Origin: Emticicia sp. BO119
Lineage (GTDB): Bacteria > Bacteroidota > Bacteroidia > Cytophagales > Spirosomataceae
Assembly: GCF_013912375.1 (NCBI RefSeq)
Contig: NZ_JACETV010000004.1
Location: forward strand, 124,001-188,000
Length of the DNA stretch: 64,000 nt
Reading direction: 5' to 3'
Position 1 is the first letter of the stretch. Each line of letters starts with the position of its first letter. Both the position numbers and the translations under genes were made by a program. Below the pieces are notes generated by a model. The model was not told the origin of the DNA. It saw only the letters and a list, made by a program, of their open reading frames with translations, and did not search any database. This document shows, in pieces, positions 1 through 64,000 of the stretch.

Positions 1-54
1 TACCCATATTAATGTGATTAAATTAAGTTAACCATCTAAAACTATATTCCAGAC

Positions 55-912
55 ATGGGATTATTTGACCTCTTCAAAAAGAAATCAACTGAAAAATCTC
101 CTCAATCAGCCGCAAAAGAACTCGTTTCAAATGAACCAGCTCTCCAAATCGTGAGCTTATTTTATGAAAATTCGCCGGAACCTCATAAGAACAAAATTCT
201 GCCAGAATTAAAACTACGATTCAAGAATGTAGAAGTATCATCTGACGATCGGCCTTTGAATTTTTTCTTTCCAGGGTACGTGAATAACCTTAACAATGAA
301 TCGATTCCTGCTCGAGGAACTATAGTGACAATAGACACTAAAGTATATTCAGACAGATTTACAAAAGCATTTCCACAATCATGGCATTGGCGGGAAGTAA
401 AACCTATAATAAACGATTGTAGTTATGAACTTGAACTGTTTGATTTTATATCTGAGAATCTGGCTCACCAAACAAGGTTAGAAATTTTTCAAAAATTCTT
501 AAGTGCTGTGGTAAAGGCAACAAACCCAGCAGTAATATATTTCAGGAACAGCGAAAAGTTTATAAAGCCGGAAGACTTTCTTGAAGCCTGCGACAAAGAA
601 CAAGGAGATTTCCTGCATGGAGCGATGAATATCCGGTTGTTTAATATAGGAGACGGAGAAGTCTTGATGGATACGTTTGGTCTTCATGCTTTTGGTTTAG
701 CAGATTTTGAATGCAGATTCACCAGAAAATACGACCCTGGCGAAATTGCAGGTGTTCTTACCAATATAGCTTATTATGTTTTTGAAACAGGCGATTTAAT
801 CAGAAGCGATACAACTATTCAAGGCATTGGCAAAAACCCAATCTGGAAGACTCAATATAAAGAATCTATGGCTGAACCTAAGAGGTTGGTGGTTAATGTA
901 ATTCCGAGTTAA
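55..912 (+). CDS. DUF4261 domain protein
   Basis: Protein of 285 residues with no signal peptide or membrane segment, so probably cytoplasmic. It opens with a charged leader (MGLFDLFKKK) of a kind common in small cytosolic hypothetical proteins. Around residues 192-220 it has the pattern NIRLFNI...MDTFGLHAFGLADFE, which matches the conserved C-terminal block I know from the DUF4261 family. That family has no established biochemical role; relatives are often annotated beside SMI1/KNR4-type or suppressor-of-fused-like proteins, so a protein-binding role is possible but is inference. The gene starts 55 bases into the window, so its upstream partner is not visible. It ends in front of a strong bidirectional hairpin shared with msrA. 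The family call is fairly secure; function is unknown. Confidence 0.7.
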   Translation: MGLFDLFKKKSTEKSPQSAAKELVSNEPALQIVSLFYENSPEPHKNKILPELKLRFKNVEVSSDDRPLNFFFPGYVNNLNNESIPARGTIVTIDTKVYSDRFTKAFPQSWHWREVKPIINDCSYELELFDFISENLAHQTRLEIFQKFLSAVVKATNPAVIYFRNSEKFIKPEDFLEACDKEQGDFLHGAMNIRLFNIGDGEVLMDTFGLHAFGLADFECRFTRKYDPGEIAGVLTNIAYYVFETGDLIRSDTTIQGIGKNPIWKTQYKESMAEPKRLVVNVIPS

Positions 913-923
913 GGCTATGCTCG

Positions 924-943
924 GGCTTCGACTACGCTCAGCC
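924..943. repeat. REP-like imperfect palindrome (GGCTTCGACTACGCTCAGCC)
   Basis: A short imperfect palindrome, GGCT...AGCC, in the gap after the DUF4261 gene. Its core resembles the GAGCGxAGTCGAAG-type sequence that recurs as an intergenic palindrome in many bacterial genomes. It is flanked by two direct copies of GGCTATGC (913-920 and 949-956). I see only one copy of the core in this window, so its status as a dispersed repeat here is inference. Confidence 0.4.
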
Positions 944-986
944 ACCGGGCTATGCGCTTTAAGTTAAAAAGATGCTATAAAATGCA

Positions 987-1021
987 AAAACCCTTTCTAT
1001 CTCTTCGATAGAAAGGGTTTT
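987..1021. terminator. bidirectional terminator between DUF4261 gene and msrA
   Basis: A perfect 15-bp stem (987-1001 with 1007-1021) around a 5-base loop, starting with AAAA and ending with TTTT. It can therefore terminate transcription from both strands. It lies exactly between the two converging genes. Confidence 0.85.
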
Positions 1022-1039
1022 CTTTATCTAAAAGACCTC

Positions 1040-1690
1040 TTACTGATTCTTCTTCGCCAATTTATCTTTAAATACCTTTTCAAATTTTTCAACTTTAGGT
1101 CTTACTACCATTTGGCAATAAGGCTGTGTACCATTTAGATTATAGTAATCCTGGTGGTAGTTTTCAGCTTTGTAGAAAATCTGTGCAGGCTCAATGGCCG
1201 TAACGATAGGGGAGTTGTAAATACCTGCTGTATTTAACTCTGCTTTATATTTTTCTGCCAAAGCCTTTTGCTTATCGTCATGATAGAAAACTACTGAGCG
1301 GTATTGTGTACCAACATCGTTTCCTTGACGATTCAATGTGGTTGGGTCGTGAGTTTTCCAGAAAACTTCAAGCAATTCTTCAAATGATATTTTCTGAGGA
1401 TTGTAGGTAATTTCGGTAACCTCTACGTGTCCGGTCAAGCCTGTGCACACTTCTTTATATGTTGGGTTCTTGTTTGTGCCACCCATGTATCCCGACTCTA
1501 CTTTAGTAACGCCATCTAATCTCTGGAATACTGCTTCTACACACCAGAAGCATCCGGCACCGAAAGTAGCAACAGCCTTATCTTGTTCTGTTTCTTGATT
1601 CATTATCGTTTCTTTTTTGTTGAATTTGTAACCAGATAGGGCAATGACACCAATGGCTGCCCCTAATAAAATAATTGATTGTATCTTCAT
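1040..1690 (-). CDS. msrA: peptide-methionine (S)-S-oxide reductase MsrA, N-terminally anchored
   Basis: Reduces the S-epimer of methionine sulfoxide in proteins back to methionine using thioredoxin-type electrons. The family signature GCFWCVE is at residues 46-52 with catalytic Cys47, followed by the expected GYMGG, GHVEVTEI, FWKTHDPT and NYHQDYY blocks and a C-terminal YC as likely resolving cysteine. The 216 residues exceed the usual roughly 180 because of a hydrophobic N-terminal helix (about residues 5-20) without a lipobox cysteine, which suggests export or membrane anchoring. An internal Met30 (codon at 1603) would give a standard cytosolic enzyme, so the start decides localisation. 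It is transcribed alone, ending at the shared terminator. The enzyme call is very secure; the start is less so. Confidence 0.93.
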   Translation of the reverse strand: MKIQSIILLGAAIGVIALSGYKFNKKETIMNQETEQDKAVATFGAGCFWCVEAVFQRLDGVTKVESGYMGGTNKNPTYKEVCTGLTGHVEVTEITYNPQKISFEELLEVFWKTHDPTTLNRQGNDVGTQYRSVVFYHDDKQKALAEKYKAELNTAGIYNSPIVTAIEPAQIFYKAENYHQDYYNLNGTQPYCQMVVRPKVEKFEKVFKDKLAKKNQ

Positions 1691-2018
1691 TAGTTAACAA
1701 AATTTCTTGATTGAACGTTTTATTGAATAAACGAATTATTAACGATTTGAGTTTGCTTATTATACCTTTTACTCAACTGTGCAATTTATAAATTTCTTAT
1801 TGAAAACAATCGCCTATATTTAGCATAAGTTTTTTAACGGCCTGAACTTTAATTTACCTGATTTAATGATTTCTCTGATTTTGAAAAACTGATTTAGATT
1901 ATCGTTTATAAAGACATTATTTTACTGTTTTTAGATATGACTAAATTTTAAATCATTTATCATATATAATCATTAAATCAGGTAAATTAAAGTTCCGACA
2001 AATTCAATATTAACCCCT
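1691..2018. other. msrA-ppk2 divergent intergenic region
   Basis: A very AT-rich gap of 328 bp between divergent genes. It must hold promoters for both, but I see no clean TAnnTTTG element. Its striking content is the 152-bp inverted-repeat element at 1844-1995, listed separately. No small gene is supported. Confidence 0.6.
1844..1995. repeat. 152-bp element with perfect 28-bp inverted repeats
   Basis: Bases 1844-1871 (starting GAACTTTAATTTACC) are the exact reverse complement of 1968-1995 (ending GGTAAATTAAAGTTC), with no mismatch over 28 bp. They enclose 96 bp of AT-rich DNA with no ORF. The right arm ends 23 bp before the ppk2 ATG, so it may be transcribed as part of that leader. The shape fits a small non-autonomous (MITE-like) element or a long regulatory stem-loop. 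I see no clear target-site duplication (flanks CGGCCT and CGACAA), and no second copy in this window. Confidence 0.75.
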
Positions 2019-2900
2019 ATGAAAAAAATTGACATCGACGATTTCGTATTCGACGGAAGTGGAAAATTTTCAATCAGTGATACCAAAACAAAAATTAAAG
2101 ATTTTTATGAAGATAAAGAGGATTATGAAACTTCTTTATCCGACTTGAATAATCAGATGGACGAACTGCAAAGTATGATGTACGCCCATAATAGATACGG
2201 TCTTCTGGTTATATTTCAGGCAATGGACGCAGCCGGAAAAGACGGAACCCTGAAAGCCGTTTTCTCAGGAGTCAATCCACAAGGCTTAAGTGTATATTCT
2301 TTTAAACGCCCAACTGAAATAGAACTTGAGCATGACTTTTTATGGCGTACTATTTTACAGTTACCTCATAGAGGCAACATTACAGTTTTTAATCGTTCAT
2401 ATTATGAAGAGGTTCTGGTAGTAAAAGTTCACCCTGAAATTATAACTCAAACCCAACGATTGCCGATGGAGTTGGCCGATGATATGGATAAGCTATGGAA
2501 AAATCGATATGAAGATATTACAAATTTAGAAACCTATCTTCACCGGAATGGAATCAGGGTGGTAAAGTTTTTTTTGAATGTTTCAAAAGAAGAACAAGCA
2601 GAGAGATTAATAGAACGGATACAAGACCCAACTAAAAACTGGAAATTTGATGAGCAGGATGTGAAGGAGAGGGGATTCTGGAATGATTATCAGCAAGCCT
2701 ATGAAGACTTGATTAATGCTACTTCAACACATAAGTGTCCATGGTATGTAATTCCGGCAGACGACAAGAAAAATATGCGATTGATAGTAGCAAAGACAAT
2801 CGTTCGCGAACTGAAAAAATTAAATATGAGCTATCCGGAGTCGACCGAAGAGCGGCATAAAGAGCTCAAAAACCTGATTCATATCATTGAGTCGCAATAA
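2019..2900 (+). CDS. ppk2: polyphosphate kinase 2 family (polyP:nucleotide phosphotransferase)
   Basis: PPK2 enzymes move phosphate between inorganic polyphosphate and nucleoside mono- or diphosphates, supporting nucleotide recycling and phosphate storage. At 293 residues this has the length of the one-domain class. The Walker A-like loop QAMDAAGKDGT is at residues 67-77, followed by the family blocks GVNPQGLSVYSFKRPT, FLWRT, FNRSYYEEVLVVKVHPE and the lid segment ERIQDPTKNWKF. It is soluble and cytoplasmic, with no signal peptide. Whether AMP, ADP or GDP is the preferred acceptor cannot be read from sequence alone. The start ATG lies just after the 152-bp inverted repeat. It is separated from mfd by about 200 bp and is probably monocistronic. 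Confidence 0.92.
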   Translation: MKKIDIDDFVFDGSGKFSISDTKTKIKDFYEDKEDYETSLSDLNNQMDELQSMMYAHNRYGLLVIFQAMDAAGKDGTLKAVFSGVNPQGLSVYSFKRPTEIELEHDFLWRTILQLPHRGNITVFNRSYYEEVLVVKVHPEIITQTQRLPMELADDMDKLWKNRYEDITNLETYLHRNGIRVVKFFLNVSKEEQAERLIERIQDPTKNWKFDEQDVKERGFWNDYQQAYEDLINATSTHKCPWYVIPADDKKNMRLIVAKTIVRELKKLNMSYPESTEERHKELKNLIHIIESQ

Positions 2901-3025
2901 TTAAAATATTCGCTATAAAACCTAATATTTAATAAAATACGATATGAAATTACCTTCAATTTGTCTATGTTGTGTTACTTTACAAAGTATTAACAGCCTA
3001 AAAAGTTAGTTTAAGGTTTATTTTT

Positions 3026-3033
3026 TAAATTTG
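3026..3033 (+). promoter_or_regulatory. TAnnTTTG promoter element upstream of mfd
   Basis: TAAATTTG matches the Bacteroidota -7 consensus TAnnTTTG and lies 64 bases before the mfd GTG. No good -33 TTG is seen at the usual spacing, so it is a moderate candidate. Confidence 0.5.
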
Positions 3034-3045
3034 TAGTAAAATTCA

Positions 3046-3070
3046 GGACGCAAAAAATCATTTTGCGTCC
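3046..3070 (+). terminator. leader hairpin with U-rich tail before mfd
   Basis: A perfect 10-bp stem GGACGCAAAA/TTTTGCGTCC with a 5-base loop, followed by CTTTCTT. It sits between the putative mfd promoter (3026-3033) and the mfd start at 3097, so it would be in the mRNA leader. It could instead terminate ppk2 read-through. Which of these it does is not decidable from sequence. Confidence 0.6.
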
Positions 3071-3096
3071 CTTTCTTATTTATAAAATTCTGAAAG

Positions 3097-6000
3097 GTGG
3101 AAGTAAAAGACTTATTAAAAATTTATAGTGAAGACGCTTTTATACGTTCAGCTATTGAAAGTGTAAAGACAAATAACACCATACAACTTAAAGGACTTGC
3201 CGGTAGTTCAGACGCGATTTTCGCCAGTGTCAACTATCAGATTAACCCACAGCACAATCTTTTTATATTGAATGATAAAGAAGATGCGGCATATTTTTAT
3301 AATGACTTGCAAAATCTTTTAGGGGAGGAAAACGTATTTATTTTTCCGATGTCTTATAAAAAACCTTATCAATACGAAGAAATTGATAATGCAAATGTGC
3401 TACAAAGGTCCGAAATCCTCAATCAGCTTAATAATGACAAGGCCAATCTCATGATTGTGACTTACCCCGAAGCGCTGTCAGAAAAGGTAATTAACAAGAA
3501 ATCACTCATTTCTAATACTCTTCAGGTAAAAGTCGGAGAGACGTTCGACATCAATTTTATTTCAGAGTTATTAATTGGCTACGATTTTGAAAAAGCTGAA
3601 TTTGTTTATGAACCGGGCCAGTTCTCCATCCGTGGAGGAATAGTTGATATCTTCTCTTATGCGTCTGAATACCCATACCGTATTGAACTTTTCGGTGATG
3701 AGATTGACAGCATCCGTTTGTTTAACCCTGAATCACAATTATCGATGCAATCGGTTAACCAAATCAACATTATACCTGATGTTCAGAGCAAATTGATAGA
3801 GGAAAAAAGAGAGACTTTTTTTAATTTTATTCGCAATGCAAGTAATATATGGATAAAAGACGCAGGTTATTGTTTTGAAGTAATCGACGATTGCTTTAGA
3901 GTTGTGGAACAGCACTTTCAGGAGATAGTCGGAAGAAGCGGAGGTATTCAGGTCATTGAAAACCCTGAGGCTTTGTTCGAAACCCGAAGAGGGTTTCAGA
4001 ATGAAATTAAAAAGTTTAAAATCATAGAATTTGGTACAAAAAATTATTACAAAGACTCCGAAAAGTTAACTTTCCAAAGTAAAAATCAACCCTCATTCAA
4101 TAAGGATTTCAAACGCTTGATTGATAACATAAAAGAGAATCAGTCGAAGCATTTTACCACTATTATATCAGCTGAGTCGGTGAAACAGTTAAGTCGTCTC
4201 CAGGCTATCTTTGAAGAGATTGACCCCTTCACGAAATTCCAGTCGTTACAGGTGTCATTACGTGGTGGCTTTATTGATGAGCAAACCAAAGTAGCTTTTT
4301 ACACAGACCATCAGATATTTGACCGTTACCACCGATTCAAGGTGCGAGATAAATTCAGCAAGTCGAAGGCCTTGACCATGAAAGAGTTGAGAGCATTACA
4401 GACAGGTGATTTTGTTACGCATATCGACTACGGCATCGGACGTTTTGCGGGTCTCGAAAAAATAGTTGTGGGTGATAAAGAACAAGAAGCCGTAAGATTG
4501 ATTTATCGGGATAATGATATTCTGTTAGTGAACATTCACTCGCTACATAAAATAGCCAAATATTCAGGTAAAGAGGGAGCTCCCCCAGTGATGAGTAAAT
4601 TGGGATCTGCGGAGTGGGAAAACAAAAAATCAAGAGTAAAGAGACAGGTAAAAGATATAGCCAAAGAGTTAATAGGTTTATATGCAAAAAGACGCCTCGC
4701 CCCAGGCTTTGCTTTCTCACGTGATGGATTCATGCAAGCAGAATTAGAATCCTCTTTCTTTTATGAAGATACTCCCGACCAGGCTACGGCTACAAGTGCT
4801 GTAAAAGATGATATGGAAAAACCTTATCCAATGGACAGGTTGGTATGCGGCGATGTGGGCTTTGGTAAGACTGAGGTGGCTATAAGGGCCGCTTTTAAAG
4901 CTGTGGCCGATAGCAAACAGGTAGCTGTTTTAGTACCTACTACCATTCTTGCCATGCAGCATCATAAGACTTTTGCCGAGCGGCTATCAAAACTACCTGT
5001 CAATGTTGATGAAATAAGCCGTTTCAGGTCAGCTAAGGAAATTACTGAAACCTTGAAAAAGCTCAAAGAAGGTAAGATAGATATACTAATAGGTACACAT
5101 CGCATATTAAATAAAGATATAGAGTTTAAAGATTTAGGTCTGTTGATTATAGATGAAGAGCAAAAGTTTGGTGTAAAAGCCAAGGATCGGTTAAAAGAAA
5201 TGAAACTGAATGTAGATGTATTGACATTGACAGCCACGCCGATTCCAAGAACCTTGCATTTCTCATTGATGGGCGCACGCGATTTATCAGTTATCTCTAC
5301 ACCGCCGCCAAACCGCCAGCCTGTCACGACTGAAGTACGTCTATTTAAAGAAGAATTTATCAGAGATGCTATCAGTTATGAATTGAAGCGTGGCGGGCAG
5401 GTCTACTTTGTGCATAATCGTGTAAATGATATCGAGTCTATCGCTAATATTATCTTAAGATTAGTACCTGATGCCAAAATTGGTATTGCTCATGGACAGA
5501 TGGAGGGTGATAGGTTAGAAAAAGTAATGATGAAATTCATTGAGGGAGACTATGACGTACTGGTTTCCACGAACATTATTGAGTCAGGTCTTGATATTCC
5601 GAATGCTAATACCATTATTATTAATCAGGCGCAAAACTTTGGTATGTCAGATTTGCATCAAATGCGGGGTAGGGTAGGGCGTTCAAACCGGAAAGCATTC
5701 TGTTATTTACTTACTCCTCCGACTTCTGTGCTATCAAGCGATGGCCGTAAACGTCTGCAAACACTGGAAGAATTTTCTGATTTGGGCGATGGCTTTAAAG
5801 TATCAATGAGAGACCTTGATATAAGAGGGGCTGGTAACCTTTTAGGTTCAGAACAAAGTGGTTTTATTAATGACTTAGGTTATGAAACTTACCATAAGAT
5901 TTTAGATGAAGCTGTACAAGAGTTGAAAGAAAATGAGTTTAAAGACTTATTTATGAAAGAAATGACAGCCACCACAACAGATTTGCGCCTGCCTGATTGC

Positions 6001-6447
6001 CAGATTGAGACAGATTTACAGATTATTATCCCTGAAAATTATGTAAGTAATATCTCCGAAAGGTTATCCTTATATAATCAGTTAGACAATATCGAGAAAG
6101 AGCAAGAGTTGCAGGAATTCAGGAAATCTATCATTGATCGCTTCGGCTCAATGCCACAGGAGGTAGAAAATTTAGTTAAAATGGTAAGAATCAGATGGAA
6201 AGCCGAACAATTAGGCTTTGAAAAATTAACTTTGAAAAACAATATCCTAAAATGCTATTTCGTTTCTTCAGAGAAAACAGAATATTTTCAGGCAGATAAG
6301 TTTGGCAAAATTCTTGATTATATTAAAAATAATCCAAAAAGATGCTCGCTAAAGGAAATTAAATCTAAACTTCTTCTTACTGTAGAAAATTTACAAAGCA
6401 TTGACGATTTAGATAAATTATTGAGTGGATTTGTCGGGAAAGAATAG
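3097..6447 (+). CDS. mfd: transcription-repair coupling factor Mfd
   Basis: A DNA translocase that removes RNA polymerase stalled at lesions and recruits UvrA. All modules are visible in 1116 residues: a UvrB-like N-terminal half; the RNA-polymerase interaction domain (LQTGDFVTHIDYGIGRFAGL, from about residue 436); Walker A GDVGFGKT (about 584-592); the DEEQ box (about 685-690); TLTATPIPRTL; the arginine-finger motif RGRVGRSNR; and the C-terminal UvrA-binding-type domain. The start is GTG at 3097: there is no in-frame ATG nearby, and the residues that follow (MEVKDLL) fit. The leader carries a TAnnTTTG element and a hairpin. Slightly shorter than the E. coli protein (1148 residues). Identification is very secure; the start codon is the only soft point. 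Confidence 0.97.
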   Translation: MEVKDLLKIYSEDAFIRSAIESVKTNNTIQLKGLAGSSDAIFASVNYQINPQHNLFILNDKEDAAYFYNDLQNLLGEENVFIFPMSYKKPYQYEEIDNANVLQRSEILNQLNNDKANLMIVTYPEALSEKVINKKSLISNTLQVKVGETFDINFISELLIGYDFEKAEFVYEPGQFSIRGGIVDIFSYASEYPYRIELFGDEIDSIRLFNPESQLSMQSVNQINIIPDVQSKLIEEKRETFFNFIRNASNIWIKDAGYCFEVIDDCFRVVEQHFQEIVGRSGGIQVIENPEALFETRRGFQNEIKKFKIIEFGTKNYYKDSEKLTFQSKNQPSFNKDFKRLIDNIKENQSKHFTTIISAESVKQLSRLQAIFEEIDPFTKFQSLQVSLRGGFIDEQTKVAFYTDHQIFDRYHRFKVRDKFSKSKALTMKELRALQTGDFVTHIDYGIGRFAGLEKIVVGDKEQEAVRLIYRDNDILLVNIHSLHKIAKYSGKEGAPPVMSKLGSAEWENKKSRVKRQVKDIAKELIGLYAKRRLAPGFAFSRDGFMQAELESSFFYEDTPDQATATSAVKDDMEKPYPMDRLVCGDVGFGKTEVAIRAAFKAVADSKQVAVLVPTTILAMQHHKTFAERLSKLPVNVDEISRFRSAKEITETLKKLKEGKIDILIGTHRILNKDIEFKDLGLLIIDEEQKFGVKAKDRLKEMKLNVDVLTLTATPIPRTLHFSLMGARDLSVISTPPPNRQPVTTEVRLFKEEFIRDAISYELKRGGQVYFVHNRVNDIESIANIILRLVPDAKIGIAHGQMEGDRLEKVMMKFIEGDYDVLVSTNIIESGLDIPNANTIIINQAQNFGMSDLHQMRGRVGRSNRKAFCYLLTPPTSVLSSDGRKRLQTLEEFSDLGDGFKVSMRDLDIRGAGNLLGSEQSGFINDLGYETYHKILDEAVQELKENEFKDLFMKEMTATTTDLRLPDCQIETDLQIIIPENYVSNISERLSLYNQLDNIEKEQELQEFRKSIIDRFGSMPQEVENLVKMVRIRWKAEQLGFEKLTLKNNILKCYFVSSEKTEYFQADKFGKILDYIKNNPKRCSLKEIKSKLLLTVENLQSIDDLDKLLSGFVGKE

Positions 6448-6500
6448 TCTTTCTTAAATTATTGATTCTTAGTACCTTAAGATATTTACATCAAATAACC

Positions 6501-6508
6501 TATTTTTG
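6501..6508 (+). promoter_or_regulatory. TAnnTTTG promoter element for gldJ
   Basis: TATTTTTG at 36 bases before the gldJ ATG, which would give a short leader of about 30 nt. There is no clear -33 element. Confidence 0.55.
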
Positions 6509-6543
6509 CAAAACGAATTCTATTAACAAAAATCATTCCGAAA

Positions 6544-7830
6544 ATGAAAAGAATACTTTTTAGTTCGATTACGGGTGCGTTGGCTTTTGCGCTTATCCTG
6601 AGTGGCTGTTCGAGCAAAAAAAGAACGAGTATCGACCCGGGTCGTAGTAGCACTGCTACCGGGATTGCCTATTCTAAAGACAACAAAGGTAAAAAACCTA
6701 AAAAAGGACAGGCTGCACAAACTGATGGTTTTCAGGTAAACTCCTTTAAAGGTCAGCCTGCCGGTCCAAACCTTGTATATATAGAAGGTGGACGTTTTAC
6801 TATGGGAACTGTAGAAGAAGATGTGACCTTTGCACGTGATAACCTCGAAAGAACCGTAACTGTTTCTTCTTTCTATATGGACGAAACAGAAATTACTAAT
6901 CTTCACTGGCTTGAGTATTTACATGGTATTCAAAAGGATTCGTCGCAAGAATTTTATGAAACAGCCTTACCTGATACTACCGTCTGGATGAACCGGCTAT
7001 CATTTAATGACCAATATACTGAGCAATACTTGCGCTATCCGGGTTTCAGAATGTATCCTGTTGTTGGGGTTTCGTGGGTACAGGCATCCGATTACTGCAA
7101 ATGGAGAACAGGAGCAGTAAATGGCGAAATGGCTCTTCGTTTTGGTCCTAAAGCAAAAACCTCTAAAAAAGACAGAAGTGCCCCCACTACTGAAGCACCA
7201 CAGGCTAAAACAGGAGGTCGTTTAGCTATCGAAACCGGTAATGTATTACCTGGGTATCGTCTTCCAACTGAAGCTGAGTGGGAATATGCCGCAAAAGCTA
7301 TGATTGGCACTCAATATATGGACGAAAACCAGTCAAGTCAGCGTATCTATCCTTGGGACGGTTCTTCAATGCGTAAACCTAAAGGTGGTCAGAAAGGCAC
7401 CATGTTAGCTAACTTCAAACGTGGTCGTGGAGACTTTGCAGGTATTGCCGGACACCAAAACGATGGTGGTATTATCACTATGGAAGTTTATGAATTCCCG
7501 GCCAACGACTTCGGTTTATATAATATGGCAGGAAACGTAAATGAGTGGGTAATGGACTTATATCGCCCGAATACATTCCAGGATGTAAACGATTTAAATC
7601 CGATCCGTCGTAGTGATTATTTAGATGAAGAAAGTTTATACGATAAAAAAGGCTTTAACTCTTTGATAGACAACAAGCTACGTGTCTACAAAGGTGGTTC
7701 ATGGAACGATGTAGCCTATTGGTTATCTCCAGGTACACGTCGTTATTTAGATCAGGATTCTGCAACAGCAACAATTGGTTTCCGTTGTGCTATGATTGCT
7801 ATTGGTCCTAAAGGAAAACGTAAACTATAG
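6544..7830 (+). CDS. gldJ: gliding-motility/T9SS lipoprotein GldJ
   Basis: A lipoprotein of the type IX secretion/gliding machinery, built on a formylglycine-generating-enzyme (sulfatase-modifying factor) fold but used structurally. The lipobox ILSGC puts the lipidated cysteine at residue 22. The core begins with VYIEGGRFTMG and FYMDETEITN. The GldJ-typical stretch ALPDTTVWMNRLSFND, then RYPGFRMYPVVGVSWVQA, distinguishes it from GldK. The C-terminus has the fold's GLYNMAGNVNEWVMDLY, VYKGGSWND and GFRCAM blocks. With 428 residues it is shorter than the Flavobacterium protein as I remember it (about 560), with a Lys-rich linker after the lipobox. Other gld genes are not adjacent. It is followed by its own terminator. 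GldJ rather than GldK is likely but rests on motif memory. Confidence 0.85.
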   Translation: MKRILFSSITGALAFALILSGCSSKKRTSIDPGRSSTATGIAYSKDNKGKKPKKGQAAQTDGFQVNSFKGQPAGPNLVYIEGGRFTMGTVEEDVTFARDNLERTVTVSSFYMDETEITNLHWLEYLHGIQKDSSQEFYETALPDTTVWMNRLSFNDQYTEQYLRYPGFRMYPVVGVSWVQASDYCKWRTGAVNGEMALRFGPKAKTSKKDRSAPTTEAPQAKTGGRLAIETGNVLPGYRLPTEAEWEYAAKAMIGTQYMDENQSSQRIYPWDGSSMRKPKGGQKGTMLANFKRGRGDFAGIAGHQNDGGIITMEVYEFPANDFGLYNMAGNVNEWVMDLYRPNTFQDVNDLNPIRRSDYLDEESLYDKKGFNSLIDNKLRVYKGGSWNDVAYWLSPGTRRYLDQDSATATIGFRCAMIAIGPKGKRKL

Positions 7831-7851
7831 AGATAAAATAATTATCATTAG

Positions 7852-7880
7852 AAAGCCCTTTCACTTGAAAGGGCTTTTTT
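7852..7880 (+). terminator. gldJ terminator
   Basis: An 11-bp stem AAAGCCCTTTC/GAAAGGGCTTT with a 4-base loop, running into TTT, just after the gldJ stop. It also faces the 3' end of comF. Confidence 0.85.
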
Positions 7881-7932
7881 GTTTTATATAGTGAGCTTCG
7901 CTTTTCTACCAATTTAAAAAATTTTCACGCTT

Positions 7933-8619
7933 TCAGTCAGCTATGGCAATAGTTATAACGGAAACTTCAGCACAACCATTTTCCAACAATATTTCGGCAA
8001 ATGATTCAATCGTTGAAACCGTAGTCAAAACATCATCTACAATGGCTATATGCTTATTTTTTATTAGCTCTTTATCTGTTATTTCAAAAACATCCTGTAC
8101 ATTCCTGAAGCGTTCAAAGCGGCTCTTTTTCGTTTGAGTTTCTGTTTTTAATGCTTTTTTAGCGGCTGTCGTTACATAGGGTATATCTAAAGTATTAGAA
8201 AGCCCCTCAGCAATACAATTGGCTTGATTATAACCCCTCTGCTTTTCCTTTTCGTTATGTAGCGGTACCCCAATTAATATATCTATATCATTGCCGAACC
8301 CGGCTGCCTTTAAATCCTGTCCATATAATTCTCCCAACATAACACCTACTTCAGGTTTATTCCTATACTTTAGTTGATGAAGCAGATGTTGAACCTTACT
8401 TTTCTTTGAAAATTTGAGATAGGCTGTTGTATGTGAAACATTAATTTTACCCCAGAAACGTCTTTCGATTAATTTATCAGGATTCAGATGTGTATTTGTT
8501 CTGGGTAAATCAATCAGGCATTGAGTACAAATCAGTTTTTCTCCTCCTGAAAGCGGTTCACCGCAAGCTTCGCAGGTTTTTGGATAGATTATATCTACTA
8601 AATGATTGAGCCATTTCAT
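7933..8619 (-). CDS. comF: ComF family phosphoribosyltransferase-like protein
   Basis: ComF proteins are needed for natural transformation in several bacteria, acting in the cytoplasm with the ComFA helicase to handle incoming single-stranded DNA. The 228 residues have the usual layout: an N-terminal zinc ribbon with Cys16, Cys19, Cys31 and Cys34, then a type I phosphoribosyltransferase domain with the RGYNQA block and the PRPP-loop sequence IAIVDDVLTTVSTIES. The family loop normally reads VDDVxTTGxT; here Gly is replaced by Val, so catalysis may be altered. It diverges from the small gene at 8656 with only 36 bp between starts. No other competence gene is nearby. Confidence 0.88.
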   Translation of the reverse strand: MKWLNHLVDIIYPKTCEACGEPLSGGEKLICTQCLIDLPRTNTHLNPDKLIERRFWGKINVSHTTAYLKFSKKSKVQHLLHQLKYRNKPEVGVMLGELYGQDLKAAGFGNDIDILIGVPLHNEKEKQRGYNQANCIAEGLSNTLDIPYVTTAAKKALKTETQTKKSRFERFRNVQDVFEITDKELIKNKHIAIVDDVLTTVSTIESFAEILLENGCAEVSVITIAIAD

Positions 8620-8655
8620 ACGCTTTCATTAAGTTTGTATATAAAAAAATTGAGA

Positions 8656-9012
8656 ATGGGAGAAGAAGACAAATTAAAAGAAAACTGGCAAACATTGTTG
8701 CAATTTCTAAAAGAAAATATCGGAAAGAAACCTGTAGATTTAAATGGTGTATTGTTCGTCATAGGTGTACAGGAATTAGGGCAGGGCAAGAAGTTCTTTA
8801 CAAAAGAACAAAAACAGGATCTGATGCACATAGCTATCTGCAGGGTTTTGAGTTATGGAGGCTATTACGAACTCGAAGGCAAAGATAAAGAAGGCTGGCC
8901 TCATTGGAAATTAATAAAACCTTTGCCTAATTTTGATTTATTATCACAAGAGAAACTATTAAAACATTTTGTAATAGAATATTTCAGAAAAGAAGTCGGA
9001 TTACACATATGA
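8656..9012 (+). CDS. conserved small protein coupled to xth, function unknown
   Basis: Protein of 118 residues, soluble, rich in Lys/Glu, without signal peptide. I chose the ATG at 8656 (MGEEDKLKENW). The longer in-frame start at 8602 would run across the comF start on the other strand and add an unrelated hydrophobic leader. The middle part (LNGVLFVIGVQELG, then KEQKQDLMHIAICRVLSYGGYYEL and GWPHWKL) looks like a folded domain conserved in Bacteroidota, but I cannot assign a family. It overlaps the exonuclease III start by 4 bases (ATGA), so the two are translationally coupled; a link to DNA repair is inferred only from this coupling. Confidence 0.75.
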   Translation: MGEEDKLKENWQTLLQFLKENIGKKPVDLNGVLFVIGVQELGQGKKFFTKEQKQDLMHIAICRVLSYGGYYELEGKDKEGWPHWKLIKPLPNFDLLSQEKLLKHFVIEYFRKEVGLHI

Positions 9013-9776
9013 GAATCATCAGCTACAATGTCAATGGCATCCGTGCCGCCATCAAAAAAGGCCTGTTAGATTGGCTCAAAAATCATCAACCAGACGCTAT
9101 CTGTCTGCAAGAAATCAAACTATCCGAAACCGAGGTAGTTGAAGATCATTTTAAAGCCCTGGGATATCATTGTTATTGGTATCCTGCCCAGAAACGAGGA
9201 TATAGCGGTGTTGCTATTCTCACAAAAGTAAAACCAAAACACGTGGAATATGGCATGGGAATTAAAGAGTATGACTTTGAAGGTAGAATGATTCGTGCCG
9301 ATTTTGATAATTTTTCCCTGGTTTGTACTTATTTCCCCTCAGGAACGTCAGGTGATGAACGTCAGGGCATTAAAATGAAATTCGTAGAAGATTTTTTCGT
9401 TTATATTGAAAAACTCAGCAAGACTCACCCTAACCTTGTATTGAGTGGAGACGTAAACATTTGTCATCAGGAGATAGATATCCATAATCCCAAAGCAAAT
9501 GCAAAATCGTCAGGTTTTTTACCGGAAGAGCGGGCATGGGTTGGCAGGTTTCTTGATAGTGGTTATATTGATACTTTCAGGTTTTTTAACCAGAGCCCTC
9601 ATAACTATACCTGGTGGTCTTTAAGATTCGGAGCAAGAGCAAAAAATTTAGGTTGGCGTATTGATTATCATTTTGCTTCTAACTCATTACAACTTCATTT
9701 AAAGAGTGCTGCCATTTACCCTGAATTGCATTTTTCTGACCATTGTCCTATTGAACTTTGTTTAGAATTTGCTTAA
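9009..9776 (+). CDS. xth: exodeoxyribonuclease III (AP endonuclease)
   Basis: Cleaves DNA 5' of abasic sites and trims 3' ends in base-excision repair. The 255 residues contain the EEP-fold hallmarks: N-terminal SYNVNGIRAA, metal-ligand LQEIKL, YSGVAIL, the catalytic Asp/Asn pair in SGDVNICHQEID, the TWWSLR...NLGWRIDYH segment, and the C-terminal SDHCPIEL with catalytic Asp-His. Its ATG overlaps the previous stop (ATGA), which indicates coupled expression. No downstream gene follows for about 350 bp. Sequence alone does not separate the ExoA and Xth subgroups with certainty. Confidence 0.95.
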   Translation: MRIISYNVNGIRAAIKKGLLDWLKNHQPDAICLQEIKLSETEVVEDHFKALGYHCYWYPAQKRGYSGVAILTKVKPKHVEYGMGIKEYDFEGRMIRADFDNFSLVCTYFPSGTSGDERQGIKMKFVEDFFVYIEKLSKTHPNLVLSGDVNICHQEIDIHNPKANAKSSGFLPEERAWVGRFLDSGYIDTFRFFNQSPHNYTWWSLRFGARAKNLGWRIDYHFASNSLQLHLKSAAIYPELHFSDHCPIELCLEFA

Positions 9777-10123
9777 AAGCTAAATATTAAGGTTAATGAG
9801 AGGGGGTTGGTCGACAAAATAAACAATTATAGCGAGTTGTTTTAGTAATGAATGCACCTTTGTTTTAAATTAGAATGGTATTCTAATTTACGTTTTATCT
9901 TTTATCTGGAATCCTGACTTTCAGACTAATGCCCTTTGAAATTTGATTGAGTTTTTTCAGAATGCTAAAATCTCAACTCTATTCTATGGTTTCTTTTACT
10001 ATATCTGAGTCTGAAAGTTAAATTATTCAGTTAATAAGACTAACTTTAGATTAAATAATGTTTCACTTAAATTTAGTTCTCACCCGGTTTTTTCGTTAAA
10101 AATCCTTAATCTTTTATACAATC
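9777..10123. other. intergenic region before the DUF4175 gene
   Basis: An AT-rich gap of 347 bp. It contains a perfect 10-bp stem, AAATTAGAAT/ATTCTAATTT, with a 3-base loop at 9867-9889. It also has a widely spaced 11-bp inverted repeat, ACTTTCAGACT (9917-9927) with AGTCTGAAAGT (10008-10018). No TAnnTTTG element of good quality and no ORF are evident, so the promoter is not located. Confidence 0.5.
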
Positions 10124-13100
10124 ATGTCAAGTTCAGTTAAAGCTCTTTTTGTGAAGATTGATGAGTACAAGCGGCAGTATTACAAAAACCTTTTGATTAA
10201 AGGTTCATTGTTTACTTTGGCTCTCTTGTTATCATCATTTCTCTTACTCAATGCCATTGAGTACTTCGGCCGTTTTAGCTCTGTTATCAGAGGTGCTTTA
10301 CTTTTTGGATTCATAGGAGTAGCTCTTTATTCGCTTGTTTTCTGGGTAATCAAGCCTATTTTATATTTACTGCATTTCAACGAACCTCTTACATATGAAA
10401 AAGCGGCTAACGAAATCGGGAAGTTCTTTCCTGAAGTAGGGGATAGGCTACTGAATACACTTCAATTAGCTCAGTTTTCCGAAAAAGAAAATGCCCTATT
10501 ACAGGCAAGTATCGACCAGAAATCTCAAGACTTAAAGTTTGTTAGATTTGCAGATGCCATTAAGTTTAGTGAAAATAAGAAGTATCTGAAATATGCTTTA
10601 CCCCCATTAGTATTGGTTCTATTAATTGCAGCTGTCTCACCAAAGTTTTTTAAAAATAGTACTGAAAGAATCGTGTACTTTCAGAAAGATTTTGCAGAAG
10701 AAGCACCCTTTAAGTTTCAGATTACTAACGAAGAACTTAAGGCTGTAAAAAATGAAGATTTCATTCTTAATTTAAAGTTGATCGGTAACGCTGTTCCTGA
10801 AGCAGTGTATTTGGTTGCCAATGATAGAAAATTCAAGATGAATTCAGCCGATAATAAGACTTATTCTTTTACTTTCTCAAAAGTACAGAATCCTGTCGAC
10901 TTTCATTTTCTTGCTTCCGGCTTTAAATCGAATGCCTTCGAACTGGAGCTTATCAGCCGCCCTAATCTGCTTTCTTTCGATGTAGCGTTGAATTACCCTT
11001 CTTACTTGAATAAAGCTAATGAGGCCTTCAACAATGTAGGAAATTTAGTGGTACCAGAAGGTACTACAGTTCAATGGAATTTCAAAGCAGTAAATACAGA
11101 CTCTTTATATCTAAGTTTTGACAATGAAGGCAAGTTATTAGCTAAAGACGGTTTCGGAGATAATTTCTCTTATGTAAAACGTTTAAAAAATTCTTCTTCT
11201 TATCAGATACACCTAAAAAATGAATATAGCAGTAACCGTGAAAATGTTGATTTTTATATTAACGTTATTCCTGACCGGTATCCTCAAATTCAGTTGGAGC
11301 AATTAAAGGATTCTACACTATTCAATTATATTGTATTAGGCGGAAACATTACTGATGATTACGGTCTATCTCAATTTAAGCTTTTTTATAAAGCTATCAG
11401 AGATAATAACCAGAATCAACCATATGCCTCAGCCGATGTAGCATTTAATAAATCACAGGTATCTCAAAGCTTCTATTATCAGATGCCTTTAGCAGACCTT
11501 CAGTTGAATCCGGGAGATAAGGTTGAGTATTATCTTCAGCTATGGGACAATGACGGCGTAAACGGTGCAAAAAGCACTAAAACACCTACGATGACTCTTG
11601 CTCTGCCATCGGCTAAAATGTACGATGCCGAAATAGAAAAAGCAACAGAGAAAACCGAGGATATGCTTGAGAAGCTGAACGAAAAATCGAAAAAGTTAAA
11701 AAATGAATTAGCTAATCTTGAAAATCGTTTAAAAAGTAAAAAGGATTTAGATTTTCAGGAGAAAAAACAATTGGAAGAACTGATTCGTAAACGTGATGAA
11801 TTGAATAACGAATTGAAAACCTTACAGGAGCAATTCGACCAGATGCAGGAGAAGGCCAATCGTTTTCAACAGCAAAGCCCGCAATTGCAGGAAAAAATGC
11901 AACAGTTGAAAAAGCTGATGAATGAGTTGATGAATGATGAAACCAATAAAATGTATGAAGAGTTGAAAAAACTGCTTGATAAAGATATGGATGAAAAAAC
12001 CATTGAGCAATTAGAGAAGTTAAAAAATAAGGAGCGTAATATGGACAAGGAGATTGATCGCACTTTAAAACTATTTAAACAGCTACAATTGCAACAAAAG
12101 GTTGAGAAAACTGCTAAAGAACTGGAGAAGTTAGCCGAGAAACAAGATAAATTGGGTGATGAAACCAAAAAGGAGGAGGAGTTGAATAAAGAGAAAGGAA
12201 AGGATGCTATCAATAAAGAGAAAGAACAAGGGAAGGATAAAGACAAGGAAAAATCTGATAAAGACAAATCTGACGAAAATAAAGATGGCAAGAAGGAAGA
12301 CTCGAAGGATGGAAAGAAAGATGATTCTAAAGATGGTAAAAAAGATGAATCTAAGGATAACAAAGACCAGAATCAGGATGGTAATAAAGATAAAAGTGAT
12401 GAGTTAAAGAAAGAGCAGGAAAAGCTTACAAAGGAGTTTGAGGATATGAAAGAGAAAATGAAGGATATTGAGCAATTGAGTAAAGAACTTAAAAAAGACT
12501 TAGACCCTCAAAAAGAAGATCAGGAAGAAATATCTAAAGAGCAAAAGAATGCAGAGAAGCAACTCGACCAGAAACAAAACAATTCTGCCTCTAAGAGTCA
12601 AAAGAAAGCGGCTAATAAAATGAAACAAATGGCACAACAGATGTCAGAATCTATGCAAAGTCAGGAGATGAAAGAAATGGACGAAGATTTGGATGCTTTA
12701 AGAGCTATTTTAGAGAACCTTGTTAAACTCTCTTTCGATCAGGAAAGTTTAATGAAAGACTTCAGAAATATGACTGTTTCTGACCCAAGATTTGTAAAGC
12801 TATCACAAGACCAGTTAAAGTTACAAGATGATGCCAAGATTATTGAAGACAGTCTTTATTCTCTCGCTAAACGCGTAATGCAAATCCAGTCTTTTGTAAC
12901 ACGAGAAGTAACTACAATGCGCAACTCAATGGATGAAAGCGTAAAGTTTATCAAAGAACGAAAATTAAATGTAGCATCTGCAAAACAACAGTTTGCTATG
13001 ACTTCAATCAATAATCTTGCACTGATGCTTAGCGATACCTTCAGCCAGATGCAACAGATGATGGCTAATGCCATGCCCGGAAATGGTAAAAAAGGTAAAA

Positions 13101-13627
13101 AAAGTAAAAATCCATCTCAAATGCCTTTAGGAGAAATGCAACAAAAACTTAATGAAGGTATGGAGAAAATGGGGCAGGGTAATAAACCTGGCAGGCAGAT
13201 GTCAGAAGAAGCTGCCAGATTAGCACAGGAACAAGCAAAGCTTCGTAAGATGATTCAACAGTTACAAGATGAGCTAAAAGGCACCGAAGTAGGTAAGCGG
13301 TTAGGTAATGAACTGAAAGACCTTGAGAAGAAAATGGATGAAAACGAAACAGATCTTGTAAACAAGCGAATAAACCCTGAACTGATGAAGCGTTCTAAAG
13401 AATTGCAAACCCGGCTTTTAGAAGCAGAAAAGGCTATCAAGCAACAAGAGGAAGACCCGACTCGCCAGTCTCGGACAGCTCAACAGTTCAATAGACAGGC
13501 TCCACCATCTATGGAGAAGTTTTTACAGGAGAAAGTAAAGCAAGTGGAATTAATTAGAACAGTTCCGCCCAATTATACACCATTCTATAAGAAACAAACT
13601 GATACTTATTTCAGAAAAATCAAGTAA
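10124..13627 (+). CDS. DUF4175 family membrane protein with long coiled coil
   Basis: Protein of 1167 residues. Three hydrophobic segments at the N-terminus (about residues 25-46, 55-77 and 155-170) frame a block with the DUF4175-type text EKAANEIGKFFPEVGDRLLNTLQLA. A predicted extracytoplasmic beta-rich region follows to about residue 500. The rest is highly charged coiled coil rich in Lys, Glu, Gln and Met. It includes a low-complexity Lys/Asp stretch at about 700-770 with three 8-residue repeats of the KDGKKxxS type. The protein is typical of Bacteroidota; its function is not established, and an envelope scaffold role is inference. The gene stands alone, with its own terminator hairpin at 13651. 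Confidence 0.82.
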   Translation: MSSSVKALFVKIDEYKRQYYKNLLIKGSLFTLALLLSSFLLLNAIEYFGRFSSVIRGALLFGFIGVALYSLVFWVIKPILYLLHFNEPLTYEKAANEIGKFFPEVGDRLLNTLQLAQFSEKENALLQASIDQKSQDLKFVRFADAIKFSENKKYLKYALPPLVLVLLIAAVSPKFFKNSTERIVYFQKDFAEEAPFKFQITNEELKAVKNEDFILNLKLIGNAVPEAVYLVANDRKFKMNSADNKTYSFTFSKVQNPVDFHFLASGFKSNAFELELISRPNLLSFDVALNYPSYLNKANEAFNNVGNLVVPEGTTVQWNFKAVNTDSLYLSFDNEGKLLAKDGFGDNFSYVKRLKNSSSYQIHLKNEYSSNRENVDFYINVIPDRYPQIQLEQLKDSTLFNYIVLGGNITDDYGLSQFKLFYKAIRDNNQNQPYASADVAFNKSQVSQSFYYQMPLADLQLNPGDKVEYYLQLWDNDGVNGAKSTKTPTMTLALPSAKMYDAEIEKATEKTEDMLEKLNEKSKKLKNELANLENRLKSKKDLDFQEKKQLEELIRKRDELNNELKTLQEQFDQMQEKANRFQQQSPQLQEKMQQLKKLMNELMNDETNKMYEELKKLLDKDMDEKTIEQLEKLKNKERNMDKEIDRTLKLFKQLQLQQKVEKTAKELEKLAEKQDKLGDETKKEEELNKEKGKDAINKEKEQGKDKDKEKSDKDKSDENKDGKKEDSKDGKKDDSKDGKKDESKDNKDQNQDGNKDKSDELKKEQEKLTKEFEDMKEKMKDIEQLSKELKKDLDPQKEDQEEISKEQKNAEKQLDQKQNNSASKSQKKAANKMKQMAQQMSESMQSQEMKEMDEDLDALRAILENLVKLSFDQESLMKDFRNMTVSDPRFVKLSQDQLKLQDDAKIIEDSLYSLAKRVMQIQSFVTREVTTMRNSMDESVKFIKERKLNVASAKQQFAMTSINNLALMLSDTFSQMQQMMANAMPGNGKKGKKSKNPSQMPLGEMQQKLNEGMEKMGQGNKPGRQMSEEAARLAQEQAKLRKMIQQLQDELKGTEVGKRLGNELKDLEKKMDENETDLVNKRINPELMKRSKELQTRLLEAEKAIKQQEEDPTRQSRTAQQFNRQAPPSMEKFLQEKVKQVELIRTVPPNYTPFYKKQTDTYFRKIK
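12284..12355 (+). repeat. three 24-bp in-frame tandem repeats
   Basis: Three consecutive 24-bp units, each starting GATGG and coding for a D-G-K-K-acidic-acidic-S-K octapeptide, inside the DUF4175 gene. Units differ at several third positions, so they are not a recent slippage product. The Lys/Asp-rich coding around them is similar but not in register. Confidence 0.75.
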
Positions 13628-13650
13628 CAATATTTATTCGTAAATTTGCA

Positions 13651-13678
13651 GGGACATTTCTTGGAGTGTCCCTTTTTT
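13651..13678 (+). terminator. terminator after the DUF4175 gene
   Basis: Stem GGGACA/TGTCCC followed by six T, 23 bp after the stop. A TAAATTTG sequence at 13641-13648 immediately precedes it, but a start point there would fall inside the stem, so I read the hairpin as a terminator. Confidence 0.75.
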
Positions 13679-13774
13679 ATTTTAACTGATATCCTTCTTC
13701 CAATCTTACTGGTTTAAGTTTTTACCATATTCAAGTTTGGAAGTTTTTTATCCAAAAGTATAAGTCAATTTTCT

Positions 13775-13790
13775 GTTTCACGTGGAACAC
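13775..13790. promoter_or_regulatory. parS-like site 1 (TGTTTCACGTGGAACA)
   Basis: A 16-bp sequence differing at one position from the palindromic parS consensus TGTTTCACGTGAAACA recognised by ParB/Spo0J in many phyla. It lies 55 bp before the mnmG ATG. A second copy follows 37 bp downstream. Being a pair, intergenic and next to mnmG and a putative oriC makes a chance match unlikely. Confidence 0.85.
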
Positions 13791-13811
13791 AAATATATTT
13801 TCGCAATCAAA

Positions 13812-13827
13812 AGTTTCACGTGGAACC
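13812..13827. promoter_or_regulatory. parS-like site 2 (AGTTTCACGTGGAACC)
   Basis: Shares the inner 14 bases GTTTCACGTGGAAC with site 1, with both end bases changed. It sits 17 bp before the mnmG start codon, so it would lie in the 5' leader of mnmG. ParB binding here could also influence mnmG expression (inference). Confidence 0.8.
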
Positions 13828-13844
13828 ATAAACAATTTTAAACA

Positions 13845-15707
13845 ATGTTTCCAGAATATGATGTTATAGTAGTAGGGGCAGGCCATGCCGGATGTGAAGC
13901 CGCTTCGGCCGCAGCAACAATGGGTTCAACTACACTATTGATAACAATGAATATGCAAACCATTGCACAGATGTCGTGCAACCCTGCAATGGGTGGTGTA
14001 GCTAAAGGACAAATAGTTCGTGAAATAGATGCATTGGGTGGCCGCTCTGGGATTATAAGTGATAAAACTATGATTCAATTCAGAATGCTCAATCGATCTA
14101 AAGGTCCGGCTATGTGGAGTCCAAGATGCCAGAGTGATAGAATGATGTTTGCACAAGAATGGAGAGATACGTTGGAAAATATCCCGAACCTGGATATTTG
14201 GCAGGACATGGCCGTAGGTATTCTTGTAAATAACAATAGAGTAGTAGGTATAAAAACTTCAATGGGTTTAGAAATTAGAAGTAGATCAGTAGTTCTTACA
14301 AATGGTACATTTTTGAATGGAAAGATTCATATAGGTGAAAAAACCTTTGGGGGTGGCAGAACAGGGGAGAAGGCGGCTCATGGTATAACAGAGCAATTAA
14401 TAGAATTAGGCTTCGAATCCGGGAGAATGAAAACCGGAACACCGCCAAGAGTAGATGGTAGATCGTTAGACTGGTCTGAAATGGAAGAACAAAAAGGAGA
14501 CGAAAATCCTGAAAAATTTTCTTATACAGATACACCTAAACTAACAAAACAAAGAAGTTGCTATGTAACCTATACAAATGAGCAGGTACATCAAACCCTT
14601 AGAAAAGGCTTTGACAGATCTCCTATGTTCAGCGGAAGAATAAAAGGTTTAGGTCCACGATACTGCCCATCTGTTGAAGATAAAATTAATCGCTTTGCTG
14701 ATAAAGACCGTCATCAGATTTTTGTTGAACCTGAAGGCTGGAATACAGTAGAAATGTATATTAATGGATTTTCAACTTCTTTGCCAGAAGATATTCAGTA
14801 TGAAGCACTCCGTTTAATTCCTGGATTTAAAAATGCCAAGATGTTCAGACCAGGATATGCGATAGAATACGATTTTTTTCCACCAACTCAGCTCAAATTA
14901 ACTTTAGAAACACATTTAATTGAAAATCTATTTTTTGCCGGACAGATTAATGGTACAACCGGATATGAAGAAGCGGCATGTCAGGGTTTAGTAGCAGGAA
15001 TCAACGCCCACAATAAAGTAAAGGATAAAGAGGCTTTTATCTTAAAACGTAATGAGGCTTATATTGGAGTATTGATAGATGACCTTGTAAATAAAGGTAC
15101 TGAAGAACCATATAGAATGTTTACCTCCAGAGCGGAGTTTCGTACACTTTTAAGACAGGATAATGCCGATATACGTCTGACTCAAAAAGGATACAATATT
15201 GGCTTAGCATCTGAGATTCGTTTAGATAGAATGATTCAGAAAAGGGAAGAATCTGAAAAGCTGGTAAAAGCATTAAAAGAAATGAAGATATCTCCTGATC
15301 AGGCAAATGGATTTCTGGAATCAATTGAATCAGCTGGTTTGAGAGAAAAGTCTTCCTATTATAGTATTCTTAAAAGGCCTGAAATTGAGATTGAGGATAT
15401 AAAGAATCTGAGCACTGAAATAAAAAACTATTTAGAAAGTTTTGATGATGAGGTAATGGAGCAAGCAGTTATTCATGTTAAATATGAAAGTTATATTGAG
15501 AAAGAATTATTGATGGCTGACAAAATGGCAAAGTTAGAAAACCTGAATATTGTCTCAACAATTGATTATGATAAACTTACATCTATTTCAATAGAAGCGC
15601 GCCAAAAGCTCAAAAAGATTAAACCGCAGACATTGGGACAAGCCTCGCGGATAAGTGGCGTTTCACCAGCAGATATTTCAGTACTGATGGTGCACCTTGG
15701 AAGATAG
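13845..15707 (+). CDS. mnmG: tRNA uridine-5-carboxymethylaminomethyl synthase subunit MnmG (GidA)
   Basis: The FAD-dependent partner of MnmE that installs the cmnm5 group on U34 of certain tRNAs. The 620 residues start with the dinucleotide-binding loop [12 protein letters not shown] (GAGHAG at 11-16). They continue with [67 protein letters not shown], and [20 protein letters not shown], ending in the helical MnmE-binding domain. Length is normal and all motifs are intact. Two parS-like sites occupy the leader. mnmG (gidA) classically marks the replication-origin region, consistent with the oriC-like sequence 2 kb beyond its end. It ends in a hairpin terminator. Confidence 0.98.
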
Positions 15708-15729
15708 AAACTATTAAATTTTCTTAATT

Positions 15730-15756
15730 ACCCTCAAATATCATTTGGGGGTTTTA
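15730..15756 (+). terminator. mnmG terminator
   Basis: A 10-bp stem ACCCTCAAAT/ATTTGGGGGT with a 3-base loop and a T-rich tail, 23 bp after the mnmG stop. The tail merges into the promoter element of the next gene. Confidence 0.8.
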
Positions 15757-15762
15757 TTTTTG
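15755..15762 (+). promoter_or_regulatory. TAnnTTTG element before the Ig-like lipoprotein gene
   Basis: TATTTTTG ends 18 bases before the ATG at 15781, giving a leader of only about 10-14 nt if used. It overlaps the T-tail of the mnmG terminator. Confidence 0.5.
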
Positions 15763-15780
15763 AAGTTCAAAGCCAAAAGC

Positions 15781-17412
15781 ATGTCAAAGAATAATTTAAA
15801 TAAAATCATAATCATTTTATTACTCAGTAATTTATTATTGGGTTGTGCTCAGTTTGTACCTCCAACAGGTGGAAAAAGAGACGAGACTCCTCCAAATTTA
15901 ATAAAATCTATACCTGTTAACAAGCAAACTAATTTCAAAGGAAAACAAATTGAGCTATATTTTGATGAGTTAATAGATGTTACATCTCTAAGGCAGGAGT
16001 TAGTGATAATTCCAGAACAAGAGGGATTTTATAATATTAAAACTAAATCTAATAGTGTTGTTCTTAAATTCGATCAAGCATTTAAAGACAGTACAACATA
16101 CACACTTAATTTTAAAAGAGGAGTAAAAGACCTGAACGAGAGAAACGAAGTTCAAAACCTAAAATTGGCGTTTAGCACAGGACCAAAAATTGATTCATTA
16201 GAATTACAGGGCAATGTAAAAAACCTGTTCACCAATCAACCAATTTTGGATGCACAGGTTTCTTTATATCAAGTAAATGATTCTTTAAATCTGAAAAAAA
16301 GCAAACCCAATTATTTTCTTAAAACTGACTCAAGCGGAAACTTCAGGTTCGAAAATCTAAAAAAAGGAAAATTTAGATTATATGCCTATACAGATAAAAA
16401 CAGTAACTTAAGGTTTGACGCCAAATCAGAAATGATTGCTTTTGTAAAAGATACTATTAAACTGGATTCAAATATATCAAATGTCAATATGTCATTATAT
16501 ATGGCAAATAACGACAAACCAAAAAATCAGAAGACTTTACAGAGAGCAGAAGATTTTACTGTAATTTATGATAAAAATATCAAGACTTACGAAGTTTCAT
16601 TCGTAAATCCGGCAGATAGTCTTCCATATTCAGCTCAAAGAAATGAAATAAAATTTTATAATATTCCTTTAAAAACGGATACAGTCAAAGTAAATATTAC
16701 AGTAAGGGATTCAGCAGACAATGCTATGACTCATTTGCAGAAAATCAAATTCAGAGATACCGAAAGAAGAACACCAAGACGAGCCAGACAGGATAATTTT
16801 CCATTTCAGACTGATCCGAAAACAAGAGAGGCTGTAGAAAAGAATTTTGCTCTTGATTTATACTTCGATACACCAATAGCTAAAATAGATTTCAACAAAA
16901 TCAAACTATTAAGTGATACGATAAATAATGAACCTTTAGATGAAAAGACCATATTGTGGAACACATACAAAACGCAGTTAAAAATTACTAAAGTTATTTC
17001 AGCCACAAGAGAAATAAAATTAGAGTTTCAGACAGGAGCATTTATAGATATCAAAGGAGATTCCAGTGAAAGGTTAATACTGCGAAATCCAATTTTAAAA
17101 CCCGAAGATTATGGAATTGTTGAAGGAAACATTGAAGGAAATAAGGAAAATAAAATCGTACAATTAGTAGATGAGAACTATAAAGTAGAAGCAGAACAAA
17201 AAACAACAAACAACAAATTCACTTTCTTAAATGTAAAACCTGGAGCGTATCTATTCAGAATAATTGTTGACAGCAATGAAAACGGACAATGGGATTATGG
17301 AAATGTAGATAAAGATATAGAGCCTGAAAAGGTTCACTTCTCAGAGGAAGTCATCAGAGTCAAGGCAAATTTCGAATTAAGGGGAATTAAAGTTTCCATT
17401 CCAGAGAAGTAG
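15781..17412 (+). CDS. Ig-like domain lipoprotein of Bacteroidota
   Basis: A lipoprotein of 543 residues starting at the ATG at 15781 (MSKNNLNKII). The further upstream in-frame start would place a charged leader ahead of the signal peptide and run over the terminator. The lipobox LLLGC is followed by the conserved opening QFVPPTGGKRDETPPNLIKSIP, a hallmark of a widespread Bacteroidota family with an N-terminal Big_5-type Ig-like domain (ELYFDELIDV... STTYTLNFKRGVKD). The middle holds a carboxypeptidase-regulatory-like beta domain (DSSGNFRFENLKKGKFRLYAY) and the end has a second such domain (GAYLFRIIVDSNENGQWD). Likely exposed in the periplasm or on the cell surface. Function is not known. 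Confidence 0.82.
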   Translation: MSKNNLNKIIIILLLSNLLLGCAQFVPPTGGKRDETPPNLIKSIPVNKQTNFKGKQIELYFDELIDVTSLRQELVIIPEQEGFYNIKTKSNSVVLKFDQAFKDSTTYTLNFKRGVKDLNERNEVQNLKLAFSTGPKIDSLELQGNVKNLFTNQPILDAQVSLYQVNDSLNLKKSKPNYFLKTDSSGNFRFENLKKGKFRLYAYTDKNSNLRFDAKSEMIAFVKDTIKLDSNISNVNMSLYMANNDKPKNQKTLQRAEDFTVIYDKNIKTYEVSFVNPADSLPYSAQRNEIKFYNIPLKTDTVKVNITVRDSADNAMTHLQKIKFRDTERRTPRRARQDNFPFQTDPKTREAVEKNFALDLYFDTPIAKIDFNKIKLLSDTINNEPLDEKTILWNTYKTQLKITKVISATREIKLEFQTGAFIDIKGDSSERLILRNPILKPEDYGIVEGNIEGNKENKIVQLVDENYKVEAEQKTTNNKFTFLNVKPGAYLFRIIVDSNENGQWDYGNVDKDIEPEKVHFSEEVIRVKANFELRGIKVSIPEK

Positions 17413-18253
17413 GTAAACCTACTTTTTTTTATGCTTACAATATAGTCTTAACAATTACCGATTTTCTTATATTACATTTTAGTATCAACTGCTAAAATCA
17501 AACCAATTCAATTGTGTCCGACAACCTGAAATTCTATTAACATTAGAATTTAAAGTTAACAATATTATTTTCTATTCTACACTTTTGAATAAAATTCAGA
17601 AAATCTATCCTCTTTAAATTGACACATCTTAAATAGATATATATATGAGAGGTAAAACTATAATTCTCGCTTTTTAATAGTTTACAAAGCGCATTAAATA
17701 AAATCGTTTAAGCTAATCATTTTTTATTACTCCAACCTTTAAAATCTTATAGCTAATCTTCAAGACCACCTTCTAAAAAACAAATTAGTATATCTATTCT
17801 TCATAAAGGTAAAAGGTCAATTCAAAATAAAAAATATCCAAAAAACTTTGTGGATAAATAAGTGGACAATATATGGAGAATGTGAACTGACAGGTGGAAT
17901 AGGTTGTGTAGAAATTAATAGGTTGCGTGGACAAAACGTTTTGTCTGTGGAATAACCCCGAAACTACACTCTTTTCCTCAATTCACACCAAGTGGATTAA
18001 CGTGGAAACACTATGTGGATAGTACACAAGTCTATCAACACAAACTATTTTTAATGAAATGTAAATAAGTGGTATTAGAATTGATTATCAATAAAATAAG
18101 TGTGGAAGAGTATAATAAAACTGTGGAAAAACAGATTATTTATGTGAATACTTGGAAAGCCATTATCCACAGATTATATTTATTCACATTTCCACAGGGC
18201 TAACAAATAAAAACAATAATAAAATATTAATTAATTTTTATTTTTTTAAAAGC
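17413..18253. other. putative chromosomal replication origin (oriC)
   Basis: The longest gene-free stretch in the window (841 bp), extremely AT-rich. Perfect DnaA boxes TTATCCACA occur at 17849-17857 (minus strand) and 18163-18171 (plus strand). Boxes fitting TTWTNCACA lie at 18122-18130 (minus, TTTTCCACA) and 18180-18188 (plus, TTATTCACA). One-mismatch forms are at 17946-17954, 18014-18022, 18101-18109 and 18188-18196, and weaker GTGGACAA copies at 17862-17869 and 17927-17934. Immediately right of the box cluster, 18199-18252 is almost pure A/T and fits a duplex-unwinding element. mnmG and two parS sites lie 2-4 kb to the left. dnaA is not in the window, and genes on both sides mostly run rightward, so there is no strand switch to help. 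Confidence 0.85.
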
Positions 18254-20053
18254 ATGAAAAGGTATCTGTTACTTGTTTTGATGACAATCATCGGGGTAAG
18301 TCTAAGGGCTCAAGACCTTGAATTGGCAAATGAGTATTTTAAGCAAGGAGAATATGAAAAAGCCAAAGATATTTATGTGAAATTATCGAAAGATAAAAAT
18401 ACTGTCAGATTAGTGCATACTAATTATTTGCAAACACTCTACAAATTAAAAAACTGGGACGAGGCTGAAAAATTTCTAAAACGACAGATAAAGGCTAATG
18501 AAAATACCATTAGTTATAAAGCCGATTACGCGCTGATGTTAGAAATGACAGGGAAAATCGATGAATCACAAAAAGAATTTAATAATGTCATTGAATTAGC
18601 GGCTAAGTCAGATGGAACCCTATACGAAATTCAGGATTTCCTTTACAGGAATAGTAAAACAGAACAGGTGATTCAATTACTGAAGAAAGGCAGAGAGTTT
18701 GCAAAAGACGAAAATAAGTATGCAATTTTCTTTGCCAGAGCATATTTATACAACGGACAAAAAGAGTCAATGATAGACGAAATGATGAAGTATGGATTGA
18801 CAGAAGGAAATACTGATTACGTAAAAGCGACTTTTCAGGATAATCTTAAAACTGACGCCGAAATAGATATGCTCGAAAAGGTGCTTTACAGCAAGGTACA
18901 GAAGTTTCCGAACGAACAATACTATGCTGATATGCTTATCTGGCATTTGATTCAACAGAAAGAGTTTTATAAGGCTTTTGTGCAAACAAGGGCTTTAGAC
19001 AGAAGGTATAAACTGGAAGGACAACGAGTTTTTGAGTTGGCTCAAACAGCTCTGGTAAACAAAGACTTCAAAAACGCTATTCAGATGTATGAATACGTGA
19101 TGAAAGAATATCCACAAGGCCAGTATTATCCCTATGCCAGGCGTAATGCTATCTTCTGCAAGGAAGAAGTTATCAAGACAACTTATCCGGTTGATTTGAC
19201 CTCCATCAGAACCCTCATAAAAGATTATCAGAATCTTTTCACAGACTTAGGCCAGAACCAGAAAACAATGGAAGCTATGCGTAATACCGCACAGCTATAT
19301 GCCTTTTACCTGAATGAAAGAGATACTGCCATTGCTGTGCTTGAAAAAGCCATCAGTATTGCTGGAGGAGATAATAATTTCAGAGATAAATGTAAACTCG
19401 ATTTGGGCGATATCTATATTCTGAAAAATGAGCCGTGGGAGGCAACCTTACTCTATTCGCAAGTCGAAAAATCTCAAAAAGAGGATATGTTAGGGCAGGA
19501 GGCTAAATTGAAAAATGCCAAGTTGCACTATTATAGCGGTGAATTTGATTTATCAAAAGATATTTTGGATATTCTTAAAAAAGCTACTACCCGGGAAATT
19601 GCTAATGATGCTATGCAATTAAGTTTATTGATTCAGGACAATATTGGTCTGGACACTACAGAAGCTGCAATGAAGGAATATGCTTCAATTGATTTACTGC
19701 TTTTTCAAAACAAAAATCAGGAAGCATTAGTGGCTTTAGATAATGCCTTCCAGAAATACAAGAGTCATAGTCTGGCCGATGAAATTCTCTGGTTACGCGC
19801 AAATACGTACGTAAAAATTAATCAATCAAATAAAGCCTTAGACGACCTGGAGCTACTGCGCAAAAATTATAATTATGATATTTTGGCTGATGATGCCTTA
19901 TACCTTGAAGCGAAAATCTATCAGGAGAAATTAGGACAGAAAGACAAGGCTATGGATTTGTACAGGCAAATACTGCAGAACTTTCCTGGAAGTATCTATG
20001 GAGCAGATGCCAGAAAAAGATTCAGAAATCTTAGAGGAGATACAATAAACTAA
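18254..20053 (+). CDS. secreted tetratricopeptide-repeat protein
   Basis: The start is set at the ATG at 18254 (MKRYLLLVLM), which begins a clean signal peptide ending near SLRAQ. A longer reading from 18152 would run through the DnaA boxes. The mature protein of about 580 residues is built of TPR-like helical hairpins: LELANEYFKQGEYEKAKDIY and NYLQTLYKLKNWDEAEKFL near the N-terminus, and ALYLEAKIYQEKLGQKDKAM near the C-terminus. It has no catalytic motif. It is probably a periplasmic or outer-membrane-associated scaffold; the partner is unknown. It is the first gene beyond the putative oriC and ends at a strong terminator. Confidence 0.85.
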   Translation: MKRYLLLVLMTIIGVSLRAQDLELANEYFKQGEYEKAKDIYVKLSKDKNTVRLVHTNYLQTLYKLKNWDEAEKFLKRQIKANENTISYKADYALMLEMTGKIDESQKEFNNVIELAAKSDGTLYEIQDFLYRNSKTEQVIQLLKKGREFAKDENKYAIFFARAYLYNGQKESMIDEMMKYGLTEGNTDYVKATFQDNLKTDAEIDMLEKVLYSKVQKFPNEQYYADMLIWHLIQQKEFYKAFVQTRALDRRYKLEGQRVFELAQTALVNKDFKNAIQMYEYVMKEYPQGQYYPYARRNAIFCKEEVIKTTYPVDLTSIRTLIKDYQNLFTDLGQNQKTMEAMRNTAQLYAFYLNERDTAIAVLEKAISIAGGDNNFRDKCKLDLGDIYILKNEPWEATLLYSQVEKSQKEDMLGQEAKLKNAKLHYYSGEFDLSKDILDILKKATTREIANDAMQLSLLIQDNIGLDTTEAAMKEYASIDLLLFQNKNQEALVALDNAFQKYKSHSLADEILWLRANTYVKINQSNKALDDLELLRKNYNYDILADDALYLEAKIYQEKLGQKDKAMDLYRQILQNFPGSIYGADARKRFRNLRGDTIN

Positions 20054-20078
20054 AGGTTTTACACATTTATATGATAAT

Positions 20079-20111
20079 AAGTCTCATAAGATCGGCTTAT
20101 GAGACTTTTTT
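20079..20111 (+). terminator. terminator of the TPR gene
   Basis: A 12-bp stem AAGTCTCATAAG/CTTATGAGACTT with a 5-base loop and a T-run, 25 bp after the stop. Confidence 0.88.
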
Positions 20112-20199
20112 GTTAAAGTATTGTTAAGCCAACCTCTACATTACTATTGAAAAGAACTTTCCTCGTTATTCTTCATATAAGCTAAACAAAAATCACACT

Positions 20200-21462
20200 A
20201 TGAAAAGTAGGTTATTCACATTGTCCACAATGTTATGCACATTGTTCTATGTGGCCAACGCTCAAACTGAACAAACAAGAACTTTTGGCTACAACTACTA
20301 CGGTCAGCGTATCAACGAAAAGGCTATCTGTAATATGGTAAGTTTTCGTTCAAAAGAAGTAGCCGAAAAAGCAGTAGATGAGATAGTGCGCAGAAGTGGA
20401 TTAAAAAGAAATTTTTATGTGATGGAGTGCCCTAATACAGACAATTGTTTTGCAGCAATAAACGGACAAACCCGTCTGATAGTATATGATGGTGCATTTA
20501 TGCAGAAAGCCAATAGTATATCTAAAACAGATTGGGGGGCCTTAAGCATACTTGCCCATGAAATAGGTCATCATTTGCAGGGACATACCATTATTGAAGG
20601 TGGTAGCGATCCACAGAAAGAACTGGAGGCTGATGAATTTTCAGGCTTTGTGATGTATCAGATGGGAGCATCTTTAAAAGAAGCACAAGCTGCTATCAGC
20701 AAACTGACCTCTGATTATGATGGCGGGACACATCCACCAAGAACAAGACGTCTGGCTGCTATTGAAAAAGGATACAGAAGTGCACAGGAATTATACCCGA
20801 ATGTGAAGAAAAACGATGGAAGTGTAATTACTTCGATACCTCCGAGACAATCAACAGAGGTCCAGAATCCAACTCAATCGCAAAGAGTTCCACAGAGTGT
20901 GGATAATGTGGATAAAGATGTGAATAACCCAGTTGACCCAATCAGAAGAACTGATGGAAACTTAAGTGGACCATCTGAAGTAGCTAAAATTGATCCAGAT
21001 CATGTGGATAACTCTAATTCAAATGTGCGTAACCCTGCCTGTATCGAGGGAGACTGTGGAAATGGGTTTGGTAAAATGATTAATATATATACACAGGAAA
21101 GATACGAAGGTGAGTGGAGAAATAGCAAACGTGAAGGCAGAGGAGTAGAATATTACGCAGACGGAGAAAAAAAATATGTTGGTAATTTTATTGCCGGCAG
21201 ATATGGTGGAAATGGGACTTATTTCTACAAAAATGGTGATAAATATGTAGGTAAATATAAGAACGGAATGATGAATGACGAACGGGGTTATTTTATATAT
21301 AATAATAATATGCGCCTTGTTGTAAAGGTAGTAAATAATAAGAAAACCGGAAGAGCCCTAAGATTGTACCCGGATGGACGAAAAGAAGAAACGTATTTTG
21401 ATAATGACGTGGAAAGAAAAACTTATAGGGATGCCAACGGGCGGATTATCAACACATTTTAA
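20200..21462 (+). CDS. secreted zinc metalloprotease-like protein fused to MORN repeats
   Basis: 420 residues with a signal peptide ending near residue 22 (VANAQ). The N-terminal half has a zincin core: LAHEIGHHLQGH with His120, Glu121 and His124, and a downstream ELEADEFSGF (Glu near 143) in the position of the third zinc ligand, as in M48-type peptidases. A Pro/Asn-rich linker (about 205-285) follows. The C-terminal 120 residues contain MORN-type repeats (YEGEWRNSKREGRGVEYY, YVGNF..GRYGGNGTYFY, YVGKYKNGMMNDERGYF). The catalytic motif is intact, so an active periplasmic or surface peptidase is likely. MORN units often bind lipid or protein, which could place it at a membrane (inference). Monocistronic, with its own terminator. 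Confidence 0.82.
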   Translation: MKSRLFTLSTMLCTLFYVANAQTEQTRTFGYNYYGQRINEKAICNMVSFRSKEVAEKAVDEIVRRSGLKRNFYVMECPNTDNCFAAINGQTRLIVYDGAFMQKANSISKTDWGALSILAHEIGHHLQGHTIIEGGSDPQKELEADEFSGFVMYQMGASLKEAQAAISKLTSDYDGGTHPPRTRRLAAIEKGYRSAQELYPNVKKNDGSVITSIPPRQSTEVQNPTQSQRVPQSVDNVDKDVNNPVDPIRRTDGNLSGPSEVAKIDPDHVDNSNSNVRNPACIEGDCGNGFGKMINIYTQERYEGEWRNSKREGRGVEYYADGEKKYVGNFIAGRYGGNGTYFYKNGDKYVGKYKNGMMNDERGYFIYNNNMRLVVKVVNNKKTGRALRLYPDGRKEETYFDNDVERKTYRDANGRIINTF

Positions 21463-21472
21463 GCCAAAACCG

Positions 21473-21507
21473 AAAAGCTGAGATGAATCAATCTCAGCTT
21501 TTTTTAT
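21473..21507 (+). terminator. terminator of the zincin-MORN gene
   Basis: A 12-bp stem AAAAGCTGAGAT/ATCTCAGCTTTT with a 6-base loop and a T-run, directly after the stop. Confidence 0.9.
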
Positions 21508-21520
21508 ACGATTTATAATG

Positions 21521-21528
21521 TAGTTTTG
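21521..21528 (+). promoter_or_regulatory. TAnnTTTG element for accD
   Basis: TAGTTTTG at 78 bases before the accD ATG, immediately after the preceding terminator. No convincing -33 element. Confidence 0.45.
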
Positions 21529-21605
21529 TAAAAAAATAAGAAAAAACTTTTAAATCAACCACTAACCTATTTACCTTTGACCCCTCAAAATGATTTTTTT
21601 CTGAT

Positions 21606-22448
21606 ATGTCTTGGTTTAAGCGAACTGTCAAAGGAATTCAGACACCAACCGAAATGAAGCGTGAAGCACCAGATGGGTTATGGTATCAATGTCCGAACTG
21701 TAAAAAAGCAATGCATACGCGTGAGCATAAAAATAATGCTTATACTTGTATTCATTGTAACTATCACGAAAAGATTGGCTCAGAAGCCTATTTCTCCATA
21801 TTATTTGATGAAGGAAAATTTACTGAATTAGATGCAAATCTACGCTCAGGAGACCCACTCCATTTTGTAGATACTAAACCATATCCGGATAGAATACGTT
21901 CTACTGAAAAGAAATCAGGTTTAAAAGATGCTGCCCGATCGGCATATGGAAAAATGTCAGATATTGACATCGTAGTTACCTGTATGGATTTTGGATTTAT
22001 CGGGGGGTCGATGGGTTCGGTAGTGGGCGAAAAAATAGCCAGAGCTATAGAATACGCCTTGAATAATAAAATTCCATTTCTGATGATTTCGCGCTCTGGT
22101 GGTGCCAGAATGATGGAAGCTGGTTTTTCATTGATGCAAATGGCAAAAACCTCTGCCCGATTAGCACAATTAGCCGAAGCAGGAATTCCCTATATATCAT
22201 TACTAACTGACCCAACGACTGGCGGAGTAACAGCTTCTTATGCCATGTTAGGAGATTTTAACATCTCTGAACCCCAGGCATTAATCGGATTTGCAGGGCC
22301 AAGAGTCATTAAAGAAACTATCGGGAAAGAATTGCCAAAAGGTTTTCAGACAGCAGAGTTTATCTTAGAGCATGGCTTTCTTGATTTCATTGTAGATAGA
22401 AAAGATTTAAAAGATAAGCTGGCAAGTTTATTGAAAATGCTTGCTTAG
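21606..22448 (+). CDS. accD: acetyl-CoA carboxylase carboxyltransferase subunit beta
   Basis: AccD with AccA transfers the carboxyl group from carboxybiotin to acetyl-CoA to form malonyl-CoA for fatty-acid synthesis. The 280 residues begin with the zinc ribbon (Cys29, Cys32, Cys48, Cys51). The crotonase-like carboxyltransferase domain follows with [55 protein letters not shown] and the family end [26 protein letters not shown]-like segment. Length is standard. accA and accBC are not adjacent, as often in this phylum. Single gene followed by the radical SAM gene 56 bp later, so the two may be co-transcribed. Confidence 0.97.
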
Positions 22449-22504
22449 TTTTCAGTTTCATTGTTTAGGGTAAATCATACTTATCAATCATTAAAAATGC
22501 AAGT

Positions 22505-23482
22505 ATGAGACTTATCAAGCATCCTGTATTGTGCAATTACTACGTTACGTATCGCTGTAATGCTACATGTAATTTTTGTGATATATGGGAGAAACCTTCA
22601 CCGTATATTACATTTCAGAATTTCAGAGAAAACCTTCATGACCTTAAAAAATTAGGAGTAAAAGTCATTGACTTTACCGGAGGTGAACCCCTACTACACC
22701 GCGAATTGGATGTTTTGCTTGAAGAGGCGAAAAAAGCAAGCATGATAACTACAGTTACTACCAATTGCCTGCTCTACCCTAAATATGCCGAGCGCCTGAA
22801 AGGCAAAATAGATATGCTTCATTTCTCCCTGGATTCTCCGGATGAAGAAGAACATAATGTTTCACGTGGCGTCAAATGTTTTGACAAGGTGATGGAATCG
22901 ATTACTATTGCCAAAGCAATTGGAGAAAGACCGGATGTGTTATTCACAGTTTTTGAACAAAATGTGGATAAGATAGAACGCATATGGAGAGAAATTACAC
23001 AACCGAATGATCTGGTATTAATACTCAATCCAGTGTTCGATTATAATAGTGTACAAACAGGAGGAAGTCTTTCTGAACAGTCGTTAAAGCAACTCCAATG
23101 GTGGGGTAAGCAAAAAAACGTTTATCTGAACGAAGCGTTCATTTCACTAAGAAAAAATGGTGGAAACCATGTGGATAATCCTGTTTGCAAGGCTGCTTCA
23201 ACTACTTTAGTCATATCTCCTGAAAACAAGTTAGTCCTCCCATGTTATCATTTAGGCACAAAGGATTTTGCAATTAATAATAATCTCTACGAACTATATC
23301 AATCAGCTGAGGTACAGGAGATCGTGGCTTTAGAGGGAAGATTGAAGGAATGCGAAGGCTGTGTAATTAATTGCTATATGCAACCCTCTTTTGCTGTGGA
23401 AATCAACAAATACTTCTGGAAAGCATTACCGAGTACACTTAAGTACAATTATATCAAGAGTACGTGGAAGAAGTTAATATGA
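22505..23482 (+). CDS. radical SAM protein with SPASM-like C-terminus
   Basis: 325 residues. The radical SAM cluster motif is CNATCNFC with Cys18, Cys22 and Cys25, preceded by YYVTYRC. The glycine motif DFTGGEPLLHREL and HFSLDSPD follow. The C-terminal part has additional cysteines (VCKA, LPCYHLG, CEGCVINCYMQ), which suggests at least one auxiliary iron-sulfur cluster as in SPASM/Twitch enzymes. The substrate cannot be told: no small precursor peptide gene is seen next to it, and related proteins act on peptides, lipids or hopanoid-like molecules. It follows accD by 56 bp. The family call is secure; function is unknown. Confidence 0.85.
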   Translation: MRLIKHPVLCNYYVTYRCNATCNFCDIWEKPSPYITFQNFRENLHDLKKLGVKVIDFTGGEPLLHRELDVLLEEAKKASMITTVTTNCLLYPKYAERLKGKIDMLHFSLDSPDEEEHNVSRGVKCFDKVMESITIAKAIGERPDVLFTVFEQNVDKIERIWREITQPNDLVLILNPVFDYNSVQTGGSLSEQSLKQLQWWGKQKNVYLNEAFISLRKNGGNHVDNPVCKAASTTLVISPENKLVLPCYHLGTKDFAINNNLYELYQSAEVQEIVALEGRLKECEGCVINCYMQPSFAVEINKYFWKALPSTLKYNYIKSTWKKLI

Positions 23483-23606
23483 AATCGGTAGAAATATTTT
23501 TTTTATTAATAAAAATATATAATCTGAAAAGTGCCTAATTTGGCAGAGACAAAGCACTGACCTGTCTTTACGGGAATATAACTTTGAGAGGACTAATATG
23601 AGCCTT

Positions 23607-23637
23607 TTATTCTATAAATTACTATAGAATAAGACTT
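23607..23637. terminator. hairpin between radical SAM gene and ABM gene
   Basis: A 10-bp AT-rich stem TTATTCTATA/TATAGAATAA with a 6-base loop, followed by GACTTTTTT. It sits between converging genes and is a likely terminator for the plus-strand gene. Confidence 0.55.
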
Positions 23638-23652
23638 TTTATAATTCTATAA

Positions 23653-23937
23653 TTATACTTTAGAGAGGAAAAACAACTCCGCAGGCTCAACCAATAAATC
23701 TTCTGCTTTTGCTGAGAAGGCTGCTACATGCTCATTAGCCAAATGATTTTCAAGACTCTCTTTATCTGTCCAGTTTTCGTAGAAGAAGAATAATTGAGGG
23801 TTGTCGTTGCTTTGGTGCAACACATAGTCAATACAACCTTCTTCTTCTAAAGTAGGTGCAATTAAAGCCAATAAGTCACTTTTAGCTTCGTCTATTCTAT
23901 CAGCTCTGACAATGATTTTAGCGATGACTGTTAACAT
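23653..23937 (-). CDS. antibiotic biosynthesis monooxygenase (ABM) domain protein
   Basis: A small protein of 94 residues consisting of one dimeric alpha/beta-barrel ABM domain: MLTVIAKIIVRADR, the conserved EEGCIDYVLHQSNDNPQLFFFYENW, and HLANEHVAAF. The family includes quinol monooxygenases (YgiN type) and heme- or cofactor-free oxygenases of small phenolics. The Glu-Gly-Cys and Tyr-Glu-x-Trp positions fit the YgiN-like group, but the substrate cannot be assigned. It is cytoplasmic and single, converging on the radical SAM gene. Confidence 0.87.
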   Translation of the reverse strand: MLTVIAKIIVRADRIDEAKSDLLALIAPTLEEEGCIDYVLHQSNDNPQLFFFYENWTDKESLENHLANEHVAAFSAKAEDLLVEPAELFFLSKV

Positions 23938-24068
23938 ACAAAAGTTTAGAGATGAAATATAATAAGGTCAAAAATAAGATTTTATTTTTTTTAGGCTGCT
24001 CTTTTGGGAATTAAATTAAAAAATTAGTTCATAATATATGTTATTTTGACAATAACCGCAAAAAAACT

Positions 24069-24090
24069 AATTTTAACAATTGTTAAAATT
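24069..24090. promoter_or_regulatory. perfect 22-bp palindrome before the SGNH hydrolase gene
   Basis: The 11-base half AATTTTAACAA is followed directly by its exact reverse complement, ending 14 bases before the ATG at 24105. The centre is loop-free, which favours a dimeric-protein operator over an RNA hairpin. It overlaps a second inverted repeat (10 bp, AAAATTAGTT near 24020 with AACTAATTTT at 24065). The regulator is unknown. Confidence 0.55.
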
Positions 24091-24104
24091 CAACCTCAAA
24101 ACAC

Positions 24105-24779
24105 ATGAAAAATACGTTTAAATCTCTTACCCTTATTCTGTTGTCTCTATTGATGTTTTCATTAACACAAGATAAACCCACTAAAGTTATTCTCTTCGGT
24201 GATTCTATTACCCAAGCCGGCGTTGGCCCGACAGGATATATTACCAAAATGAAAGAAACCCTTGAAAAACAAGGTATTAAAGATAAATACCAGTTGATTG
24301 GCGCAGGTATCGGCGGAAACAAAGTGTATGATTTGTTTCTACGCATGGAGGATGATGTATTGAATCAGAATCCAGACGTGGTAGTTATTTATATAGGTGT
24401 AAATGATGTATGGCATAAATCAAGTTACGGAACAGGCACAGATGCTGATAAGTTTACAGAATTCTACACTGCTATTATCAAAAAACTTCAATCAAAAGGT
24501 ATTAAAGTAATTTGTTGTACACCAGCAGCTATAGGTGAACGTAATGATAATAGTAACCCACAAGATGGAGACATGAATCATTATTCAAATCTGATTAGAA
24601 ATTTAGCCTCAAAATATGATTGTCCTTTAGTGGATTTAAGAAAAGAGTTCATAGCTTATAATCTCAAGAATAATCCTCAGAACAGAGAGTCGGGTATCTT
24701 GACAACAGATCGTGTTCACCTAAATGAGACAGGAAATCAGATGGTAGCTGACTTAATATTAAAAGCGATTGTAAAATAA
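24105..24779 (+). CDS. secreted SGNH/GDSL hydrolase
   Basis: An esterase/acyl-hydrolase family protein of 224 residues with an N-terminal signal sequence (hydrophobic core at about 6-20). Block I VILFGDSITQAG carries the nucleophile Ser34. Block II is the Gly of GAGIGGNKV, block III is GVNDVW with its Asn, and block V is DRVHLNETG with the catalytic Asp/His pair. All four SGNH residues are present. It probably removes acyl groups from envelope polysaccharide or peptidoglycan, or acts on imported esters; the substrate is not readable. The polysaccharide deacetylase gene starts 40 bp downstream behind a terminator-like hairpin, which makes a joint role in glycan de-esterification plausible. Confidence 0.88.
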   Translation: MKNTFKSLTLILLSLLMFSLTQDKPTKVILFGDSITQAGVGPTGYITKMKETLEKQGIKDKYQLIGAGIGGNKVYDLFLRMEDDVLNQNPDVVVIYIGVNDVWHKSSYGTGTDADKFTEFYTAIIKKLQSKGIKVICCTPAAIGERNDNSNPQDGDMNHYSNLIRNLASKYDCPLVDLRKEFIAYNLKNNPQNRESGILTTDRVHLNETGNQMVADLILKAIVK

Positions 24780-24788
24780 CAAAATATT

Positions 24789-24818
24789 GAGCCATTGAAT
24801 AGTCGGTGGCTCTTTTTT
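24789..24818 (+). terminator. terminator abutting the deacetylase start codon
   Basis: Stem GAGCCA/TGGCTC (24789-24794 with 24807-24812), a 12-base loop and six T, ending one base before the ATG at 24819. It would end the SGNH hydrolase transcript and limit read-through into the next gene. Confidence 0.65.
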
Positions 24819-25748
24819 ATGATGAAGAAACTAAAGATATTGACTTATATATTCGCTTTTTTCTTGGTATTAAATGCGAATGCGCAAAATCAAATAGCCA
24901 TCACAATTGACGACTTACCTTTTGTTCAGGAACTTTCCCTTAAACATGCTGAGGAATCTACCGAAAAATTATTAGCCAAAATCAAGAAAAACGGTATAAG
25001 AGCCGTGGGTTTTGTTAATGAAAAATCGGCAATAAGGCTGGGTGAAATTGATGACCGGGTAGCAATGCTGGAAAGATGGTTATTTAACGGCAACCAATTG
25101 GGGAATCACACTTTTTCTCATGTTTCTTTCAATATCAAAAGCATAGAAGATTTTAAAACAGAATTATTAAAAGGGGAAGTAATTACTTCGGAACTCAACA
25201 GGAAGTATGGAGAAACCAAAAAGTATTTTCGCTATCCATTTTTACATACGGGGCCTGACAGTCTGAAAAAGTATGGCTTTCAAAAGATATTGGCCGAACA
25301 AGGCTATGTTAATGCTCCAGTAACTATTGAGGCCGATGACTGGTATTTCAATAAAGTTTATATGGATGCCATGAAAGCCGGTAAAAAAGAACTGATGAAA
25401 ACTATTGCAGAAAAATACCTTAAGCATAATAATGATTATTTTGATTATTATCTGAAGTTAACAAATGAAGTAGTTGGCCGACCTATTAAACATATTTTTC
25501 TTTGTCATGCCAATGCCCTTAATGCCGATTATTTCGATGAACTATGCAAGGTAATGATTGATAAAGGCTTTACGTTTATTAGTTTAGATGAAGCCTTAAC
25601 TGATGAAATTTATAAACACAAAGATACTGTGCTGACTACCGGAGGTTTCCCTTGGTTGCATCGTTGGAGAATGACCGATAAAAAGAAAACAACCTTAAAG
25701 GAAATAGAAATTCCGGCTGATATTAAGGCATTATACGAGAAGAAATAA
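24819..25748 (+). CDS. polysaccharide deacetylase (NodB/CE4-type)
   Basis: The start is placed at the ATG at 24819 (MMKKLKILTY); a second in-frame ATG at 24822 is equally possible. The upstream TTG at 24795 lies inside the terminator hairpin. A signal peptide ends near NANAQ. The NodB domain begins at once: AITIDDLPF with the metal/catalytic Asp pair, then GNHTFSHVSF with the HxxxH zinc ligands, and FRYPFLHTG corresponding to motif 3. About 309 residues. It removes N- or O-acetyl groups from a glycan in the periplasm; the substrate is unknown. It pairs with the SGNH hydrolase upstream, although the hairpin between them may uncouple expression. Confidence 0.87.
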   Translation: MMKKLKILTYIFAFFLVLNANAQNQIAITIDDLPFVQELSLKHAEESTEKLLAKIKKNGIRAVGFVNEKSAIRLGEIDDRVAMLERWLFNGNQLGNHTFSHVSFNIKSIEDFKTELLKGEVITSELNRKYGETKKYFRYPFLHTGPDSLKKYGFQKILAEQGYVNAPVTIEADDWYFNKVYMDAMKAGKKELMKTIAEKYLKHNNDYFDYYLKLTNEVVGRPIKHIFLCHANALNADYFDELCKVMIDKGFTFISLDEALTDEIYKHKDTVLTTGGFPWLHRWRMTDKKKTTLKEIEIPADIKALYEKK

Positions 25749-25927
25749 TAATTGTCCAAATGAAAAAATATATCTGGAGTATATTTAAACTACATCAAAA
25801 AGTGAATTTTTTCGGGATTTTACATTCCAATATATTCAAAAATAGCTAATTTGCATTGAAATTCCGAAATCGGCTTCATCTACAATTATAATAATATTTT
25901 TTCCCTTTAAAATTCAAAAAACTTAAC

Positions 25928-27010
25928 ATGAGTAAATCTTTGATTCGGCCAGGCGTAGTTACAGGTGAAGCACTTGCTGCTTTATTACGTCATGCTAACG
26001 AAAATGATTACGCCCTACCCGCTGTCAATGTTGTAGGAACTAATTCAGTAAATGGTGTAATGGAAGCTGCAAAAGCTGTTAACTCACCAGTTATTATTCA
26101 ATTCTCAAACGGCGGTGCTTCTTTTTATGCTGGTAAATCTTTACCAAACAAAAATCAGGAAGCAGCAATCGCCGGAGCAGTTTCAGGTGCTATCCACGTA
26201 CATCAGATTGCCGAAATGTATGGCATTCCGGTAGTTTTACATACTGATCACTGTGCAAAAAAATTGTTACCCTGGATTGACGGTTTATTAGATGCAGGTG
26301 AAAAATATTTCGCACAACATGGCAAACCATTATTCAGCTCTCACATGATAGATCTTTCAGAAGAGCCAATCGAAGAGAATATTGAGATATGTGTTAAATA
26401 TTTTGAAAGAATGGCCAAAATGGGCATGACTCTTGAAATCGAACTTGGTGTAACAGGTGGTGAAGAAGATGGTGTTGATAACTCTGACGTTGATAGCTCA
26501 AAACTATATACACAACCATCAGAAGTAGCTTTTGCTTACGAAGAGCTATTGAAAGTTTCTCCTAACTTTACAATTGCGGCTGCTTTTGGTAACGTTCACG
26601 GGGTTTACAAACCAGGTAATGTGAAATTGCAACCAATCATTCTGAAAAACTCTCAGGATTATATTCAGGAGAAATTCAAAACAGGTGAATTACCTGTAAA
26701 CTTCGTATTCCACGGTGGTTCAGGTTCTTCACGTGAAGAAATCAGAGAGGCTATCAAATACGGTGCAGTAAAAATGAATATCGATACTGACGTACAATGG
26801 GCAACCTGGGAAGGTATTCTAAAATACTATAAAGACAAAGAAGGTTACCTTCAAGCGCAATTAGGAAACCCAGAAGGTGCAGATTCACCAAATAAAAAAT
26901 ATTACGATCCACGTGTATGGTTGCGTAAGGGTGAAGAAAGTATGATCAGCCGTTTGAAAGTTGCTTTCGAAGACTTAGATTGTATCAACCGTTGCGAAGG
27001 TCTTTACTAA
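25928..27010 (+). CDS. fbaA: class II fructose-bisphosphate aldolase
   Basis: A zinc-dependent aldolase that cleaves fructose-1,6-bisphosphate to dihydroxyacetone phosphate and glyceraldehyde-3-phosphate. It has 360 residues, as expected for the FbaA (class IIA) subgroup. Key elements are NVVGTNSVNGVMEAAKAVNSPVIIQFSNGGA, the zinc/catalytic HTDHCAKK (His105-Thr-Asp107-His108), the long loop GVTGGEEDGVDNS, FGNVHGVYKPGNVKL and the phosphate-binding FHGGSGSS, then VKMNIDTDTQW-like text. It sits alone, with a candidate weak promoter (CTAATTTGC, about 75 bp upstream), and ends at a palindromic hairpin shared with the converging DUF2520 gene. Confidence 0.97.
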   Translation: MSKSLIRPGVVTGEALAALLRHANENDYALPAVNVVGTNSVNGVMEAAKAVNSPVIIQFSNGGASFYAGKSLPNKNQEAAIAGAVSGAIHVHQIAEMYGIPVVLHTDHCAKKLLPWIDGLLDAGEKYFAQHGKPLFSSHMIDLSEEPIEENIEICVKYFERMAKMGMTLEIELGVTGGEEDGVDNSDVDSSKLYTQPSEVAFAYEELLKVSPNFTIAAAFGNVHGVYKPGNVKLQPIILKNSQDYIQEKFKTGELPVNFVFHGGSGSSREEIREAIKYGAVKMNIDTDVQWATWEGILKYYKDKEGYLQAQLGNPEGADSPNKKYYDPRVWLRKGEESMISRLKVAFEDLDCINRCEGLY

Positions 27011-27036
27011 GCAATAGTAAAATCTTGAATATACGT

Positions 27037-27065
27037 GTAGAGACAGGGCATTGCTCTGTCTCTAC
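27037..27065. terminator. palindromic hairpin between fbaA and the DUF2520 gene
   Basis: A 10-bp stem GTAGAGACAG/CTGTCTCTAC with a 9-base loop that can pair further (GCA/TGC). The GTAGAGACAGGGCA type of sequence resembles palindromes that I recall as dispersed intergenic repeats in other genomes (inference). It lies between converging genes and ends 6 bases from the DUF2520 stop. Confidence 0.6.
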
Positions 27066-27070
27066 CATTT

Positions 27071-27865
27071 TCATGAATGCCATTGCTGAATACTCTCACT
27101 CATAATTTCATATATCTCAAACAAATCTGTGCGGTCTTTCAGATAAATCAGATGGTTATTCATCGTTGACCTATCCCCTCTTACAGCCGGGCCAGTCTGC
27201 ACATCCGCCGGATGTTGAGCCGCTAAAGCCTTCTGGAAAGTTTCTTTGATTAGAGGTTTCAGCAAGTCAAACTCCAGCTCTTCATCATTGGTGATTTCTT
27301 TGGCTAATGCCAATAAATGATTGGTAAAGTTACAGGCAAACACAGCTGCTACATGGAGTACTTTTCTTTCTTTCGAACTGACCAGATAAACAGTTTTGCT
27401 TAAACTCTGTGCTAATTTCACCAATTGATTCTCAGCCACTTCTTCATCCGCTTCAACGCAGAAAGGTACTTCAATTATATTAATTTTCTTCTGTTTGCTG
27501 AAAGTCATAAGTGGATACAATACAGCACATCTAATAGGTAAATCATGATGAGAGAGCATTAATTGCTGTAAATCTTCCAGGCTCTTAGTTCCAGAAGTAT
27601 GTGCTAATATAGCATTCTCAGGTAAGACCAGCATCGAACAGACTTCAGCAATGGCATCATCTGATACTGCCAGTATAAACAATTCAGCCTTACTATCTGA
27701 AAAATCAAGTTGGTCGGTTGCATTGGCCTGATAGAGCATAGAGGTAAGCGCCTTGGCTTTTGTCAACTGCCTACTATATACTTCACATACCTGATGGTGA
27801 TGATTTTCGAAAGCCATGCTCAAATGCCAGGCTACATTTCCTGCCCCAATCATTGAGATTTTCAT
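27071..27865 (-). CDS. Rossmann-like and DUF2520 domain protein
   Basis: 264 residues. The N-terminal Rossmann fold MKISMIGAGNVAWHLSMAF has a GxGNVA dinucleotide-binding loop. Then come AELFILAVSDDAIAEV and the conserved LAHTSGTKSLEDL, as in prephenate-dehydrogenase/proC-like oxidoreductases. The C-terminal half is helical and fits DUF2520 (AAVFACNFTNHLLALAKEI, then LIKETFQKAL and QTGPAVRGD). The protein is widespread in Bacteroidota and Firmicutes. It is probably an NAD(P)-dependent dehydrogenase of unknown substrate. In the cytoplasm, transcribed alone and convergent with fbaA. Confidence 0.87.
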   Translation of the reverse strand: MKISMIGAGNVAWHLSMAFENHHHQVCEVYSRQLTKAKALTSMLYQANATDQLDFSDSKAELFILAVSDDAIAEVCSMLVLPENAILAHTSGTKSLEDLQQLMLSHHDLPIRCAVLYPLMTFSKQKKINIIEVPFCVEADEEVAENQLVKLAQSLSKTVYLVSSKERKVLHVAAVFACNFTNHLLALAKEITNDEELEFDLLKPLIKETFQKALAAQHPADVQTGPAVRGDRSTMNNHLIYLKDRTDLFEIYEIMSESIQQWHS

Positions 27866-28013
27866 AATGACAACTCTTATTTATCCGTTATTAAAGTGGA
27901 TTACAAAAATCAGGAAAAAAATGGCTTAATATTTGTAATTGATTAAAAATATCAATTTTCGGGTCATTTACGTGTTTTAAGGCTCCATTTATTAACAGAA
28001 ACTCATAAAAATA

Positions 28014-28484
28014 ATGAAACTAAAAGTGCTTGGCTTCTTAGGAATAGCGCTAATAACATTAGCTTCCTACAAAAATGAAAAAAAAATTGAGCTGAGTGAA
28101 GTAAGATTTTACGACGGCTCCTACGACGAACTTCTCCGCGAATCAAGAAAGCAAAAGAAACCGATTATTATAGAATTCTGGGCTACCTGGTGTATCCCAT
28201 GCCGCAAAATGGAAAATGAGACTTTTTCTAACCCTGAATTTGCAGCATATATTAACAAAAATTTTTTGGTATATAAGGTAAATATTGATACCTTTGATGG
28301 AATGGATATAGCAGATAAGTACAACATTGATGCTTATCCAACCTTGGTTCAATTGGATACGAAGAATAAGTACGTTAATCGATACAAAGGCTTTTTTCCG
28401 GCCTATTACTTGAAAAAAGAATTGGAAAAAAATAAATCTCGCACAGGTAAAAATTTTTTAACGTCAGATGCTGTAAACAATTAG
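28014..28484 (+). CDS. thioredoxin-like protein, exported
   Basis: 156 residues with a hydrophobic N-terminal segment (about 4-18) that lacks a lipobox, so membrane-anchored or secreted. The thioredoxin fold carries the redox motif WATWCIPC with Cys60 and Cys63. The preceding KKPIIIEFWATWC and the cis-Pro region IDAYPTLVQLD are typical. Likely a periplasmic disulfide reductase or DsbD/TlpA-related partner; related secreted thioredoxins serve cytochrome maturation or oxidative-stress repair. No DsbD gene is adjacent. A strong terminator follows. Motifs make the family certain; the role is inferred. Confidence 0.88.
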   Translation: MKLKVLGFLGIALITLASYKNEKKIELSEVRFYDGSYDELLRESRKQKKPIIIEFWATWCIPCRKMENETFSNPEFAAYINKNFLVYKVNIDTFDGMDIADKYNIDAYPTLVQLDTKNKYVNRYKGFFPAYYLKKELEKNKSRTGKNFLTSDAVNN

Positions 28485-28523
28485 AATCGTAAACACCCAG
28501 TAAAATTAACGGTTTTAATAATG

Positions 28524-28550
28524 GCCATGAGCTTGCTCATGGCTTTTTTT
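28524..28550 (+). terminator. terminator of the thioredoxin-like gene
   Basis: A 9-bp stem GCCATGAGC/GCTCATGGC around 2 bases, followed by seven T. Confidence 0.85.
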
Positions 28551-28566
28551 ATGTCCCGAATCCCAA

Positions 28567-28596
28567 TTGTAGAATCAGCTTTCGTTCTTATCTTTG
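28567..28596 (+). promoter_or_regulatory. Bacteroidota-type promoter of hemE, leaderless
   Basis: TTG at 28567-28569 and TATCTTTG at 28589-28596 with 19 bp between, matching the TTG-N17-23-TAnnTTTG consensus. The ATG of hemE begins only 4 bases after the -7 element, so the start site should lie at or next to the start codon, giving a leaderless or nearly leaderless mRNA. Confidence 0.75.
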
Positions 28597-28600
28597 CGGC

Positions 28601-29626
28601 ATGAAATTACAGAACGATTTGCTTTTACGTGCGGCGAAGGGTGAGCACGTAGAACGTGTACCAGTCTGGATGATGCGTCAGGCAGGTAGAATATTACCCG
28701 AATACCGTGAAGTAAGAGCACAAGCTGGAAGTTTTATTGCCTTAGCTACTACGCCCGCTTTAGCAGCCGAAGTAACTATTCAGCCGGTTGATATTCTGAA
28801 AACAGATGCAGCCATTATCTTCTCAGATATTTTAGTGGTGCCAGAAGCTATGGGTTTACCCTACGAAATGGTGGAAGCCAAAGGCCCTATTTTTCCGAAG
28901 GTAATTCAATCAAAAAAAGATATTGATTTATTAAAAGTAAGCGACCCGGAAACAGATTTGGGGTACGTTCTTGAAGCCATAGATATAGTAAAGAAAGAGC
29001 TAAATGGCAGAGTGCCTCTCATAGGTTTTGCCGGAGCCCCATTTACTATTTTCTGCTATATGGTTGAAGGCAGAGGTTCGAAGACTTTTTCGACAGCTAA
29101 GAAGATGTTGTACTCTCAGCCCAAATTAGCTCATCTGCTGCTTCAGAAGATAACAGATAGTACCATTTACTATCTGAAAGCCCAAACGCGCCACGGAGCC
29201 GATTTATTGCAGATTTTCGATTCATGGGCAGGTATCCTATCGCCTGAACAATACAGAAAGTTCTCGTTGCCGTATATCGCGCAGATTTGTAATGCCATTG
29301 ATGAAGTTCCGGTAACTGTTTTCGCCAAAGGCGCTTTCTTCGCCCGAAAAGACATGGCCAAGCTCAATTGTAATGTAGTAGGCTTAGACTGGAATATGGA
29401 TATTAAAGAATCAAGAAAGATGATTCCGAATAAAACTTTACAAGGTAATTTAGACCCGTGTGTGCTGTATGGCTCTTTCAAAGATATTGAAAAAGAAACC
29501 AAAAAGATGATTAAGGCATTCGGGACACAACGTTACATAGCTAATTTAGGACACGGGGTTTATCCCGATACTGACCCTGAAAAAGTAAAGTGCTTCTTTG
29601 AAACTGTGAAAACTTATTCGGTGTAA
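28601..29626 (+). CDS. hemE: uroporphyrinogen decarboxylase
   Basis: Converts uroporphyrinogen III to coproporphyrinogen III in heme synthesis by removing four acetate carboxyls. The 341 residues contain the N-terminal signature [19 protein letters not shown] (from residue 19). Next are [18 protein letters not shown] with the catalytic Asp, [30 protein letters not shown] and the terminal [13 protein letters not shown]. All are normal. The start at 28601 is supported by the promoter 4 bases upstream and by alignment to the family start. It is followed after 8 bp by a helical-repeat gene, so the two probably form one transcript ending at the hairpin at 30143. Confidence 0.97.
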
Positions 29627-29634
29627 ATATAAAA

Positions 29635-30144
29635 ATGACCAACCAAGTTAATCCACTAATTGTTTCTTTAGTAGCAGGAAAAATAAGTAAAGAAGAATTT
29701 CTCAAAGAATATTTCAAGCATATACCTCGGAGTAATGAATATGTTTTAGCGCTCATACAAAAAGGTATAAATAATAGAAATGCTATTGAGATTGAGGAAG
29801 CGATGACCCTGATTTTTGTAGGTTCTTTTTCTATCAAGTACTTTTTGCCAAAACTATGTGAATTATTGCAGTTGCCTTGGCATTACAATCATGAAGATAT
29901 TGCCAGATTACTTAAAGAGATTGCTGACCCGACAACTGTAGATTGTTTATATAAAGCTTCGGAATTAGCGTTCGAATATTTAGATTATGATGATACTTAT
30001 CAATTCGCAAGAAAATGTATCAAGGCTCTTTCGGCCATTTCTGATGAAAATGCTATTGAGAAACTAAAATTATTGAGCGATAGCAAAATAACAGAAATAG
30101 CAGAATATGCAAAAAAAGAACTTCGTTATAAAGGATTGCTATAA
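29635..30144 (+). CDS. HEAT-like helical-repeat protein, unknown
   Basis: A soluble protein of 169 residues that appears all-helical. The N-terminus (LIVSLVAGKISKEEFLKEYF) is followed by three or four paired helices of HEAT/ARM character (YHNHED-type segment, DIARLLKEIADPTTVDCLYKA, ARKCIKALSAISDENAIEKL, KITEIAEYAKKELRY). It has no catalytic motif. Similar short HEAT proteins occur as adaptor or immunity-like proteins, but there is no toxin gene nearby. It lies 8 bp after hemE and shares its terminator; whether this placement has functional meaning is unclear. Confidence 0.7.
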   Translation: MTNQVNPLIVSLVAGKISKEEFLKEYFKHIPRSNEYVLALIQKGINNRNAIEIEEAMTLIFVGSFSIKYFLPKLCELLQLPWHYNHEDIARLLKEIADPTTVDCLYKASELAFEYLDYDDTYQFARKCIKALSAISDENAIEKLKLLSDSKITEIAEYAKKELRYKGLL

Positions 30145-30185
30145 AATCAAAAACCTTTCAGAATCTCTGAAAGGTTTTTGATTTT
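30143..30185. terminator. long bidirectional terminator
   Basis: A perfect 19-bp stem (30143-30161 with 30167-30185) around a 5-base loop, A-rich at the left and T-rich at the right. It overlaps the TAA of the helical-repeat gene and faces the converging epimerase gene, so it can serve both strands. Confidence 0.9.
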
Positions 30186-30205
30186 ATAGATTTATTTGAT
30201 AAGCC

Positions 30206-31267
30206 TTATTTAAGTATCGGCTCTAAGGCTTCTCTGTTTTCAGCCAGCCACTCGTGTATCTCAGTTACAATCTGCTCAACGCCGATTTTCGGTTTCCAGC
30301 CTGTCAGAGCAGTTACTTTAGAATTGTCGGTCACATATAATCTGATATCTGCCGGACGATTCTCTGCAACTGTATTGATAGGAATAGTTTTACCGGTTAC
30401 TTTCTGGCAAATTTTAGTCAATTCCTGTAAAGACACACTTACTTCTACCCCACCACCTGCATTCAGAATTTCGCCATTCACTTGATCAATATTGTGTAAT
30501 TGCCAATCAATCAAGCGGTACAAATCCGCTACGTGCAATATATCACGGGTTTGTTTACCTGTTCCGCCGTAACCAATATAGGCTAATTGTTGCTCAAAAA
30601 AGTGCTTGGCAATCCAGAGAACCATTACACCCTGGTCAACTTTTCCCATCTGCCAGGGGCCTGTTAATACCCCACAGCGATTGATTACTGTTTTCAGATT
30701 ATAGAATTCGTTGTATTCCTGAATGATTAATTCAGAAGCCAATTTGGTTGTGCCGTACAATGACCTTGCGCTATCTAACGGAAAATCTTCAGCAATACCT
30801 TTTGCCGAAACTCCTTTTATTTTCTGATTATCGGTTAATTCAAAACGTGTTTCAGATTCTATAAAATCTAAAGTTTCAATCGTCTTTATCGGATAAATAC
30901 GGCTCGTAGAAAGAAAGATAAAGTTAGCTTTACACTTTACTGCATAGTTCAGACAGTTAACTGTACCAAACAGATTGGTATTTATCAGGTAATCGGGCGA
31001 TCCATTTAAACCTGCCAGCACTGATGGTTCGGCAGAGGCTTCAATTACAGAATCTACGATCGGTAAAGCATCAAAATCTTCTTTACTACGAATATCGCCA
31101 TGAATAAAGGTGATGTCTTGTTTTACTAACCGTGCTACATTGAGTTCTGACCCTTTTCTTTTAAGATTATCTAAACAGAAGATTTCGTAAGAAGGATAAT
31201 TTTGTTTTAACGCAATAGCTAAAGAAGAGCCTACAAATCCGGCTCCCCCTGTGATTAAAATACGCAT
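30206..31267 (-). CDS. NAD-dependent sugar epimerase, CDP-paratose 2-epimerase-like
   Basis: An extended short-chain dehydrogenase of 353 residues. The nucleotide loop TGGAGFVGSSLA is at residues 6-17, and the active-site Tyr-x3-Lys is in SLYGTTKLASELI. The stretch NRCGVLTGPWQMGKVDQGV is typical of CDP-tyvelose/CDP-paratose 2-epimerases, and the end has the usual TGWKPKIGVEQIV. It acts in the cytoplasm on nucleotide sugars for surface glycans. No other glycan gene is adjacent, so the exact substrate is inferred. It lies 21 bp downstream of kup on the same strand and is probably co-transcribed with it. Confidence 0.8.
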   Translation of the reverse strand: MRILITGGAGFVGSSLAIALKQNYPSYEIFCLDNLKRKGSELNVARLVKQDITFIHGDIRSKEDFDALPIVDSVIEASAEPSVLAGLNGSPDYLINTNLFGTVNCLNYAVKCKANFIFLSTSRIYPIKTIETLDFIESETRFELTDNQKIKGVSAKGIAEDFPLDSARSLYGTTKLASELIIQEYNEFYNLKTVINRCGVLTGPWQMGKVDQGVMVLWIAKHFFEQQLAYIGYGGTGKQTRDILHVADLYRLIDWQLHNIDQVNGEILNAGGGVEVSVSLQELTKICQKVTGKTIPINTVAENRPADIRLYVTDNSKVTALTGWKPKIGVEQIVTEIHEWLAENREALEPILK

Positions 31268-31288
31268 ATATAAGGTTTTATGTATGTA

Positions 31289-33280
31289 TTAACCGTTGTT
31301 TTGCCATGGAATTCGTTTTAAGTTAACGTTTTCGGCCGGGCGGATTACTAAGGGTACTTTTTCTACTTTTACTGAGCTGCTATCCAGACCAAACCATTTA
31401 TCTTCTGAAGGCGTAAAGCCTTTGATAAAGAAATAAGCTTTCATAATAAGGTTTTCAAAGAACGAGAGCTGGTTATCATAAGATAGGAATTTCTCTAATA
31501 CAACAAAACGGAAATCGCCAATCACATTATGTTTATTCAAAGACTCATAACGGCTTCTGATGTCTACTTCTCCACACTTAACCATGTCTTCTAATACCTT
31601 TTTGAAATATAAATTGACTTTATGCGGTACTCTGAAACCCAAACGGAAATTGACTTTATACACATCATCGGGTTCAATGGTTTTTACTTTATATTCCATT
31701 GTATAGGGATCATCTAAAGTATCTACGTGTACAAACCAATATACATCAGCTCGTTTAGGACGTTTTTGAAAAATAGAATAAATAATCTTATTTTCGATTT
31801 CAGAAGATCGGGAGGCATTACTTAAAAATACTAAGTGTGTAGCATATTTCGGTACAGTAATATCTTTACTTAATTCTTTTAGAGATTCTACATACTTATC
31901 CAGTTTCTCATATTCTGTCAAACGAGCTTTGATTTTCGATGCACTTAACCAGATATACATCACCGAAATCATGATAGTAGCTATAAGCATTGATACCCAA
32001 CCACCATGGGTAAATTTCTGCAAGTTGGCTATCAAGAAACAACTTTCTATAAATATGAACGTACAGAAATAGGCTAAGATAATCCACATATTTACTTTTT
32101 TAGCGTAAAGGAAATAGCTAAAAAGAAAGGTTGTCATCATCATCGTAAGAACAATAGCCAAACCATAAGCTGCCTCCATCAATGATGATTTCCGAAAGTA
32201 TAAAACAACGCCTATACACCCTATATAAAGCAAAACGTTGAGACTTGGCACATAGATTTGCCCCTTTTGGTCTGATGGGAAGTTAATCTTGATTTTTGGC
32301 CAGAAGTTCAAACGAATAGCTTCCGAAATCAAGGTAAAAACCCCGGTTAACATAGCCTGGCTTGCAATAATGGCCGCCATTGTAGCAATACCGATACCGA
32401 ATGGCAGAAACCATTCGGGCATAATATCGTAGAACGGGTTACGTGCATCAATAGTCTGACCTTTCAGACTCATGACATATACCCCTTGACCAAAGTAGTT
32501 AAGTAACAAACATATTTTTACAAAAACCCACATAGTACGGATATTGGCACGCCCTACGTGACCCATATCAGAATATAAAGCTTCTGCCCCGGTAGTACAT
32601 AAGAAAACCGAACCTAATAAAAAGAATCCACCAGGGTGGTGAGTCAGTAATCTTAGGCCATATAAAGGGTTAATAGCTTTTAATACTTCGAAGTCTTTTA
32701 CAACATTTAATACACCAAAAACCCCCAACATTAAAAACCATATCAACATAATTGGCCCAAAGGCCTTTCCAACTACATTTGTTCCTAATGCCTGTACTAA
32801 AAACAATATTGATAAGATAACAATTACTATAGGAACCGTTTGTATATCAGGGTATAACTTAGTAAGTCCTTCAATAGCAGAAGAAACCGAAATGGGCGGT
32901 GTAATCACACTATCTGCGAGCATGGTACTACCACCGATAATTGCCGGAATTGTCAGCCATTTGGCATGACGACGGACTAATGTATATAAAGAAAAAATAC
33001 CCCCCTCACCTCTGTTATCGGCTCTTAGAATCAGCACTACATATTTAAAAGTGGTTTGAAGAGTCAATGTCCAGAATACACAAGATAAAGCTCCAAGAAT
33101 AATTTCTTCGTCTACTTTTTCAGAACCGGCAATAGCTTTTAATACATATAAAGGAGATGTACCAATGTCACCAAAAACAATACCTAATGCAATGAGAAGC
33201 CCGGCAGCAGAAATTTTGTCAAGATTATGATTGTGGTGATGACCACTACCATTACCGTTTAACGGTTGATTCACTTCCAT
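31289..33280 (-). CDS. kup: KUP/HAK/KT family potassium transporter
   Basis: An inner-membrane K+ uptake protein (K+/H+ symport). The 663 residues open with an Asn/His-rich tail, then the family-defining first helix LIALGIVFGDIGTSPLYVLKA. Further blocks are RADNRGEGGIFSLYTLVR, ITPPISVSSAIEGL and NPLYGLRLL. The segment FLLGSVFLCTTGAEALYSDMGHVG follows, then about twelve transmembrane helices in total. A cytoplasmic C-terminal domain of about 190 residues completes the protein. No truncation is seen. A TATATTTG element lies on the minus strand 27 bp upstream of the ATG. It is the first gene of a two-gene unit with the epimerase. Confidence 0.95.
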   Translation of the reverse strand: MEVNQPLNGNGSGHHHNHNLDKISAAGLLIALGIVFGDIGTSPLYVLKAIAGSEKVDEEIILGALSCVFWTLTLQTTFKYVVLILRADNRGEGGIFSLYTLVRRHAKWLTIPAIIGGSTMLADSVITPPISVSSAIEGLTKLYPDIQTVPIVIVILSILFLVQALGTNVVGKAFGPIMLIWFLMLGVFGVLNVVKDFEVLKAINPLYGLRLLTHHPGGFFLLGSVFLCTTGAEALYSDMGHVGRANIRTMWVFVKICLLLNYFGQGVYVMSLKGQTIDARNPFYDIMPEWFLPFGIGIATMAAIIASQAMLTGVFTLISEAIRLNFWPKIKINFPSDQKGQIYVPSLNVLLYIGCIGVVLYFRKSSLMEAAYGLAIVLTMMMTTFLFSYFLYAKKVNMWIILAYFCTFIFIESCFLIANLQKFTHGGWVSMLIATIMISVMYIWLSASKIKARLTEYEKLDKYVESLKELSKDITVPKYATHLVFLSNASRSSEIENKIIYSIFQKRPKRADVYWFVHVDTLDDPYTMEYKVKTIEPDDVYKVNFRLGFRVPHKVNLYFKKVLEDMVKCGEVDIRSRYESLNKHNVIGDFRFVVLEKFLSYDNQLSFFENLIMKAYFFIKGFTPSEDKWFGLDSSSVKVEKVPLVIRPAENVNLKRIPWQNNG

Positions 33281-33306
33281 TTGAAGAAAATTTAAAAAAA
33301 AGTTTG

Positions 33307-33314
33307 CAAATATA
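33307..33314 (-). promoter_or_regulatory. TAnnTTTG element for kup
   Basis: CAAATATA on the plus strand reads TATATTTG on the minus strand, placed to give a leader of about 20 nt before the kup ATG. No clear -33 element. Confidence 0.5.
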
Positions 33315-33452
33315 TTGCATCATTGTGAAATCCTATAAATTTTGAATAAAAATGTTTTGTAAAGTAACATTAGTTTTCTTATTTGTGTATATTATATAAC
33401 AATTTTTAGAGTGAATAAATTTTACTGAATAATAAAAACTTGATTATCAATT

Positions 33453-34235
33453 ATGTACGATAATATCATCTATGAAGTCTCGGAGGGTGTTGTAAAGATA
33501 ACCCTTAACCGGCCACAAGTGTTTAATGCTTTGAGTACTGAATTGATAAAAGAAATTACCCTGGCTGTTGAAACGGCGGGTCAGGATGAAGCCGTCAGAG
33601 TAATTGTTATAACAGGTACAGGCGATAAAGCATTTTGCTCCGGAGCAGACTTAAAAGCCGGGTTGGATAAGGGGCTAACTGCATTAGGGGACTCTCTCAG
33701 AGAAAACTATAATCCTATGATAAAGGCTATAAGGAATGCAGAAAAACCTGTTATCTGTAGGCTAAACGGGATAGCCGCGGGAGCGGGAATGTCTTTAGCA
33801 TTAGCCTGTGATATAATCATTGCTAACAAGGATGCTTATATGAGTGAGCTTTTTGTAGGTATCGGGTTAATGCCGGATGCAGGCTCTATGTTTTTTTTAC
33901 CCCGTATATTAGGTGTACAAAAAGCATTTGAACTATGTAGCACTGGTCGAAAGATTTATATGGAGGAAGCCTTGACTCTGGGGCTTGTGAGTAAGACAGT
34001 GGCTTATGAGAAGCTTGATACGGTGGTGAATGAATTGGTTGAGGTATATAAAGTTTCAGCCACAAAGTCAATAGGTTTAATGAAAAAAGTACTTAATCAA
34101 TCGTTTAATAATAGCCTTGACGAAATATTAGAAAAGGAGGCCGTTCATCAGGATTTATTAGGCAAAACACATGACTTCGCAGAAGGAGTAATGGCTTTTT
34201 TACAAAAAAGAAAAGCGACGTTCAAGGGGAAATAA
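33453..34235 (+). CDS. enoyl-CoA hydratase/isomerase, PaaG-like
   Basis: A crotonase-fold protein of 260 residues. The oxyanion-hole blocks are FCSGADLKAG and CRLNGIAAGAGMSLALACDII. The next segment, ELFVGIGLMPDAGSMFFLPRI, carries Asp where typical hydratases have catalytic Glu. That pattern is known from PaaG (ring-opening isomerase of phenylacetate catabolism) and related delta-isomerases. It acts in the cytoplasm on a CoA thioester. No other paa or beta-oxidation genes are adjacent, so the pathway is open. The start ATG is in a divergent gap with kup. Confidence 0.85.
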   Translation: MYDNIIYEVSEGVVKITLNRPQVFNALSTELIKEITLAVETAGQDEAVRVIVITGTGDKAFCSGADLKAGLDKGLTALGDSLRENYNPMIKAIRNAEKPVICRLNGIAAGAGMSLALACDIIIANKDAYMSELFVGIGLMPDAGSMFFLPRILGVQKAFELCSTGRKIYMEEALTLGLVSKTVAYEKLDTVVNELVEVYKVSATKSIGLMKKVLNQSFNNSLDEILEKEAVHQDLLGKTHDFAEGVMAFLQKRKATFKGK

Positions 34236-34263
34236 GTAATTAAATAGTCAGACTTTTGGTTAA

Positions 34264-34293
34264 TTGCTAAGAATAGTTTTTTTCGTAATTTTG
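34264..34293 (+). promoter_or_regulatory. promoter of the YD-repeat-like lipoprotein gene
   Basis: TTG at 34264-34266 and TAATTTTG at 34286-34293, spaced by 19 bp, matching the Bacteroidota consensus. The -7 element ends 32 bases before the ATG. Confidence 0.7.
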
Positions 34294-34325
34294 TCACAAA
34301 TTAAAAAAAACTAAATGTTGTCTTT

Positions 34326-35204
34326 ATGAAAAAAACTTTACTGCTTGTGATTATAGCTGCTTTATCAAATTTTATCTTACTATCCTGTGGCAAAGAAGAT
34401 GTACAAATTATTGATCCTAATGCTTCTAATCCAACAAATCCGAATACAAGTGGAAATAATGGTAATACAAAAAAATGCTATGTGACTGAAATAAGAACGG
34501 CGTCAGATGACCCAGATGAAGAAGAAACAATCGTTAAATTTACTTATAACTCAAAAAATCTGATTGAAAGCAGAGAGGATAATGGAGAAAAAACGATATT
34601 TACCTATGATGCAAACAACCGCCTTATTAAACTGAGTTCTCCGACTTCATCAGGTGATTCTGAAACTCTTTCATATGAATATGATGGTAAAGGGAACATG
34701 ACAAAAATAAAATTTGAAATAAAAGATTCTGAATCGGAGGTTTATATAATGGAATATGCGCTTAGTACTAACGCAAAAGGACAAGTAGAAAAAATAAGAG
34801 AAACGACATCAGATGATGATGATTTTTATGACTATTTATTAGAGTATGATGGAAAAAATAATATAACAAAAATAATTTTTGTAGAGGACGGAATAAAGAC
34901 AACGTTAGTCGAAAATTTAAAATTTGATGATAAATCAAATCCTTATTTTAATACGAATATATCAAAAGCATTTTTGCCATTGGTACTAATAGGAGCAGAT
35001 TTTGGAGTAAATCTTACTTATATGAGTAATGCAAATAATATATTGAACGATAAGATATTATCACCTTTTTTAGAGGAATTTATACCGGGCACCTATGATT
35101 ATGGCTATACTGCTGAGGGTTATGCTTCAAGAATGACAATATCAAGAGAAACGACATTTGGTATACAGAAAGAAGAACAAACATTTATGTATAATTGTAA
35201 ATAA
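34326..35204 (+). CDS. lipoprotein with YD/RHS-like repeats, function unknown
   Basis: A lipoprotein of 292 residues. The signal peptide ends at the lipobox ILLSC (Cys21), and a low-complexity Asn/Pro/Gly linker follows. The body is acidic and holds RHS/YD-type beta repeats: FTYNSKNLIESREDNGEK, FTYDANNRLIKL, YEYDGKGNMTKIKF and LEYDGKNNITKII. These resemble the short, unclustered YD-repeat lipoproteins common in Bacteroidota rather than a full RHS toxin shell; there is no C-terminal toxin domain. Presumably on the cell surface or outer membrane. It has its own promoter and shares a terminator with the converging VWA gene. Confidence 0.8.
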   Translation: MKKTLLLVIIAALSNFILLSCGKEDVQIIDPNASNPTNPNTSGNNGNTKKCYVTEIRTASDDPDEEETIVKFTYNSKNLIESREDNGEKTIFTYDANNRLIKLSSPTSSGDSETLSYEYDGKGNMTKIKFEIKDSESEVYIMEYALSTNAKGQVEKIRETTSDDDDFYDYLLEYDGKNNITKIIFVEDGIKTTLVENLKFDDKSNPYFNTNISKAFLPLVLIGADFGVNLTYMSNANNILNDKILSPFLEEFIPGTYDYGYTAEGYASRMTISRETTFGIQKEEQTFMYNCK

Positions 35205-35240
35205 AAAGAATCCCTGATAAAACAGTCAGGGATTCTTTTT
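35203..35240. terminator. bidirectional terminator
   Basis: A perfect 15-bp stem AAAAAGAATCCCTGA/TCAGGGATTCTTTTT with an 8-base loop. It overlaps the stop of the lipoprotein gene and lies 5 bases from the stop of the VWA gene, serving both. Confidence 0.9.
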
Positions 35241-35244
35241 ATTC

Positions 35245-37134
35245 TTAGTTATCATGTGCTAATTCTTTGCCTGATAACAATTGTGCCATCTTAACCAATT
35301 TAATAAATTCGGCTCGATACCCCTCTTCATCATTTCCTCTGGCCGATTTTGCAGTAGAAATAATATGATCGTAATTAGCAAACCCTTTAAAGCGTGATTG
35401 TCTCAATAGTAAACCAAATTCTGCTATTGAAGCCGCTAATCTGAAATCATCAGAAGTTTTGTCAAAAGTAGTATGTTTATCATACACTACTTCTTTAATT
35501 AATTTACTTGTATTTTCATCAGGCAGTTTATATCGTAACTTAATGGTCAACACTTCTTTGGAATTACTCAAGGGAGTAAGGTCTTTATTTTCCTGATATT
35601 TCAAGGGGTCAACCTTTCCTAAATATTGACTTTCAACCCCGGTCGGGACAATTTCATAAATAGCAGTTACGATATGTCCTGACCCCATTTCTCCTGCATC
35701 TTTCTTATCATCATTAAAATCTTCATTGTTTAACTTCCGATTTTCATAACCAATCAAACGGTAAGCTTTTACATATTTAGGGTTAAACTCCAATTGAAGT
35801 TTTACATCTTTCGCCACAGTAAAAAGTGTTCCGCCGAATTCTGTCACAAACTCTTTCCTGGCTTCTTGCAGGTCATCAATATAAGCATAGTTACCATTGC
35901 CTTTATCGGCCAGAGTTTCCATTTTATTATCTTTATAGTTACCCATACCAAAACCCAACACGCTCAGATATACTCCAGACTCTCTTTTAGTTTCAATAAG
36001 CGTTTTTAAATCTGCTTCGCTTGAAGTGCCAATATTAAAGTCTCCGTCAGTTGCCAGAATTACACGATTATTTCCCCTATTAATAAAGTTTTCTGCTGCA
36101 ATTTTATATGCCAATTTAATACCCTCTCCTCCGGCTGTAGAACCTCCTGCTTGTAAGTTTTCCAAAGCCTCTTTTATCTTATTTTTCTCTTTACCCGATG
36201 TTGATGGTAAAACCGTTCCAGCAGCACCAGCATATACTACAATAGCTACGTGGTCTTTAGGGCGTAGTTGATCAACTAATAGCTTAAAACCCTGTTTCAA
36301 TAAAGGCAATTTATTATAATCACTCATAGAGCCGGACACATCAATCAGGAAAACCAGATTAGAGGCTGGTAGATTATCAGCAGGCATTTTCTTTGCCTGT
36401 AAGCCAATATGTAACAATTTTAATCCTTCATTCCATGGAGAATCGGAGATTTCAGTCTGAAAACTTACCGGATCTTTACCATTTGGTTGCTCATAACTGT
36501 AGTCGAAGTAATTAATCATTTCCTCAATACGAATCGCATCTTTTGGAGGTAATTGTCCGTTATTAAGCATTCTGCGTATATTGGTATAAGCAGCTCTGTC
36601 TACATCAATCGAGAAAGTAGTAAGAGCATCTTTCTTGGTTTCATGAAATACATTTTCTTCAAAGATGCTGTACTCTTCTGTATTATACTCGGCAGCTCTG
36701 ATGCTATTCATTATCGGTGCAGGAGCATATAAACCACCACCGGGCATTGTTTTAGCTTTGCTCATGTTGACAGACTTTGCTTCTTTATCATACGTTTGCG
36801 TGCTGTAACCCGTTATAACGACTTCATCTAAAGAGGCATTATCTGATTCAAGTTTCACATTCCATACAGATTTTTCATCTGTTACTTTCACTTCTTTAGT
36901 AGCATAACCGATACTGCTAAAAACCAACGTGCTTCGCATTGTTGAAACTTTAATACTGTACTTACCATTCGCATCTGTTACTGTGCCATTGCTGGTTCCT
37001 TTTATAACTACGTTAACACCCGGTATAGGAGCGTTGTCGTCAGCAGCAGTAACAATACCCTTAATGGTACGCTCTTGTGTAAAAATGAACCCTAAATAGA
37101 GAGTCAAAGTCAGAAGCAATAATTTAATTCCCAT
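35245..37134 (-). CDS. von Willebrand factor A protein with CarboxypepD-like domain (YfbK-type)
   Basis: The start is placed at the ATG at 37134 (MGIKLLLLTL), which begins the signal peptide; a start at 37155 would only add seven polar residues. The mature protein has three parts. First, a carboxypeptidase-regulatory-like domain (TIKGIVTAADDNAPIPGVNVVIKG). Second, a YfbK-type N-terminal segment (TFSIDVDRAAYTNIRRMLNNG). Third, a VWA domain with an intact MIDAS (LVFLIDVSGSM, Thr/Asp in ILATDGDFNIG), followed by the DUF3520-type C-terminus ending in a helical tail. About 629 residues, exported. It probably binds metal and protein ligands in the envelope. It diverges from the sigma factor gene at 37303, an association that suggests shared regulation. 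Confidence 0.88.
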   Translation of the reverse strand: MGIKLLLLTLTLYLGFIFTQERTIKGIVTAADDNAPIPGVNVVIKGTSNGTVTDANGKYSIKVSTMRSTLVFSSIGYATKEVKVTDEKSVWNVKLESDNASLDEVVITGYSTQTYDKEAKSVNMSKAKTMPGGGLYAPAPIMNSIRAAEYNTEEYSIFEENVFHETKKDALTTFSIDVDRAAYTNIRRMLNNGQLPPKDAIRIEEMINYFDYSYEQPNGKDPVSFQTEISDSPWNEGLKLLHIGLQAKKMPADNLPASNLVFLIDVSGSMSDYNKLPLLKQGFKLLVDQLRPKDHVAIVVYAGAAGTVLPSTSGKEKNKIKEALENLQAGGSTAGGEGIKLAYKIAAENFINRGNNRVILATDGDFNIGTSSEADLKTLIETKRESGVYLSVLGFGMGNYKDNKMETLADKGNGNYAYIDDLQEARKEFVTEFGGTLFTVAKDVKLQLEFNPKYVKAYRLIGYENRKLNNEDFNDDKKDAGEMGSGHIVTAIYEIVPTGVESQYLGKVDPLKYQENKDLTPLSNSKEVLTIKLRYKLPDENTSKLIKEVVYDKHTTFDKTSDDFRLAASIAEFGLLLRQSRFKGFANYDHIISTAKSARGNDEEGYRAEFIKLVKMAQLLSGKELAHDN

Positions 37135-37266
37135 AATTTTATCATCCCCAATCAATTTTGTAAGAAGCTTTCATGGTATTGGGGTAATTGTTAGAACATG
37201 AAATCTTCGTGATTTCCCTATTGATGAAGACTTTCTAAAAATTCCATAAAATTTTTAGAAAAAAAT

Positions 37267-37274
37267 TAAATTTG
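37267..37274 (+). promoter_or_regulatory. TAnnTTTG element before the ECF sigma gene
   Basis: TAAATTTG ending 28 bases before the ATG at 37303. No -33 TTG at the normal spacing, so possibly activator-dependent or recognised by another sigma factor. Confidence 0.5.
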
Positions 37275-37302
37275 TTTTTTCAACGCCTGTAAATAGTGAC
37301 TC

Positions 37303-37878
37303 ATGCAATTTTTGAAACGCAAATCTAAACCCCAGACTGATGCTGAATATATAGCAGCCTTTCAGGCCAGTGGCGATTTGAATGTATTGGGAGAATTGTA
37401 TGAGCGCAATATGGAAATGGTTTTTGCCATTTGTTACAAATACCTGCGAGATGAAGAGGAAAGTAAGGATGCTACGATGGAGATTTTTGAGCAGTTGATA
37501 AGTGATTTAAAGAAGCATCAGGTAAATAATTTTAAGAGTTGGTTGCATAGTGTAGCCCGTAATTATTGTTTGATGCAATTGAGGACAAGAAAGGTGGAAG
37601 TCGGTGGGTTAGAAATTTCGGATGAAGATTTTGTGGAAAATGAACCTTTTATGCATCTAACAGATGATGAAATAGATTTGGAGGAGGATTTACTAAAACT
37701 GGAAAATTGTATTGGTAAATTAGAACATGAACAAAAATCGTGTGTTGAGTTGTTTTATCTGCAAGAAAAATGCTACAAAGACATTGCTGAAACAACAGGG
37801 TTTGATTTGAATAAGGTAAAAAGTTATATTCAGAATGGGAAGCGGAACTTAAAAATTTGTATGGAAAAGAACCAATAA
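37303..37878 (+). CDS. ECF-type RNA polymerase sigma factor
   Basis: 191 residues with the two sigma-70 modules. Region 2 runs from FQASGDLNVLGELYERNMEMVFAIC to the -10-binding EESKDATMEIFEQL, then SWLHSVARNYCLMQLR. Region 4 is KLENCIGKLEHEQKSCVELFYLQEKCYKDIAETTGFDLNKVKSYIQNGKRNLK, a helix-turn-helix. There is no region 1.1 or 3, as expected for the extracytoplasmic-function class. Its stop overlaps the start of the next gene (TAATG), so the two are translationally coupled, and the partner likely acts as its membrane regulator. It diverges from the VWA gene. Confidence 0.92.
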   Translation: MQFLKRKSKPQTDAEYIAAFQASGDLNVLGELYERNMEMVFAICYKYLRDEEESKDATMEIFEQLISDLKKHQVNNFKSWLHSVARNYCLMQLRTRKVEVGGLEISDEDFVENEPFMHLTDDEIDLEEDLLKLENCIGKLEHEQKSCVELFYLQEKCYKDIAETTGFDLNKVKSYIQNGKRNLKICMEKNQ

Positions 37879-39215
37879 TGGCAAAGAAAAAGCAAATATT
37901 TAATACTGAACACAATGCACTCTCAGCCGAAGACCTGAAAAGGTATGAAGCCGGAGAAATGACTTTCCAGGAAATGAATCGGGTAGAAAGAATATTACTC
38001 GAACAGCCTTTCTATGCTGATGCCGTGGAAGGGTTTTCGGAAATTAAAAAAGACCAGATTTCAACCAATAAAAACCTGACTGACCTTAAAGCCAAATTAA
38101 GAAACAGAACCAATCAAACATTTACTAAGCCAGCACCTATATTTACGATAGCCAAAATCTGGAAACCTGTGAGTATAGCGGCAACTTTGCTACTTATTTT
38201 TACAGGAACTTATTATTTAATGGATAATAAGCAAAATAAAGCAGATAAGGCTATTTTAATGAAAAATGAAGCCGTTGAAGATAATTTATCAGCGCCTGTG
38301 GCGAATGTGCCTATTGCCAAAGAAGATAATACAGCAACCTCAAATAAAGGCGCAAATGTGGCCTACATTGAAGAAAAACGAAAACAAGCCCTTAAAAACA
38401 GCACTCAGGCAGAAGCGATAGTAAAAGAGTCAGAAGAGTTATCTGTTGCGAAGGAGGCAATAGCAAGTGTTATTGCTAACCCACATGAGGCAGATAAATT
38501 AGCAACGGATACTCCATCGCCAACAGCAGGAGTAGCATCAGCGCCGATGGCTGTAGAAAAAAAAGCTGTTGCAGATAGAGACGAAGCTATAGTTCAAAGC
38601 AGGTCAATAGGTGGGGCAGGTCGTTTGGCAGGAGCGGCTGTATCAGGTACAGTAGTGGATGAAGACAATGCGCCTATGAAGGACGTAACAGTTAATATAA
38701 AAGGTAACGCAAATGGTATCAGAACGGATGAAGAAGGAAAGTTCAGCTTAAGAGATGCCCGGAGAGGTGACATAATTGTATTCAATAGCAAGGTTATGCC
38801 CCAAATGGAGATACCGTTCAATAACCTGCCTAATAAAATTGTCTATAGCGAGCACAATATCAATCTGCCAAGTAAGCCTAAAGTTCCTGCGGGTAGTATA
38901 AATGATAGCATGTTTGAAAAAGCAGCTACTTATGCAAAACCCGAATTTGGATGGGATGCCTATGAAGTATATCTGAATGAAAATACAAAACGCCCCCCCA
39001 AAGCTTTGCAAATGAATATTAAAGGGCGCGTAATAGTCAATTTTATAATCAACGAAAAAGGAGAATTATCTGATTTTACAATAATAAAAAGTTTGGGTTA
39101 TGGTTGTGATGAAGAGGCCATCCGGCTGATAAAAAATGGTCCTAAATGGTTTCCAGCTACTAAAGAAGAAAAACCAGTATCAAGCTCAAAGCATGTAATA
39201 GTTAAGTTCAGATAA
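37878..39215 (+). CDS. membrane protein with CarboxypepD-like and TonB C-terminal domains, likely sigma regulator
   Basis: The start is taken at the ATG at 37878 (MAKKKQIFNT), which overlaps the sigma gene stop; the longer reading would lie within the sigma gene. Order in 445 residues: a cytoplasmic N-terminal segment of about 90 residues with an anti-sigma-like helical pattern (LSAEDLKRYEAGEMTFQEMNRVERILLEQPFYADAVEGF), one transmembrane helix (PVSIAATLLLIFTGTYYLM), a low-complexity Ala/Glu/Lys periplasmic stalk, a CarboxypepD-like domain (SGTVVDEDNAPMKDVTVNIKG) and a TonB C-terminal domain (NIKGRVIVNFIINEKGELSD). It therefore could hold the sigma factor and contact an outer-membrane partner. 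The anti-sigma role is inference. Confidence 0.82.
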   Translation: MAKKKQIFNTEHNALSAEDLKRYEAGEMTFQEMNRVERILLEQPFYADAVEGFSEIKKDQISTNKNLTDLKAKLRNRTNQTFTKPAPIFTIAKIWKPVSIAATLLLIFTGTYYLMDNKQNKADKAILMKNEAVEDNLSAPVANVPIAKEDNTATSNKGANVAYIEEKRKQALKNSTQAEAIVKESEELSVAKEAIASVIANPHEADKLATDTPSPTAGVASAPMAVEKKAVADRDEAIVQSRSIGGAGRLAGAAVSGTVVDEDNAPMKDVTVNIKGNANGIRTDEEGKFSLRDARRGDIIVFNSKVMPQMEIPFNNLPNKIVYSEHNINLPSKPKVPAGSINDSMFEKAATYAKPEFGWDAYEVYLNENTKRPPKALQMNIKGRVIVNFIINEKGELSDFTIIKSLGYGCDEEAIRLIKNGPKWFPATKEEKPVSSSKHVIVKFR

Positions 39216-39226
39216 TAGTCAGTTCT

Positions 39227-40588
39227 TTATTTTATTAAAGTAATAGTACCCTGCAAAGTAATTTCTTTATTAGTATTATTTTTAATTTTTAAAAGATACT
39301 CATACAAGCCTGCAGGCTGTTCGTCACCACTCCATGCCTCATAAGGGTAGTTAATTAACTTCACGACATGGCCTCTGCGATTAAAGATTTTGAGACTGAT
39401 AAATTTTTCTAAATCGCCAAATAGTATTAGTTCATCGTTTTTTCCATCACCATTTGGGCTGAAAGCAGTAGGTATGTGAATAGGAATTCCTGTTTCACAT
39501 AAAAACATATTATTTTTAACACAAAGTTTTTCACTTATATAAATACTACCATTACTTGTATAACTTACCTGATAACAATTCTCTTCATTGCAGACAATCT
39601 CATTATCCATATAAGAAGTATTATTGACAGTTATTTGAACGCTATTATTCTTAGTTAGTTTAACGTCTTTGAAAGACTCAGGCATAGGCTTTGTCCAGGT
39701 CAATTCATTACCCTCTGCTGTTGGATTTAGTTTAAAGTTAATATCACAGACTTCTTTTGAGGTTGTATTGGTAAAACACGCATTTTGTAATTGGATGCTA
39801 TAACAGGCATTAGAATTTTGGTTATCAAACAAAATCTGTGTTTGGCCTAATTTACCTTTTTGAGAAAGTAAGACTTGCCCGTTGGCTAAAATAGCATAAT
39901 CATCACCTGTTTCATTATTAAAACTGATTGCAAATTTGTTTGTGCTTGTTTTAATCAGTTCCTGAATTTTTGGTTCGTTAATAACCGGAAATTTCAAATT
40001 AATGCTGTTAGTTCCCCCACAATCTTCTACAATGTATCCGCCCGTCACACTGATTTTTTTATCTGTTTTATTAGCATAGGTATGGGAAACAGGAACAGTT
40101 GGTAAATAGACTTTTTCAAGCATAGAACCATCTCCCCAGTTTATGAAGCAATAGTCATAAGGAATGGTTCCGTTTTTTCTTATATCGCTGAGGTTCAAGT
40201 TAACAGTATTGTCACAAATTTTCGAGCTGATTTCAATTCTGGCAGTATCTAATACTGTAATGACAGCACAGATTCTTAGTTCCTGTCCATTGTCTTTTCT
40301 GAATGAAATCTGCATAAGTTTATACGCACCGGGTTGTGTGTAAGTATAGGTTTTTTCTTTGACAGTATTAGTGGGCGGGCCTCCTTTATAATTAAATACA
40401 TACTGATGGTCATTAGAGTTATCGTCTGTCTTTTCAACCACAACAGTAAAGGGTACACAACCAACGGTCTCTTGTGTAAATAAAGCACCAGTACCGATAT
40501 TAGGGCCAATACATTGGTCATTTCCCTGGCTAAAAGTTAATAAGGGAAAGAAGAAGCATAAAAGAATGGTATGATAAATACCTTTCAA
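39227..40588 (-). CDS. T9SS-secreted protein with type-B (gliding-associated) C-terminal domain
   Basis: 453 residues with a signal peptide ending near LTFSQG. The N-terminal third contains a PKD-like domain with paired cysteines (VGCVPFTVVVEKTDD, NYKGG, PGAYKLMQISFR). The C-terminus, IPTAFSPNGDGKNDELILFG followed by LKIFNRRGHVVK and YPYEAWSGDE, then PAGLYEYLLKI, is the type-B sorting domain that directs export through the type IX system. The middle has further cysteine-containing beta segments. It is probably a surface or extracellular adhesin-like protein; binding target unknown. It links functionally to GldJ elsewhere in the window. Confidence 0.9.
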   Translation of the reverse strand: MKGIYHTILLCFFFPLLTFSQGNDQCIGPNIGTGALFTQETVGCVPFTVVVEKTDDNSNDHQYVFNYKGGPPTNTVKEKTYTYTQPGAYKLMQISFRKDNGQELRICAVITVLDTARIEISSKICDNTVNLNLSDIRKNGTIPYDYCFINWGDGSMLEKVYLPTVPVSHTYANKTDKKISVTGGYIVEDCGGTNSINLKFPVINEPKIQELIKTSTNKFAISFNNETGDDYAILANGQVLLSQKGKLGQTQILFDNQNSNACYSIQLQNACFTNTTSKEVCDINFKLNPTAEGNELTWTKPMPESFKDVKLTKNNSVQITVNNTSYMDNEIVCNEENCYQVSYTSNGSIYISEKLCVKNNMFLCETGIPIHIPTAFSPNGDGKNDELILFGDLEKFISLKIFNRRGHVVKLINYPYEAWSGDEQPAGLYEYLLKIKNNTNKEITLQGTITLIK

Positions 40589-40625
40589 AGTTCAGAAAGA
40601 GGTTAAAGTAAATTGTCTTAAACAA

Positions 40626-40664
40626 AAAAGGCTTTCTAAGCATTTCGAACTTAAAAAGCCTTTT
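40626..40664. terminator. hairpin between the T9SS cargo gene and the heme/HEAT gene
   Basis: A 10-bp stem AAAAGGCTTT/AAAGCCTTTT with a 19-base loop. Both arms carry A/T runs. It terminates the minus-strand heme/HEAT gene just before the T9SS cargo gene. Confidence 0.75.
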
Positions 40665-40680
40665 CAGAATATAAAGCTAA

Positions 40681-43600
40681 TTACTTTTTCAGATTAGACA
40701 AAAATTCTACCATATCTCTCACCTCTCTCTTCGACATCAAAGTGCCCATAGGAGGCATGGCCGATGGCATATTTTCTCTTTTGGTAATTCTGGCTACCGG
40801 AATTACCAATGGTTCAGCATCAGAGGTAGTGATTGTGAGTTCGCTTTCTGTTTCTTTGGCCAATGTTCCGGTTACCTCCTGGCCATCTTTCAGCTTAAGT
40901 GTAACTGCCCCAAAACCAGGAGAAATTCTGGCACTTGGCTCAATCAGAGCCTGTAAAATCTGCTCCCGGCTTAATACATCACCAATATGTGTTAAAGGTG
41001 GGCCAACGGCACCTCCACTCCCACCAATAGCATGGCATCTTACGCATTGTCCGGTAGGATTGGTATTGAAGTACTGACGACCCGCAAATCTGTTCCCACC
41101 AAAAAGGGACTCTCTGAACTCGTCCATTGGTGAATTATGTACACTATTAGCAGCTAATTTGGCTTTCAGACTTTCAGAACCAGAAGCATTAACGGCTTCT
41201 GTTAATTCTAAGGAGATATTTGGAGACAATTTATTATCGATTAATTGTGTAACCAAATTATCCAGGATTACCTGTGTTTTATCTGCGTCCATCTTCGATA
41301 ATACCACTAACATCTGTTGTTGTTCTCTGATACTTCCTTTGGTAAAGATAGAATTAACAATTACTGGCAAAGACTCTTTTGTTACGTTTGTATTGTTCAA
41401 TAGTCCTAAAGCAGCGGTTCTTACATTCTCATCTTTATCGTCCATACCCTTTTTCATGAGAGCGTCCATACCAGAGTATTTCAATCTGTCTAAAGAACCC
41501 AAAATAGCTGTTTTTACTTTGGCATCAGTGCTGGCATCATAAATAGCTACCAATTGGTTATTTGCGTCAGGTATGTTTAAGTCGGCCAATAAACCAGCGA
41601 TTGCAATTTGAGTTTCAGGATTTTTCTCTTTCAGAAACTCTGCGATATAAGGCTGTATTTTACCTTTTGCCATGGCAGCATCTCTTTGCAGCTTACCACG
41701 GTAACGACCATCGACACGGTCTAATACTGACGGATTTACCCATGAGCCTAAAGTTGCTAATGCCTCAGCCTTTATCTCATCTTTAATGTCTGTTCTTTTA
41801 GCAAAAGCAATCAGCATATCTAATTCTTTCTCACCGCCTACTCTTAAAGCGGCATTGATAGCCCTTCTGAGAACTACCTCCGATTTCAAACGGGTATCTT
41901 TCAAAGTAGCAGCTAAAGCAGGTAGAGCAGCCTCAATAGATGTATCATCATTGATACCTCTGGCGGCTTCGGCTACAATATATTCATCTGCGTCATTTAA
42001 GAAAACACTGATATTCGGGTCTTTCATTCTTCTCAAAACCAATACTGCGGCTGTTCTTAATGCCTTGCTCGAATTACTTGATAAAGCAATAATAGGGTCG
42101 GCTTTTCCGATTCTTGATAATGCTAACACGGCTGCGTGTCTGATATAAACATCTTCATCATTATTAGCTTTCAACAAATCTATTAAAGGCTGAACAGCAT
42201 CCTGGTTGGCGGTTCTTCCCAGTGCTTCTGCTGCAAAGAATCTTACACGAGCATTTGAACTTTTCAATAATGGTATTAATTGGCCGCTTAAAGATTTAAC
42301 ACGGGCATCACCAATGATTTTAGCAGCCTGGGCAACAATCTCTTCATCTGTATCACTCAATAATTCTCCAAGCGGAGAAGCATAAGAGCTATTCATACGT
42401 GTCAGCTGACCAATACCCCATATACCATGAACCCGGGCCAATTGGTTTTCTCTTTGTGCAATAGCCTTATTGAATACGGCAAATCCTCTTTTATCTCTTT
42501 TGGCTAACTCCATCTGCGCTTTTTGTCTGATACGCATATCTACGTTCATTAATAACGAATACAGCATGTCATCAGTTTGCGCAGGGTATTTCAGTTGAAT
42601 CAGTCGTTTAGTTTCTTCTCTTTGGGCTTTCAGGTCATTTTTATCGCTTGCTACATCTATTTTCCAAATTCTCCCATAGTTTTTAGTACCCCAGCCATTA
42701 ATCCAGTCAGCTACATATAATGCGCCATCAGGACCAAAACGGATACCTGTTGGTAAGATGCCACTTACTACGTCTTTTTCGCTATCGAATGCAAATGAGG
42801 CGCCTTTGGGTTTTAACCCAAAAGACCAGATATGCGAGCGGTTAGGTGTTCCTACAAATTCTACAAGGAAGAATTTGTTTTTCCATTCTGTACCTAGAGC
42901 AGTTCCGGGATTATAGACCATCCCTGTTGGGCCGTTGTGATAATTTCTGATAGGGGGAATGATATATGCCGCCTGGCCATCCCAACGAGGTTTGTATAAA
43001 CCTTCATCCATCCATACTTTATATTTGTTGTTTTTAGGATCGGTATATTTACCATATTGCCAGTTTGAACGCCAGCCTGCATCAGAACCCTCAACCACAT
43101 GTACTAATCTTTCACTTTCGCCCGGGTGGTCTCCATCGTTATCTGATGAAATAAGGTTGCCATATTCATCAAATACAAATTCGTGGGTGTTTCTCAAACC
43201 TGCTGCAAATATCTCAAAATCACTCCCGTCAGGATTAGAACGGGCAATAATACCCGAATTAGGATGTTCGTATTTTTTACCGTCTTTAGTAGTGATATTG
43301 GCACCAATATCTCCTATATTCCAGTAGATTCTTCCATCGGGGCCTTCAATCAGACCAGACATACCATGACCACTAAACCCGATATGTACACCATATCCAT
43401 GACTAATAGAGGTTTCCTGATCAATAATGCCATCGCCATTGGTGTCTTTCAATCGCCATACATCAGGCGCAATACCAACAAACATATCATTTTCTCTTGC
43501 TAAAATACCTCCTGCTACATCGGTAATTTCTTCATTGAAATCGCTCAGAATGCGGGTTGAAATATCCGCAATGCCATCATTATTTTTATCTTCTACACGC

Positions 43601-44088
43601 CATATTTCGTCCTGTTCAACAGCTAAGTCTTTCCAGTCGTGAGAACCGTCTTCATTCAGGTCTTTCACCCAAGAGTTTTCGTTGCTTTTTTCAGGCGCAA
43701 ACGTAGCTCTTAAAAAAGCCCGACGGTCTTCAACGGTTTGCAAGCCAATAGAAGGGGTCATCCAGTCACGGTGTCCACGAATATCGAACTCAGAGTTTTT
43801 CTGTCTGTTTGTTCGGGTCAGGTACACACGTCCATAGTCATCGATAGTCATAGAAACCGGGTCGGGTGCCAGCGAATCAGAAGCCCAAAGTGTCATCTGA
43901 AGCCCGTCAGCTAATTTAGCCGCCGTTTTTTCACGGATTTCTTTGGCTTTGGTAAACGCTTGTGCGGGGTCTTCTGTAACGACTATCGGTTTGTTTTTGG
44001 TTGTAGACGTACGCATACATGAAGCAACCAAACCGATTGATACAAGCAGGAGAGGAACCTTGCTTTTGAAGAGGTTTTTAAAGGTCAT
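40681..44088 (-). CDS. giant lipoprotein: dehydrogenase-like propeller, HEAT repeats and c-type heme domain
   Basis: 1135 residues. The signal peptide ends at a lipobox (LVASC, near residue 24). Residues of about 55-490 form a beta-propeller of the PVC-type, L-sorbosone/glucose-dehydrogenase-like kind (LADGLQMTLWASDSLAPDPVSM, GIRFGPDGALYVADWINGWG). About 490-960 is a run of HEAT-like repeats (SSNARVRFFAAEALGRTANQDAVQPLIDLL is a clear unit). The C-terminus has a single CVRCH heme c motif (about 1013-1017) followed by GGAVGPPLTHIG and MPPMG with the likely axial Met. It matches proteins annotated as PVC-type heme-binding CxxCH. It probably oxidises a sugar or alcohol in the envelope and passes electrons on; substrate unknown. 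Single gene unit. Confidence 0.85.
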   Translation of the reverse strand: MTFKNLFKSKVPLLLVSIGLVASCMRTSTTKNKPIVVTEDPAQAFTKAKEIREKTAAKLADGLQMTLWASDSLAPDPVSMTIDDYGRVYLTRTNRQKNSEFDIRGHRDWMTPSIGLQTVEDRRAFLRATFAPEKSNENSWVKDLNEDGSHDWKDLAVEQDEIWRVEDKNNDGIADISTRILSDFNEEITDVAGGILARENDMFVGIAPDVWRLKDTNGDGIIDQETSISHGYGVHIGFSGHGMSGLIEGPDGRIYWNIGDIGANITTKDGKKYEHPNSGIIARSNPDGSDFEIFAAGLRNTHEFVFDEYGNLISSDNDGDHPGESERLVHVVEGSDAGWRSNWQYGKYTDPKNNKYKVWMDEGLYKPRWDGQAAYIIPPIRNYHNGPTGMVYNPGTALGTEWKNKFFLVEFVGTPNRSHIWSFGLKPKGASFAFDSEKDVVSGILPTGIRFGPDGALYVADWINGWGTKNYGRIWKIDVASDKNDLKAQREETKRLIQLKYPAQTDDMLYSLLMNVDMRIRQKAQMELAKRDKRGFAVFNKAIAQRENQLARVHGIWGIGQLTRMNSSYASPLGELLSDTDEEIVAQAAKIIGDARVKSLSGQLIPLLKSSNARVRFFAAEALGRTANQDAVQPLIDLLKANNDEDVYIRHAAVLALSRIGKADPIIALSSNSSKALRTAAVLVLRRMKDPNISVFLNDADEYIVAEAARGINDDTSIEAALPALAATLKDTRLKSEVVLRRAINAALRVGGEKELDMLIAFAKRTDIKDEIKAEALATLGSWVNPSVLDRVDGRYRGKLQRDAAMAKGKIQPYIAEFLKEKNPETQIAIAGLLADLNIPDANNQLVAIYDASTDAKVKTAILGSLDRLKYSGMDALMKKGMDDKDENVRTAALGLLNNTNVTKESLPVIVNSIFTKGSIREQQQMLVVLSKMDADKTQVILDNLVTQLIDNKLSPNISLELTEAVNASGSESLKAKLAANSVHNSPMDEFRESLFGGNRFAGRQYFNTNPTGQCVRCHAIGGSGGAVGPPLTHIGDVLSREQILQALIEPSARISPGFGAVTLKLKDGQEVTGTLAKETESELTITTSDAEPLVIPVARITKRENMPSAMPPMGTLMSKREVRDMVEFLSNLKK

Positions 44089-44189
44089 GAGGTATTATAA
44101 AGATTAGAGATTGAAAATAGTGCCGAAAATTAGCAAATTCATGTTGATTTCAGACCATCGGTAAAGTGTTTTTAGCAAAAAATCAGCAA

Positions 44190-46595
44190 TTAATTACTAC
44201 CTCTCTCCAGATTTTCAAAATTGAAAGGATTATTGCGTTCTTCTTTTTTTCTGAAACCAAAATTATAACGGACATTTAAGCCTACCCGACGGGTATCGCC
44301 TTGACGAAAGCCAAAGGCTGAGATACTTCCCTGATTGATGGTAAAATGATTTTTGTTAGTATAAAATACATCAGTTATACTTAAAGCGACCATCAGTTTT
44401 TTGTTCAGGAACTGGCGGTTAACATTCAGGTTCAGATTCCCGAAATTGCTTAATTCATAGAACTGCTGCTGACCTTTTAACCGAAAGAAGCCATTCAGGC
44501 TGATATTGGTAAGTTTATCTACTTTAAATTGTTGGAAAGTGAAAAAAGACCAGCTACCTCTTTGAAAAGAGAGAGGGGCGTTTTCGTACAAACCATTATA
44601 ATCATTATAATTGAATTGTGTTCCGACAACAAAGAAGTATCGGTTTCCGGGAGGGACTGCTCCTAAAAGTCTGAAATAGGTTTCCTGATTTTTACCTAAA
44701 TTATCATAAGTCCGATACGCAACACTTGGATTATCGGAGTTCTGATAAATTACATTAGTGAATATATCCTGTGTATAGTTACGTCCTATTGCAAAGATTG
44801 GTCGATCTTCAAAGCTGATATTTGCTTCAAAGTTTTGAGTAAACTGGGGCCTTAAAGATGGATTTCCGGCTTCGTATAAATACTGGTCAATAAATCGGGG
44901 TGAAGGGTTCAGATACTCATAAACAGGACGGGTAATAGACCTACGATGTACCAGATAAGCCCGCATTTCATAGCCAGCAATTTTACCTAATTTCTGACTC
45001 AGATAAATATAAGGGAATAAATCTGTTCGTTTCACTTTGAAAGAAGTATCAGTAGGTATAAGTTGATGCCCGTTCATATTGGTGTTTTCAATTCTTGTGC
45101 CTGCTTTCAGAATAAATCCTCGAATAGTCTTAGATACTTGTATATATGCCGCATAAATACTTTCATTATAATTGAACTGATTAGTACGGGAAATATCAAT
45201 ATTTTGTTGCTCGCCGATTTTGGTATAATAGGTAGTAGTACTTTTGAATAGTTGATAAGTGGCTTTTAATCCTGTTTCTAAAGTAATTTTATGAGGCAGC
45301 TTATATTTAACATCTGTCTGCGCTGAAATGAAATTCCGGTTATTACCAATGTCACCGGCTCCACCTATATCAGAGGTAGTTGGTAAAACATAAGCGGTAT
45401 TAAAAATCTGGTCGGTTTTGTTGTTGAAATAATTATATGCTACATCCGTTGTCCATTCAGAGCCTAAACTATCAATCTTATATCGGGCATTGATTCCCTG
45501 ACTGATACTGTAGTTATTTCCTTTATTATTGGCAGTATTAATATTGTTGGTTATTACTTCTGATGAATTGAGCTGACGAATCATACTTTCATTGTGTGCA
45601 GAAGATTTACTCTGGTTATAATTCAGGCGTCCGTCATAATTCAGTTCCCATTTTTTGCTTAGCTCGTATCCCAGACCAAAACCGATATAAGTCTGACTAC
45701 CCGGAAAAGTGGTAAGAGCATTCTGGAATAGTTCTTTATCCGCCGAAAGACTGCGGGTAGTCTGTATCTGCTCAAAGGTATTCCGGTGTGAATAATTGAG
45801 ATTTAAAAAAGACGTAAGCCTGCCACTGCTATTGTTCAAACTAACACCTATAAACTGATTACCATACTTCCCCTGATTCATTCCGGTACTCAGGCTTCCG
45901 GTAAATCCTATTTTTACACCTTTTTTCAGAATAATATTTACTACTCCGCCACTACCACTGGCATCGTATTTAGCCGAGGGTGTTCTGAGTATTTCTACTT
46001 TTTCAATACTATTCGGTGGTAGACTTTTGAGAATGGCGGCAATATCGGCAGTGCTCATTTTTTGCTCCCGACCATTGATATAAATAGTAGCGGCACTTGA
46101 ATTGCTCAGATAGATGTTCCCGTCCTGGTCAACAAATAACCCCGGAATTTTCTCCATTATCTCGTAGGCACTTGTGCTGGTATTAGCAATTGGTTCTGGA
46201 TCAACAATGGTTTTGTCGTCTTCCTGCTGCATTAATGGTTTGCGGGCAGTTACTACTACTGTTCCTAATAATTGGTTATCAGTTTCCATCACAAACGTCA
46301 AAAGCGATTGTCTGCCTGTGGCATTGATTCCTTTGAGCAAGGTTTTATAGCCGACAGAGGTGGCCGTCATGATGTATTGCTGATTAGCTGTCAGATTAAA
46401 TCTGGCTATGCCCAGTGTGTCGGTTGTATTGTTAAGGATTTTAGTCGTATCGGCACGGTTTACAATTCTTACAGTAGCACCAATGACAGGAGACTGGTTG
46501 TTTTCTGTGAGTTGAATATGAATGGGAAATGTCTGAGAAAAAGAAAGGAGAGAAAAGCAGGAAAAAATGTAAATCAGTAAAATAACTTTTTTCAT
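44190..46595 (-). CDS. outer-membrane beta-barrel (TonB-dependent receptor-like) protein
   Basis: 801 residues with a signal peptide (LLSFSQT). The N-terminal domain is a CarboxypepD/CNA-B-like beta sandwich (IQLTENNQSPVIGATVRIVNRADT). A plug domain follows (EIMEKIPGLFVDQDGNIYLSN, then IYINGREQ and LRTPSAKYDASGSGGVVNIILKKG). The rest is a barrel ending in Phe-rich strands (VGLNVRYNFGF). This layout matches the Bacteroidota outer-membrane beta-barrel family with a plug rather than a classical SusC. A TonB box is not obvious. Ligand unknown. A minus-strand TAATTTTG element precedes it. Confidence 0.87.
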   Translation of the reverse strand: MKKVILLIYIFSCFSLLSFSQTFPIHIQLTENNQSPVIGATVRIVNRADTTKILNNTTDTLGIARFNLTANQQYIMTATSVGYKTLLKGINATGRQSLLTFVMETDNQLLGTVVVTARKPLMQQEDDKTIVDPEPIANTSTSAYEIMEKIPGLFVDQDGNIYLSNSSAATIYINGREQKMSTADIAAILKSLPPNSIEKVEILRTPSAKYDASGSGGVVNIILKKGVKIGFTGSLSTGMNQGKYGNQFIGVSLNNSSGRLTSFLNLNYSHRNTFEQIQTTRSLSADKELFQNALTTFPGSQTYIGFGLGYELSKKWELNYDGRLNYNQSKSSAHNESMIRQLNSSEVITNNINTANNKGNNYSISQGINARYKIDSLGSEWTTDVAYNYFNNKTDQIFNTAYVLPTTSDIGGAGDIGNNRNFISAQTDVKYKLPHKITLETGLKATYQLFKSTTTYYTKIGEQQNIDISRTNQFNYNESIYAAYIQVSKTIRGFILKAGTRIENTNMNGHQLIPTDTSFKVKRTDLFPYIYLSQKLGKIAGYEMRAYLVHRRSITRPVYEYLNPSPRFIDQYLYEAGNPSLRPQFTQNFEANISFEDRPIFAIGRNYTQDIFTNVIYQNSDNPSVAYRTYDNLGKNQETYFRLLGAVPPGNRYFFVVGTQFNYNDYNGLYENAPLSFQRGSWSFFTFQQFKVDKLTNISLNGFFRLKGQQQFYELSNFGNLNLNVNRQFLNKKLMVALSITDVFYTNKNHFTINQGSISAFGFRQGDTRRVGLNVRYNFGFRKKEERNNPFNFENLERGSN

Positions 46596-46620
46596 AATGA
46601 GCAGTAAAGAAAATAATTTA

Positions 46621-46628
46621 CAAAATTA
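46621..46628 (-). promoter_or_regulatory. TAnnTTTG element for the outer-membrane barrel gene
   Basis: CAAAATTA reads TAATTTTG on the minus strand, 25 bp upstream of the ATG, giving a leader of about 20 nt. Confidence 0.5.
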
Positions 46629-46871
46629 ATCAAAAAACAGCCTTTACCGATTAAAAAAAACTAAAAGCCTGCTTATCGGGACTCTCTTGCAATATTTGAA
46701 TAAAAACTTGTAATTAAAGAAGACAGATAACTAAGATTTTAGGTGTTTGGTTAACGAAAATAAAAATAAAATATTTTAAAAATTGTATTGTATTTAGTAA
46801 AAAACTCAATATATTTGACTTAACATTTCAGAAAACAAGCAATAAACCTAAACTAAATCATAATTTTGGAG

Positions 46872-47040
46872 AATAAAACCTCTGTCGCAAGGCAGAGGTT
46901 TCTTCATTTTATAGTAGCGTATGCTTTAAATTTTATTTCATGTGGCAACAGGGTATTTCTTTGTAGTTGTTACTCTGAATGTCCGGAAACCAGTGGCACC
47001 TTTGTTGAAAAAGGTTCCCACCATATTGGGAACCTTTTTC
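46872..47040 (+). ncRNA. candidate small RNA (about 170 nt)
   Basis: Bounded upstream by TAATTTTG at 46861-46868 and downstream by a perfect 14-bp terminator stem ending in CTTTTTC (47007-47040). It contains a 5' hairpin, CCTCTG...CAGAGG (46879-46894 region), with a following T-rich tail. The region has no convincing ORF. The absence of a -33 TTG and of conservation data keeps this tentative. The 5' hairpin could itself terminate a much shorter transcript. Confidence 0.3.
47007..47040. terminator. strong bidirectional hairpin in the barrel-yceI gap
   Basis: A perfect 14-bp stem GAAAAAGGTTCCCA/TGGGAACCTTTTTC with a 6-base loop, A-run left and T-run right. No annotated plus-strand gene ends here, which is part of the argument for a small transcript. 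Confidence 0.75.
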
Positions 47041-47342
47041 TGGTTAGTTTTAGTGGTTGGTATTATCACACGCTCCGAAAACCCCAGCTGATAATTATAG
47101 CTAATTGCTCCTTTAAACAGGCTTCCGTCTGCTTTTATCTCTGAGGGTTCTTTTCTGGTTCTGACTGATTCCCAAAAGCACTGATGCTTCTTCATCTATT
47201 TTTATCTTAATAACTGATACTTAAAAAAATCGGTGTGCGAAATTTCAGGTTTTGGCTTGTGTTTTCAAAGCATTTTGGGAGATTCCTGATAAAATCAAAC
47301 TGTTGAGGGAAGAGATCAGCTAATGTTGATATCGGGCTATAA

Positions 47343-47379
47343 AAAAGAAAAACCCCTACATAAAGTAGAGGTTTTTCTT
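47343..47379. terminator. yceI terminator
   Basis: A stem pairing AAAGAAAAACC with GGTTTTTCTTT, with inner CTAC/GTAG pairs around ATAAA. It lies about 28 bp past the stop of the minus-strand yceI-like gene. Confidence 0.8.
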
Positions 47380-47406
47380 TGATTCTACCTTTCGGAAAAG
47401 GGTATA

Positions 47407-47934
47407 TTATCCTTTCACAACCTGGATATTCATTACCAGTTTCACGTCGTCGCTTACTACAATTCCACCTGCTTCTGTTACTGCACTCCAGGCTAATCCA
47501 AAATCCTGACGATTGATTTTACCTTGAATATCAAATCCGGCTTTTGTTTGTCCGTAAAAATCCGTCATAATTCCGCCAAACTCTGCAATCAATTTTACAG
47601 GTTTCGTTGTACCTCTTATTGTCAAATCGCCATTTACCGTATATGTATCATCTCCTGTTTTTTCAAATGATGTAGAAGCGAAAGTCAATTTCGGAAAATT
47701 GGCTGCATCAAAAAAATCAGCTGATTTCAAGTGACCGTCTCTTTGCTCCTGCCCGGTTGAGATACTGTCTATATCAGCCGAAAAATTAACAGTTGCTCCT
47801 TCAAAATCGTTGTCGTTAGTAGTTTCTACACTACCTTCATAAGAACCGAATGTACCGGTTACGGTCGAAATCATTAAATGTTTTACTTTAAACTGTACTT
47901 CTGAATGAGAAGCATCGATAGTCCATTTTGCCAT
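47407..47934 (-). CDS. YceI family protein
   Basis: The start is set at the CAT at 47934 (MAKWTIDASHSEVQFKVKHLM), the usual family start. The 26 residues ahead of it in the longer reading are rich in Tyr/Phe and are not conserved-looking. The 175-residue protein is a YceI lipocalin-like beta-barrel: SEVQFKVKHLMISTVTGTF, GATVNFSADIDSISTGQEQRDGHLKSADFFDAANFPKLTF and the closing VSDDVKLVMNIQ. YceI proteins bind polyisoprenoids or lipids. Many are periplasmic, but this one has no signal peptide with this start, as is common in Bacteroidota. It probably handles isoprenoid quinones or similar lipids (inference). Confidence 0.9.
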   Translation of the reverse strand: MAKWTIDASHSEVQFKVKHLMISTVTGTFGSYEGSVETTNDNDFEGATVNFSADIDSISTGQEQRDGHLKSADFFDAANFPKLTFASTSFEKTGDDTYTVNGDLTIRGTTKPVKLIAEFGGIMTDFYGQTKAGFDIQGKINRQDFGLAWSAVTEAGGIVVSDDVKLVMNIQVVKG

Positions 47935-48033
47935 TGTCTTTAATGTTTTATAATAATAGTGAGTAAATGCTGTTTTTACATTGTATGTATATACATATAA
48001 AAACAAAAACACTTTAAAATAGTTTCCAAAAAC

Positions 48034-48067
48034 AAAAAAATCATGCCAGTACAGACATGATTTTTTT
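48034..48067. terminator. pyrD terminator
   Basis: A perfect 12-bp stem AAAAAAATCATG/CATGATTTTTTT with a 10-base loop, 29 bp beyond the pyrD stop, with A/T runs on both sides. Confidence 0.85.
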
Positions 48068-48095
48068 ACTAATAGCTGGTAATCAGTATATTATC

Positions 48096-49139
48096 TCAGA
48101 AATTTTCTTTTAATATTCCCTCACATATTTCTTTTACAATTCCAGGGCCTTCGTATATAAACCCTGAATACACTTGCACTAATGACGCTCCGGCTTTCAG
48201 TTTTTCAATGGCATCTTCAGCAGAGTGGATACCACCGACCCCTATAATAGGAAATGCTTTTTTTGATTTTTCTGACAAATATCTGATTACTTCTGTAGAA
48301 CGCCTCGCTAAGGGCTTACCGCTTAACCCCCCAGCACCTATTTCTTCTACTGCTGCCGTATCTGTTAAAAGCCCCTCGCGGCTGATAGTTGTATTGGAGG
48401 CAATCACACCCGAAATACGGGTTTCTTTTACTATTTCAATAATATCATCTAATTGCTCCTCGGTTAAATCGGGAGCTATTTTCAACAGAATAGGTTTCGG
48501 TTTTGATTTACGCCCGTTATCTCTCTCCAAGGTTTTCAGCAAATACTTTAAAGGCTCTTTTTCCTGTAAGGCACGTAAGCCGGGGGTATTTGGCGAACTC
48601 ACATTAATTACAAAATAATCTACATAAGGATATAAGTCGTTAAATGATTTGAGGTAATCATAAACGGCATCATCATTTTTGGTCAGTTTATTTTTGCCAA
48701 TATTACCACCAACAATGATTTTTGTCTTGCGCTTACGTAACTGATTGGCTGCCGCTCCTGAGCCTTCATTGTTAAAGCCCATACGATTTATCAAAGCTTC
48801 GTCTTGTTTCAATCTGAACAGACGAGGTTTATCATTGCCCAACTGTGCTCTTGGTGTTACCGTCCCGATTTCAATAAATCCAAAACCCAGATTCGATAGC
48901 TCGTCTGTCCATATACCATTTTTATCAAAGCCAGCTGCCAGGCCAACCGGATTTTTGAAGCGTAAACCAAAGACTTTTCGTTCCAGCCGTTTATCTTTCT
49001 TTTCGTAAATCATTCTTAAAATAGCAGGGATGAATGGAATTTTACACACAAACTTCAGTACATCCATTACTGCATAGTGAATCTTCTCGGCATCGTGGCG
49101 AGTCAGATAGGGGAAGATAACTTTCTTATAAAAACTCAT
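48096..49139 (-). CDS. pyrD: dihydroorotate dehydrogenase, class 2
   Basis: A membrane-associated FMN enzyme that oxidises dihydroorotate to orotate in pyrimidine synthesis, passing electrons to quinone. At 347 residues it has the class 2 N-terminal extension ([25 protein letters not shown]) that forms the quinone tunnel. Core motifs are [59 protein letters not shown] with the catalytic Ser, and the FMN phosphate block [15 protein letters not shown]. It is complete. A TAATTTTG element lies 84 bp upstream of its ATG. Single gene. Confidence 0.96.
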
Positions 49140-49565
49140 TAAAAATAAGGTGCCTTATGCGGGCATTGTTGTACGTAAACAAATTGTTAAATACTATCAG
49201 GAAGAAGAATAAGAATAGTATGCAAAATTACGATTTACCGTTCAAATTCCGGTAGTTTTTTAACTATTAGATTTGCTTTAAAAAAGTTGAATTAAAAAAG
49301 TACAATTTTTTGTTGATATATAACTAATATGAATGCAATCATTTCTTCCGTAAAACTGTTCTACGATAATATAAACCAAGCTCATCCCCAAATTTTTGCG
49401 GTTCATCATAATTTTGTAGGGATTTATCTGCTCCTGATTCAATTTTGTCTTACCGAAAGCGGTTCTAAAAAAAATCATAAAAACTTTGAACCTTTTAAAA
49501 GTTTCCATAGTTTCTGTCTTTAGATAACCTTACTATATGATAGCATAAAGATTTAAACAATGTAA
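49140..49565. other. divergent region pyrD - efflux regulator
   Basis: A 426-bp gap. It holds a minus-strand TAATTTTG (49223-49230) for pyrD and a plus-strand TAATTTTG at 49409-49416, which could serve the TetR gene with a leader of about 145 nt. Short readings on both strands at 49278-49523 resemble no family and I do not call them genes. I see no clear TetR operator palindrome. Confidence 0.5.
49223..49230 (-). promoter_or_regulatory. TAnnTTTG element for pyrD
   Basis: CAAAATTA reads TAATTTTG on the minus strand. It would give a leader of about 78 nt. A CAA at 49243-49245 is too close (12 bp) for the usual -33 element. Confidence 0.4.
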
Positions 49566-50192
49566 ATGGAAATCAAAGACAGAATTTTACAGACCGCTGA
49601 AACGCTCTTCCGGAAGTTTGGTATCAGGAGTGTTACAATGGATGATATAGCATCCGAATTAGGGATTTCAAAGAAGACGATTTATCAGAATTTTGAAGAC
49701 AAAGATGCTATTGTTCATGAGATTGCCCGACTGAATATGATGTGCGATATGGAAGAGTCAGAACGCATCCATAAAGAGTCCGCTAATCCGATTGAGCAGG
49801 TCTTTAAAGAAGCGTCACTGCTGCGCAAACAGGCATCAACAATTAATCCTGCTGTATTTTATGATTTAAAGAAGTATCATCCTAAAACCTGGCAATTGTT
49901 TCAGGAATACAACAAGGTTAATTTTCTGGAGATTGTGAAGAATAATTTAAGAGAGGGGGTTGCTCAGGGTTTTTACAGGGCTGACATCAACGTTGATATA
50001 TTGGCCCGACTACGGATGGAAGAGGTGGAGTTTGCTTTCAACCGCGATGTTTTTCCTCCTGAAAAGTTTAATCAGACAGACGTACATACCACATTTATAG
50101 ACCATTTTCTAAGAGGTATTATGAGCCCCAAGGGAGTGGAGTTTTATGAAAAATGCAAACAGGACAATGAGCCTGAGCATATTAATCTTTAA
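49566..50192 (+). CDS. TetR family transcriptional regulator
   Basis: 208 residues. The N-terminal helix-turn-helix reads ILQTAETLFRKFGIRSVTMDDIASELGISKKTIYQNFEDKDAI in pieces and is fully typical. The ligand-binding C-terminal half is helical and not assignable. It stands directly ahead of tolC-like, adaptor and permease genes (16 bp to the next start), so it is the first gene of the efflux operon and probably its autoregulated local repressor, relieved by an efflux substrate (inference from context). Confidence 0.92.
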   Translation: MEIKDRILQTAETLFRKFGIRSVTMDDIASELGISKKTIYQNFEDKDAIVHEIARLNMMCDMEESERIHKESANPIEQVFKEASLLRKQASTINPAVFYDLKKYHPKTWQLFQEYNKVNFLEIVKNNLREGVAQGFYRADINVDILARLRMEEVEFAFNRDVFPPEKFNQTDVHTTFIDHFLRGIMSPKGVEFYEKCKQDNEPEHINL

Positions 50193-50208
50193 TTAAACAA
50201 TCAACTAT

Positions 50209-51537
50209 ATGAAAATAAAGTACCTGATTTTTTTCCTAATTAGTGGTATTTCCGTACAGGCCCAGCAGGCATTTACCTTGCAACAGGCAGTACAGTACGG
50301 AATTAAAAACCACCTATCCGTAAAAAATGCCGAGTTAGATATTGTGGGGGCCGAGCTGACAATCAAACAAATCAAAGCTTCAGGATTGCCTCAGATCAAC
50401 GGTAATTTCTCATATACCTACAACGCAATTATTCCGACACAGCTTATTGACGCTAAAAACTTTGACCCGAATGCACCTGACGGTGCCGTAACCAAATTTA
50501 AATTTGGTGTGCCCTGGGCAGGTCAGACGGGTATTGGTTTGAACCAGTTAATATTTGATGCTACCTGGCTGGTAGGTCTCAAAGCTGCGCCGGTGTATCG
50601 TGAGTTGGCACGAAAAGGTGTAACCAACAATAAAATTGTAGTGGCTGAAAATGTAGCCAAAGCGTATTATTCAGTTTTAGTAGCAGAAGAAAGAAGCAAA
50701 ATTCTGGATTTAAACATTGCACGCATCGATTCATTAATCAGAGAAATGAAAGTAATGAATCAACAAGGGTTTATTGAAAAAATAGACCTTGACCGTCTGG
50801 AAGTACAACGCAATAACCTGATTACTGAAACACAAAAGGTAAAGAATCTTATCGTATTAAGCCAAAGCCTTCTGAAGTTTCAGATGGGTATGAAAATTGA
50901 CGAGCCAATTGTATTGGCTGATAAGTTATCAGATGTTGACATCAGACCTTTTGCTATGCTGGAATATCCGGCAGTTGATTATGCGGGCCGAATAGAATAT
51001 TCTACCCTGATGGTGCAGAGACAACTCTCTGTTTTAGATATGGAGCGTACGCAAAAAGGCGTAATTCCTAAAGTATCTTTTAGTGGCTCTTTAGGTGCAG
51101 GGCATAGTAATACAAGATTCAATCCGTTTGAACGTTGGTTTGGTTCGTCGGCTTTGACCTTGGGTGTACAGATTCCGATTTATGATAGCGGTTTGAGAAA
51201 AATCCAGTTACAACAACAAAGATTAGCTCTGACTAAACTTGACCAAAGTGCCATACTGTTAAGAGAATCATTCGATTTACAGGCAAAAACTGCCAGTATC
51301 AATATTAAAAATGGTTTGGAAAGCCTGGACATACAACAGAGAAATCTGGATCTGGCAAAAGAAGTAGTGAGAGTTACTAAAATTAAATATCAGGCAGGAC
51401 AGGGTTCAAATATTGAGGTAGTCAATGCCGAGTCGGCTCTAAAAGAAGCACAAACCAATTATTTCGCAGCTTTATATGATTTGCTTATCGCAAAAGTAGA
51501 TTTAGATAAGGCAATGGGAAAATTATTGCCTGAGTAA
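50209..51537 (+). CDS. TolC family outer-membrane efflux protein
   Basis: 442 residues with a signal peptide ending near VQAQQ. Two repeats of the outer-membrane efflux (OEP) domain are evident: FTLQQAVQYGIKNHLSVKNAELDI with LPQINGNFSYTYN, and later MERTQKGVIPKVSFSGSLGAG with LDIQQRNLDLAKEVVRVTKIKYQAGQGSNIEVVNAE. Long helical segments give the periplasmic tunnel. It has no lipobox. It forms the exit duct of the RND system with the next two genes. Confidence 0.93.
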   Translation: MKIKYLIFFLISGISVQAQQAFTLQQAVQYGIKNHLSVKNAELDIVGAELTIKQIKASGLPQINGNFSYTYNAIIPTQLIDAKNFDPNAPDGAVTKFKFGVPWAGQTGIGLNQLIFDATWLVGLKAAPVYRELARKGVTNNKIVVAENVAKAYYSVLVAEERSKILDLNIARIDSLIREMKVMNQQGFIEKIDLDRLEVQRNNLITETQKVKNLIVLSQSLLKFQMGMKIDEPIVLADKLSDVDIRPFAMLEYPAVDYAGRIEYSTLMVQRQLSVLDMERTQKGVIPKVSFSGSLGAGHSNTRFNPFERWFGSSALTLGVQIPIYDSGLRKIQLQQQRLALTKLDQSAILLRESFDLQAKTASINIKNGLESLDIQQRNLDLAKEVVRVTKIKYQAGQGSNIEVVNAESALKEAQTNYFAALYDLLIAKVDLDKAMGKLLPE

Positions 51538-51592
51538 TTCTATCAAATCACAACAATTCACGATTATAAGCATTAAATAAAACACATTTCGT

Positions 51593-52765
51593 ATGAAAAA
51601 TATATCTCTTATTTATTACGGGGCTAAATCAAAATTTTCAAGTATAGCTTTTGCCTTAACATTTATAGTATTGGTTGCTTCTTGCTCAAAAGGTGGCGGT
51701 AATACTATAGAGGGAAAGAAAGCGGAGTTAGCCAAACTACAAGCGGAAGAAAAAACGCTTTCAGAAAAAATTCAGAAGCTACAAACAGAACTTAATATTC
51801 TTGACCCAAACAAGGAAGAAGAGAAAATTATCAATGTAACAACTACAGCAATTGTTTCTCAGAATTTCAAGCACTTTGTTGAGTTTCAGGGCAGATTAGA
51901 TGCTAAAAATAATATTCTTGTTTCTCCACAGGTAGGTGGGGCTATTACTAATCTTTATGTAAAAGAAGGAGACTACGTAAAACAAGGGCAAATAATTGCC
52001 ACTATCGATAACTCGGTAATGAAACAATCTCAACAGGAGATTGAAGTACAGTTAGAAACAGCAAAGATTTTCTATAACAAACAAAAGAATCTTTGGGATC
52101 AGAAAATTGGTACAGAAGTACAATACATTCAGGCGAAAAGTAATGTAGAAGCCTTAGAAAAACGCCTGGCTACTTTACAAACCCAATTGAGTATGACCAA
52201 AGTAACCGCTCCGATGAATGGTTTCATAGATGAAATCCGTCAACGCTCAGGTGAATTAGCTGCTCCGGGCCTGGGAATTGTAAGACTCGTTAATTCAGAT
52301 AACCTGAAAGTAGTTGCGCAAGCAGCTGATACGTATGCCGGAACGGTGAAGCAAGGTGATATGGTAACCATTAAGTTTCCTGATTTAGGTAAAGAAACTA
52401 CCGCAAAATTATCTTTTGTTAGCCAGACAGTGAATCAGGCTTCGCGTACATTTACGATTGAAGCATCTATTCCTAAAATTGATCCTCAGTTAAAACCAAA
52501 TATGACTGCCGTAATGAATGTAAACGACCAGTCGAAAAAAGATGCCATTATCATCAACAGAAACCTGATTCAACAGGACGAATCTGGTAATATTGTGTAT
52601 GTGGCTGTGACTGAAGGTGGCAAGAAAGTTGCTCGAAGCCGTAAAATTACGACAGGCCTTACTTACGGTGGCGATATTGAAATCACATCAGGATTACAAT
52701 CGGGAGATTTGTTGATTACTCAGGGCTATCAGGATTTAGTAGATGGCCAGGCAGTAAGTTTCTAA
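51593..52765 (+). CDS. RND efflux periplasmic adaptor (membrane fusion) lipoprotein
   Basis: 390 residues. A hydrophobic leader with lipobox VASC (Cys31) makes it a lipoprotein. An extra N-terminal coiled coil (KKAELAKLQAEEKTLSEKIQ, about 40-70) precedes the classical adaptor layout: a split lipoyl half (VSPQVGGAITNLYVKEGDYVKQGQIIATID), a helical hairpin (about 145-195), the second lipoyl half with VTAPMNGFIDEI, a beta-barrel and a membrane-proximal domain (LQSGDLLITQGYQDLVDGQAV). It bridges the RND pump and the TolC-like duct in the periplasm. Confidence 0.93.
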   Translation: MKNISLIYYGAKSKFSSIAFALTFIVLVASCSKGGGNTIEGKKAELAKLQAEEKTLSEKIQKLQTELNILDPNKEEEKIINVTTTAIVSQNFKHFVEFQGRLDAKNNILVSPQVGGAITNLYVKEGDYVKQGQIIATIDNSVMKQSQQEIEVQLETAKIFYNKQKNLWDQKIGTEVQYIQAKSNVEALEKRLATLQTQLSMTKVTAPMNGFIDEIRQRSGELAAPGLGIVRLVNSDNLKVVAQAADTYAGTVKQGDMVTIKFPDLGKETTAKLSFVSQTVNQASRTFTIEASIPKIDPQLKPNMTAVMNVNDQSKKDAIIINRNLIQQDESGNIVYVAVTEGGKKVARSRKITTGLTYGGDIEITSGLQSGDLLITQGYQDLVDGQAVSF

Positions 52766-52882
52766 TCAGAAACGAGAAGTATGGTATTGAATCGACAGTA
52801 CTATTCAGGCAATCCATACTTTTCTGTGTCTTCATATCAAAATATTTAAACAATCATAAAAGCCTTTCAGAGGTTTTAGATT

Positions 52883-55800
52883 ATGGAAAAAGACAAATTT
52901 CAAGAATTACAAGAACAGGATCTTCCACATGGTAGCGGGATGATCTACAATATGGTTCGTTGGTTAGGTAATAACCAAACTACGGTCTATATTTTTACGA
53001 CCATGATATTTCTGGCGGGTTTAGGAATATACTTCAATCTTCCGAAAGAACAGTTTCCTGATATCAAGGTGCCACAGATTTATGTACAGACTATTTACTT
53101 TGGTACCACACCTGCTGATATTGAGAACGTAATCAATAAGCCTATTGAGAAGCAATTAAAGACTATCACGGGGGTAAAACGTATCAAATCAAATGCTTTG
53201 CAGGATGTATCGGTTATACTGGTTGAATTTAACCCGGATGTACAGATTGAAGCTGCCTTGCAGCGTGTACGCGATGCCATAGATAAAGCCAGAAGAGATT
53301 TGCCTACAAAAGTTGATAGCGGCCCAACGGCACAGGATGTAAACTTTTCGGAGTTTCCGATCATGAACATCAACCTGGCGGGTAATTTTCCATTAGAAAA
53401 ATTGAAAGATTATGCAGAAGAACTACAAGATGATATAGAATCGTATCCTGAAATTACCAAAGTAGATATTGTTGGTACATTGAAAAGAGAGATCCAGATT
53501 AATCTGGATTTATACAAGATGCAATCAACCGGATTGACTTTCTACGATATTCAATCGGCTATTCAAGGAGAAAACATTAATATCTCGGGTGGTGAATTAA
53601 ATGTAGATAATGTACGTCGTACTATCAGAGTAAAAGGAGAGTTTAAAGATGTATATCAGATTCAGGATGTACAAATCCGCAGCTCAACTGGTGCAACAGT
53701 TAGATTGGGAGATGTAGCAGAGGTAGTAGACAGCAGCGAAGAGCAACAGGATTTTGCCCGTCTGGATAATAATCGTGTAGTAACGCTGAACGTAATCAAA
53801 AGAGCCGGCGCAAGTGTAATAGATGTATCTGAACGTATTGAAGTATTACTGGAAAAATATCGTAAAGAACGTTTCCCAAGAGGACTGGAAGCCAGAGTTA
53901 CAGCCGATACCTCAGAGCGCGTGAAAAGTGAAATTGCCGACCTTATTAATACGGTGGTTTTAGGGTTCATATTCGTGGTAATTGTATTGATGTTCTTTAT
54001 GGGCGTGAGAGATGCGATTTTTGTAGGTCTTTCAGTACCGTTATCTGCATTGATTGCCTTTATTCCGCTTTGGTTCTCAGGTTTTACTTTGAATACCATC
54101 GTTCTCTTTGCCTTTCTGTTAGGGCTGGGTATCGTGGTTGACGACGCCATTGTGGTTATCGAAAATGCTCACCGACTATTCAACAGATTTAAGAACCTGA
54201 GCATTAAAGAAGCCGTGAGCCTTGCAGCATCGGAGGTGTTTCTGCCTGTATTATCGGGTACTTTAACTACTATTGCGCCATTCTTCCCGCTTTTATTCTG
54301 GCCGGGTATTGTTGGTGAGTTTATGAAGTTCCTGCCGATAACCTTGATTTATACATTATTTGCTTCATTGATTGTAGCATATGTGATAAACCCTGTATTT
54401 GCTATCTCATTCATGAGACGCCATGAGGACGAGCAACACGAAGACACCAGCTTTAAAGGTATCCGTCGTCCGCTTATTATTATGGCTATTGTAGCTGTAC
54501 CGGCTTATCTTATTAATGTAGGTATCGGTAACCTTATCGTATTGTTTGCGATACTGTATGTATTCAATCATTTTGTATTGACACCAAAAGTGATTATTCC
54601 TTTTCAGGATAGCGCACTTCCACGTTTTAAAAATGGATATAGAAAATTGATTGCATGGATTATCACAGGCTACCGTCCGGTATTCGCGGTAATTGGTATG
54701 TTCGGATTGTTGATTTTCACCTTTATAATGTTAGGCGTCGTACAACCTAAGGTGATTTTCTTTCCAAGTGGCGACCCTGACTATATCTATGTTTATAATG
54801 TAATGCCGGTAGGTACTGATGCACGCGTAACAGACTCCGTAACTAAAGTGATTGAAAAGAAAGTTTTTGGAGTTATTAAAAAGAATAAGGCAGAACCGGC
54901 TATTAACTCGGTCATCTCAAACGTTGGTAAAAATGCGGGAGATCCATTCAATCCTGATCGCTCGGCAACGCCGCATAAATCGAAAGTAACGGTTGCCTTC
55001 GTGAAAAAAGAAGAGCGTGGAGATATATCTTCACAGAAGCTTCTGGATGAAATGAGAAATGAGATTAAGGGTATTCCGGGAACTGAAATATCAGTACAAC
55101 GGGAAAATAACGGACCTCCAACGGGTAAACCGATTTCGATTGAGATTATGGGAGATGATTTCAATACCCTAATTAAACTTGAAAAACAGGTTCGTAATGA
55201 GATTCAGAAAGAGAATATCAAAGGTATTGAAGAGTTAAAGTCTGATTTGATTACCAATAAGCCTGAAATCATTGTTGATGTAGATAAGGTAAAAGCACAG
55301 CGTGAGGGAATTAGTACCTCTCAGGTGGCAATGGCTATCCGTACGGCGTTGTTTGGTGCTGAAATATCAAAATTCAGAGATGATAAAGATGAATACCCGA
55401 TTCAGTTACGCTTGAAAGCAGATGACCGCAATCAGGTTGAGAAACTTCTGAGCATGAATATCACTTACCGTGATATGAATATGGGAGGGGTGTTGCGTCA
55501 GGTTCCTTTGAACTCAATAGCTAATATATCTTATTCAACTACTTTCAGCCAGATCAACCGTAAAGACCAATCCAGAATCATTACTTTAGGTTCAGAAGTG
55601 TTGAATGGATACAATGCCAACGAAATAGTGGCAGAGATTCAAAGTAAGGTGATTGACAGAATGGAGGTTCCGAGCGGATATTCTGTAAAGATGGGAGGAG
55701 AACAGGAAGAGCAAATGGAGTCAATGATGTTCCTTATGGGTGCGTTGGGTGCTGCGGTACTATTAATCTATCTGATTCTGGCTACCCAATTTAATTCTGT

Positions 55801-56332
55801 TGTTAAGCCGATTATCATATTTGTTACGATCTTACTATCGTTTATTGGTGTATTCTTAGGATTCATGATATTTGGCATGACATTCTCAATAATTATGTCA
55901 GGTGTAGGTATTATTGCTTTGGCAGGTATTGTAGTAAAAAATGGTATTCTTCTAATAGAGTTTACTGATGAGTTGAGAGAAAGGGGTTATCCATTAAAAC
56001 AAGCCATTATTGAAGCAGGAGGAGTGCGTCTGACTCCGGTATTGTTAACGGCTTCTGCGGCGGTATTGGGTCTTGTGCCTTTAGCATTGGGTTTAAGTTT
56101 AGACTTCTTTACTTTATTTACGGAATTGAATCCTCATATTTTCATTGGTGGAGATAGCGCGGTATTCTGGGGAATCCTTGCCTGGACGATTATTTTCGGT
56201 TTGTCGTTCTCAACAGTGCTTACTCTGGTTATTGTACCTTGTATGTATTATATTAATGAAAGAGTAAGGGATAAATATTTTAGAAAAAACAAGAAAACAA
56301 CACTAACTGAAACCAAAGAAGTTGTTGCTTAA
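52883..56332 (+). CDS. RND family efflux permease (AcrB/HAE-type)
   Basis: An inner-membrane proton/drug antiporter of 1149 residues, longer than the usual roughly 1030-1050. TM1 is followed by the large periplasmic loop starting LPKEQFPDIKVPQIYVQT, with the AcrB-like PIEKQLKTITGVKRI. The TM4 proton-relay pair is in LLGLGIVVDDAIVVIENAHR (Asp420, Asp421). The second half repeats the pattern with GVGIIALAGIVVKNGILLIEF. The extra length includes a hydrophobic insert at about 527-572 between TM6 and TM7, where an additional helix pair appears. Substrate not predictable. Last gene of the operon, with a terminator 22 bp after the stop. Confidence 0.93.
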   Translation: MEKDKFQELQEQDLPHGSGMIYNMVRWLGNNQTTVYIFTTMIFLAGLGIYFNLPKEQFPDIKVPQIYVQTIYFGTTPADIENVINKPIEKQLKTITGVKRIKSNALQDVSVILVEFNPDVQIEAALQRVRDAIDKARRDLPTKVDSGPTAQDVNFSEFPIMNINLAGNFPLEKLKDYAEELQDDIESYPEITKVDIVGTLKREIQINLDLYKMQSTGLTFYDIQSAIQGENINISGGELNVDNVRRTIRVKGEFKDVYQIQDVQIRSSTGATVRLGDVAEVVDSSEEQQDFARLDNNRVVTLNVIKRAGASVIDVSERIEVLLEKYRKERFPRGLEARVTADTSERVKSEIADLINTVVLGFIFVVIVLMFFMGVRDAIFVGLSVPLSALIAFIPLWFSGFTLNTIVLFAFLLGLGIVVDDAIVVIENAHRLFNRFKNLSIKEAVSLAASEVFLPVLSGTLTTIAPFFPLLFWPGIVGEFMKFLPITLIYTLFASLIVAYVINPVFAISFMRRHEDEQHEDTSFKGIRRPLIIMAIVAVPAYLINVGIGNLIVLFAILYVFNHFVLTPKVIIPFQDSALPRFKNGYRKLIAWIITGYRPVFAVIGMFGLLIFTFIMLGVVQPKVIFFPSGDPDYIYVYNVMPVGTDARVTDSVTKVIEKKVFGVIKKNKAEPAINSVISNVGKNAGDPFNPDRSATPHKSKVTVAFVKKEERGDISSQKLLDEMRNEIKGIPGTEISVQRENNGPPTGKPISIEIMGDDFNTLIKLEKQVRNEIQKENIKGIEELKSDLITNKPEIIVDVDKVKAQREGISTSQVAMAIRTALFGAEISKFRDDKDEYPIQLRLKADDRNQVEKLLSMNITYRDMNMGGVLRQVPLNSIANISYSTTFSQINRKDQSRIITLGSEVLNGYNANEIVAEIQSKVIDRMEVPSGYSVKMGGEQEEQMESMMFLMGALGAAVLLIYLILATQFNSVVKPIIIFVTILLSFIGVFLGFMIFGMTFSIIMSGVGIIALAGIVVKNGILLIEFTDELRERGYPLKQAIIEAGGVRLTPVLLTASAAVLGLVPLALGLSLDFFTLFTELNPHIFIGGDSAVFWGILAWTIIFGLSFSTVLTLVIVPCMYYINERVRDKYFRKNKKTTLTETKEVVA

Positions 56333-56353
56333 AATAGCTTTTCCACAGGCTAT

Positions 56354-56396
56354 TAAACCCCACAAGATATACTTATCCTGTGGGGTTTATTTTTTT
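56354..56396 (+). terminator. terminator of the RND efflux operon
   Basis: An 11-bp stem TAAACCCCACA/TGTGGGGTTTA, extended by inner GATA/TATC pairing, followed by a run of T. Very strong intrinsic terminator. Confidence 0.92.
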
Positions 56397-56571
56397 TTAA
56401 TGAGACTTTTTTATAAAACAGAAGTGTTTTTTTTAGGAAATATGCTGTCCGTGTAATTGATTGATAATGAATGTGTTAAATATTTTTTTGTTTGAAAATA
56501 CAATTTTTTCGGCAAAAAATTTGTTCGTTAATAAAAAAATCTATTCCTTTAATCATTGTCTCACATTCTTT

Positions 56572-56586
56572 TGGCACGAAAAATGT
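56572..56586 (+). promoter_or_regulatory. -24/-12 (sigma-54)-like sequence upstream of rpoN
   Basis: TGGCACGAAAAATGT keeps the invariant GG and the correct 10-bp interval to the -12 dinucleotide, which reads GT instead of the consensus GC. It lies 52 bp before the rpoN ATG. The -24 half (TTGGCACG) is a full match; the -12 half is weak. This suggests autoregulation but does not prove it. Confidence 0.5.
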
Positions 56587-56638
56587 GGAGAGGGTCTGTA
56601 AAAGGCCCTATTATAAATGAAAAAACTCTACGTCTCAC

Positions 56639-58114
56639 ATGCAGAAACTAAGTCTCAACCAATCTCTTCAACAGCGGCTGTCTCCTCAACAGATTCAGTT
56701 TATTAAGCTGTTGCAAATCCCCACGGCTGAACTCGAACAACGAATAGAAGAAGAGCTTGAAGTCAATCCTGCCCTGGAAGAAGGCATGGACATGGACGAG
56801 CGAGTGAAAGATGAGTATGAGGAAGACGACTATGGCGATGATTACGATGAATATGGCGAGTATGAACGCTACGAGGGGCTTGATGTAAAACAATACTTAG
56901 ATCAGGATGATTACGCAGGATATAAAATGTACGGAGATGGTTGGGGAGATGATGACAGAGACGTAATGCCGGTAGTTGCCACCAGTACATTGGCGGAGTC
57001 GTTAGTACAGCAATTAGGCTACCTGCGCCTTGATGCAAGACAAGAATCTATAGGTATGCAATTGATAGGGAGTATTGAGGAAGATGGTTATATCCGTCGC
57101 CCGTTACGTTCTATCTGCAATGATCTGGCATTTACACAAAATATTTATACTACAGAAGACGAACTTACTACTACACTAAAAAAAATACAATCTTTTGAAC
57201 CTGCAGGTATTGGTGCAAGAGATTTAAGAGAATGTCTTTTATTACAATTAGACAGGAAAGATCAGGATGAGGTAGCTGTTGAAGTAGCTATCAGGATTAT
57301 TACTGATTATTTTGACGAATTTACCAAAAAACATTACGAGAAGATTCAAAGACGGCTTGATATTAATGATGATACCATGAAAGAGGCTATCAAAATTATT
57401 ACACGTCTGAATCCGAAACCAGGTAATACCGGTAATGGAGATAGTACAGCGGCGTATCTGATGGCAGATTTTATTGTAACGAATAACAATGGCAAGTTAG
57501 ATGTTATTCTGAACTCTAAAAATGCACCGGAACTTCGTGTAAGCCGCTCGTTTGCTGAAATGCTTGATACCTACGATAAAACAGATAAAAACGGTTCGGC
57601 ACAGCATAAAAGCATTAAAGAAACAGTAACCTTTGTTAAACAGAAATTAGATGCAGCTAAGTGGTTTATTGATGCCATCAAACAACGTCAGCAAACGCTT
57701 TTAAAAACTATGAAAGCGATTGTTGAATATCAAAGAGATTTTTTCCTTGATGGTGATGAGTCGAAACTTAGACCGATGATTCTGAAAGATATTGCTAATC
57801 GTATCGAAATGGATATCTCAACGGTTTCACGTGTAGCAAATAGTAAGGCTGTACAAACTGATTTTGGTATTTATCCGCTGAAGTACTTCTTCTCTGAGGG
57901 CATTGCCACTGATTCGGGTGAAGATGCCTCAAGCCGCGAGGTAAAAAATATTCTGAAAGAACTAATAGAAAACGAGCCTAAAAACTCGCCACTTTCTGAC
58001 GATAAATTAGAGAAAATGCTTAATAAGCGCGGCTATAATATTGCCCGCCGTACTGTTGCTAAATATCGCGAGCAATTGAATATTCCGGTTGCTCGTTTGC
58101 GTAAGCAATTATAA
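56639..58114 (+). CDS. rpoN: RNA polymerase sigma-54 factor
   Basis: Directs RNA polymerase to -24/-12 promoters with AAA+ activators. The 491 residues show region I rich in Gln/Leu (QKLSLNQSLQQRLSPQQIQFIKLLQIP), a very acidic region II (about 50-90, Asp/Glu/Tyr-rich), the core-binding domain (IGSIEEDGYIRRPL, SFEPAGIGARDLRECLLLQLD), a helix-turn-helix (IEMDISTVSRVANSKAVQT) and the C-terminal RpoN box ARRTVAKYRE. The start at 56639 fits the family exactly; an ATG at 56617 is in another frame. No AAA+ activator is in the window. It has its own terminator. Confidence 0.97.
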   Translation: MQKLSLNQSLQQRLSPQQIQFIKLLQIPTAELEQRIEEELEVNPALEEGMDMDERVKDEYEEDDYGDDYDEYGEYERYEGLDVKQYLDQDDYAGYKMYGDGWGDDDRDVMPVVATSTLAESLVQQLGYLRLDARQESIGMQLIGSIEEDGYIRRPLRSICNDLAFTQNIYTTEDELTTTLKKIQSFEPAGIGARDLRECLLLQLDRKDQDEVAVEVAIRIITDYFDEFTKKHYEKIQRRLDINDDTMKEAIKIITRLNPKPGNTGNGDSTAAYLMADFIVTNNNGKLDVILNSKNAPELRVSRSFAEMLDTYDKTDKNGSAQHKSIKETVTFVKQKLDAAKWFIDAIKQRQQTLLKTMKAIVEYQRDFFLDGDESKLRPMILKDIANRIEMDISTVSRVANSKAVQTDFGIYPLKYFFSEGIATDSGEDASSREVKNILKELIENEPKNSPLSDDKLEKMLNKRGYNIARRTVAKYREQLNIPVARLRKQL

Positions 58115-58151
58115 TTTTCTTACAGAGTCTCTCAAAAAACCTTACAAGATA

Positions 58152-58187
58152 AAAGTCAGCAACTTGAAAAGTGCTGACTTTTTTTAT
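58152..58187 (+). terminator. rpoN terminator
   Basis: A 10-bp stem AAAGTCAGCA/TGCTGACTTT with a 10-base loop, then a T-run. Confidence 0.88.
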
Positions 58188-58265
58188 TGATTTCTGCAAC
58201 CTTTAAAGCCTTCTTGTATTCTATAAGTAGTAAATAATCATAAAAAGGGCATAATCGGATTTCTA

Positions 58266-58823
58266 ATGAAAAAAGAAGTATCTGTAAATTTTAATAAGGA
58301 TAAACCTGAAGCGTTTGGAGAAATTTACGATTATTTCTACTCAAAGATATTTGGTTATGTATATCGCCGGATAGGTGATTATGATATAGCCAGAGATATT
58401 ACTGCTGAGACTTTCCTGAAGGCATTTATGAATATCAGAAAATATGGTTTCGAAGGAGATAACATTGCTTCATGGCTCTATAAAATTGCTACTAATGAGA
58501 TGAATTTGTTTTTTCGTAGTTTACGCTATTCTCCAGATTTATTCAGTCGGTTTTCAACAGACTTGATAGATGATGAAGTATTACATAGCATTTTTGAGAA
58601 AGAAAAAGCCGAATTGGAGAGACAGCAACAAGAATATGATGAATTTCGCCAGATTCAGGAGCAGCTAAAAAAATTAGAGCTGAAATATCAGGAAGTAATA
58701 GCTTTGAGATTTTTTGAGGATAAAGCCATAAAAGAAATAAGTGAAATTTTGGGCAAACCCGAGGGAACTATTAAGTCACTACTTTCGAGAGGCGTTGAAA
58801 AGCTAAGAGATAAGTTGGTATAA
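58266..58823 (+). CDS. ECF-type RNA polymerase sigma factor
   Basis: 185 residues. Region 2 has EAFGEIYDYFYSKIFGYVYRRIGDYDIARDITAETFLKAFMN and SWLYKIATNEMNLFFRS. Region 4 has LKKLELKYQEVIALRFFEDKAIKEISEILGKPEGTIKSLLSRGVEKLR. This is a classic two-domain ECF factor. It is unrelated in close sequence to the one at 37303. It is followed by two small membrane-protein genes on the same strand (35 and 10 bp gaps); the first is a plausible but non-canonical anti-sigma factor. No clear promoter element is seen. Confidence 0.92.
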   Translation: MKKEVSVNFNKDKPEAFGEIYDYFYSKIFGYVYRRIGDYDIARDITAETFLKAFMNIRKYGFEGDNIASWLYKIATNEMNLFFRSLRYSPDLFSRFSTDLIDDEVLHSIFEKEKAELERQQQEYDEFRQIQEQLKKLELKYQEVIALRFFEDKAIKEISEILGKPEGTIKSLLSRGVEKLRDKLV

Positions 58824-58858
58824 AAGTAAGAGTATAGATTTTTAATAAGAATATAACT

Positions 58859-59344
58859 ATGGAAAATGAAGATTTTGTAAATAAACTTCAGCGCCTGAAA
58901 AAACCTGAAATTTCACAAACCTCACATCAAGAATACATTAAGTTGCCTCTATTGAATGCCCGCAAATCGGCAACATTGGGCTGGTGGCTGGTGGCTATCC
59001 CGCTTTTTTTCTTAGTGTCAGTTTTTGTCAGGAGTATCTTTACAAGCGGGCAGTATATTCATATAATAGATGCTTTTTTAGAAACTATTGCGAAGATTGA
59101 CCATACCTCTTATGCGTGGTGGCTTAATCCCATTGTATTTTTATTGTTCCCAATAATAGCAGGTGCTATGAATTTATTGTCAATCATACATATAGCGTAT
59201 GAAAAACAGACGAAGGAAATAATTATTAGCATTAAACTACGGTTCTGGAATATAGTATTGGTTATAATAGGTTTTAAGATTGTAGCTATTCTGGGGCTAT
59301 ATCTGATAATGGAAAATCTCAGACACCTGGAAAAGATAAAATAA
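58859..59344 (+). CDS. small three-helix membrane protein, possible regulator of the adjacent sigma factor
   Basis: 161 residues. A charged cytoplasmic N-terminus of about 38 residues (MENEDFVNKLQRLKKPEISQ) precedes three transmembrane helices (about 40-63, 82-108 and 123-147). There is no zinc-binding HxxxCxxC motif as in ZAS anti-sigma factors, and no extracytoplasmic domain. Position immediately after the ECF gene and the short cytoplasmic segment suggest an anti-sigma-like membrane tether, but this is inference; no family is recognised. Confidence 0.7.
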   Translation: MENEDFVNKLQRLKKPEISQTSHQEYIKLPLLNARKSATLGWWLVAIPLFFLVSVFVRSIFTSGQYIHIIDAFLETIAKIDHTSYAWWLNPIVFLLFPIIAGAMNLLSIIHIAYEKQTKEIIISIKLRFWNIVLVIIGFKIVAILGLYLIMENLRHLEKIK

Positions 59345-59354
59345 ACTTAAAAAT

Positions 59355-59588
59355 ATGATGACCGGGGGTTATCAGAAGAGGCATTTTTTAAAACCAGCAT
59401 CTGTATTGGACGGGATAATTTTCAGTTTGGCTATCACAGTAGCTATCATTCTTTTTATAGAGATTGACAGGCAGTCACTTTCTATAACCAATATCTTGAT
59501 TAACAGATTAATCTATCTCATATTGATAGGGGGTAATATACACCATTGCCTGGTATTGTACTCCTACCAAAAAAAGTTAAACAATTAA
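59355..59588 (+). CDS. small membrane protein, unknown
   Basis: 77 residues with two predicted transmembrane helices (about 17-34 and 48-66) and a basic tail. It begins 10 bp after the preceding small membrane-protein gene, so it is likely part of the sigma-factor operon. Its 3' end overlaps the 3' end of the converging response regulator by 12 bp, so any terminator lies within the neighbour. Not recognised; the gene status rests on operon context and hydrophobic pattern. Confidence 0.6.
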   Translation: MMTGGYQKRHFLKPASVLDGIIFSLAITVAIILFIEIDRQSLSITNILINRLIYLILIGGNIHHCLVLYSYQKKLNN

Positions 59589-60257
59589 CTTAAAACCCTC
59601 TCCATGCATATTCATAATCTGAATTGCCGGGTCTTCTTTCAGGTGTTTGCGGAGTTTGGTAATATACACATCCATACTACGGGCATTGAAGTAGCTGTCA
59701 TCTCCCCAGATTAGTTTCAAGGCAAAACTTCTGCTAACAGACTGGTTTTTATTCTGACAAAGGAGTTTTAATAGTTCAGATTCTTTAGTAGTCAGCTTAT
59801 TCTGGCTACCATTGTATGCTAAAGTATTAGTCTGCGCATCAAATGAATATTCACCAATCTGATAGGTATTGATCGGGGTATCCGCTTCCTGTTTATGAAT
59901 ACGACGAAAAATGGCTTTCATACGCATTAATAGCTCTTCCATACTGAAAGGCTTCGTAATATAGTCGTCAGCCCCTACTTTAAAGCCTTGAATGGTATCT
60001 TCCTTCATTGATTTGGCTGTCAGAAAAATAATAGGCACTTCTTTATCTTTCATACGAATTTCTTTCGCCAGCGAAAACCCGTCTTTTTTCGGCATCATCA
60101 CATCACAGATACACATATCGTAATTGCCTTTCTCAATAAACATCCTGATGCCCTCTTCGCCGTTCTTCGCTAAATCAGTTTCAAATCCTTTGGCATTCAG
60201 GTATTCCTGCAAAAGCATACCTAAGTTTGGGTCATCTTCTGTCAATAAAACTTTCAT
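59577..60257 (-). CDS. OmpR-family response regulator
   Basis: 226 residues. The receiver domain has the acidic pair EDD (residues 7-9), phospho-acceptor Asp52 in CDVMMPKKDG, Thr/Lys in FLTAKS and KPF switch residues. The C-terminal winged helix (about 130-226; LTTKESELLKLLCQNKNQSVSR, SMDVYITKLRKHL) is of the OmpR/PhoB type. It lies 46 bp downstream of the histidine kinase gene on the same strand, its evident partner. The pair resembles RprX/RprY of Bacteroides, but that name is not certain here. Confidence 0.94.
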   Translation of the reverse strand: MKVLLTEDDPNLGMLLQEYLNAKGFETDLAKNGEEGIRMFIEKGNYDMCICDVMMPKKDGFSLAKEIRMKDKEVPIIFLTAKSMKEDTIQGFKVGADDYITKPFSMEELLMRMKAIFRRIHKQEADTPINTYQIGEYSFDAQTNTLAYNGSQNKLTTKESELLKLLCQNKNQSVSRSFALKLIWGDDSYFNARSMDVYITKLRKHLKEDPAIQIMNMHGEGFKLIV

Positions 60258-60303
60258 ATTGTAGCCCTAAGGGGAGTTTAAAAGTGTTTATAAGTACAAC
60301 ACA

Positions 60304-62259
60304 CTACACTCGTCTATTCAAAGGCAGATATACTTCAAATCTGCTACCTTCTCCTATTTTACTTTCAACCTGTATTACACCCTGATGCGACTCTACCATT
60401 TTTCTTACGTAGCTTAGGCCTAAGCCAAAGCCTTTTACATCATGCAGGTTTCCGGTTGGTACTCTATAAAACCTTTCAAATATCCTGTTCAGTTGCTCTT
60501 TGGTCATACCAATGCCTTTATCGGCAATCGTAATTTTCAGGAAGCCCTCCTCGTTCTCGGTTTTAATGGTAATTTCAGGAGTTTCGGGCGAATATTTATT
60601 GGCATTGTCGAGCAAGTTATAGATAATATTGGTTACGTGCACATCGTCTGCTTCAATTTCAGGGTTTTCGGCATCCAACTCTAAATTTACTGTACCATTT
60701 TTTTGTTCAATCTGTACACTCAGGTTATGCAAAACCTGCTCAATAGTTTCATGAATATTTACCGGCTCTAATTTCAGTTTTACATCGCCCTTATCCAGTA
60801 AAGCCATTTGCAATACCTTTTCAACTTGTGTACCTAATCGGCGGTTTTCGTCCTGAATAATATTCAGATAGCGATTCATCTTGTTATTATCTTTCTTCAC
60901 GTCGTTGTCTTTCATTACTTCCACAGCCAAAGAGATTGTAGAGATAGGTGTTTTAAACTCGTGAGTCATATTATTGATGAAATCATTCTTGATAGTAGCC
61001 AGTTTTTTCTGTTTCAACATTGTATTAACCGATGTATAGAAAATACCACCAATCATCAGAATCAAGAAGACAGAACTGGCGAAGACTGTCCACATATTAC
61101 GCAAGATAAATCCCTGAGTATCGGGGAAGTGTACATATAAGAAATGATTCTGTGGTTGCAAATCGCTTGGGAAAAGCTGTGCTCTATACGAGTCTCTGAT
61201 AAAATTCGGTATCGTATTTTCAGCAAAAGATGCGAATATTAAATTTGAACTGTTCTTTACAATATATTGATAAGGAATTGTAATTCCCCGGCTTTTTAGT
61301 TCTTTTTTCAAAAGAGTATCTAAAGAAATGCGGTCAAGGCGTTCGTGTATATCACGAGAACCATGAATCACATCTGTTAAAACATCTTTTACTAATTCTG
61401 CTTTGTTTTTAGTACGCTCAATATCCTCCTGAGCAACAGTAACAGTGGGTTCTTCTGTTTTTATTTTTGGCTTTTCTACAACCTTGTGTTTTTTAGGTTT
61501 TACATAAACGGTATGTGAGCTATCAATTACCGGAGTAGAAATAGTATAGCCAAAACTGAATCCACTACTTTGGTCTTCAATACCCCCGATACTTAAAATC
61601 TGGTGATTTTCGTTGGAATTTTTATTCAGAATCAAGACCTGACGGTTAAATTCTTTAATCAAATCATCGGCAGTCTTCTGGCGCATCACGTTATTTCGCA
61701 GAGGTTGATTTAAATCTTCCAGTGCCATGTTTTGCTCTTCTAACATTTCTTTGATTAAATCCATCTGGCGAACAGGAATCTCAAGCAGGCGGGTAGTGCC
61801 AAATACATCAGTTACAGCTACTGTGTTGCTGCCTCTGCCGGCTCTTTGTCTCACTTTTGCCAGAGGCTCCGAACCCTGCGGAGCATAATAGGTATTATAG
61901 CCTTTATAGCTATTAAATTCTTGCGGGAAAACTGGGCTTAAAGGAGCTTCAGGAGTAAATGCCGCACCAAAGTCTTCCAGCTGTTCAGCTTTCGGCGGTT
62001 TGGGTAGTTTTTTCTTCTCCTGTTTCTTTTGTGTAATAGCCAGTAGCTTTTTCTGCTCTTCTATTTTCATTTTCTGGTTGGCAAGAAAAATGATCTCCTG
62101 TTTTTCGATCTTCTTAACCGTCTCCTGTAAAGCATCATTCACATTCCGGTCAAACTGCTCTTGTCTGACAGAAATAGCATTTTCAATCCAATACCATTGA
62201 AAGGTGATTAAACCTATCATGGCAATAAGCATAAATATGATAATATTCCTGAAATTCAT
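60304..62259 (-). CDS. membrane sensor histidine kinase
   Basis: 651 residues. TM1 is at about 5-27. A long extracytoplasmic or linker region follows with a charged coiled coil and Lys/Pro-rich stretch (KKKLPKPPKAEQL) to about residue 385, then TM2 (VFASSVFLILMIGGIFYTSV). The kinase core carries the H box MTHEFKTPIS (His near 430), the N box (NIIYNLLDNANKYS), G1 DKGIGMTKEQ and G2 GFGLGLSYV. No PAS or HAMP domain is seen. The ligand is unknown. It has a good promoter (TTG-N17-TAACTTTG) and is co-transcribed with the response regulator. Confidence 0.94.
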   Translation of the reverse strand: MNFRNIIIFMLIAMIGLITFQWYWIENAISVRQEQFDRNVNDALQETVKKIEKQEIIFLANQKMKIEEQKKLLAITQKKQEKKKLPKPPKAEQLEDFGAAFTPEAPLSPVFPQEFNSYKGYNTYYAPQGSEPLAKVRQRAGRGSNTVAVTDVFGTTRLLEIPVRQMDLIKEMLEEQNMALEDLNQPLRNNVMRQKTADDLIKEFNRQVLILNKNSNENHQILSIGGIEDQSSGFSFGYTISTPVIDSSHTVYVKPKKHKVVEKPKIKTEEPTVTVAQEDIERTKNKAELVKDVLTDVIHGSRDIHERLDRISLDTLLKKELKSRGITIPYQYIVKNSSNLIFASFAENTIPNFIRDSYRAQLFPSDLQPQNHFLYVHFPDTQGFILRNMWTVFASSVFLILMIGGIFYTSVNTMLKQKKLATIKNDFINNMTHEFKTPISTISLAVEVMKDNDVKKDNNKMNRYLNIIQDENRRLGTQVEKVLQMALLDKGDVKLKLEPVNIHETIEQVLHNLSVQIEQKNGTVNLELDAENPEIEADDVHVTNIIYNLLDNANKYSPETPEITIKTENEEGFLKITIADKGIGMTKEQLNRIFERFYRVPTGNLHDVKGFGLGLSYVRKMVESHQGVIQVESKIGEGSRFEVYLPLNRRV

Positions 62260-62301
62260 CTTCTGATTTTCTTTACCTGAACAATCACTTTATTCTAAAA
62301 C

Positions 62302-62329
62302 AAAGTTATTCCACGAAATTAACGCCAAT
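62302..62329 (-). promoter_or_regulatory. promoter of the histidine kinase operon
   Basis: On the minus strand, TTG (plus-strand CAA at 62327-62329), 17 bp spacing, then TAACTTTG (plus-strand CAAAGTTA at 62302-62309). This is a full match to the Bacteroidota consensus, about 43 bp before the ATG. Confidence 0.7.
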
Positions 62330-62414
62330 CAAACAAAAATTTGTCTTATTTAACACTTTTTAACATCAAATATTATATTTAGGTTTACATTTTTAACTCA
62401 TATTCCTACCTTAA

Positions 62415-63260
62415 ATGTTCTGGCCTTTAGTAACTGGCTTCCTGATAATACTGGTAATTCTATATATCTGGCTGTGGCAAAAAATTACCAGAGATAAACC
62501 CCGGAACTACCCCACACTACAGAACCGACAAAAATTAAACTCTTCAAAGAAGATATTGGTTTGTTTTGGAGATAGTAATACTCATGGCAATGTTAGTTAT
62601 AATTGGGTAAGTGATATTGAAACGGCTTTTCAGAATTTGCAGGTGCTAAATGCAGGAGTTAATTCAGACCTGACGTATTCGTTGTTACAACGAATAGACG
62701 ATGTAATAGCCTGTCAGCCTGATTTTATTACGATCCTTGTCGGAACAAATGATGTGAGTGCAACTATAAGCCAGGAATTAGCAAATAGTTTTAAACAAAT
62801 AAACCGTATCCCACAAGAGATGATGCCTGATTATGGGTCGTTCAAAAGTAATTATCAGGAAATTATTGATAGACTAAAAAAAGAGACTCACGCAAAAATT
62901 GCGGTGATGTCTCTGCCCTTGATAAGCGAAGACCTGACCCACGAGGCAAATATAAAAGCAGATATCTATAGCGAATATATTAAAGCAATGGCGCAGACAC
63001 AACATTTGAGTTATCTGCCTTTGCGAGAAAAACTGAAAGATTATCTGCAGGCCAACCCTCAGCCATTGAAACATACATTTGACGAAACCCTCAAACTGCT
63101 GATATTCTCAATTATTAATCATTATATACTTGGCAAAGATTGGGATTATACGAGCAGGAAACATGGGTATCAGCTTACACCGGATAATATTCATCTCAAT
63201 TCGGTTTCAGGAGGAATAATTCGGGATTTGGTAAAAGAATTTATATCAGTAACCCAATAG
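62415..63260 (+). CDS. membrane-anchored SGNH/GDSL hydrolase
   Basis: 281 residues. An N-terminal transmembrane helix (about 4-22) anchors the domain. Block I is VCFGDSNTHG with Ser53, the Gly block is VLNAGVNSD, block III is VGTNDVSA, and block V is PDNIHLNSVSGG with the catalytic Asp/His. An extra helical segment sits between about 95 and 215. It is an esterase or acyl-hydrolase with unknown substrate, probably acting at the outer face of the membrane. It diverges from the histidine kinase operon, which could share regulation. Confidence 0.87.
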   Translation: MFWPLVTGFLIILVILYIWLWQKITRDKPRNYPTLQNRQKLNSSKKILVCFGDSNTHGNVSYNWVSDIETAFQNLQVLNAGVNSDLTYSLLQRIDDVIACQPDFITILVGTNDVSATISQELANSFKQINRIPQEMMPDYGSFKSNYQEIIDRLKKETHAKIAVMSLPLISEDLTHEANIKADIYSEYIKAMAQTQHLSYLPLREKLKDYLQANPQPLKHTFDETLKLLIFSIINHYILGKDWDYTSRKHGYQLTPDNIHLNSVSGGIIRDLVKEFISVTQ

Positions 63261-63288
63261 TTTTTAAAAGTCTATCACCCTATAATTT

Positions 63289-64000
63289 ATGAAGCAGGTT
63301 TGTATTATTGGCGCAGGTTCTTCCGGAATTGCTGCTGCTAAAACCATGAAAGAGAATGGTATTAGTTTCGATTGTTTTGAAAAAGGCTCGGATATTGGCG
63401 GAAACTGGCGTTTTAATAACGATAACGGTGTTTCATCTGCGTATCGTTCCTTGCACATCAACACTAACCGGATAGCAATGGCTTACACCGGTTTTCCAAT
63501 GCCTGATGATTATCCCATGTATCCGCACCATAGCCATATTATTAAATATTTTGAGAGTTACGTTGAGCATTTTGGCATTCGTGAATCTATTACATTCAAT
63601 ACCACAGTTACTGAGGTAAGTCAAAGCCCTGATGGTACTTATGTAGTTACACTTGATAACAGAGAAACAAGGAATTATAAATATATAATCGTTGCTAATG
63701 GTCATCATTGGAAACCCCGTATGCCAGATCCTGGATTTGAAGGTGCCTTTACCGGAGAAATCATACATTCTCACTATTATAAAGAATCAGAGCAAGTAAA
63801 GGATAAAGATGTACTGATTGTAGGTATCGGCAATTCTGCTGTAGATATAGCCGCTGAAGCAGCAAGATTGCACACAGGTAAAGTAGTGATTTCGACCCGG
63901 AGTGGAGCACATATTACGCCAAGCTGGCTTTTTAGCATGCCGTTTGATATGCTGGCCAATCCGTTCACGTCAAAATTACCTTTACCAGTGCAAAGGCTTA
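63289..64000 (+). CDS. flavin-containing monooxygenase (partial, cut by window end)
   Basis: Starts at the ATG at 63289 (MKQVCIIGAG) and stays open to the window edge, 237 codons. The FAD loop is CIIGAGSSGIAAAKTM (residues 5-20), followed by GGNWRF. The family fingerprint FTGEIIHSHYY matches FxGxxxHxxxY, and the NADPH loop VLIVGIGNSAVDIAAEAAR follows. All are intact. It oxidises a soft nucleophile (N or S) or performs a Baeyer-Villiger reaction; the missing C-terminus prevents a finer call. It begins 28 bp after the SGNH hydrolase, so the two may share a transcript. Confidence 0.9.
   Translation, partial: MKQVCIIGAGSSGIAAAKTMKENGISFDCFEKGSDIGGNWRFNNDNGVSSAYRSLHINTNRIAMAYTGFPMPDDYPMYPHHSHIIKYFESYVEHFGIRESITFNTTVTEVSQSPDGTYVVTLDNRETRNYKYIIVANGHHWKPRMPDPGFEGAFTGEIIHSHYYKESEQVKDKDVLIVGIGNSAVDIAAEAARLHTGKVVISTRSGAHITPSWLFSMPFDMLANPFTSKLPLPVQRL

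Follow-up and report, generated by a model that had tools for sequence, protein, structure and literature searches.

The window analysed here is a stretch of 64,000 nucleotides, corresponding to C23:124001-188000 of a 6.57-Mb genome (G000) of an Emticicia, a member of the order Cytophagales, that is assembled in 28 contigs. Its longest gap without an open reading frame of at least 80 amino acids runs from 17413 to 18151, the next longest being 426 bp, which bears out the claim of a first-pass annotation that the longest gene-free region of the window lies here. The gap ends at 18253 when the gene for a TPR-repeat protein that follows is taken from its ATG start. The TTG start at 18152 in the list of open reading frames was rejected as a mechanical choice, as homologues match the ATG form. 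On the other side, a gene encoding a Big_5 domain separates the region from mnmG, and a cluster of DnaA boxes stands immediately before the TPR gene. A perfect DnaA box is defined as TTATCCACA and a loose box as TTWTNCACA. The features of the locus are as follows.

13845..15707, plus strand: mnmG (gidA), from the open reading frame list and homology
17413..18253, no strand: intergenic region with the proposed oriC; longest ORF-free gap; TPR-side part alignable in 10 Emticicia genomes
17815..17835, plus strand: edge element GGTCAAT-N2-WAAATWAAAAAW, a candidate site of unwinding, matched once in the 6.57-Mb genome
17849..17857, minus strand: perfect DnaA box, facing the edge element (pattern scan)
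17861..17869, minus strand: box TTGTCCACT, weak with two mismatches, in tandem with the 17849 box at a 12-bp pitch (pattern scan)
18014..18022, minus strand: one-mismatch DnaA box CTATCCACA (pattern scan)
18080..18092, no strand: palindrome ATTGATTATCAAT, retained with small changes in the 10-genome Emticicia alignment
18122..18130, minus strand: DnaA box TTTTCCACA, fits TTWTNCACA (pattern scan)
18163..18171, plus strand: perfect DnaA box (pattern scan)
18180..18196, plus strand: overlapping boxes TTATTCACA (18180-18188, TTWTNCACA) and ATTTCCACA (one mismatch), adjoining the right-hand A/T block (scan and alignment)
18199..18252, no strand: right-hand A/T block with 5 G/C in 54 bp, proposed earlier as duplex-unwinding element and also the leader of the TPR gene
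18254..20053, plus strand: gene for the TPR-repeat protein beside the proposed origin; homologues align with the ATG form from its first residue

The number of boxes in this region is far above expectation. Between 17820 and 18260 there are two perfect boxes, compared to 0.014 expected, and four boxes of the form TTWTNCACA, compared to 0.19 expected; none of 500 first-order Markov sequences reached either count. The two perfect and two further boxes claimed by the first-pass annotation were recovered at 17849, 18163, 18122 and 18180. The several one-mismatch copies it described agree with our count of 12 sites at no more than one mismatch from TTWTNCACA between 17840 and 18253 (2.5 expected; 0 of 500 Markov sequences). 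A/T-rich stretches lie at both edges of the cluster by composition, and the almost pure A/T composition described for 18199-18252 was confirmed. Across the genus, the 10-genome alignment showed that the composition of this block is retained and its sequence less so. The palindrome at 18080-18092, inside the proposed origin, is conserved across the genus. A scan of the window against Rfam returned nothing at gathering scores.

The concentration of boxes is unique in the genome. There are 63 perfect boxes in the 6.57 Mb, fewer than for a reversed control pattern (89), and seven of these 63 fall within 5.33 kb (C23:141849-147178), compared to 0.05 expected; no other stretch of this length contains more than two. 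Five of the seven lie outside the intergenic region, at 20898-23178 in coding sequence, and had been missed by the earlier annotation. The only other exact tandem of TTWTNCACA boxes at a 12-bp pitch in this genome is found at G000:C12:411237-411257.

The dnaA gene of this genome is on another contig. Replication from an origin at dnaA would be a common arrangement: the Ori-Finder analysis located oriC next to dnaA and close to the skew switch in 342 of 568 chromosomes (PMC2275245, as excerpted). However, the loci of dnaA in three Emticicia genomes (one locus being clipped by the start of its contig) and in G014 are free of loose boxes, and the GC skew of complete relatives contradicts such an origin. 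In G002 (Emticicia sp. 21SJ11W-3, NZ_CP092074.1; complete, one contig of 5,177,490 bp), 80 samples of 20 kb each, covering 1.6 of the 5.18 Mb, gave a cumulative skew with its minimum between the final sample, at 5.11 Mb, and the start of the record, and its maximum at 2.65 Mb. The homologue of our locus maps to 5.1646 Mb; the dnaA gene, at 3.394 Mb, sits on the falling arm. The second complete genome, G133 (57% GC, from another genus of the same family), was sampled 20 times (0.4 of 5.58 Mb). Every sample to 2.61 Mb, where the cumulative curve reached its minimum, had negative skew, and none between 2.90 and 5.24 Mb did, with the caveats that the curve rises less steeply than it falls and that skew turns negative again in the last sample (5.51 Mb). 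In this genome, the TPR gene maps to 2.786 Mb; the best match to DnaA maps to 1.604 Mb, and a second one, weak and partial, to 1.268 Mb. In these two genomes, dnaA is thus 1.2-1.8 Mb from the locus and in the middle of a skew arm, and an origin at dnaA is hardly credible. The skew minimum coincides with the locus within about 15 kb in G002 and within the 290-kb sampling in G133. Cumulative GC skew, which the first-pass annotation had named as a check, therefore favors its proposal: the minimum is at the orthologous locus in two complete relatives and not at dnaA.

At a finer scale, the minimum is displaced from the cluster towards mnmG, by about 12-15 kb in G002 and about 15 kb in the 100 kb covered in G006. 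In the window's own contig, within the 400 kb covered in this fragmented genome, a local minimum lies 17-30 kb from the cluster. GC skew is weak in Emticicia and the genes flanking the region point mostly in one direction; we read the offset as a putative effect of this gene orientation on a weak skew.

The cluster is conserved together with the TPR gene. Among 80 named loci, 79 were usable (L182 lacks upstream DNA), and the 700 bp ahead of the TPR match contained at least three loose boxes in 68 of the 79 and at least two in 74, although the loci, 25 of the 80 from Dyadobacter, are not independent. Upstream of the TPR gene, the density of loose boxes was 7.5 per kb, compared to 0.27 per kb elsewhere, a 28-fold difference over the 79 loci; the reversed control pattern was also 8-fold denser there (0.56 compared to 0.07 per kb), so base composition explains part of the excess. 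In an order-wide set, formed from the best 30 of 98 TPR matches and reduced to 29 by one incomplete locus (the window's own is included), 22 of the 29 had at least three boxes within 1200 bp of the TPR gene, in families f1, f4, f5, f14, f17 and f22. G133 has eight loose boxes in the 490 bp before the gene. The seven loci with fewer than three boxes comprise all four of family f15 and three of the five of f4. Conservation of the boxes, the second check that had been named, was therefore found in close as well as more distant relatives.

Two observations stand beside these counts. In locus L160 (G117, family f22), 22 loose boxes, 19 of them perfect, are packed unusually densely into about 450 bp upstream of the TPR gene. 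The box-poor genomes of f4 (G026, G046, G115) and f15 (G136, G083, G069, G122) have zero to two loose boxes before the gene, and five of the seven have mnmG linked to the TPR gene. In these box-poor genomes, the origin could have relocated or could rely on other boxes.

As the cluster reaches right up to the start codon of the TPR gene and stands before this gene in most relatives examined, it could be a mere DnaA-controlled promoter, with replication starting elsewhere. Such a promoter would have to account for the skew minimum of two complete genomes, which falls at the locus, for the densest perfect-box site of the genome and for up to 22 loose boxes before the gene in one relative, and we regard it as very improbable.

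The linkage to mnmG was studied in 118 genomes, of which 20 without a TPR match and one with a split mnmG match (G025) were left out. In 57 of the remaining 97 genomes, belonging to 13 of 19 families, gene order is kept, with mnmG no more than 16 kb from the TPR gene. The other 40 include 27 with the two genes on different contigs, which carry little information, 11 with the genes far apart and 2 with the genes on opposite strands. In G053 and G130, 8 and 12 boxes precede the TPR gene and mnmG is found on a different contig of the draft; in G077, 16 boxes precede the TPR gene and mnmG lies on the opposite strand past its far end. The mnmG gene is close by but is only one neighbor; it is the TPR gene that the cluster directly precedes. 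In the eight genomes of family f12, order and strand are intact but 37-42 kb separate the two genes, a spacing suggestive of an inserted block. Many contigs of draft assemblies from several genera (L189, L194, L196-L199, L207, L208, L212, L214 and many of L216-L250) end about 3.3-4.2 kb past the TPR gene, where there may be a long repeat, e.g., an rRNA operon.

The edge of the cluster on the mnmG side has a distinctive organization. Read on the minus strand, it consists of TTGTCCACT, 3 bp, TTATCCACA, 27 nt of A/T-rich sequence and ATTGACC. Using a criterion of at most two mismatches in the inner box and at most one in the outer, box pairs at a pitch of 11-12 bp were found on the minus strand in 59 of 79 loci, on the plus strand in 1 of 79 and in 0 of 395 shuffled controls; control pitches of 9-10 and 13-14 bp gave 10 and 3 of 79 loci. 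Among same-strand pairs of boxes with at most one mismatch, the commonest pitch was 12 bp (46 pairs), followed by 20-21 bp (38 and 33). Tandem boxes no more than 3 bp apart, the criterion applied to the basal unwinding system (BUS) of Bacillus subtilis, are present in the window at 17849/17861, with a weak partner.

The edge element itself is more restricted. With five mismatches allowed, 21 of 79 loci have it between -440 and -531, 15 of these with no more than three, and its carriers are Emticicia, Larkinella, Fibrisoma, Spirosoma, Arsenicibacter, Rhodocytophaga and a MAG; in G133 it lies at -448. Matches at other positions were seen in L192 and L201 (three mismatches, at -58) and in six more loci (four to five mismatches). 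As matches with four to five mismatches also arise by chance in the loci, it is the fixed position that carries the argument. ATTGACC follows a box within 40 nt in 13 of the 59 pair-bearing loci, and in part of the loci it is fixed 26-27 nt beyond the box. The element is not recognisable in the loci of G002, Emticicia sp. CRIBPO, Dyadobacter, Runella and Lacihabitans. The idea that it is a general feature of the Cytophagales was rejected, with just 21 of 79 loci carrying it at the fixed position.

Scans for DnaA-trios gave a different picture. A strict, canonical search returned scattered matches with no consistency across the loci. A lenient match looked promising at first but was no better than its shuffle control: NTN runs were as long in shuffled sequences (P 0.19-0.90 in eight chosen loci).

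These observations bear on where the duplex would open. The right-hand A/T block, proposed earlier as the unwinding element, is a possible site: its composition fits and two overlapping boxes at 18180-18196 adjoin and face it. However, the tandem boxes point to the mnmG-side edge, which is conserved in sequence in part of the relatives. Unwinding is therefore more likely to occur at this edge (17,815-17,869) than in the right-hand block.

Beyond the TPR gene, further boxes were found within two coding sequences, an M48/MORN gene (20200-21462) and a radical SAM gene, and most of the genus carries this downstream cluster.

20212..20241, plus strand: TTATTCACA, TTGTCCACA (one mismatch) and TTATGCACA at a pitch of 9 + 12 bp, in signal-peptide codons of the M48/MORN gene
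20898..20927, minus strand: three TTWTNCACA boxes at a pitch of 9 + 12 bp, in linker codons of the M48/MORN gene
21003..21011, minus strand: perfect box in the same M48/MORN linker
22940..22971, both strands: boxes TTATTCACA (plus) and TTATCCACA (minus) within the radical SAM gene
23170..23178, minus strand: perfect box within the radical SAM gene

Synonymous codons were shuffled within each gene in 1000 trials and loose boxes were counted. For the M48/MORN gene, the observed number was reached by no more than 2 of 1000 shuffles in eight of nine genomes with the gene, the exception being G006 (399 of 1000), and for the radical SAM gene the same threshold was passed in four of ten genomes (G000, G008, G001 and G009) and not in the other six; these counts overstate the evidence, as the genes were picked after the boxes had been seen, the genomes are related and the tests are not independent. 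G002 provides another view. A search of its whole genome gave no match to the M48/MORN protein, and the same search finds the protein in G000 and G008. The corresponding gap in G002 (L123) nevertheless retains a short remnant with 32 of 33 bp of the triplet at 20898..20927, compared to about 58% identity in the rest of the alignment. Survival of an array after loss of its gene points to selection on the boxes themselves. A stretch of 25 bp before accD is likewise retained in G002.

These coding boxes most likely represent an origin-proximal DnaA reservoir or an accessory module. That they act outside the initiation complex, as a reservoir for titration or a control site of the datA/DARS kind, is somewhat favored. 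The shuffle excess, inflated as it is by the choice of genes and the kinship of the genomes, and the G002 remnant are consistent with this function. Furthermore, the five perfect boxes downstream all occupy the minus strand, which would be the lagging strand there if the origin is at our locus; the available portion of PMC12371093 describes origin-proximal enrichment of boxes in E. coli, read as titration, and a lagging-strand preference. A bipartite origin, in which the M48/MORN arrays 2-3 kb downstream would be a second module needed for initiation, draws on the same shuffle excess in eight of nine genomes and the same 32 of 33 bp left in G002. It also draws on the 9 + 12 bp pitch common to both triplets, 12 bp being the preferred short pitch in the origins. 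Against such a need, 10 of 45 loci, with two of three Dyadobacter, Rhodocytophaga and Xanthocytophaga among them, are free of loose boxes for 4 kb past the TPR gene or up to the end of the contig; G006 has one loose box in its M48/MORN gene and none in its radical SAM gene; and the stretch before accD means that the array is not the sole conserved block in G002. We therefore consider a required second module rather unlikely.

Collectively, the box cluster, its conservation, the position of the skew minimum in complete relatives and the uniqueness of the site in the genome identify the gene-free stretch as very probably the start site of the chromosome, far from dnaA. We assign a probability of roughly 0.9 to the reading that 17,815-18,252 is the oriC of this Emticicia, with DnaA acting on the boxes, opening proceeding from the tandem pair into the A/T-rich edge, and forks leaving bidirectionally. 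The proposal that this is the functional origin even though dnaA is not nearby thus gained support from the skew minimum in two relatives and from the conserved boxes. For the mechanism, we infer that DnaA binds the cluster and that helicase is loaded there. DnaA, made from a gene on another contig, would bind the boxes and oligomerise from the tandem pair into the adjoining A/T-rich edge; the duplex would then open, helicase would be loaded, and forks would depart in both directions.

Compared to known origins, the Emticicia locus shares several features and differs in others. First, the oriC of E. coli consists of a DnaA-box cluster and an A/T-rich stretch, with mnmG close and dnaA distant, and the Emticicia locus resembles it in all of these respects. 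The E. coli position between gidA and mioC is mentioned in PMC10225481, as excerpted; here, the Big_5 gene lies between mnmG and the origin, the TPR gene takes the place of mioC, and Emticicia has further boxes in downstream coding sequence. Second, as in the BUS described in the available part of PMC8287927, tandem boxes on the same strand with a 3-bp gap face an A/T-rich edge. However, there is no consistent strict trio here, the lenient run is not above shuffles, and part of the loci carry ATTGACC 26-27 nt past the box, unlike the BUS as presented in that text. Third, two box clusters with a gene between them recall the bipartite origins of Helicobacter pylori, B. subtilis and Clostridioides difficile (oriC1/oriC2); the C. 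difficile clusters flank dnaA according to the excerpt of PMC7561715, whereas here the TPR gene is between and the second cluster is in coding sequence. Fourth, an excess of boxes beside oriC with a lagging-strand preference is like the titration enrichment of E. coli, which spans centisomes in the portion of PMC12371093 that we cite, whereas that of Emticicia spans a few kb and lies in specific codons.

Replicative oriC plasmids are known for Cytophaga hutchinsonii. No paper on the Emticicia origin was among the matches listed, and DoriC predictions may well include relatives; the only match listed with both Emticicia and oriC, PMC11728151, concerns the microbiota of Daphnia. An oriC away from dnaA is ordinary; a strand-fixed pair with an edge element, together with boxes borne by codons, is less so. 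We tentatively suggest, as an idea that may well prove wrong, that a distinct type of origin exists in part of the Cytophagales. In such origins, the cluster before the TPR gene would be opened at its mnmG-side edge by the strand-fixed tandem pair together with an element specific to the lineage (a box, then 26-27 nt, then ATTGACC, which is GGTCAAT-N2-WAAATWAAAAAW on the other strand) in place of DnaA-trios, and Emticicia would also use selected arrays of boxes in coding sequence, so that a gene could be lost while its boxes stay.

These results place the origin in a group where dnaA gives no guidance. They also provide markers for finding origins in draft genomes, namely the start of the TPR gene, the strand-fixed box pair and, in some genera, the edge element. 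Furthermore, arrays within genes that exceed synonymous expectation, one of them kept after loss of its gene, would make selection on codons for holding the initiator protein testable.
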